Shown one piece after another: positions 1 through 31,714 of a DNA stretch of 31,714 bases. Position numbers and translations under genes: made by a program. Source of the stretch: an uncultured Aliarcobacter sp. (GTDB lineage: Bacteria > Campylobacterota > Campylobacteria > Campylobacterales > Arcobacteraceae); NCBI GenBank assembly GCA_947629065.1, contig CANRCH010000001.1, forward strand, positions 1-31,714, in the 5' to 3' direction. The notes under the pieces are model-generated. The model was not told the origin of the DNA and did no database searches. It saw only the letters and a list, made by a program, of their open reading frames with translations. Within the stretch, counting starts at the first letter, position 1, and the number at the start of each line of letters is the position of its first letter.

Positions 1-98
1 GTATGAAAAGAGTTTGTCCACTAAAGCATCATGATTGTATGAAGCAAATAAAAGCAAGTGATATTCTAAAAGCTATTCCTAATCTAGAAAAAATCTAG
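1..98 (+). CDS. waaF: LPS heptosyltransferase (WaaF-like), 3' end only
   Basis: An open frame enters from the left edge and stops at TAG 96-98. The last 31 codons contain CPLKHHDCMKQI. A cluster of this kind (C-P-x-x-H-x-x-C-M-K-x-I) close to the C-terminus is typical of ADP-heptose:LPS heptosyltransferase II, a GT9 enzyme that adds the second heptose to the inner core at the cytoplasmic face of the inner membrane. The body of the enzyme lies outside the window, so the assignment rests on this tail alone; another GT9 heptosyltransferase is possible. The ATG at 3 is probably an internal methionine. The ADP-heptose it would use is made by the genes at 19461-22965. Confidence 0.6.
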   Translation, partial: MKRVCPLKHHDCMKQIKASDILKAIPNLEKI

Positions 99-103
99 AT
101 TAG
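79..103. terminator. Hairpin between convergent waaF and cheV
   Basis: A 9-bp perfect inverted repeat (79-87 with 95-103, arms CTAATCTAG and CTAGATTAG) surrounds a 7-base A-rich loop. It overlaps the heptosyltransferase stop codon and lies just past the cheV stop. On the minus strand the hairpin follows a T-run, so it could serve both convergent genes. Confidence 0.45.
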
Positions 104-111
104 AAAAAATA

Positions 112-1020
112 TTATTTAATTAAAAATCTTCTAGTTAAATCAAATAAAGAGTTAATATCAGTTTTTCCTACAAAACCTTCAACTCCAATTTGTTCCATTT
201 TCCCTCTTACAGCATCTGTTGTCATAGATGAGTTTACAATTACAGGAATATGTTCAAATTTTTTATTTGTTTTTATATATGATGCAACTTGATAACCATC
301 AGTTCCTGGCATCTCGATATCTGTTAAAATCATACCAATTTGTTCTGGATCTAACTCTTCAAGTCTTTGTAAAAGTAAAGTTCCGTTTGCATAGATTTCA
401 TATCTAACCCCTGTTTGCTTAAAGAATTTTGTTAAAACTTCTCTAGCAACACCTGAATCTTCAGCAGCAAGTATTACTTTGCTTGATTCAAGCCTATTTT
501 CAACATATTTTCTAACATCATCTTCCCCATCATCAGTCCACTTTATATCTCTTAAAAGTTGCTCTGCATTAAATACAGTACAAAGTTCGTCGTGATTGTT
601 TACTTTTACATAAGTTGTATAAGTTATTTTTGAGTTTGTCTCTTCAGTGTGTCTTAAATCTTGAGTTGTTTTCTCAACAATATCAAGCATATCTTTGATT
701 AAAAAACCAATTTTTTTGTGGTTAAATTCACAAAATATGATTAATTTATACTCTTTTATATCTAAGGGAGTTTGCCCAAGCCACGCATCAAGATTGATTA
801 AAGTAACAGGTTCTCCTCTTATTGTTGCAATCCCAGCAATAACATTTGTATCTCTTGGAGTATCATTTATTGCAACTTCTTCAGTAATTATAAAAGCTTT
901 AACTTTTGCAATGTTTATTGCATAAATATTATTATGACCAGTGTAAAATACTGCTAACTGCTGAACATTTCTTAAATGCCCTTGTGTCATTTGTTCAACA
1001 CTACCACTAATACCGCTCAT
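112..1020 (-). CDS. cheV: Chemotaxis coupling protein CheV (CheW-REC fusion)
   Basis: 302 aa. Residues about 15-165 form a CheW-like domain that couples CheA to chemoreceptor arrays at the cell pole. Residues about 180-302 form a receiver domain. The receiver has the acidic pair E187-D188, the phospho-acceptor D234 in ILTDIEMPG, a hydroxyl residue near S264-S265 and the conserved lysine K286 (FVGK). The domain order and length match CheV, which works as an adaptor and perhaps a phosphate sink beside CheW. The gene stands alone between converging and diverging neighbours. The start is supported by AGGA a few bases upstream on the minus strand (complement TCCT at 1026-1029). Confidence is high because both domains are complete. 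Confidence 0.95.
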   Translation of the reverse strand: MSGISGSVEQMTQGHLRNVQQLAVFYTGHNNIYAINIAKVKAFIITEEVAINDTPRDTNVIAGIATIRGEPVTLINLDAWLGQTPLDIKEYKLIIFCEFNHKKIGFLIKDMLDIVEKTTQDLRHTEETNSKITYTTYVKVNNHDELCTVFNAEQLLRDIKWTDDGEDDVRKYVENRLESSKVILAAEDSGVAREVLTKFFKQTGVRYEIYANGTLLLQRLEELDPEQIGMILTDIEMPGTDGYQVASYIKTNKKFEHIPVIVNSSMTTDAVRGKMEQIGVEGFVGKTDINSLFDLTRRFLIK

Positions 1021-1083
1021 GTAAATCCTTTTTTAGTCTATAATTAATTATTATATATATTTTCAACTTTGATAAAGTTTAAG

Positions 1084-1734
1084 TTATTTTTCCAATTTTT
1101 TTAATATTTTTTGAACTGTAACAGACGCCATCATAAGTCCAAAACTAGCAGTTACGCCTTCAAAACTTCCCATTGTTGCATTTATCGGAACTTCTGTTGA
1201 GTAAATTACTTTGAATTTCTTTTTAAAACCTTGTTTTTTAAGTTCTTCTCTTACTTTTCTTATAAATTTATCGTTGTAAGTATCCCAAATTGAAGTGTAA
1301 ACTATTTTTGATGGATCAACTCTTTTTGCCCCACCACCTGTGCTTATTATTTTTGTGAAATGTTTTTTTATTAGATGAACTTTTGCTTCAATATCATCTA
1401 TCGCATCTAAAATATAATCAAAGCTTGAGAAATCAAAATTATCTATCCACTCTTTTGTTATTTTTGTGTTTATCGCTGTAACATTTGGATATCTCTCTTT
1501 CATCACATCAACTTTTACTCTTCCTATATTTCCGTGACTTCCTAGCTGTCTATTTTGATTTGATTCTTCATAAGTATCAAAATCAACTATTGTTATATTT
1601 GTTATTCCTGTATTATATAGTGCATCAAGTGCAAAACTTCCAATTCCACCAACTCCAAGAAGAAGAATTTTCGTATTTTGAAACTTTAAAAAAGTCTCTT
1701 CTCCAAAGAGTAATTTAGTTCTATTATATTTCAT
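1084..1734 (-). CDS. tcdA: tRNA threonylcarbamoyladenosine dehydratase TcdA (ThiF/MoeB fold)
   Basis: 216 aa, E1-like ThiF/HesA family. The ATP-binding glycine loop GVGGIGS is at residues 27-33. The acidic motif DFD (51-53), the NRQ motif (61-63) and the DAIDD motif expected in this family are all present. TcdA (CsdL) uses ATP to cyclise the threonylcarbamoyl group of t6A at position 37 of ANN-decoding tRNAs to ct6A. The NRQLGSHGNIGRVKVDVM segment resembles TcdA more than MoeB or ThiF. No zinc-binding CxxC pairs are seen, which also argues against MoeB. The protein is shorter than E. coli TcdA, which has about 268 aa, mainly at the C-terminus. It is divergent from greA. Confidence 0.85.
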   Translation of the reverse strand: MKYNRTKLLFGEETFLKFQNTKILLLGVGGIGSFALDALYNTGITNITIVDFDTYEESNQNRQLGSHGNIGRVKVDVMKERYPNVTAINTKITKEWIDNFDFSSFDYILDAIDDIEAKVHLIKKHFTKIISTGGGAKRVDPSKIVYTSIWDTYNDKFIRKVREELKKQGFKKKFKVIYSTEVPINATMGSFEGVTASFGLMMASVTVQKILKKLEK

Positions 1735-1762
1735 TTAAACTTCTTATTTACAAATTTTTCGC

Positions 1763-1770
1763 TATTATAT
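1763..1770. promoter_or_regulatory. Overlapping -10 boxes of divergent tcdA and greA
   Basis: Reading the minus strand, TATAAT (complement of 1764-1769) lies 30 bases ahead of the tcdA start. The same bases read TATTATAT on the plus strand, about 25 bases before greA. No -35 box stands out. The positions fit, but the assignment is by eye. Confidence 0.35.
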
Positions 1771-1795
1771 CACAAAAATATTTATGGGAGACATT

Positions 1796-2281
1796 ATGGA
1801 TAAAGAGCCAATGACGCTTGTTGGATACAATAAAGTAACAAAAGAGCTTGAGTATATAAAAAGTGTTGAAAGACCTGAAACTGTAATCGCACTTGATGAA
1901 GCTAGGCAACTTGGAGATTTAAGTGAAAATGCTGAATATCACAGTGCTAAAGATAAATTAAGACTTCTTGATATTCAAATTGCAGAGTTAAATGACACAA
2001 TTTCAAAAGCTGTTATAGTTGATCCTTCTGTTTTACCACACGATAGAGTAAGTTTTGGTTCAACAGTAATGCTTGTAGATGTGGATAGCGATGAAGAGTT
2101 TACATATACAATTGTTGGTGGAGTTGAATCAAATGTAGAAAAAGGATTAATATCTTTTAATTCTCCACTAGCAAAACAGCTTATGGGAAAAGTTGAAGGG
2201 GATGAATTAACTGCAAATCTACCAGGTGGATTTAAAACTTTCGAAGTTTTAGAGATTTTTTATAAAGAGTTAGAAATCTAG
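1796..2281 (+). CDS. greA: Transcript cleavage factor GreA
   Basis: 161 aa from the chosen start. GreA enters the RNA polymerase secondary channel and stimulates cleavage of backtracked RNA. The N-terminal coiled coil (about 1-75) carries the acidic tip in LGDLSENAEYHSAKDK. The C-terminal FKBP-like domain ends in TFEVLEI. An ATG at 1784 would add MGDI, but GGGAG at 1786-1790 sits 5 bases before the ATG at 1796. The resulting N-terminus MDKEPMTLVGY also fits the family, so 1796 is preferred. The stop codon overlaps the GTG start of the next gene by one base, suggesting translational coupling. Confidence 0.93.
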   Translation: MDKEPMTLVGYNKVTKELEYIKSVERPETVIALDEARQLGDLSENAEYHSAKDKLRLLDIQIAELNDTISKAVIVDPSVLPHDRVSFGSTVMLVDVDSDEEFTYTIVGGVESNVEKGLISFNSPLAKQLMGKVEGDELTANLPGGFKTFEVLEIFYKELEI

Positions 2282-2982
2282 TGAGTTTTATGCTAAAAGA
2301 AAATGCAATATTTATTGCAGATTCACACTACAATAAAAAAAATCAAGAGTTAAAAGAGTTGCTTTTAAAAATAGAAAATAAAACTCTAAATCCTAGTCAA
2401 ATAATTTTGCTAGGAGATAACTTTGATTTTTTAAGCTACCAAACAAAATATTTTGTAAATATAAATCAAGAACTTATAACTTTAATAAATAATCTTTCAA
2501 AATCCTATGAAATTATCTATCTTGAAGGAAATCACGACTACAACTTACAAAAGCTTTTTCCAAATATAAAAGTAATAAATAGAGAAAACCAACCAATTGT
2601 TTTAAAATATGAGAATAGAAAAGTAGCACTTTCTCACGGAGATAATTTTATAAACTGGCACTATAATTTATATTGTAAAATTATTAGAAATAGTTTTTTA
2701 TTAAATTTTTTAAATTTTATTGATATTAATAATTTCTTATCAAAGAAAATAGAAAAAGCTTTGGAAAATAAAAATATTTGCCATAAAATAGAGCATTTTG
2801 AAGAACTTGTGAAAAAAAGAGTTCAAAATTATAGTGAAGATATTATAGTTGAGGGGCATTATCATCAAGGAAAGTCTTATAAAATAGGAAATCAAGAGTA
2901 TATAAATATTCCATCTTTAGCTTGTCAAAAAAGCTATACGATTTTTAAAGATGGGAAGTTTGAGAATGTTGGGCTTTTTTAG
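2281..2982 (+). CDS. Calcineurin-like metallophosphoesterase, LpxH-like
   Basis: 233 aa. The five metallophosphoesterase motifs are in order: D14-x-H16 (ADSHYN), GDNFD with D46 and D49, GNHD (83-86), SHGD with H119, and GHYH with H193 and H195. Together they should bind a dinuclear metal centre. Annotated relatives in Campylobacterota are often called UDP-2,3-diacylglucosamine diphosphatase (lipid A step 4). True LpxH has GNRD where this protein has GNHD, so the substrate is not proven and a general phosphoesterase is possible. The GTG start overlaps the greA stop; an in-frame ATG at 2290 is an alternative. Mid-protein segments rich in F, L, I and N (about 125-155) may contact lipid. Confidence 0.7.
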   Translation: MSFMLKENAIFIADSHYNKKNQELKELLLKIENKTLNPSQIILLGDNFDFLSYQTKYFVNINQELITLINNLSKSYEIIYLEGNHDYNLQKLFPNIKVINRENQPIVLKYENRKVALSHGDNFINWHYNLYCKIIRNSFLLNFLNFIDINNFLSKKIEKALENKNICHKIEHFEELVKKRVQNYSEDIIVEGHYHQGKSYKIGNQEYINIPSLACQKSYTIFKDGKFENVGLF

Positions 2983-2998
2983 GAAATATTTTACAATA

Positions 2999-3005
2999 GG
3001 GGGGG
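2999..3005 (+). repeat. G7 homopolymer in the mcrB ribosome-binding region
   Basis: Seven consecutive G directly precede AGAAGAAAATG, 8 bases before the mcrB start codon, and form part of its Shine-Dalgarno region. In this AT-rich window only one other G run of this length was seen (16648-16654). Confidence 0.8.
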
Positions 3006-3013
3006 AGAAGAAA

Positions 3014-4981
3014 ATGAGCGAATTATATAGAGGATTTGAATTTTATAAAAAAGTTCAAGGAACAAAATATGATAAAAAAGACAATGAAACAAAAGAAAAA
3101 TTACAAAAATTTTATCAAAATTTAGGTGAGTTTACAGATAAAATTTTTTCAGCATATATACCAACAGGAAAGGGCTTATGGCAAAATTCTGGTAATTATA
3201 GTAAGTATTTATGGAATAGGTATAAACCTTTTGAAAACAGTTCAAACTTGGTTATGTATTTCAATGCTTCGGCGAGAGAAAATACTTTATTTGTTTCTAT
3301 TGGATTAGTAGATGACAGACTTACAGAATATGAAAAAGAAATAAAAGATAAAATATATAATTTTTTATCAAATGAATGTGAAAAAATAGTAGTTGATGGC
3401 TTTATTAGAAAAGATTTTGGATGGGGTGATAGAGTTTTTATAATAGAAGATGAAGAAAGTTTTGAAACTTTAGATTATAGTGAGCTTTTAGAAAATTTAA
3501 AAGAAATTTATATAAAAACTTATGAAAAATTTTATAAAAATAGTAATGAAAATTCTAAAATAAAAAATGAAACTGCTGAAAAGGAAAACCATACAATGCA
3601 AACTCAAGCACTAAACCAAATTTTATTTGGAAGTCCAGGGACTGGGAAAACTTATAATACTATAAATAAAGCTTTAGAGATAATTTTAGAAAAAGATAAT
3701 AGTGAAGAAAATAAAATAATTTTAGAAATCTTAAGAAAAGAAAATCATACTTTAGATGATAGAAAAATTTTAAAAGCAAAATTTGAAGAGTATAAAAAAG
3801 CTGGGCAAATTGAGTTTATAACATTTCATCAAAGTTTTTCTTATGAAGAGTTTGTGGAAGGGATAAAAGCAGAAACGAAAGATGATAATATTACTTATGA
3901 AGTACAATCTGGAATTTTTAAAAAATTATCAAAAAAAGCTAAAGAGAATTTTGAAAATAGTAAAAAAACTATTCAGCAATTATCTCAAGAAAAAACTTTA
4001 AAACAAAAATTAGAAATGTTTTTAAATGATTCACTTGAAGAAGAAAAAGAGTTTTCAAAAACAAAAGGTGGAAAATTTAAAATAAAAGAGATAAATCAAG
4101 AAAATATTATACTCTATACAGAAGATTCAAATTATAGCGATAAAATGGTAGTTTTGGAGATTGATGAATTTTTGAAAGTTGTAAACTTTGAAAATGAGTT
4201 AAAAAACTCAAAACAGATGGCAAAAGATGTTTTTGGAATAAATCATCAAAGGCAAAAAGATACATATTATCTATCAATGTGCAATGAATTTAAGAAAATA
4301 AAATTTGAAAATATAGAAGAGATAAAATCGGTTGAAGAATTAAAAAACTACATTTTAATAATAGATGAAATAAATCGTGGAAATATCTCTAAAATTTTTG
4401 GAGAGTTGATTACTTTGATAGAAGAGAGCAAAAGGCTAGGAAATGTCGAAGAGTTGGAAATAACTCTTCCATATTCAAACAAACCTTTTGGAGTGCCAAA
4501 AAATCTCTATATTTTAGGTACTATGAACACAGCAGATAGAAGTATTGCACTACTTGATACAGCTTTAAGAAGAAGATTTGAATTTATCGAAATGATGCCA
4601 AATCCTAAACTTTTGGAGGGTGTAGAGGTTGATGGAGTGAAAATAGATAAGCTTCTTGAAACTATAAATAAAAGAGTTGAGTATTTGTATGATAGAGACC
4701 ATACAATAGGACATGCTTATTTTATGGAGCTAAAAGAAAAACCTACATTGGAAGCTTTGGAAAATATATTTAGAAACAAAATAATCCCACTTTTGCAAGA
4801 GTATTTTTATGATGATTGGGAAAAAATAAGGCTTGTTTTAGGCGATGGTTTTGTAGAAAAAATAGAGATAAAATCAGATATTTTTGATAAAGAGTTGATA
4901 GAAAATAGCGATTATTTGGAAGATGAAAAATATATTTATAGTATTAAAAAAGAGTTTGATTTTTCTAAGTTTAAAGAGTAA
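3014..4981 (+). CDS. mcrB: McrB-like AAA+ GTPase of a type IV restriction system
   Basis: 655 aa. Residues 1 to about 180 look like the MrcB/DUF3578-type N-terminal domain (YIPTGKGLW) expected to recognise modified DNA. The AAA+ motor follows: Walker A GSPGTGKT (206-213), the family motif FITFHQSFSYEEFVEG, Walker B with D451-E452 followed by INRGNISKIFGE, the McrB signature MNTAD (504-508) and a triple arginine (519-521). McrB hexamers use GTP to translocate DNA and activate McrC cleavage. The frame is open back to an ATG at 2951, but that start would overlap the previous gene. The ATG at 3014 has a G-rich SD and gives a natural N-terminus. mcrC follows after 2 bases. Confidence 0.85.
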   Translation: MSELYRGFEFYKKVQGTKYDKKDNETKEKLQKFYQNLGEFTDKIFSAYIPTGKGLWQNSGNYSKYLWNRYKPFENSSNLVMYFNASARENTLFVSIGLVDDRLTEYEKEIKDKIYNFLSNECEKIVVDGFIRKDFGWGDRVFIIEDEESFETLDYSELLENLKEIYIKTYEKFYKNSNENSKIKNETAEKENHTMQTQALNQILFGSPGTGKTYNTINKALEIILEKDNSEENKIILEILRKENHTLDDRKILKAKFEEYKKAGQIEFITFHQSFSYEEFVEGIKAETKDDNITYEVQSGIFKKLSKKAKENFENSKKTIQQLSQEKTLKQKLEMFLNDSLEEEKEFSKTKGGKFKIKEINQENIILYTEDSNYSDKMVVLEIDEFLKVVNFENELKNSKQMAKDVFGINHQRQKDTYYLSMCNEFKKIKFENIEEIKSVEELKNYILIIDEINRGNISKIFGELITLIEESKRLGNVEELEITLPYSNKPFGVPKNLYILGTMNTADRSIALLDTALRRRFEFIEMMPNPKLLEGVEVDGVKIDKLLETINKRVEYLYDRDHTIGHAYFMELKEKPTLEALENIFRNKIIPLLQEYFYDDWEKIRLVLGDGFVEKIEIKSDIFDKELIENSDYLEDEKYIYSIKKEFDFSKFKE

Positions 4982-4983
4982 AA

Positions 4984-6207
4984 ATGGTTTTAAAAGAGTT
5001 TGAATTTTTACAATATAAAGATGAAAAAAAAGAGAACCATATAAAAGAAGATAGTTTTAACTCTATTGAAAAATTTGTATTGGAAAATGAACAAACAGCA
5101 CAATATCTAAAAATTACTATCAAAAAAGGTTTTGGCAAAGTATTACAAGCCCAAAATTATGTAGGACTTATCCAAACAAAAGATGGCACTACAATAGAGA
5201 TTTTGCCAAAAATAAGAAATATAGATGATGAAAAATCAAAAGAGATTTTACTAAAAATGCTAAAAACTCTAAAAAACTCTCCTTTTAAAAACTTCAATAT
5301 TGCAAATTTAAAATCAAAGAAAATGCCACTTTTGGAGATTTTTATCTCTATGTTCTTAGAAGAGTTGGCAAAACTTATACGAAAAGGAATAAAAAGTGAT
5401 TATTTACAAAAAGAAGAAAATCTTAAATTTCTAAAAGGAAAGCTAAAAATATCTGAACAGATAAAACAAAACTATATTCACAAAGAGCGATTTTTTGTAG
5501 AGTTTGATGAGTTTTTATCAAACAGAGTGGAAAATAGGCTTATAAAATCAACTCTAAAATACCTTTATAAAAAATCAAAATTAAATATTAATCAACAAAA
5601 AATTAGAGAGTTTTTATTTGTTTTTGATGAGGTAGAAGAGTCAAAAAGTATCAAAACAGATTTTGAAAAAGTAAAACCAAATAGAGCTATGAGAGATTAT
5701 GAACAAGTTTTATTATGGAGTAAAACTTTTTTGCTAGAAAACTCTTTTTCTCCATATAAAGGTGAAAATATAGCTTTTGCACTTTTGTTTGATATGAATT
5801 TACTTTTTGAAAATTATGTTTATAATTATTTGAAAAAATCTGGGAAGTTTGAAGAGATAAAAGCACAAGATAAAACTCACCATTTAGCCTATGAAAAGAA
5901 TATTGGAAAATTTAGATTAAAGCCTGATATTGTGATAAACAAAGGCGAAATAATAGCAGATACAAAATGGAAGTTACTTAGCTTTGAAAAAAGTAATAGT
6001 GGAATTTCTCAAGCTGATATGTATCAACTTTATGCTTATGGTACAAAGTATGAAACTTGCAAAAATTTGTATTTGATTTATCCTTATGATGGTGTAAACT
6101 TGGAAAACTCTTATAAATATTTTAAAGATGAAGATAGAAGCTTACAAGTAGATGTTTTGTTTTTTGATTTAGAAAAAGATAGTTTTTTAAATAGAGATTT
6201 TTTATGA
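4984..6207 (+). CDS. mcrC: McrC-like endonuclease subunit of a type IV restriction system
   Basis: 407 aa. The N-terminal part (about 1-150) is the McrC domain that contacts the McrB ring (VGLIQTKDGTTIEILPKI). The C-terminal nuclease has the PD-(D/E)xK pattern, with D315 (LKPDIV) and D326-T-K328 (IADTKWK) joined by a short strand-turn. The stretch LLFDMNLLFENYVYNYL just upstream is typical of McrC. It should cut DNA carrying modified bases once McrB has translocated. It lies 2 bases after mcrB with no separate promoter. No methyltransferase gene is nearby, as expected for a type IV system. The target modification cannot be read from the sequence. Confidence 0.85.
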   Translation: MVLKEFEFLQYKDEKKENHIKEDSFNSIEKFVLENEQTAQYLKITIKKGFGKVLQAQNYVGLIQTKDGTTIEILPKIRNIDDEKSKEILLKMLKTLKNSPFKNFNIANLKSKKMPLLEIFISMFLEELAKLIRKGIKSDYLQKEENLKFLKGKLKISEQIKQNYIHKERFFVEFDEFLSNRVENRLIKSTLKYLYKKSKLNINQQKIREFLFVFDEVEESKSIKTDFEKVKPNRAMRDYEQVLLWSKTFLLENSFSPYKGENIAFALLFDMNLLFENYVYNYLKKSGKFEEIKAQDKTHHLAYEKNIGKFRLKPDIVINKGEIIADTKWKLLSFEKSNSGISQADMYQLYAYGTKYETCKNLYLIYPYDGVNLENSYKYFKDEDRSLQVDVLFFDLEKDSFLNRDFL

Positions 6208-6222
6208 TTTAATCATAAATTA

Positions 6223-6258
6223 TTTATAGATAATATGTTTTTACATATTATCTATAAA
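6223..6258. terminator. 16-bp perfect hairpin between mcrC and the DUF59 gene
   Basis: Positions 6223-6238 pair perfectly with 6243-6258 around a TTTT loop (arm core TTATAGATAATATG). It sits exactly between two convergent stop codons, so it is probably a bidirectional terminator. The stem is AT-rich and lacks a long T tail. Confidence 0.6.
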
Positions 6259-6265
6259 CTATATT

Positions 6266-6616
6266 TTACCATGCAATTGCAGCTCCACTAGCTCCCATTA
6301 TCTCTCTTGCATCTTCGCTCATCATATGTGGTTCCCACATAGGCTCAAAAACTAGATTTACTTTTGCTTCATCCACTTCATCTACAGCCATTGCAACATA
6401 TCGCACCTGTTCTAGTAAACTATCAGCCACAGGACATGCAGGGCTTGTAAGAGTCATATCTATTTCACAAAATAGGTAGTTGTTTCTCTCTTCTAGTTCA
6501 ATATTATAAATAAGTCCAAGATTGTAAATATCCACAGGTATTTCAGGGTCATAAACTTTTTTTATATTTTCTATTATTTTTTCTTTTATTTCATCTTTGT
6601 TAAAAATTCCGCTCAT
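6266..6616 (-). CDS. DUF59/MIP18-family Fe-S assembly factor (SufT-like)
   Basis: 116 aa, DUF59 family. The signature DPEIPVDIYNLGLIY (23-37) and the reactive cysteine in TSPACPVAD (C61) are present. Members help mature Fe-S proteins; SufT of Staphylococcus and the eukaryotic MIP18 are relatives. It is the last gene of the suf operon, 9 bases after sufE, which supports an Fe-S carrier or maturation role. The acidic stretch and GASGAAIAW tail have no motif I can assign. The family call is firm; the biochemical role is inferred from relatives and context. Confidence 0.85.
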   Translation of the reverse strand: MSGIFNKDEIKEKIIENIKKVYDPEIPVDIYNLGLIYNIELEERNNYLFCEIDMTLTSPACPVADSLLEQVRYVAMAVDEVDEAKVNLVFEPMWEPHMMSEDAREIMGASGAAIAW

Positions 6617-6625
6617 AATTGTTCC

Positions 6626-7033
6626 TTAATATTTTAAAGCATACTCTTTTATTTTTTTAATCATTCCAATAACTCCGCTTTGTCTGTTTGGAGTTATAAC
6701 TTCACTTAAATTTAGCTCTTTTACTATATCCATATCAATCTCTTTTAACTCTTCAATAGTAGAGTCTGAAAAAATTTGTAAGATTATATAAACTAAACCT
6801 TTTACTATAATTGCATCACTTGTTCCATAAAAAAACAGTCTATCGTCTTTTTTTTCACAAATTAACCAAACTTGAGAAGTACAACCATGAACTATATTTT
6901 CAGGTACTTGATTTTCTTCATCAAAAGGTGGCAGTTTTTTTCCTAAATCAATAATATACTCATATTTTGCCAACTCTTCATCAAAAAATTCTAAATCATC
7001 TTTTATATCTTCAACTCTTTGTTTTATACTCAT
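6626..7033 (-). CDS. sufE: SufE sulfur acceptor protein
   Basis: 135 aa. SufE takes persulfide sulfur from the SufS cysteine and passes it to SufB. The acceptor cysteine is C51 in the conserved VHGCTSQVW loop. Length and fold pattern match SufE; the N-terminal helix (DLEFFDEELAKYEYIIDLGKK) and the ITPNRQSGVIGM segment near the end are typical. It lies 6 bases after sufS and 9 before the DUF59 gene, so it is cotranscribed. Together with SufS it forms the sulfur-mobilising arm of the system in the cytoplasm. Confidence 0.94.
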   Translation of the reverse strand: MSIKQRVEDIKDDLEFFDEELAKYEYIIDLGKKLPPFDEENQVPENIVHGCTSQVWLICEKKDDRLFFYGTSDAIIVKGLVYIILQIFSDSTIEELKEIDMDIVKELNLSEVITPNRQSGVIGMIKKIKEYALKY

Positions 7034-7039
7034 TCTTTC

Positions 7040-8227
7040 TTAATCCTTTAACATACTTAAAGCTCTTTTTAGTGCAACTATTAATTTATCAATATCTTCA
7101 AAATCATTATAAAAAGCAAGACTTGCTCTTATAGTGCCTTTTATTCCAAGTTTTTTCATAATTGGTTGTGCACAATGATGCCCAACTCTTACTGCAATTC
7201 CCATTTTATCAAGTAAAATAGAGATATCATCATGCATAATTCCAGAAAAATTGAAACTTCTGCTTCCACTACAATTTTTTAAATCATTATAAAAAATAAT
7301 ATCTGGAAGCTTTTTTAATTCACTATCAAGATACTCTAAAAGCTCTTTTTTTCTTTTTTTAATTGTTTCATATCCAATAGAGTCAATATATTTTAAAGCC
7401 TCTTTAAATGCAATAACTCCAGCAATATTTTGAGTACCTGCTTCAAATTTATATGGTGCATCCAAAAAAGTAGTTCCATTTTCTAAATCAACTACATTTA
7501 TAGTCGCCCCTCCTGTTTGATATGGTTCAACTTCATTTAAATATTTTTCTTTAATATATATTGCTCCAACCCCCGTTGGTCCAAATGTTTTATGTCCTGA
7601 AACTGCAAAAAAATCACAATTTAAATCTTGAACATCAATTTTAAAACTGCTTAAACTTTGTGCACCATCAACTAAAACTGGGCTATCATATTTATGTGAA
7701 ATTTCACAAATTCTTTTAATATCATGAACTTTTCCAAAAGCATTCGTAACATGTGCAACGCTTACAAAAGAGTTTGGATTTTTCTTTAAAATCTCTTCAA
7801 AATGCTCAAAATCAAAATCCAAATTATCATCACACTTTACAACTTCAATTCCATTATTTAAACTTCTTCCTTGCATCTGCCAAGGAACAGTATTTGCATG
7901 GTGCTCAAGACTTGAAAGAATTATTGTTTTGAACCTTTTTCCAAAAGATGAGGCTATGAAATTTATACTTTCAGTTACACCTTTTGTGAAAATAATTTCC
8001 TCTTTTTTATTTGCATTTATAAAGTTTTTTAAATATTCTCTAGAAGATTCAAACTCAATTGTAGCTTTGTTTGCATCTCCAAAGCTACTTCTATGAGTAT
8101 TAGAACAGTAGTTTGTATAGTAATCAACTGTTGAGTCAATCACACTTTGTGGTTTTTGAGTAGTTGATCCATTATCTAGATAAACTGTTTTTGAGTTTTT
8201 AAAAAATGGAAAATCTTTTTTATACAT
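7040..8227 (-). CDS. sufS: SufS cysteine desulfurase (group II)
   Basis: 395 aa, PLP-dependent fold type I. It converts L-cysteine to alanine and leaves a persulfide for SufE. The PLP lysine is K213 in SGHKTFGPTG, and the catalytic cysteine is C352 in RVGHHCAQP. The RVGHHCAQP context and the short cysteine loop are those of SufS/CsdA (group II) rather than of IscS/NifS, so it should need SufE as partner. SLEHHAN and the substrate arginine in GTIRASLAFYN are conserved. The gene sits 19 bases after sufD and is translated in series with the rest of the operon. Confidence 0.96.
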   Translation of the reverse strand: MYKKDFPFFKNSKTVYLDNGSTTQKPQSVIDSTVDYYTNYCSNTHRSSFGDANKATIEFESSREYLKNFINANKKEEIIFTKGVTESINFIASSFGKRFKTIILSSLEHHANTVPWQMQGRSLNNGIEVVKCDDNLDFDFEHFEEILKKNPNSFVSVAHVTNAFGKVHDIKRICEISHKYDSPVLVDGAQSLSSFKIDVQDLNCDFFAVSGHKTFGPTGVGAIYIKEKYLNEVEPYQTGGATINVVDLENGTTFLDAPYKFEAGTQNIAGVIAFKEALKYIDSIGYETIKKRKKELLEYLDSELKKLPDIIFYNDLKNCSGSRSFNFSGIMHDDISILLDKMGIAVRVGHHCAQPIMKKLGIKGTIRASLAFYNDFEDIDKLIVALKRALSMLKD

Positions 8228-8246
8228 TTTGTACTCTTTAAATTTT

Positions 8247-9287
8247 TTATATATAGTTTTCTTTTTTGTAATTCTCTACAAACTCTTTTATTTTTTCATC
8301 TTTTAAATTATCTTTAATTGAAGATTCAAAAGCTTCAAGCAACATCTCATAAGCATCCTTTTTGCTTATTCCTCTTGTTTGAAGATAGTATAATTGGTCT
8401 TTATCAAGAGTTCCTGTTGTTGTACCGTGACTAGCTTCAAGTTCATCTATGAAAATCTCTAAAAATGGTTGTGCAAAAACAACTGCATCATCACTTAAAA
8501 GTATTGAGTTACAGTTTTGGAATGCTTTTGAATAAAGCCCCGTTTGTGTAACAATAGAGTTTATTTTTACAACAGCTCTTGAACTATCTAAAAGTGAGTT
8601 TTTATAGTTTATATTACTTCTTGAACTTTCATTATTGTGTGTAGTTCTTACAAGTGTTGATGAGTTTGCACTAGATCTTAGTTTATTTAAACCATTCAAC
8701 TCATAGTTTACATGAAGTGCATCAATTTTGTTTTCAAAACTATTTACACTAAAACCATTTCCAAGTTCAAAGTTTGAAATCTCAACATTTGAATTGTTAT
8801 CTTGAACTGTTTTAAAAGCTAACAGAAAAGAGTTACTCTCTTTTATATCTTGAATTTTTGCATACTCTACATTTGCATTTTTCCCAGCTTTTATAACTCT
8901 ATTGCAAAGTAAACTGGAGTTGTTTTTATCTGTTACAAAAACTTCAATAATAGATGCTTTTACACCATCTTTTATATCTATTAAAAGGTTATTTGTAAAA
9001 AGTGTTTCATCCTCTTTTATTGAGTTTATTAAAATAATTGGCTCAAGAGTATCTTCTTTAATAGTTAAAACTTTTTGATTAGAGTTTATACTATTTGCAA
9101 TAGAAAAAAGTTTTGATTCATAAATTTCACTATCTTTTTGTTCTTTTAATTCTAAAGATAGTTTAGAAAACTCTAAAACTTTTTGCTCTTTAAAATCATA
9201 GTTAAAAAGAGGTGCAAAATCTATTTTTAAAAACTCTTCCTCTTTTTTTTGTGGTAAATTTAAATTTTCTAAATTAATTATCTGCAT
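8247..9287 (-). CDS. sufD: SufD, SufBCD scaffold subunit
   Basis: 346 aa. SufD pairs with SufB and two SufC subunits to form the Fe-S cluster scaffold. The C-terminal beta-helix and SufB/D core (about 150-320) end in LEIFIDELEASHGTTTG, which contains the histidine known to matter in the SufB-SufD interface. The following DKDQLYYLQTRGI segment, which binds SufC, parallels the corresponding SufB segment. The N-terminal third is poorly conserved, as usual. Its start overlaps the sufC stop by 14 bases, indicating translational coupling and fixing the SufC:SufD ratio. Confidence 0.92.
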   Translation of the reverse strand: MQIINLENLNLPQKKEEEFLKIDFAPLFNYDFKEQKVLEFSKLSLELKEQKDSEIYESKLFSIANSINSNQKVLTIKEDTLEPIILINSIKEDETLFTNNLLIDIKDGVKASIIEVFVTDKNNSSLLCNRVIKAGKNANVEYAKIQDIKESNSFLLAFKTVQDNNSNVEISNFELGNGFSVNSFENKIDALHVNYELNGLNKLRSSANSSTLVRTTHNNESSRSNINYKNSLLDSSRAVVKINSIVTQTGLYSKAFQNCNSILLSDDAVVFAQPFLEIFIDELEASHGTTTGTLDKDQLYYLQTRGISKKDAYEMLLEAFESSIKDNLKDEKIKEFVENYKKENYI

Positions 9288-10041
9288 TGTTTATTCCTAA
9301 TGCTTCAAAACCTTTTTCATCTAGTTCTAAAGCTAAAGAGTAATCTCCAGTTTTTGCAATTTTTCCATTACTTAAAATATGTACAAAATCAGGTTTAATT
9401 AACTCTAAAAGTCTGTCATAGTGTGTAATCATAAGAATAGATTTTTTTCCATCAAGCATAGAGTTTATAACATTTGCAACGATTTTAATTGCATCAACAT
9501 CAAGTCCACTATCAATCTCATCAAGCATAATTAAATCAGGACTTAGCATTAAAAGTTGAATAAGTTCATTTCTCTTTTTTTCTCCACCACTAAATCCATC
9601 ATTTAAATCTCTTTGTAGTAGTTTTCTATCTATTTCAAATTTAGAAGTTTCTTCTTTTACTAGCTTTAAAAACTGCATTGCATCAAGCTCATCTTTTCCT
9701 TCATAAGCTCTTTTTGCATTTATAGCTGTTCTTAAAAAGTAGCTATTATTTACTCCTGGAACTTCAACAGGGCTTTGGAAACTCATAAAAATTCCCTCAT
9801 TTGCTCTTTCGTCTGCATCCATTTCAGTCAAATCTTTACCTTTAAAAGTTATTTTACCACCTTCTACTTCACAGTCATAATGTGCTGCTAAAGTTTTAAC
9901 TAAAGTTGATTTTCCAGCTCCATTTACACCCATTAATGCATGAATTTCTCCTGGTTTTATCTCTAGATTTAGACCTTTTAAAATCTCATTTTCATTTATA
10001 CTAACTTTTAAATCTTCAATTTTCAATAATGTATTACTCAT
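9274..10041 (-). CDS. sufC: SufC ATPase of the SufBCD complex
   Basis: 255 aa, a soluble ABC-type ATPase. Walker A GVNGAGKST is at 38-46, the Q-loop is in SFQSPVEVPG, the ABC signature SGGE at 151-154, Walker B LIMLDE at 170-175, and the H-loop in MITHYDRLL. ATP hydrolysis drives the rearrangement of SufB-SufD during cluster assembly. The open frame extends to an ATG at 10065, but a minus-strand AAGGA stands 5 bases before the ATG at 10041 and gives the normal N-terminus MSNTLLKIEDL. It lies 125 bases after sufB, an unusually large gap for this operon, and that gap holds two stem-loops. Confidence 0.96.
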   Translation of the reverse strand: MSNTLLKIEDLKVSINENEILKGLNLEIKPGEIHALMGVNGAGKSTLVKTLAAHYDCEVEGGKITFKGKDLTEMDADERANEGIFMSFQSPVEVPGVNNSYFLRTAINAKRAYEGKDELDAMQFLKLVKEETSKFEIDRKLLQRDLNDGFSGGEKKRNELIQLLMLSPDLIMLDEIDSGLDVDAIKIVANVINSMLDGKKSILMITHYDRLLELIKPDFVHILSNGKIAKTGDYSLALELDEKGFEALGINNADN

Positions 10042-10092
10042 ATTTATCCTTAAAAAATGTCCCATTTTTGAAGGGAACCTTTTACATATTTA

Positions 10093-10131
10093 CACTTTTT
10101 TAGCGTGATTTTAGAAAATCACTAAAAAGTG
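10093..10131 (-). promoter_or_regulatory. Interrupted stem-loop between sufB and sufC
   Basis: Two stacked paired segments are present: CACTTTTT 10093-10100 with 10124-10131, and 10105-10111 with 10116-10122 around a 4-base loop. Unpaired bases lie between them on one side. It sits in the leader of sufC, after a shorter hairpin behind sufB. It may stabilise or process the mRNA; function is inferred. Confidence 0.35.
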
Positions 10132-10147
10132 AACAAAAACTCTAAAG

Positions 10148-10165
10148 AAAGCAACGAGTTGCTTT
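10148..10165 (-). terminator. Hairpin directly after the sufB stop codon
   Basis: AAAGCAAC 10148-10155 is the perfect complement of GTTGCTTT 10158-10165. On the minus strand it follows the sufB stop at once and runs into TTTCTTT. It looks like a weak terminator or attenuator that could raise sufB relative to sufCDSE. Confidence 0.4.
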
Positions 10166-10166
10166 A

Positions 10167-11603
10167 TTATCCAACACTTCCTTCTAGTGAAATATTTAAT
10201 AACTCTTTTGCTTCAGCAGCAAACTCCATTGGTAACTCTTTTAGAACCTCTTTACAGAATCCATTTACAATCATAGCAATAGCATCTTCTTCATCTATTC
10301 CTCTTTGGTTTAGATAAAATAGCTGCTCTTCAGAAATTTTTGAAGTAGTCGCTTCATGTTCAATATTTGCACTACTATTTCTAATCTCATGATATGGATA
10401 TGTATGTGCTTGAGATTTATGACCAATTAAAAGTGAATCACACTCAGATATATTTCTTGCATTATGGGCATTTTTACCAACTCGCACCAATCCTCTATAA
10501 GCATTTATCCCTTTCATGGCTGAAATACCTTTAGAGATAATTGTAGATTTTGTATTTTTACCTAAATGTATCATTTTTGTACCAGTATCAGCTTGTTGTG
10601 CTCTTGATGTAATTGCAACAGAGTAGAACTCTCCTACACTATTATCACCTTGTAAAACACATGAAGGGTATTTCCAAGTAATACTTGAACCAGTTTCAAC
10701 TTGAGTCCAAGATACTTTAGAGTTATCACCTTTACATAAAGCTCTTTTTGTAACAAAGTTTAAAATTCCACCTTTTCCTTCATTATCACCTGGATACCAG
10801 TTTTGAATTGTTGAGTATTTTATATGTGCATCTTTAAGTGCAACAAGCTCAACAACAGCTGCGTGAAGTTGTCTGTCATCTCTAGATGGTGCTGAACACC
10901 CTTCATTATAAGAGACATAAGAACCCTCATCACAAATAATTAAAGTTCTTTCAAATTGCCCCGTATCAAGTGCATTTATTCTAAAATAAGTTGATAACTC
11001 CATAGGGCATCTTGTATTTTTTGGAATATAAACAAAACTTCCATCTGTAAAAACAGCACTATTTAAACAAGCAAAATAGTTATCAGTTACAGGAACAACA
11101 CTTGCTAAATATGTTTTTACAAGATCTGGAAATCTATGTGCAGCTTCGCTGATTGAGCAAAATATAATTCCTAATTTTTCAAGCTCATCTTGATATGTAG
11201 TTTTAATAGAAACTGAATCAAACACCGCATCAACTGCAACACCTGCTAACATTTTTTGCTCTTCAAGAGGAATTCCAAGTTTTTCATAAGTTTTTAAAAT
11301 CTCAGGATCAACTTCATCTAAAGACCCCAAAGGCTTTTTTGGAGCAGAAAAATATGCATAATCTTGATAATCGATTGTTGGATATTTTAAATTTGTCCAA
11401 GTTGGTTCTTCCATTTTTAGCCATTTTTCATAGGCTTTTAGTCTGAAATCTAATAGAAATTCAGGCTCCTCTTTTTTTGCACTAATTGCTCTAATTACAT
11501 CTTCATTTAAACCTTTTGCAAAAGTATCACTTTGAACTAAAGTTTCAAATCCTAATTTATAATCTTGGCTTAAAATGTCATGTATTTCTTGATTTTCACT
11601 CAT
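10167..11603 (-). CDS. sufB: SufB, SufBCD scaffold subunit
   Basis: 478 aa. SufB receives sulfur from SufE and builds the cluster with SufC and SufD. The SufB/D core carries [20 protein letters not shown], with the conserved cysteine of the ECDS motif, and ends in the SufC-binding region [13 protein letters not shown]. The stretch [15 protein letters not shown] is a SufB hallmark absent from SufD. The frame is open to 11642, but the minus-strand GGAG before the ATG at 11603 and the N-terminus [11 protein letters not shown] favour 11603. It is the first gene of the operon, and a 25-bp palindrome lies 28 bases before its start. Confidence 0.96.
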
Positions 11604-11631
11604 GACTTCTCCATAAAAAATTTTAATATCT

Positions 11632-11656
11632 AAATAGGACAAATTTTATCCTATTT
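11632..11656. promoter_or_regulatory. 25-bp palindromic operator before sufB
   Basis: Perfect 8-bp arms AAATAGGA and TCCTATTT flank a 9-bp AT-rich centre that is itself nearly symmetric; only one pair besides the centre base fails to match. The element lies 28 bases upstream of the sufB start. A near copy is found at 11762-11786. Symmetry and location fit an Rrf2-family (IscR/SufR-type) or Fur-like regulator of Fe-S biogenesis; which one is inference. A possible minus-strand -10 (TATACT, complement of 11674-11679) would place the operator just downstream of transcription start. Confidence 0.6.
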
Positions 11657-11761
11657 GGAATAGTATCTAAATAAGTATATAATGTAAAGGCATAAACTTC
11701 TATGAAGTAAAATATTTTTAACCAAATATTATTTGAATTGATGAAAAATAGCCATTTACAA

Positions 11762-11786
11762 AATTAAGACAAATCTTATCCTATTT
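11762..11786. promoter_or_regulatory. Second copy of the suf operator, before the NifU-like gene
   Basis: This element matches the 11632-11656 element at 22 of 25 positions in the same orientation, including a shared 11-base run TTATCCTATTT. Its left arm is less symmetric. It lies 57 bases before the NifU-like start and just upstream of TAAAAT (11791-11796), a possible -10, so it would overlap that promoter. Confidence 0.5.
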
Positions 11787-11843
11787 TAAATAAAATATCA
11801 AAATGAATTAAAAAATAATAAAATTTTTAGGAAAAACAATTAA

Positions 11844-12806
11844 ATGATAACAACAGGATTAAATTTTAATAAATGGGGTGAATACTCAAAAGAGATTAGA
11901 AAAAGAGTGATTAACCCAAAACATCAAGGTGAAATAACAGAAGAATATGCAGAAAAACTTTATTCAAGAATTATTGTAACTGAACTTGATGCTGATTTAT
12001 ATGATGATGCTATTAAGCTATTTTGGGCAGTTGATAACAATGAAAACATATTAGATGCTAAATTTAAATCATTTGGAAGAGATTTAACAGTCTCTGTTTA
12101 TGACATTATGACTGAACTTTGTATAGATAAATCTATAGATGAAGTTTCAAAATTGACAAAAATGGATTTAGAAAAAGCATTAAGAGATGATGAAAACACT
12201 CCTAGTGTTCCAGCTGATACTATGGAAGTTTTTGAGTTGGCAATTGCAGTTATTAAAAAAGCAATTAGAAATTATAAAGGAGTTACAATTGACTCTTTTA
12301 GTGATGATTATGTAATTTGTGATTGTGCAAGAGTAACTTTGGGTGAGATTAAAAAAGTTATTGAAGAGGAAAATATTACAAGAGTAGAGGATTTAGTAAA
12401 CTCTACAAAAGCAGGTGCTTTTTGTAAATCTTGTCTAAAACCAGGTGGTTTAGAAGAAAAAGAGATATATTTAGTTGATATTATAAAAGAGTTAAATGAA
12501 AAAAGACAAAGAAATCAAGAGTCAATAGAAAATGGACAAGAGGGTGCTTTTGAAACTTTAAGTAAAGAGAAACAAATTTCTATAATTGAAGAAGTGTTGG
12601 ATGAAGATGTAAGACCAATGCTTTTGATGGATGGTGGAAATATGGAGATTTTAGACATAGTTGAAAGTTCACCACACTTAGATTTATATATTAGATATTT
12701 AGGTGCCTGTAATGGATGCAGTGCTGGAAGTTCAGGAACACTTTATGCAATTGAATCAATTTTACAAAGAAAAGTATATGAAAACTTAAGAGTTTTACCA
12801 ATATAA
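11844..12806 (+). CDS. nifU: NifU-like Fe-S protein with degenerate IscU domain
   Basis: 320 aa with three domains. Residues 1-140 align to the IscU scaffold domain (WGEYSKEIRKRVINP), but all three cluster cysteines are gone: Y53 replaces the first, R79 stands in FGRD where FGCG is usual, and E128-V129 replace the HC of the K-x-H-C-S motif. Residues about 155-200 are the BFD-like [2Fe-2S] domain with C159, C161, C194 and C197. Residues about 245-320 are an Nfu domain with C289-x-x-C292 in GACNGCSAG. It diverges from sufB and shares an operator. The likely role is Fe-S carrier or electron-transfer partner, not de novo scaffold. Confidence 0.9.
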   Translation: MITTGLNFNKWGEYSKEIRKRVINPKHQGEITEEYAEKLYSRIIVTELDADLYDDAIKLFWAVDNNENILDAKFKSFGRDLTVSVYDIMTELCIDKSIDEVSKLTKMDLEKALRDDENTPSVPADTMEVFELAIAVIKKAIRNYKGVTIDSFSDDYVICDCARVTLGEIKKVIEEENITRVEDLVNSTKAGAFCKSCLKPGGLEEKEIYLVDIIKELNEKRQRNQESIENGQEGAFETLSKEKQISIIEEVLDEDVRPMLLMDGGNMEILDIVESSPHLDLYIRYLGACNGCSAGSSGTLYAIESILQRKVYENLRVLPI

Positions 12807-12870
12807 AATTAATCTATAAGCAAGGAAAACTATTTTAATATATAAAAAATCTCTACTTTAAGGATAAAAT

Positions 12871-13503
12871 ATGTTTACAATTTACAATAACGGAATTGTT
12901 GATTTTAAATCCAATAATAATCCACAATATAATAAAGTAGAGCAAACTCCATCTTCTTCTGCAAATTTTGAGCTAGAAGATGAAATAGCACAATATTTTA
13001 ATAAAAGAGAAAAAGAGAAAAGTAGTGCAAAAAATGAAGAGTATCTATCTTCATATAAAAAGGTTGCTCAAATAAATCAATCAAATAATATCTATTTTGT
13101 AAAAGATATTATGGCTACAAATTTCATTTCTATTGAAAATAGTGCTACTTTAAAAGATGCATATCTTTTGATGGAAGAAAATAAAATAACTCAAATGCCT
13201 ATAGTAAATGAAGACAAAAAAATAGTTGCACTTTTAGATTATAGATTTATTTTAAATACAATAATAAAAAATCTTAAAACAGCGGATGATTTATTAGATA
13301 GAAGATTATGGGAATTTAAATTCCCAGAAACAATTACAACACATCCAGAAACAGAGCTTAAAGAGTTAATTAAAATAATGTTTACTATGAGATTAGGTTT
13401 AGTATCTGTTGTAGATGATGAAGGTGTATTGGTTGGATTAGTTTCTAAAAGTTATATTTTTCAGGCTTTAGGAACATTCTCTAATTTAGAGTTTTGGACT
13501 TGA
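12871..13503 (+). CDS. CBS-domain pair protein
   Basis: 210 aa. Residues 1 to about 75 are polar and low in complexity, without a known motif. Two CBS domains follow, about 76-135 (KDIMATNFISIENSATLKDA) and about 148-207 (TITTHPETELKELIKIMF). CBS pairs bind adenine nucleotides or similar ligands and usually act as sensors for a partner. No catalytic or membrane part is present, so this is a stand-alone Bateman module of unknown target. AAGGAT stands 6 bases before the ATG. It follows the NifU-like gene by 64 bases with no obvious terminator, so cotranscription is possible. Confidence 0.85.
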   Translation: MFTIYNNGIVDFKSNNNPQYNKVEQTPSSSANFELEDEIAQYFNKREKEKSSAKNEEYLSSYKKVAQINQSNNIYFVKDIMATNFISIENSATLKDAYLLMEENKITQMPIVNEDKKIVALLDYRFILNTIIKNLKTADDLLDRRLWEFKFPETITTHPETELKELIKIMFTMRLGLVSVVDDEGVLVGLVSKSYIFQALGTFSNLEFWT

Positions 13504-13522
13504 TATTTAAATTAAAATATCA
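13501..13522. terminator. Small hairpin across convergent stop codons
   Basis: TGATATTT 13501-13508 pairs with AAATATCA 13515-13522 around a 6-base loop. It covers the stop codons of the CBS gene and the opposing GGDEF gene, and may terminate both. Confidence 0.35.
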
Positions 13523-14766
13523 TTGTCCAAAATAATTGTATTTCTACCTTTATTTTTTGCTTTATAAAGTAGTTCATCAGCACTATTTTTAGCATCTGCA
13601 AATGAATTATATTTATTTCTATAACTAACTCCAGCAGAAAAAGTAATTTTTAATTTATTATTTTGATAAATAAAATTACTATCTTTTATAGTATTCTTCA
13701 CTCTTTTTAAATATCTTTCAATCTCTACTTCATCTTGATAGTGTACTAAAGCTACAAACTCTTCACCACCATATCTAGCTAGTACATCCTCTTTTCTTGT
13801 TAAATCAGATAATATTTTTGCAAAATTTTTCAATACAGCATCTCCACATGAGTGACCATATTTGTCATTTACATCTTTAAAATGGTCTAAATCAAAAAAC
13901 ACTATTGCATAAGAGCTTTTAAATATTTCAAATTTCTTATCCATTTTGACAATCTCTTCATCAAATGCACGCCTATTTAAAAGGTTTGTTAAAAAATCTG
14001 TTTGTTTTTCTTCTTTTACTACTATTAACTCTTTTTGAAGCTCTTCTATTTGTTTGTTTAAGTAATCAAATCTCTCTTTATTTGTCTCTAAAATCTTTTT
14101 GTTTTCTAATAAATTTGCCTCTATTTTAAAAATAGTATCAATAAGTTTTTTTTGAACAACTCTTAATTCTCTATGGGAGAATTTTGAAATATCAAGGTCA
14201 ATTAATTCATCTTTTATTTTAATAATCTCTTCTGTTGAATTGTCTTCCTCATTTAAAGTTTTATCAAAATATCTACTCATAAGAGAAGTTAATTTAATAA
14301 TATCAGCTGTTTTTTCCCTTAGAACTTGTCTATCACTTGTAACTCTTTGTTTTGCAAGTTTTTTTAGTCTAAGAAGAGTATCATCTTCAATGATTTTTTT
14401 TGGGTTATCCAAAAGGAAATTAACGAAGCTATCAATCTCTTCACTAATCTCATAATTAACACTAGGTTTTAATGCTAGTTCCAAGGCTACAATTATATTT
14501 TTTAATTCACTATGTGAAACTCTTTGGGCTAAAGTTATAGCTATATGATTAAACGATTTTATATTTTCTATATCAGTTTCATTTTCATCTATAGAAGCTT
14601 TTAAAAGTTCAAAAAGGTCTAACTCTTCTAAGGTAGATTTTAATAAATTTGCTTGATTTCTAAACTCTACAAAATAATTTTCAGGTGTTGTTAATAAAGA
14701 TTTTTTATTTAATTCTTGTAGTGTATTTTTTGTAATTTCTTTAATATTATTCAAAATATATTCCAA
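13507..14766 (-). CDS. Diguanylate cyclase (GGDEF)
   Basis: 419 aa. The C-terminal GGDEF domain (about 250-415) has the active loop GGEEF at 333-337 and the inhibitory I-site RKED at 324-327, five residues before it. The metal-binding FFDLDHFKDVND and the start motif DFLTNLLNRRAF are also present. It should make c-di-GMP from two GTP and be subject to product inhibition. No EAL domain is present. Residues 1 to about 250 are helical with a long coiled coil (about 195-250) and no membrane segment, so this is a cytoplasmic enzyme; the sensory ligand is unknown. It converges on the CBS gene and diverges from argH. Confidence 0.93.
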   Translation of the reverse strand: MEYILNNIKEITKNTLQELNKKSLLTTPENYFVEFRNQANLLKSTLEELDLFELLKASIDENETDIENIKSFNHIAITLAQRVSHSELKNIIVALELALKPSVNYEISEEIDSFVNFLLDNPKKIIEDDTLLRLKKLAKQRVTSDRQVLREKTADIIKLTSLMSRYFDKTLNEEDNSTEEIIKIKDELIDLDISKFSHRELRVVQKKLIDTIFKIEANLLENKKILETNKERFDYLNKQIEELQKELIVVKEEKQTDFLTNLLNRRAFDEEIVKMDKKFEIFKSSYAIVFFDLDHFKDVNDKYGHSCGDAVLKNFAKILSDLTRKEDVLARYGGEEFVALVHYQDEVEIERYLKRVKNTIKDSNFIYQNNKLKITFSAGVSYRNKYNSFADAKNSADELLYKAKNKGRNTIILDNDILI

Positions 14767-14801
14767 TCTTAATAAATTCCTTTGATTATAGCCTTTTATG
14801 T

Positions 14802-14807
14802 TATAAT
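14802..14807 (+). promoter_or_regulatory. -10 box of argH
   Basis: TATAAT lies 35 bases before the argH ATG, and AGGAT (14834-14838) serves as ribosome binding site. No clear -35 is seen, as is common in this group. Confidence 0.5.
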
Positions 14808-14842
14808 AAAAGATTAATGAAATTTTAAAAAATAGGATAAAA

Positions 14843-16231
14843 ATGTCAAATCAAGGTAACCAAATTTTAAAAAATACAAATGCACAAATTTTAGATGAGT
14901 TTAATGCTTCAATAATGTTTGATAAAGAGCTTTACAAACAAGATATAAAAGGTTCAATTGCACACTCAAAAATGTTGGCATTACAAAATATAATAAATAT
15001 TGATGAACAAAAATCAATAGAAGATGGATTAAATCAAGTTTTAAAAGAGATTGAAAGTGGAGAGTTTAAGTTTTCACTAGCTTTTGAAGATATTCATATG
15101 GCTGTTGAATCTAGGCTTACAGAAATTATAGGTGATGCTGGGAAGAAATTACACACAGCAAGAAGTAGAAACGACCAAGTTTGTACAGATTTTACACTTT
15201 ATGTTCAAGAAAAAACTCTAAGTATTAAAGAACAACTAAAAACTTTGATAGATACTTTTGTAAATCTTGCATCAAATCATACAAAAACTTTAATGCCAGG
15301 AATGACACACTTACAACACGCACAACCAATAAACTTTGGATTTCATATGATGGCATATGCAAATATGTTTAAAAGAGATTTTGAAAGATTTGAAAGTTCA
15401 TATATAAGAAACAACTACTCACCACTAGGAAGTGCAGCCTTAGCTGGAACACCACACCCTATTGATAGATTTAAAACAGCTTCTCTTTTGGGTTTTTCTG
15501 CACCTTCACAAAATGCTATGGATACAGTTTCAAATAGAGATTTTGCCTTAGAAATTTTGTTTAATATCTCTACAACTATGATGCATATTAGTAGAATTTC
15601 AGAGGAGCTAATTTTATGGTCTTCTTATGAGTTTGGTTTTGTAAAAATGAGTGATATGTATGCAACAACAAGCTCAATTATGCCACAAAAGAAAAATCCA
15701 GATGTTCCAGAACTTCTAAGAGGAAAAACAGGTCGTGTTTATGGAAATTTAATCTCACTTCTAACAGTTATGAAATCACTTCCACTTGCATATAATAAAG
15801 ATACTCAAGAGGATAAAGAGGGAGTTTTTGATTCAGTTGCAACTATTGAAATCTCACTTAGTATTTTAAATGAAGTTATAAAAACTATGATTGTAAATGT
15901 TGATTCTATGAGAGATGCTTGTAAAGTAGGGCATTTAACAGCTACTGATTTAGCTGATTATTTAGTACTTAAACAAAATATGCCATTTAGAACTGCATAC
16001 TATATTACAAAAGATGTTGTAAGTTTTGCAAATAGTTTAAACAAAGATATAAGTGAGTTAAATATAGATGAGATTAGAAAATCATCTAAAGAGCTTGAAA
16101 ATATAAATGAAGAGATAGTTTCTTACTTAAATTTAGAAAACTCTATGAATAGTAGAAACTCTTATGGTGGAACTTCTACAAAACAGACAGAAATTCAAAT
16201 TGAAGAGTTTAGAAAGTGGTTAGAAAATTAA
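14843..16231 (+). CDS. argH: Argininosuccinate lyase
   Basis: 462 aa, fumarase/aspartase superfamily. It splits argininosuccinate into arginine and fumarate, the last step of arginine synthesis. The family signature [10 protein letters not shown] is at residues 277-286 and holds the catalytic serine of the mobile loop. TARSRNDQ (substrate binding) and the catalytic histidine region [10 protein letters not shown] are intact. The tail [13 protein letters not shown] is normal for ArgH. The length is standard. It stands alone, not with other arg genes; argJ lies about 9 kb downstream. A perfect 12-bp hairpin follows the stop. Confidence 0.97.
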
Positions 16232-16232
16232 A

Positions 16233-16261
16233 GTTAAAAATAGGGTAATCCTATTTTTAAC
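16233..16261. terminator. Bidirectional terminator between argH and the HTH gene
   Basis: Positions 16233-16244 (GTTAAAAATAGG) pair perfectly with 16250-16261 around GTAAT. Both flanking genes converge on it. A-runs and T-runs inside the arms give a U-rich 3' side on either strand. Confidence 0.65.
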
Positions 16262-16265
16262 CATT

Positions 16266-16457
16266 TTATTTTTTATTAAGAGAAAAACTCTTTCTTAATT
16301 CTTTTAATTTTTCCAAATTTTTTTCGGTTTCATCTATAATTTCATCTACCATTAAGCCCATCATTACAGTTTTATATAAATTAGGTTTTTTCTTTCTCCA
16401 ATTATATAAAGTAGTTCTATCTATATCTAAATATCCTGCCATATCTCTTTGAGTCAT
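16266..16457 (-). CDS. Small helix-turn-helix DNA-binding protein
   Basis: 63 aa. Residues 1-25 form a compact HTH (MTQRDMAGYLDIDRTTLYNW), followed by a basic KKKP turn. The rest is a charged helix (VDEIIDETEKNLEKLKELRK) likely to dimerise. It resembles single-domain phage-type or antitoxin-like regulators. AAGGAAGG just before the ATG makes the start firm. The upstream 200 bases hold three GTT-N9-AAC repeats; the first overlaps the -35 region of this gene's own promoter, suggesting autoregulation. No ligand or oligomerisation domain is present. Target genes are inferred to be the lipoprotein genes on the other side. Confidence 0.7.
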   Translation of the reverse strand: MTQRDMAGYLDIDRTTLYNWRKKKPNLYKTVMMGLMVDEIIDETEKNLEKLKELRKSFSLNKK

Positions 16458-16495
16458 AATCCTTCCTTTTTTAGGTTTAGATTACAAACAGCTTG

Positions 16496-16503
16496 ATTAT
16501 AAT
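16496..16503. promoter_or_regulatory. -10 box of the HTH gene
   Basis: TATAAT on the minus strand (complement of 16496-16501) lies 39 bases before the HTH start. A minus-strand GTTGAA (complement of 16519-16524), inside the first operator repeat, sits 17 bases further upstream, near a -35 position. The same bases also read TATAAT on the plus strand at 16498-16503. Confidence 0.45.
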
Positions 16504-16509
16504 ACAACA

Positions 16510-16586
16510 GTTGATTTATTCAACACTTTTTAAATATTTGGTTGTTAAATTAAACATTGATTAGATATGATGTTGAACTATTAAAC
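16510..16586. repeat. Three 15-bp GTT-N9-AAC operator repeats at 31-bp spacing
   Basis: The copies are GTTGATTTATTCAAC (16510-16524), GTTGTTAAATTAAAC (16541-16555) and GTTGAACTATTAAAC (16572-16586). Their starts are exactly 31 bases apart, about three helical turns. They share GTTG at the start and AAC at the end, with TT at positions 10-11. Copy 1 is a true palindrome with 5-bp arms; copies 2 and 3 are partly symmetric. Copy 1 overlaps the HTH gene promoter, and copy 3 overlaps a possible -35 (TTGAAC) for the lipoprotein gene with TAATAT at 16594-16599. Confidence 0.6.
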
Positions 16587-16647
16587 AAAAAATTAATATT
16601 TTGTAGATTTGTTTTTTTGTTTTGTTAGTAAAATCATTTATTTAGAT

Positions 16648-16654
16648 GGGGGGG
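16648..16654 (+). repeat. G7 homopolymer in the lipoprotein ribosome-binding region
   Basis: Seven G followed by TGAAT lie directly before the ATG at 16660 and supply its Shine-Dalgarno. This is the second of two such runs in the window. Confidence 0.8.
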
Positions 16655-16659
16655 TGAAT

Positions 16660-17115
16660 ATGAGAAAAACTATTCTATTTGTTAGTTCAATTTTGATGTT
16701 TTCATTTTTATTTACAGGATGTGTGCAAAAAATGGAAAGGGCTACAATAGAAGAAGATAGAATAGCAAAAGAGTTTAAAACAGATCCAGAGTTATCAAAT
16801 TTATATATTTGTAGAAATGAAACATTTGGTGGAGCTGTACATATGCCAGTAATTGTGGATGATAAACTATTAGGTAGAACTGAGGCTAAATCATTTTTCT
16901 ATTTAAAACTTGAACCAGGAAGACATAAAATTCAGTCTTTAACTGAGCAAATACAAACATTGCATATTGATGCCGTAGAAAATAAAAATTATTTTATTTG
17001 GCAAGAAGTTAAAATGGGTACTTGGGTTGCTAATTCAGCACTACATTTATTAAATGAAGAAAAAGGTAAAGAGTGTGTCTTAGCTACACATATGCTGAAA
17101 ATAGAAAATAAATAA
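16660..17115 (+). CDS. Lipoprotein, DUF2846-like
   Basis: 151 aa. A 20-residue signal peptide (MRKTILFVSSILMFSFLFTG) ends at lipobox LFTGC with lipidated C21. The mature part has a PEGA-like beta pattern: VIVDDKLLGRTEAKSFFYLKLEPGRHKI, then EQIQTLHIDAVENKNYFIWQEV. This matches DUF2846-type small lipoproteins. Residues +2 and +3 after the cysteine are V-Q, with no inner-membrane retention aspartate. The frame is open from 16609, but the G-rich SD and signal peptide fix the start at 16660. The mature function is unknown. It is transcribed away from the HTH gene. Confidence 0.75.
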   Translation: MRKTILFVSSILMFSFLFTGCVQKMERATIEEDRIAKEFKTDPELSNLYICRNETFGGAVHMPVIVDDKLLGRTEAKSFFYLKLEPGRHKIQSLTEQIQTLHIDAVENKNYFIWQEVKMGTWVANSALHLLNEEKGKECVLATHMLKIENK

Positions 17116-17170
17116 GTACAAAAGAGTTTATTGGTAAAAAATTTAACTTAGTGAAAAATTATTAAACATA

Positions 17171-17193
17171 AATCTAATATTTAAAATTAGATT
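17171..17193. promoter_or_regulatory. 8-bp inverted repeat before the second lipoprotein gene
   Basis: AATCTAAT 17171-17178 and ATTAGATT 17186-17193 form a perfect inverted repeat with a 7-base spacer. It lies 30 bases before the next gene and just upstream of a TATA-rich stretch. It could be a terminator for the first lipoprotein gene or an operator; the sequence does not decide. Confidence 0.3.
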
Positions 17194-17222
17194 ATATAGA
17201 TATAAATTATATGAGGTAAAAT

Positions 17223-17648
17223 ATGAAAAAAAGTCTTTTAATTATGAGTTCTGTTGTTGCAGTAAGTATTCTTTTTACAGGTTGTGCAACTTTATTTGGT
17301 GGTGGTGCAAATCAATCTATAAATATTCAGTCATCTAAATCACAAACAGTTGATGTTTACAAGATAAAAACGAAAAAAGATGAAAAGAGTGGTGAAACTA
17401 GTATTATTGGAGAGGATTTAATACATTCAAATATACAAATTCCTTCTTCTGTTAATGTAAATAGAGATAGTAAAGATATTTTGATTAAAACTAAAGATGG
17501 TGAATGTAAAGAGAAAAAAGTAGAAAAAAAACTTAATCCTTGGTTTTGGGGAGATGTTGTTGCAACAAGTTTAGTAAGCACAACTACAGATGCAGTTACT
17601 GGTGCAATGTGGAAATATGATGAGAATGTAACGCTAGATTGTGAATAA
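17223..17648 (+). CDS. Lipoprotein with C-terminal NPWFWGD...TGAMWKY motif
   Basis: 141 aa. A 20-residue signal peptide ends at lipobox LFTGC with lipidated C21. The peptide has the same length and ending as that of the preceding lipoprotein. The mature chain begins ATLFGGGANQSINIQSSKSQ and closes with NPWFWGDVVATSLVS, TDAVTGAMWKY and a final CE. This arrangement is familiar from small outer-membrane lipoproteins of phage-like or accessory loci, often with PEGA-like folds. Two Cys residues (in GECKE and LDCE) could form a disulfide in the periplasm. Its last 8 bases overlap the GTG start of the DUF4105 gene, suggesting coupling. Confidence 0.75.
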   Translation: MKKSLLIMSSVVAVSILFTGCATLFGGGANQSINIQSSKSQTVDVYKIKTKKDEKSGETSIIGEDLIHSNIQIPSSVNVNRDSKDILIKTKDGECKEKKVEKKLNPWFWGDVVATSLVSTTTDAVTGAMWKYDENVTLDCE

Positions 17649-19464
17649 GAATTTCTTCATTAAGATGAGTAGATTTTTCAAATCTATTCTCATCTTAACT
17701 TTTTTTATAAATAACTTCTCTTTTGCAAATAATATTTATGAAGAGATAGAGCAAAATAAAATATATGACTCTCATATATGGAAATCTTTACTGCATATAA
17801 ATAGTGATAAACCATATATAAATAGTAAAGATTTTCTATTTTCATTTGATGATTTTTCATTAAAAAATGAGTTGTTAAAAAATATAGAACAGATAAAAAA
17901 TAATAAACTTTATCCTTGTAAGTTTCCAGCTAGATATTTGTGGCTTACAACAAAATTTCCCGAATTAAAAGAGTTAAAACAAGAAAATATAGAGTGTAAA
18001 GAGTTTAATGAGTATCTAGAAAAAACAAATGCAGATTCTATTGATTTAATCTTTGTATCTGAAAATATAAAAAATCCTTCAAGTATGATGGGGCATATAT
18101 TTTTTAAAATAAATGGTTTTTATGATGGTAAAGAAAGAGAAAATGCAATAAGTTTTTTTACAATCTTAAACCACCTAAACATACCTATTCTTGCTTATGA
18201 AAGTATTATAAAAGGGATGAATGGCTACTTTATTTTATCTCCCTATCAAACACAAATTTTCAATTATGTAAATAAAGAAGAGAGAAATATTTGGGAATAT
18301 AAATTAAATCTTACAGCAGAACAGCAAAAATTAATTTACTATCATTTTTGGGAGTTAAAGGATATTGATATTACATACTATTTTACAAATTTCAACTGTG
18401 CAACAATTATTGATAATATGCTATCAATAAGCTCAGAAGATTACTATTCTGAACCTATTTCTTTTTGGCTAACTCCAAAAGATGTTGTAAAAAGAGCTAA
18501 TAAATTTAAGTTGATACAATTATCTAATACTTTACCATCTTTAGAGTGGTCACTGTATATGATAAATGAGAATTTAGATAAGAAAAAAATGGAGAGATTA
18601 AAAAGCCAGATTGATGATAAGAATATAAATAGTATTCGCTTTTCTATTGAAAATAATAATCTTTCAAAATTAGAGATAGAATTTATAAGAAACTACACAA
18701 AATACCTATATATAAAAAAAGGCATTTTAGAGTATCAAGATTATAAAAATATAATAAATCTACTTAATAAAGATGATTTAGATTTTATAGATTATTCAAA
18801 TTATAAAAACCCTATAAATACACAGTATAGTAAGCAATTAAGTATTGGATATTTACAAAAAGATAAAGAAAACTTTACAAAACTAGGTTTACTTTTAGCT
18901 GGGAATACTCTTTATGATGACAACAGGAATTATTTTTCTGAAAATAGTTTACAAATTGGAAATATTGAAATATTAGCAAATAAGTCAGAAGTTTTTTTAA
19001 ATAAAATTGATTTTTATGATATGAGATCATATCTTCCTATAAATAGTATATTAACTGATTTATCATCTGAGTTTGCAATATCCTATTATAATAAATTTAA
19101 TAATTTATATATAAATAATAGCCTATTAATAAAAGGTGGACTAGGTTTAAGCAATAAATTATCAGCAGATACTTTTTTATATTATTTGGCAAATCTTGAA
19201 ATTTATATTGATAAATCATATATCTATCCAGTAATAAAGCCTAAACTAGGGTTAAATATATATGAAATTTTAGATATGAAAACAGTTTTAGAGTATGAAT
19301 ATGAGTATAATCTTAGAAAAGTAGATTATAGTTTTCACAAATTGAGTTTAAATCAATCCATAAATATAGATAATAATCATAGATTTGATTTAAACTTAAA
19401 AATAATGAAAAACAATAAGCGAGAAAATAAAATTTACAGTTTTGTTTATAATTACTTTTTTTAA
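17641..19464 (+). CDS. DUF4105/Lnb-like periplasmic domain with predicted outer-membrane barrel
   Basis: 607 aa from GTG 17641; an ATG at 17665 would give a shorter signal peptide with poor SD. After the signal peptide (to about residue 30) come [12 protein letters not shown] (91-102), the DUF4105 block [13 protein letters not shown] with H152, and [10 protein letters not shown] with C253. The His-then-Cys order fits a permuted papain-like (NlpC/P60-type) fold. To my knowledge a Bacteroides lipoprotein N-acyltransferase, Lnb, has this domain, so a lipid-acyl role is possible. From about 380 onward alternating strands and a terminal YNYFF suggest an outer-membrane beta-barrel instead of inner-membrane helices. 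It overlaps a lipoprotein gene by 8 bases. Confidence 0.75.
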
Positions 19465-20027
19465 CTTAACTCATTATCCACAATTTGACAAATTGTATGT
19501 TCAAAAAGTAGGTGCATCTCTTGAATTCTTGGTGTATCATCGCTTGGAACTATTAGGTTTATATCACAATGTTGATTCATAAGACCACCATCACGCCCTG
19601 TTAATCCCAAAGTTTTACAACCCATATCTTTTGCCATCATTAGTGCATTTATTACATTTTTTGAGTTTCCAGAAGTTGAAATTCCTATTAACAGATCGCC
19701 TCTTTGTGCCAATGCTTCAACTTGTCTATCAAAAACTCTATCAAATCCATAATCATTTCCAATAGCAGTTAATGCACTTGTATCAGTTGTAAGTGCAATT
19801 CCAGGTAAGCCTCTTCTTTCAGTTTTATATCTTCCCGTTAATTCAGCTGCAAAGTGTTGTGCATCACCTGCACTTCCACCATTTCCACAAATTAGAACTT
19901 TGTTTCCAGTTCTTAAAGTTTCAACTACCAATTTTGCAGCTTTTTCCAAAGGCTCTTGCATAGTATCTATTACTTTTGCAATAGTTTCTTGGTGTTCTAA
20001 AAACTCTTTAATTATCGCATTTTGCAT
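19461..20027 (-). CDS. gmhA: Sedoheptulose-7-phosphate isomerase
   Basis: 188 aa, SIS-domain family. It converts sedoheptulose 7-phosphate to D-glycero-D-manno-heptose 7-phosphate, the first step of ADP-heptose synthesis. [29 protein letters not shown] and LTGRDGG are the sugar-phosphate loops; metal ligands include the H of DAQHF and the H of LLFEHTI. Length matches GmhA exactly. Its start overlaps the end of hldE by 20 bases, and its stop overlaps the convergent DUF4105 gene by 4 bases, leaving no room for a terminator there. Confidence 0.96.
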
Positions 20028-21444
20028 TTGTTTGTATCCTTTTTATTGTATTTGTTGTACTTTTTCCATCTACAAATTGAACAAGTTTTAACTCATTTGC
20101 AATATCTTGTCCAACTACTTCTTTACCTTCATAATCTCCACCTTTTACCAAAGTGTGAGGTTTTATTAGTTTTATAAGTTCATAAGGAGTTTCCTCTTCA
20201 AAAATCACCACATAATCAACACTCTCTAAAGATGCCAAAATATAAGCTCTATCATCTTGAGTGTTAATTGGACGACTTTCACCTTTTAATTTTCTTACAC
20301 TACTATCAGCATTTAATCCTAGAATTAAAACATCTCCAAAGCTTTTTGCTTCTTGTAAATATTTTACATGACCAACATGCAAAATATCGAAACATCCATT
20401 TGTAAATACTACTTTTTTACCTTGAGAGTGAAATTTTTGTGAAAGCTTTTCAATCTGCTCAAAAGTTTTGATATGACTTGTCGAACTTGATTTGTTTAGA
20501 CTTGACTCATATTCATAAATCTCATCAAGTGTAACTGTTGCACTTCCTAGTTTTCCTACAACCACACCTGCTGCTAAGTTTGCAAAATATAGTGCTTTTT
20601 TAATATCAAGTCCACAAGATAGTGCAAAAGTAATAGATGCGATTACAGTGTCACCAGCTCCTGTTACATCAAAAACTTCTCTTGCAACTGTTGGGCTTGT
20701 AAAAAGTGATTCATCAAAAATTGCAATTCCTTGCTCACTCAAAGTTATAAGTGAAACATCTAAATCACACTCTTTTTTCAATATTTTTAAAGCATTAATT
20801 AAAGATTTTTCATCAATAATCTCTATATTTGTGGCTTCAATTGCCTCTTTTTTATTTGGAGTTAAAGTATAAGCACCTTTGTATTTAGAGAAATCTTTTC
20901 CTTTTGGATCTGCTAAAACTTTCACACCATTTTGATTTGCAATTTTTATAATATCTTGTGTTAATTTGAAAGTTAAAACACCTTTTTTATAATCAGATAA
21001 AATTATTGCATCATATTTTTTAATATTTTTTTCTAAAACTTCTAAAATTTTGCTTTCACTTTGTATGCTTATATCTTCAGCACTTTCACTATCGTATCTA
21101 ATAACTTGTTGATTAGATGCCATGATACGGCTTTTTTTAGATGTTTTTCTATTTTTTTCAATCACAAGTGATTTTGAATTTACTCCAATATTTTCAAGCA
21201 AACTTTTAAGCTCATTGGCAACACTATCATCTCCTAAAACGCTAATAACTTCAACACTACTTCCAAGTGCTTTTAAGTTATTTATAACATTTCCAGCACC
21301 ACCCAAAGTTGCATTCTCTTTTTTTACATTTATTACTTGAACAGGAGCTTCTGGTGAAATTCTATCGCAAGAACCCCATAAATAGTGATCTATCATTAAA
21401 TCACCAATTACAAGAATATTTGGTTTTTTACTAATATCTATCAT
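20008..21444 (-). CDS. hldE: Bifunctional heptose kinase/adenylyltransferase HldE
   Basis: 478 aa with two fused domains. Residues 1 to about 315 form a PfkB-type kinase with [10 protein letters not shown] and the catalytic DVTGAGDTV (GAGDT 262-266, base D265). It phosphorylates heptose 7-phosphate at C1. Residues about 340-478 form a nucleotidyltransferase with [12 protein letters not shown] (HVGH at 356-359), which adds AMP to give ADP-D,D-heptose after GmhB has removed the 7-phosphate. The full-length fusion is usual in Gram-negatives. It overlaps hldD by 4 bases and gmhA by 20, so the cluster is tightly coupled. Confidence 0.97.
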
Positions 21445-22448
21445 TTTACCTCTTCAGCAAATAATCTTTTAATTTCAGGAACATATGCTTTTATTCCAGC
21501 TTCAAGGCTAAATCTTGGTTCATAGCTTAAAAACTTTTTAGTTGTAAGAATATTTGCCTCTGTAAAAAATTGATAAGAACCTACAAATGGATTTTCTATA
21601 TACTCTTTTCCATTGTTGATTTCTAACTCTTTTTGTAAAATATTTACTATATCTTCAAAGCTTCTAGCTTTTCCAGTTCCTACATTATATACACCAGATT
21701 TTTTTGGTTTACAAGCTTTAATATTTGCTTGAATAATATCTTCAATATAGATAAAATCTCTTAAAATTTTATCACTTCCTTCAAATAGTTTTGGAGTAAG
21801 TCCTTTTAAAATTTGATGCCCAAACTGCACAACCATTGATGCAGTTTTATTTTTGAAAAACTCTTTTGGTCCATAAACATTGAAATATTTTAATCCAACA
21901 ATAGATATAGGTAAATCTTGTTTTAAATACTCATAAGTAATATTGTCCATCATAACTTTTGAAAATCCATAAACATTGTTTGGTTTTTCAAAACCAACTT
22001 CAAATCTATCGCTATCTCCATAAGTTGCTGCACTAGAGGCATAAACCATATTTGCTTTGTGTTTTATTGCAATTTTTAGTAAATCTTCATAAGCATTTAC
22101 ATTTGTTTTTATCATAATATCTTGTTCAACTGCAGTTGTATCAGAAATTGCTGCTTGATGGAAAATATAATCAAATCTATAATCTGTTTCAAGAGATTTT
22201 AGAAGTTTTTTATCATTTATATCGCCACTTATTACTATTCCATTAAAACCTACAAGATTTTTAAAGTGACCAAAACTTTTTAAATTTCCATTTGAAAATG
22301 TTTCACCACTTCTAAAACAATCAAGAACAACAATTTTTGATTCAGGGTAGTTTTTTTGGAAATAAAAAGCTAAATTTGAACCAATAAATCCAGCTCCACC
22401 AGTGATTAAAATTGTTTTTTTATTAAAATTTATATTATTGTATTTCAT
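21441..22448 (-). CDS. hldD: ADP-L-glycero-D-manno-heptose 6-epimerase
   Basis: 335 aa, extended SDR family. The NADP loop GGAGFIG is at 17-23; the catalytic Y160-x-x-x-K164 lies in NNVYGFSK, with a serine/alanine-rich strand YASSAATYGD before it. It epimerises C6 of ADP-D,D-heptose, giving the L,D form used by heptosyltransferases such as the one at the window's left edge. KYFNVYGPKEFFKNKTASMV is characteristic of HldD and separates it from GalE. It overlaps gmhB by 14 bases and hldE by 4. Confidence 0.95.
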   Translation of the reverse strand: MKYNNINFNKKTILITGGAGFIGSNLAFYFQKNYPESKIVVLDCFRSGETFSNGNLKSFGHFKNLVGFNGIVISGDINDKKLLKSLETDYRFDYIFHQAAISDTTAVEQDIMIKTNVNAYEDLLKIAIKHKANMVYASSAATYGDSDRFEVGFEKPNNVYGFSKVMMDNITYEYLKQDLPISIVGLKYFNVYGPKEFFKNKTASMVVQFGHQILKGLTPKLFEGSDKILRDFIYIEDIIQANIKACKPKKSGVYNVGTGKARSFEDIVNILQKELEINNGKEYIENPFVGSYQFFTEANILTTKKFLSYEPRFSLEAGIKAYVPEIKRLFAEEVK

Positions 22449-22965
22449 TTTTTGCCTTTATATATTTTAGGCTATCAAACAGGTTTTTTGCTACAAAAAA
22501 ATCACTATTTGATACCTTTTCTTCATCTATTAATATTTTATTTGCAATATTACCATTTTTTGCACACTCTATATCACTAATCTTATCTCCAACTAGCCAA
22601 GAGTTTTTTAAATCTATAGAAAAATCGTTTAAAGATTGTAAAATCATTCCATCTTTTGGTTTTCTACACTCGCAATTAACTTCTGGTGCATGAGGACAAA
22701 AATATACTTTTAGTATATCAATATTTTGTTTTCTAAACTCATCTAGCATATAGTTTGTAAGAATTTGAAAATCTTCCAAGCTATAATATCCTCTTCCAAT
22801 TCCAGATTGATTTGTAACAATAATTATTTCATAACCTAATTCTATAAAAATTCTACAAGCTTCAAAAACACCATCTACAAATTTGAAATTTTCAACTTTT
22901 GAAACATATCCAAAATCTTCGTTTATAACTCCATCTCTATCAAGATAGATTATCTTTTTTTCCAT
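22435..22965 (-). CDS. gmhB: D-glycero-D-manno-heptose 1,7-bisphosphate 7-phosphatase
   Basis: 176 aa, HAD superfamily. The nucleophile motif DRDGVIN gives D9 and D11, VTNQSGIGRGYYS is motif II, and GDKISDIECAKN holds the last acidic pair. The zinc loop CPHAPEVNCECRKP has three Cys and one His, which marks GmhB. It removes the 7-phosphate between the two HldE reactions. It is first in the gmhB-hldD-hldE-gmhA operon and diverges from the glycosyltransferase-like gene. Confidence 0.95.
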   Translation of the reverse strand: MEKKIIYLDRDGVINEDFGYVSKVENFKFVDGVFEACRIFIELGYEIIIVTNQSGIGRGYYSLEDFQILTNYMLDEFRKQNIDILKVYFCPHAPEVNCECRKPKDGMILQSLNDFSIDLKNSWLVGDKISDIECAKNGNIANKILIDEEKVSNSDFFVAKNLFDSLKYIKAKNEIQ

Positions 22966-23027
22966 AAATTATTTACCTTATAAATTAAAACACTATTATA
23001 TAAATTTTATCATAATCTTGTTTTAAC

Positions 23028-23033
23028 TATAAT
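23028..23033 (+). promoter_or_regulatory. -10 box of the glycosyltransferase-like gene
   Basis: TATAAT lies 30 bases before the ATG at 23064, with AGAAAGAAG as a weak ribosome binding site. No convincing -35. Confidence 0.45.
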
Positions 23034-23063
23034 AAGTGCTTAAAAAACTATAGAAAGAAGAAA

Positions 23064-23936
23064 ATGAACAAAAAAACATTTTTTTATAAAAGATCAAACA
23101 CATTAATAAAAGAGATTTTAAAACAAGATTTAGCCAAACTTTTAAAAGAACAAAATCTAGTTTCTAAACTATTTTCTAAGAAAAAATATCCAGATATATA
23201 TTTTTTCAGTGGAAATTTAGATGAAAAAAGCCTTGAATATATAAAAAATTCAAAAATAACTATTACAAACTCATATTCAAGCAAAAAAGAGATATTAGAA
23301 AAATTAGATGGCTTAGATATAAAAAAAGATATAGAATTAATATATCCAAGCGTGAATATATATTTGCAAAATGAAGATGAGATAAAAAGTAGATTTTTAA
23401 AAGAACACAATCTAAATGATGAAAAATTAATACTCTTTACAGCAAAAAATTTCAAAACAAATGGAGTAAAAGAGTTTTTAGATATTTGTTCTAAATTATC
23501 TTTTAAAAATTTTAAAATAATAATATCTGGAAGAAAACAAGAGTTAAATGCACTTGATTTTACACTAACAAAATATAAAAATCTTCAAGAAAAGATTATA
23601 AAATTAGATGAAAATATATCTTTAGAAGAACTATTTATTGTAAGTGATATTATGATACTTCCAACTCATAATAGATTAATATCATCAAATATTGTAAAAG
23701 CTATGTATTGTAAATGTGTAGTTTTTGTAAGTGCAAAAAATGATGTAAAAGAGTTAATTGATGTTTATGCAACTATGGATAAACCAAGTGATCCAAGCAC
23801 TCCTTTTAAAGTTGATGCAGTTTTATATGAAGAGAGTGAATTAAACAAAATTAAAGAGGAAAACTCTAAAATAGCCCAAGAATTAAGCCTAAAAAACAAT
23901 TTAGGGAAGTTTATAGATATTTTAAACAAAATTTAA
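23064..23936 (+). CDS. GT4-like glycosyltransferase-fold protein, catalytic motif degenerate
   Basis: 290 aa. The central and C-terminal parts have the Rossmann pattern of GT-B glycosyltransferases: LILFTAKNFKTNGVKEFL, then KIIISGRKQ, then VSDIMILPTHN. In active GT4 enzymes the next segment carries an E-x7-E motif followed by EAMACG-like residues. Here the segment is RLISSNIVKAMYCKCVVFVS (204-223), lacking both glutamates. The N-terminal Rossmann half is also short. It may be an inactive relative or have a changed mechanism. It sits next to gmhB but faces away from it, so a link to LPS is plausible but unproven. Confidence 0.6.
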   Translation: MNKKTFFYKRSNTLIKEILKQDLAKLLKEQNLVSKLFSKKKYPDIYFFSGNLDEKSLEYIKNSKITITNSYSSKKEILEKLDGLDIKKDIELIYPSVNIYLQNEDEIKSRFLKEHNLNDEKLILFTAKNFKTNGVKEFLDICSKLSFKNFKIIISGRKQELNALDFTLTKYKNLQEKIIKLDENISLEELFIVSDIMILPTHNRLISSNIVKAMYCKCVVFVSAKNDVKELIDVYATMDKPSDPSTPFKVDAVLYEESELNKIKEENSKIAQELSLKNNLGKFIDILNKI

Positions 23937-23958
23937 ATATAACTTAAGAAATTTAAGA

Positions 23959-23964
23959 TACAAT
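23959..23964 (+). promoter_or_regulatory. -10 box of rpmB
   Basis: TACAAT lies 34 bases before the rpmB start, and AAAGGA is the ribosome binding site. Confidence 0.4.
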
Positions 23965-23998
23965 ACGCAAATATTTTTCACTATTAAAAGGAATAAAA

Positions 23999-24187
23999 AT
24001 GGCAAGAAGATGTGCAATTTCTGGAAAAGGACCAATGGTTGGAAACAACGTTAGTCACGCTAAAAACAGAACAAGAAGAAGATTTTTACCAAATTTAAGA
24101 ACTGTAAGAGTTACATTAGAAGATGGAACAACTACAAAATTAAAAATCTCTGCAAAAGAGTTAAGAACTCTTAAAAAACACTCATAA
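23999..24187 (+). CDS. rpmB: Large-subunit ribosomal protein bL28
   Basis: 62 aa, the normal length. The N-terminus [29 protein letters not shown] is typical of bL28, with a strongly basic composition. The protein binds near the E site region of the 50S subunit. No partner rpmG gene follows; the next gene is a K+ channel subunit whose start codon lies in a hairpin overlapping the rpmB stop. The ATG at 23999 is preceded by AAAGGAAT. Confidence 0.97.
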
Positions 24188-24220
24188 CAAGCATAAGTAA
24201 GTGCTTGTATGAGCATTTTT
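24181..24220 (+). terminator. Terminator-like hairpin overlapping the rpmB stop and channel start
   Basis: Positions 24181-24193 pair with 24202-24213 in a 12-bp stem with one bulged A (24187) and an 8-base loop. CATTTTT follows. The 5' arm contains the rpmB stop, and the 3' arm contains the ATG (24209-24211) of the next gene. It can act as an rpmB terminator and would also hide the channel gene's start codon. Confidence 0.55.
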
Positions 24221-25336
24221 ACTAGGTTTAAAAAAAATCTCGGATGGGAATTTAAAAAGTCAAAACCACAATTTGATTTAGATCCATTAATTTACTCAAA
24301 ACTACAACCCCTACGATTACCACTAATTTTAATTCAAATTCTTATGATGATAGGAACAATAGGTTACTATTACTTAGAAGATTATACAATTATGGAAGCA
24401 CTTTTTCAAACAGCATATACCCTTACAAATACAGGTTTTGGTGCATTAAGTGAAGACCATTTTAAAAATGAGACAATACTATTTACTATTTTTTTAATGT
24501 TTGCAGGATTTGCAAGTATGATTTTTGCAATTGGGGTTGTAATTGATGTTTTTACAAATGGAAAATTAAGAGAGCTATTAAAGGAGAGAAAAATGCTTTT
24601 TAAAATAGCAAGATTAAGAAAGCACTTTGTTATATGTTATCACAATGAATATACAGCACAAGTAGCAAAACAGTTTAGAGAGAATCATATACCTTTTGTA
24701 GTTGTTGATCCAAGTGAAAATATTGAAGATATTGCAAAAGAGCATGGTTATCCATATTTTGTAAAAGAAGAACCATATAAAGAGACTGCTTTTTTAAAAT
24801 CTCACTTAAGTTCAGCAAAAGGTGTTATTGCACTATCCAAAAATATTTCAGATAATATTACAATTATAGCATCTGTTCGACTTTATGAAAAAGAGATAGA
24901 AAGAAGCCCTTATTTAATTATTTCAAATGCTGAAACACAAAATGAGAAGTTAAGATTGAAAAAACTAGGTGCAGATAAAGTTGTAGCAACTCCATCCCTT
25001 ATGGCAAAAAGAGTAAGTGCTATGGCAATAAGCCCTGATATGGAAAATATCTTGGATGAGTTTTTATATAAAAAAGATAGCCCTGTTACTATGGAAGATG
25101 TTATAATAAATGATGATTCTTGGATTATAGGAAAAGAGTTGAGTCAATTAGGACTAAGAGATAAACTAATGGTGTCTGTAATAGGAATCACTGAAGAAAG
25201 TGGTGCTTTTGTTCAGTTACCAAAAGGAAATAAAGTAATCAATGCACATTCAAAACTTTTAATTGTTGGCTCACAAAGAGGAATAATTAAAGCAAAAAGA
25301 GTATTAAATTTAATAAATGAACCAAAGGATTTATAA
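24209..25336 (+). CDS. Two-TM potassium channel subunit with RCK (TrkA) domains
   Basis: 375 aa. TM1 is about 36-56 and TM2 about 90-113, with a pore helix and filter between (LTNTGFGA, 72-79). Residues about 138-255 form a TrkA-N/RCK fold, and about 290-375 an RCK-C domain. The arrangement matches MthK-like prokaryotic K+ channels of the inner membrane. Two features are odd: the filter reads TNTGFG where TVGYGD is usual, and the RCK nucleotide loop GxGxxG is replaced by CYHNEYT, so NAD binding is doubtful. No strong SD precedes the ATG, which lies in a hairpin. argJ starts 1 base after the stop. Confidence 0.85.
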   Translation: MSIFTRFKKNLGWEFKKSKPQFDLDPLIYSKLQPLRLPLILIQILMMIGTIGYYYLEDYTIMEALFQTAYTLTNTGFGALSEDHFKNETILFTIFLMFAGFASMIFAIGVVIDVFTNGKLRELLKERKMLFKIARLRKHFVICYHNEYTAQVAKQFRENHIPFVVVDPSENIEDIAKEHGYPYFVKEEPYKETAFLKSHLSSAKGVIALSKNISDNITIIASVRLYEKEIERSPYLIISNAETQNEKLRLKKLGADKVVATPSLMAKRVSAMAISPDMENILDEFLYKKDSPVTMEDVIINDDSWIIGKELSQLGLRDKLMVSVIGITEESGAFVQLPKGNKVINAHSKLLIVGSQRGIIKAKRVLNLINEPKDL

Positions 25337-25337
25337 T

Positions 25338-26519
25338 ATGTTTACAGTTTTACCAATAAAAGGTTTTATAGACCAAATTGATGGGTTTTTTTGTGATGGA
25401 ATTCACGCAGGACTTAAGCCAAATGGAAATAATGATTTAGGATTTATATATACAAATGAGCCTTGTACAGTTGGTACAGTTTTTACAAACAACAAATTTC
25501 AAGCAGCACCATTAAAACACTATTTAGCTTATGAAAAAGGTTTCAAAACAAACTTTGTATTAATAAACTCAAAAAATGCAAATGCATTAACAGGGAAAAA
25601 AGGAATTGAAGATATAAATAGTCTATTTTCGCAACTTAAATTTAAATTAGTTAATCCAATTATGAGTAGTACAGGAGTTATTGGAAATAGACTGCCACTT
25701 CAAAAACTAATAGATGGTGCAAATAGTTTTAATTTAAATGCAAAAAATGGTGAAAATCTATCAAAAGCAATTATGACAACAGATGCATATTCTAAAACTT
25801 GTCTTTATGAAGTAAAGCTAGAAAATGGAAAAAGTTTTAAAATTGGAGCTGTTGCAAAAGGTGCTGGAATGATAAATCCAAATTTAGCAACAATGCTATG
25901 CTTTATATGTACAGATGCAGATGCACCATTTAATGATATAGAAGAGGCATTAGAAAAAAATTCACACACAACTTTTAATGCAATTAGTGTAGATGGAGAT
26001 ACATCTACAAATGATACAGTTATGGTTTTAGCAAATGGAAAATCAAATGCTTATGATAAAGAGGCATTTAGTGAAGCTTTAAGATTAGTAATGCATGATA
26101 TGGCAATGTTAATGGTTGCAGATGGTGAAGGTGCAAAAAAAGTTGCTGCTTTTGAAGTAATAAATGCAAAAGATGATAAAGAAGCCGAAATTGCTGCAAA
26201 AGCACTTTCAAATTCACTTTTAGTAAAAACAGCACTTTTTGGAGAAGATCCAAACTTTGGAAGAATCGCTTCAACAATTGGAGCTTCACAAGTGCTTTGT
26301 GATGATGAAAAACTTGTAATTTCATATAATGATGTTGTAGTATTTAATAAAGGCGAAATCTGTTTTGATGAATTAACAGAAGCAAAAGCAGGTGAAGTAT
26401 TGAAAAATGATAAATACAAAATTATTTGTGATTTAGGGGTAGGTGAGGGTAAATTTATAGCTTATGGTTGTGACTTAGGTTATAAGTATGTAGAGATAAA
26501 TGCAGATTATAGAAGTTAA
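25338..26519 (+). CDS. argJ: Bifunctional ornithine acetyltransferase/N-acetylglutamate synthase
   Basis: 393 aa from the chosen start. ArgJ transfers acetyl from N-acetylornithine to glutamate, recycling the acetyl group in arginine synthesis. The precursor cuts itself before the nucleophile T185 in NLATMLCF. KGAGMINPN and the C-terminal GEDPNFGRIASTIGAS are family hallmarks. Whether it also uses acetyl-CoA cannot be told from sequence. The frame is open from 25317, inside the channel gene, but MFTVLPIKGF at 25338 with AAGGAT upstream is the natural start. It follows the channel gene by 1 base, so they are probably cotranscribed. Confidence 0.95.
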   Translation: MFTVLPIKGFIDQIDGFFCDGIHAGLKPNGNNDLGFIYTNEPCTVGTVFTNNKFQAAPLKHYLAYEKGFKTNFVLINSKNANALTGKKGIEDINSLFSQLKFKLVNPIMSSTGVIGNRLPLQKLIDGANSFNLNAKNGENLSKAIMTTDAYSKTCLYEVKLENGKSFKIGAVAKGAGMINPNLATMLCFICTDADAPFNDIEEALEKNSHTTFNAISVDGDTSTNDTVMVLANGKSNAYDKEAFSEALRLVMHDMAMLMVADGEGAKKVAAFEVINAKDDKEAEIAAKALSNSLLVKTALFGEDPNFGRIASTIGASQVLCDDEKLVISYNDVVVFNKGEICFDELTEAKAGEVLKNDKYKIICDLGVGEGKFIAYGCDLGYKYVEINADYRS

Positions 26520-26537
26520 TTTTAAGTACAAAATAAG

Positions 26538-26543
26538 TATAAT
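26538..26543 (+). promoter_or_regulatory. -10 box of ydcH
   Basis: TATAAT lies 32 bases before the ydcH ATG, and AAGGAT is the ribosome binding site. Confidence 0.5.
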
Positions 26544-26575
26544 CCCAAAATTTAAATTTCAATCAAGGATAAAAA

Positions 26576-26791
26576 ATGCTACACGAACATAGAGATGTAA
26601 TAGCTGAATTAAGACAAAAAGATGCACACTTTGCAAAAGTTTTTGACAGACACAATGATTTAGACCATGAAATCATTAACTTAGAAAAAGCTTATGCTGA
26701 TCAATTTGAAATTGATACAAAAAAGAAAGAAAAGCTAAAATTAAAAGATGAAATTTATGCTATGATTGTTAAGTATAACGCTGAAAAATAA
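26576..26791 (+). CDS. YdcH/DUF465 family small coiled-coil protein
   Basis: 71 aa. The family pattern is clear: F-x-K-V-F-D-R-H-N-x-L-D-H-E-I near residues 18-33, then a basic KKKEKLKLKDEIYAMI helix. The chain is predicted to be a helical hairpin or coiled coil throughout. The molecular role is unknown in the family. It is a single-gene unit: its own -10 box stands upstream and a strong terminator follows. Confidence 0.9.
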   Translation: MLHEHRDVIAELRQKDAHFAKVFDRHNDLDHEIINLEKAYADQFEIDTKKKEKLKLKDEIYAMIVKYNAEK

Positions 26792-26811
26792 TAGCTAAAA
26801 ACTTAGACAAT

Positions 26812-26848
26812 AAAAAGGCTTGGAAGTTTAACTTTCAAGCCTTTTTTT
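26812..26848 (+). terminator. Rho-independent terminator after ydcH
   Basis: A 15-bp stem (26812-26826 with 26832-26846, one G-T wobble) contains the core AAGGCTTG, has a TTTAA loop and runs into a T tail to 26848. It is the strongest terminator in the window and separates ydcH from gyrA. Confidence 0.9.
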
Positions 26849-26892
26849 ATTCTTGTAAATAACGATAAACTACTACTTAAGATAAATTTAGG

Positions 26893-26898
26893 TATAAT
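26893..26898 (+). promoter_or_regulatory. -10 box of gyrA
   Basis: TATAAT lies 33 bases before the gyrA ATG. AAAGG (26917-26921) is a modest ribosome binding site. No -35 box seen. Confidence 0.5.
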
Positions 26899-26931
26899 CA
26901 AGTCAATTTTAATTACAAAGGCATTATATTA

Positions 26932-29506
26932 ATGGAAAACCTTTTTGAAAATCAAGATATTATAGATGTAAATATTGAAGATAGTGTAAAAACTTCATAT
27001 TTAGACTATTCAATGAGTGTTATTATTGGACGAGCATTACCAGATGCAAAAGATGGATTAAAGCCTGTTCATAGAAGAATACTTTATGCAATGCATGAAT
27101 TAAATGTTACAAGTAAAGCAGCATATAAAAAATCTGCAAGGATTGTTGGAGATGTTATAGGAAAGTATCACCCTCATGGAGATACATCTGTTTATGATGC
27201 ATTAGTTCGTATGGCACAAAGCTTCTCTATGAGAGCACCACTTGTTGATGGGCAAGGAAACTTTGGATCGGTTGATGGTGATAATGCAGCTGCTATGAGA
27301 TATACAGAAGCTAGAATGACTAGAATAGCTGAAGAGGTTTTAAGAGATTTAGACAAAGATACAGTAAATTTTGTACCAAACTACGATGATACTATGAAAG
27401 AACCGTCAGTTCTTCCAACAAGAGTTCCTACACTTTTACTAAATGGAAGTGAAGGAATTGCTGTTGGTATGGCTACAAAAATTCCACCACACAACCTTGG
27501 TGAACTTCTTGATGCAATTTTATATCTAATTGATAATCCAGATGCAGTTGCTAGTGATTTAATGGAGTTTATTCAAGGTCCAGATTTCCCAACAGGTGGA
27601 ACAATTTTTGGAAGACGAGGAATAATTGATGCTTATAATACAGGTCGAGGACGTGTGAAAATAAGAGCAAAACATCATATTGAAACAAGAGCAAAAAAAG
27701 AGATTATTGTAATTGATGAGCTTCCATACCAAGTAAATAAAGCAAGATTAATTGAGCAAATAGCAGAACTAGCACGTGATAAGCAAATTGAAGGAATTTC
27801 AGAAGTAAGAGATGAGAGTGATAGAGAAGGAATTAGAGTTGTAATTGAACTAAAAAGAGACGCAATGGCTGAAATAGTTCTAAACAATCTATACAAATCA
27901 ACTCCAATGGAGACAACATTTGGAATCATTTTACTAGCAGTTCATAATAAAGAACCAAAAATATTCACTCTTCCAGAGATTTTAAACATTTTCTTATCTC
28001 ATAGAAAAACTGTAATTATTAGAAGAACAATTTTTGATTTAGAAAAAGCAAAAGCAAGAGCACATATTTTAGAGGGTTTAAAAATTGCTGTTGATAATAT
28101 TGATGAGGTTGTAAAAATCATTAGAGCTAGTTCTAATGATGCTGAAGCAAAACAGAATTTAGAGAATAGATTTGATTTAAGCCCAATTCAATCTCAAGCA
28201 ATTTTAGATATGAGATTAGGAAGATTAACAGGTCTTCAAAGAGATAAACTAGAGGCTGAATATCAAGAACTTATGATTTTGATTGCTGAACTTGAATCAA
28301 TTTTAAGAAGTGAAGATAAATTAAATGAGATCATAAGAGAAGAGCTAAATGAAATCAAAGAGAAATTCTCAAATCCAAGAAGAACTGAAATTGAAGACTC
28401 TTATGATGAGATTGATATTGAAGATTTAATACCAAATGAACCAATGGTTGTAACAATTACTCACAACGGTTATGTAAAAAGAGTACCTATAAAAGCCTAT
28501 GAAAAACAAAAAAAGAGGTGGAAAAGGAAAAGTTGCAGTTACAACTCACGATGATGATTTTATTGAAAGATTTTTCGTAAGTAATACCCACGATACTCTT
28601 ATGTTTGTTACAAATATGGGACAACTATATTGGCTAAAAGTATATAGAATTCCTGAAGGAAGTAGAACGGCAAAAGGAAAAGCGGTTGTAAATTTAATTA
28701 ATTTAAGACCTGATGAAAAAATTATGGCAATTATTACAACAAGTGATTTTGATGAGAGTAAATCATTAGCATTCTTTACGAAAAATGGGGTTATAAAAAG
28801 AACAAACTTAACTGAGTTTAGTAATATTAGAAGTAATGGAGTAAGAGCTATTGTTTTAGATGATGATGATGAAGTTGTAACAGCAAAAATTACAAATCCA
28901 GATACTCAATATTTAATGATATTTACAAGTCTAGGACAATGTATTAGATTTGAAGTTGATAAAACAAGAGAGCAAGGAAGAAGCACAAGAGGTGTTAGAG
29001 GAATCAAATTTAAGATTGAAAGTGACTTCGTTGTTGATGCAGAAATTATTGAAAATGAAGAGCAAGAGATTTTAACTGTATCTGAAAAAGGTATAGGAAA
29101 ACGAACAACAGTTGAAGAGTATAGGCTTACAAATAGAGCAGGAAGTGGAGTAATTGCCATGAAATTATCTCCTAAAACTGGAAATATTATTGGTGAAGTT
29201 TTAGTTGATGAAACACAAGATTTAATGCTTTTAACATCTATTGGAAAAATGATTAGAGTTGATATGCAAACAATTAGAAAAGCTGGAAGAAATACAAGTG
29301 GAGTAATAATTGTAAATGTGGATAAAGAGGATAAAGTTGTATCTATTGCAAAATGTCCAAAAGAGGATGAAGAGATAGAGTTAGATGAAAATGGAAATAT
29401 CATCAGATACAATGAAGATGGTGAAATTGAAACAAATGAAGAAGAGAGCAACAACTCAAATCTTTTAGATATTATTGAAACTAAAGAAGAAAAAGAAGAG
29501 GAGTAA
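26932..29506 (+). CDS. gyrA: DNA gyrase subunit A, reading frame broken by one base
   Basis: Two overlapping frames together encode GyrA. The first (26932-28554) gives the whole breakage-reunion core: quinolone region [13 protein letters not shown] with T85 and D89, and catalytic Y124 in RYTEARM. After the run of seven A (28508-28514) it reads [11 protein letters not shown] and stops. Removing one A restores QKRGGKG, the GyrA box, and joins the second frame (to 29506), which encodes the DNA-wrapping C-terminal beta-pinwheel and an acidic tail. The corrected protein would have 857 aa, a normal length. T85 is the wild-type state; T85I is the known quinolone-resistance change in Arcobacter. As gyrA is essential, a sequence error is likely. 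Confidence 0.92.
28508..28514 (+). other. A7 run at the gyrA frameshift site
   Basis: Seven A follow C28507; six would keep the frame through Q-K-R-G-G-K-G. The required shift is +1 (skip one base). The heptamer A-AAA-AAG is present in the zero frame, but it favours -1 slippage, which would not restore the frame. Confidence 0.85.
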
Positions 29507-29512
29507 AAAATT

Positions 29513-30550
29513 ATGAAAAAATTTAATGTTGCAGTTGTTGGAGCAACTGGTGCTGTTGGTGAAGAGCTTTTTAGAGTTATGGAAGATTTTAATTTTCCTA
29601 TAAATAAATTAATTCCACTTGCAAGTGCAAGAAGTGCTGGAAGTACAATCGAATATAAAAATAAAGATGTGACAGTTTTAGAATTAACTTCAACTGTTTT
29701 TGAAGAGCAAGAAGTTGAAATCGCATTTTTTTGTGCAGGTGGAAGTATCTCTGAAGAGTATGCAAAATATGCAGTTGAAGCAGGTGCAGTTGTAATTGAT
29801 AATACAAGTCATTTTAGAATGGATCCAAAAGTTCCACTTGTTGTACCTGAAGTAAACCCTGAAGATATAAGGCTTTGGAGAGAGAGCGGTATTATTGCAA
29901 ATCCAAACTGTTCAACTATTCAAATGGTTCAAAGTTTAAAACCACTTGACGAACTTTATGGGATAAAAAGAGTTGATGTTTCAACATATCAAGCAGTTTC
30001 AGGAGCTGGAAAAGCTGGAATGGAAGAGCTAGTTCAACAAATGCAAGATTTCTTTGCATTTAAATTAGATGAAACTGAAATTAAAGCATTTGCACACCAA
30101 ATCGCACTAAATGTAATTCCTCAAATTGATGTTGCAATGGAAAATGGATTTACAAAAGAAGAGATGAAAATGATTGCAGAAACTCAAAAAATCATGCATA
30201 AAAAATTTGATGTTGCAGCAACTTGTGTAAGAGTTCCAGTTTTAAGATCTCATAGTGAATCTTTAACAGTGACTTTTCAAGATGGAGTTGATGTTGATGT
30301 TGATGCGGTTAGAAGTGCATTAGCTGATTTTGAAAATGTAAAAGTAATAGATGATTTAGAAAATAAACAATATCCAATGCCAATAATCTCAACAGATACA
30401 GATTATACTTATGTAGGAAGAATTAGAAAAGATATTTACTCTTCAAATATTGTTCACTACTTTAATGTAGCTGATCAAGTAAGAGTAGGAGCTGCTACAA
30501 ATGCAGTTAGAATTGGTTTAAAATGGATTGAATTAGAAAGCGATATGTAA
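29513..30550 (+). CDS. asd: Aspartate-semialdehyde dehydrogenase
   Basis: 345 aa. It reduces aspartyl phosphate with NADPH to the semialdehyde that feeds lysine, diaminopimelate, methionine and threonine synthesis. The NADP loop GATGAVGEE is at 10-18; the catalytic cysteine is C133 in ANPNCSTIQ; the catalytic histidine region RSHSES is present. GAGGAG-like bases precede the ATG. It begins 6 bases after the gyrA stop, and the next gene starts directly at its stop codon, so asd sits in a run of cotranscribed housekeeping genes. Confidence 0.96.
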   Translation: MKKFNVAVVGATGAVGEELFRVMEDFNFPINKLIPLASARSAGSTIEYKNKDVTVLELTSTVFEEQEVEIAFFCAGGSISEEYAKYAVEAGAVVIDNTSHFRMDPKVPLVVPEVNPEDIRLWRESGIIANPNCSTIQMVQSLKPLDELYGIKRVDVSTYQAVSGAGKAGMEELVQQMQDFFAFKLDETEIKAFAHQIALNVIPQIDVAMENGFTKEEMKMIAETQKIMHKKFDVAATCVRVPVLRSHSESLTVTFQDGVDVDVDAVRSALADFENVKVIDDLENKQYPMPIISTDTDYTYVGRIRKDIYSSNIVHYFNVADQVRVGAATNAVRIGLKWIELESDM

Positions 30551-31063
30551 ATGTTAAAAAAAATCATAGAAAATGGACTTTGGAAAAGTAGATTTATTGT
30601 AATTCTTGCAGTAATTTTCAGCTTTATGGGTTCTGTGATTTTATTTATTGTTGCAAGTATTGATGTTTTAAATGTAGCTGGATTTGTGCTTACAAATGTT
30701 ATAAATGGTACTCATCCAGAGCATTTTCATGAAGATATAGTTGCAGGTGTTATTGCTGCAATAGATTTGTATTTAATTGCTGTAGTTTTATTGATTTTTG
30801 CCTTTGGAATTTATGAGTTATTTATCTCTAGAATAGCTGAAGCTTGTAGTGAAGATGATTGTAGTTCTGTACTTAATATAAGTTCACTTGATCAACTAAA
30901 AGATAAAATAGCTAAAGTAATTATAATGGTATTAGTTGTGAATTACTTTCAAAGAGTTTTGCATACAAAATACGAAACACCATTAGAATTACTATATTTC
31001 GCACTGGCAATTGTTGCATTAGCAGTTGGACTTTACTTTACAGGTAAAGTTGGAAAAAAATAA
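30551..31063 (+). CDS. YqhA family (UPF0114) membrane protein
   Basis: 170 aa. Hydrophobic segments are about 17-38, 62-90, 122-137 and 147-165, giving three to four transmembrane helices. LWKSRFIVILAVIFSFMGS at the start and YLIAVVLLIFAFGIYELFISRI in the middle are characteristic of the YqhA family. The function is unknown. The ATG follows the asd stop with no gap, so translation is coupled. A short acidic, Cys-containing loop (EACSEDDCSS) lies between the second and third hydrophobic stretches. Confidence 0.85.
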   Translation: MLKKIIENGLWKSRFIVILAVIFSFMGSVILFIVASIDVLNVAGFVLTNVINGTHPEHFHEDIVAGVIAAIDLYLIAVVLLIFAFGIYELFISRIAEACSEDDCSSVLNISSLDQLKDKIAKVIIMVLVVNYFQRVLHTKYETPLELLYFALAIVALAVGLYFTGKVGKK

Positions 31064-31077
31064 AAAAGGAATAATAT

Positions 31078-31714
31078 ATGTCAAAAATTTTTGTAGATGC
31101 ATGTTTTAGAAGACCAACACCTTATACTCCTGTTTGGATGATGAGACAAGCAGGAAGATATCTAAAAGAGTATAGAGAAGTAAGATCTCAAGCTGGTAAT
31201 TTTTTAAATCTTTGTCATAATCCAAAATTAGCGGCTGAAGTTACTATTCAGCCACTTGATATTGTAGGGGTTGATGCTGCAATTTTATTTAGTGATATTT
31301 TAGTAATTCCAAATGAAATGGGAATGCACTTAGAGTTTATTAATGGTGAAGGACCAGTTTTTAAAGACCCAATTAAAACTCAAGAAGATTTAGATAAATT
31401 AGTTGGTGGTGAAGAAGCTGCTTCAAAATTAACTTATGTTTATGAAACTATAAAACTTCTAAAAGAACAACTTCCTTCTGATAAGGCACTTATAGGATTT
31501 ACAGGATCTCCTTGGACACTTGCAACTTATATGATAGAGGGACAAGGAACTAAAACTTATGCTTTATCTAAAAAGATACTTTACTCAAACCCAGGATTAT
31601 TACATAATATATTAAGAAAACTAACAGATATAATAAAACTATATTTAGAAAAACAAATCCAATCAGGTGCTGATGTTGTTCAAATCTTCGATTCATGGGC
31701 AGCTGCAATTGAAC
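31078..31714 (+). CDS. hemE: Uroporphyrinogen decarboxylase, 5' part (runs off the window)
   Basis: 212 codons are visible of a family that usually has about 340. HemE removes four carboxyl groups from uroporphyrinogen III to give coproporphyrinogen III in haem synthesis. The N-terminal signature [16 protein letters not shown], the [14 protein letters not shown] strand, and [16 protein letters not shown] are diagnostic. AAAAGGAATAATAT before the ATG supports the start, 14 bases after the yqhA stop. The frame is still open at the right edge. It probably belongs to the same transcript as asd and yqhA. Confidence 0.97.

Follow-up and report, generated by a model that had tools for sequence, protein, structure and literature searches.

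A NifU-like protein from an arcobacter lacks all three cysteines on which the IscU domain of NifU builds iron-sulfur clusters. The loss is real and clade-wide, and absence of NifS, rather than SUF alone, marks the cysteine-less state. The explanation that appears probable, with appreciable room for others, is that nifS was lost, the scaffold was emptied, and the former scaffold now works as an NfuA-like carrier coupled to SUF.

Loss of the scaffold cysteines

The gene lies in a window of 31,714 nucleotides (the whole stretch of DNA analysed), contig 1 of a draft arcobacter genome (1.72 Mb, 206 contigs, 87.8% complete). Sequence search names Arcobacter cryaerophilus LMG 9065, A. vandammei and an Aliarcobacter MAG as its relatives. 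The nifU-like ORF (11844..12806, plus strand, 320 aa) is open throughout, with zero internal stops. Its three Pfam domains (NifU_N, Fer2_BFD and NifU/Nfu) all score above their cut-offs and follow the order of full-length NifU. A degenerate IscU domain (NifU_N; 11880..12281, aa 13-146) precedes a [2Fe-2S] ferredoxin-like domain (Fer2_BFD; 12312..12437, aa 157-198) and an Nfu domain (12585..12794, aa 248-317), all on the plus strand.

Aligned with 81 cysteine-bearing rows, the ligand columns of the CGD, FGCG and KMHCS motifs read Y53, R79 and V129 in the window protein, which confirms the absence of the scaffold cysteines proposed by a sequence-only reading. That reading was also right about the other cysteines: C159, C161, C194 and C197 of the ferredoxin-like domain and the C289-x-x-C292 motif of the Nfu domain are present and invariant across a four-row alignment. 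It erred in holding that only the cysteines had gone. Among the 79 IscU positions conserved at ≥97% in the 81 cysteine-bearing rows, 22 differ in every one of the 14 cysteine-less proteins found in the family and 21 are retained in every one; 16 of the 22 altered positions cluster about the three motifs, at 49-53, 79-86 and 124-135. Conserved positions kept in all 14 proteins number 18/22 in the ferredoxin-like domain and 32/47 in the Nfu domain. The window protein is NifU by descent and lacks the three cysteines that define a scaffold.

NifU homologues were searched in 104 family genomes. Of these, 96 yielded a full NifU; the eight with no full NifU match (G024, G048, G060, G070, G072, G098, G100 and G103) were set aside. 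All three scaffold cysteines are absent in 14 of the 96, the window included, and present in 82. The 14 proteins all belong to the genus of the window and all retain the ferredoxin and Nfu cysteines, which would fit a carrier or redox protein, as first suggested. Since 13 further genomes also lack all three cysteines, chance or local error is rejected, and frameshift or sequencing error is ruled out as the cause; the open frame had already pointed the first reading away from a simple frameshift. Nor is the cysteine-less protein a spare copy accompanying an intact IscU elsewhere, because NifU_N matches occur once per genome in 30 of the 31 genus members; the other, G024, has none (its suf cluster begins at the edge of a contig and its sufS is partly N). 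A foreign paralogue is ruled out by trees that group the window NifU with the resident family. A literature search by titles and abstract openings, covering few subscription papers, found none announcing a cysteine-less NifU.

Absence of NifS and presence of SUF

A suf operon in the order sufB-C-D-S-E-T-like runs on the minus strand and diverges from nifU on the plus strand, as first described. It comprises sufB (ORF as listed 10167..11642, with an in-frame ATG at 11603; TIGR01980, 635.8 bits against a cut-off of 346.4), sufC (9274..10065; ABC_tran and place in the operon), sufD (8247..9287; SUFBD_core; TIGR01981, 180.5 bits, below the cut-off of 222), a sufS-like cysteine desulfurase gene (7040..8227; TIGR01979, 439.1 bits, below the cut-off of 475.1), sufE (6626..7033; PF02657) and a sufT-like gene (6266..6616; domain matches to DUF59, FeS_assembly_P). 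SufB passes its NCBIfam cut-off; SufD and SufS fall under theirs and lie above Pfam cut-offs. The window thus holds what defines a SUF system, namely sufB, sufC and sufD with a desulfurase and a sulfur carrier. On the same contig, gyrA (26932-29506) consists of two overlapping ORFs (540 and 335 aa); in relatives it is a single frame of 813-900 aa in 29/30 and is spread over two contigs in G018. The split in the window is probably an assembly indel of the draft genome.

The first proposal was that SUF took over cluster assembly and relaxed the IscU site. Every cysteine-less full NifU read does come from a SUF-bearing genome (14/14 in the family and 6/6 in a second family, f4), with no cysteine-less NifU lacking SUF among 105 genomes with full NifU read (96 from the family and only nine from outside it). 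Across the family, sufB exceeds its cut-off in 77 of 104 genomes: all 14 cysteine-less, G024, and also 62 of the 82 that keep the cysteines. Such suf-bearing relatives with intact sites, named beforehand as evidence against the proposal, are therefore common, and SUF by itself is insufficient because of them. NifS status separates the two groups completely. An epsilon-type NifS model gives a strong match in 82/82 cysteine-bearing genomes (65 above the cut-off, the remaining 17 under it with E < 1e-115) and in 0/14 cysteine-less ones, whose best matches (1e-29 to 1e-38) are SufS or another class-V protein. Takeover by SUF as the whole cause is therefore very improbable, although SUF may be a precondition.

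In the window genome, model search found no partner NifS; its sole NifS-model match is the sufS-like ORF (E 3.5e-29). At 87.8% completeness this genome alone would leave room for a nifS elsewhere, but the nifS slot adjoining nifU falls inside the window and is empty, and nifS is likewise absent in the 13 kin genomes.

The gap in place of nifS

Cysteine-bearing relatives such as G002 have the order nifU, nifS, then divergent sufB, so that nifS occupies the position of the gap between sufB and nifU in the window (11643..11843). In 14/14 cysteine-less genomes the sufB and nifU matches lie <300 bases apart, with no nifS between them. A motif search found two operator-like palindromes, TARGAYA-N5-TATCCTA, one on the sufB side (11635..11653) and the other on the nifU side (11765..11783). 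Allowing ≤1 mismatch, the whole window yields these two sites as three matches, one site matching on both strands, against 0.08 matches expected. Four of the six cysteine-bearing gaps read (G002, G003, G006 and G013) have both palindromes, with one at either end of the sufB/nifS gap; G010 has one, and G001 has two near sufB in the 400 bases read of its longer gap. Because the palindromes sit both in the sufB/nifU gap and in the sufB/nifS gap of relatives, nifU seems to have inherited the control region of nifS and to sit now behind its putative operators.

On the other side of nifU, a CBS-domain gene (12871-13503) has matches of just 29-46% identity in 17 of the other 27 loci searched, several of which are short. 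It is evidently fast-evolving, as is nifU.

Constraint and predicted fold

The stem of the cysteine-less NifU clade carries 0.62 changes per column, against 0.035 for the median end branch. Together with the low retention of conserved IscU positions relative to the Nfu domain, this strong acceleration is what plain decay would produce, the IscU domain being an eroding relic after NifS loss that persists by fusion to useful ferredoxin and Nfu domains. Present constraint makes decay unlikely. Within the clade, nine pairs give an IscU-domain dN/dS of 0.05-0.16, which falls inside the 0.02-0.16 of the ferredoxin and Nfu domains, and no internal stop occurs in any of the 14 frames. The corresponding values for nine cysteine-bearing pairs are 0.00-0.12; they are low in both groups and tend to be higher in the cysteine-less one, the pairs having genomes in common and so not being independent. 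Relaxation of the IscU site, as first claimed, is thus doubtful for the present, and the cysteine-less NifU is, by these ratios, still kept by selection. The IscU fold is predicted to be retained, which agrees with the first reading and also speaks against decay; the structure model of the window protein is weak (mean pLDDT 60.6, pTM 0.43).

The emptied site might also have acquired new chemistry, binding a metal, a sulfur donor, SufE or SufBCD in a new enzymatic or regulatory job. D55 is retained in 14/14 and H128 in 11/14 cysteine-less proteins, and the motifs ELHN and FATG recur at the old ligand sites in several of the other 13. With E128 and R79 in the window protein, however, there is no replacement ligand set common to all 14, and a new chemistry of this kind is hardly to be expected.

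History of the loss

The cysteine-less genomes form one clade in each tree (NifU 100/99; GyrA 100/97; SufB+SufC 90/82; GyrA+SufBC 100/100), the two trees with GyrA holding 13 of the 14, G018 being left out of them. The position of the window within this clade depends on the gene. The NifU tree puts it outside the other 13 (100/98), where the program warned that long branches meet, and an AU test on NifU (p 0.0012) rejects its placement within the group of 12 genomes that the SufBC tree shows. The GyrA, SufBC and GyrA+SufBC trees nest it inside the clade; GyrA+SufBC nevertheless does not reject a tree with the window outside (p 0.107). The window IscU domain is 36-40% identical to nine of 13 cysteine-less kin compared, versus 48-49% to three cysteine-bearing proteins, whereas its Nfu domain is 75-82% identical to cysteine-less kin versus 64-70% to cysteine-bearing proteins. 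It also retains eight ancestral IscU residues that the other 13 have all lost and has three derived residues in common with them. Because of this nearness to cysteine-bearing proteins and these ancestral residues, three histories come into question: two separate losses of the cysteines following one loss of nifS, acquisition of nifU from a sister lineage outside the sample, or a placement distorted by long branches.

A second case in another family

According to a passage of PMC8144621, epsilonproteobacteria such as Helicobacter or Campylobacter have NIF as their sole system. Of 397 genomes sampled from the class, 349 have NifS above its cut-off and 75 have SufB above its own. Genomes with a weak or absent NifS match led to a like case in family f4, which makes the finding more interesting than first described. 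In f4 genera g23 and g50, NifU lacks the scaffold cysteines in every genome read (four of the five in g23 and both in g50), and a NifS-like ORF upstream lacks the PLP lysine (SAHK) and the catalytic cysteine (GSACAS), again in all those read, four of five and two of two (the g23 readings leave out G106 for NifU and G228 for NifS; the motif reading included the control G235 and left out the intact controls G298 and G273). SUF is present in all seven g23 and g50 genomes, which apparently keep a dead desulfurase-scaffold pair beside it, for example at L221:4465-6611 (G196), L222:4410-6571 (G301) and L257:5453-7620 (G158). The redox domain is not always kept, since the g50 NifU has also lost its ferredoxin cysteines and retains the Nfu CxxC alone. 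A further f4 genome, G298 of genus g64, has SUF, a NifU with its cysteines and a NifS match of 6.0e-198.

One joint clade of f4 and arcobacter cysteine-less proteins is not rejected on the NifU tree (AU p 0.169). A separate origin of the f4 loss is argued not from that tree alone but from the distinct families, the cysteine-bearing relatives in each and the different fates of nifS.

In family f8, seven genomes of genus g31 have SUF, no NifS-model match and short NifU_N ORFs only; G196 and G301 each have one such match, their degenerate NifS. By eye in the ORF lists, L253, L254, L256 and L258 (f4; L256 noisy) and L255 (f8 g31) hold sufB, sufC, sufD and a sufT-like gene with no adjoining sufS, and sufE is also found in L253, L254 and L258. 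Use of free sulfide, as a passage of PMC12192291 reports for SMS, would be one way for such genomes to supply sulfur. Short IscU-like ORFs (~157-240 aa) also stand at the centre of L163-L173, L175 and other loci, and in most of them the first ligand cysteine is replaced while the second and third remain; they often adjoin a ~280-aa ORF, which had no Pfam match in the one case tested.

Relation to known systems and proposed explanation

With canonical NifU, the NIF scaffold of Helicobacter, Campylobacter and Azotobacter, the window protein has in common the three-domain order, both other Fe-S sites and, in relatives, a gene adjoining suf. Unlike it, the protein lacks the three scaffold cysteines and their conserved neighbours, has no NifS that was found, and scores 126 bits with the NifU_proper equivalog, under the cut-off of 273.3. 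It resembles SufU, whose zinc is bound by conserved cysteines, as an IscU fold in a SUF context that does not serve as a scaffold. According to a passage of PMC8593673, however, sulfur transfer by SufU needs its zinc ligand, and in the window NifU the cysteines are gone.

The closer likeness is to E. coli NfuA, in which a degenerate, former cluster-binding domain is fused to a cluster-carrying Nfu domain; the part of PMC8593673 consulted describes NfuA as Nfu plus an A-type domain 'degenerated' for want of a ligand cysteine, and calls both domains necessary. The dead domain is IscU-like (NifU_N) in the window and A-type in NfuA, and the window protein has a [2Fe-2S] domain between. It is not an NfuA member (TIGR03341, the YhgI_GntY model, 23.3 bits against 269.35). 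The same source states that the [2Fe-2S] cluster of NifU may provide electrons and that a [4Fe-4S] cluster is bound and passed on by the Nfu domain, and a table in PMC8144621 gives 29 interactions of H. pylori NifU with Fe-S proteins. From these domain roles and interactions we infer that the cysteine-less NifU is an NfuA-like carrier.

On the favoured explanation, that of a former scaffold turned carrier, the ancestor would have had SUF next to NIF (nifS-nifU), the two being transcribed away from each other. Loss of nifS in the clade ancestor would have left nifU behind the old nifS control region, as the locus comparison supports. For want of a sulfur donor, the IscU site would presumably have stopped building clusters; the three cysteines, the lysine and adjacent loop residues, whose loss is observed, would then have gone while the fold stayed. 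The dead IscU domain may now dock targets or partners, as in E. coli NfuA, the Nfu CxxC would carry [4Fe-4S] clusters made by SufBCD to apo-proteins, and the [2Fe-2S] domain would supply electrons. Counter to the carrier role, a short Nfu-like ORF elsewhere in the window genome (G000:C100, 94 aa) could do the carrying instead.

Implications

Annotation as NifU does not guarantee a scaffold. A more general reading, slightly less likely than not, is that when a bacterium with both NIF and SUF loses its NIF sulfur supply, the dead NIF parts become a SUF-coupled carrier. Campylobacteria would then have taken this course at least twice: arcobacters lost nifS, whereas f4 g23/g50 lost the active-site residues of NifS and kept the dead NifS beside the cysteine-less NifU. 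If true, conversion of scaffold to carrier would be a repeatable evolutionary route, which may also have produced the degenerate domain of E. coli NfuA. The case is a natural experiment on the replacement of one iron-sulfur assembly system by another. Among close relatives, NIF and SUF are either both intact, or NifU is emptied and NifS missing, and a different family has both parts present and apparently dead; because such relatives exist, the sequence of events and the function of each NifU domain are directly testable.
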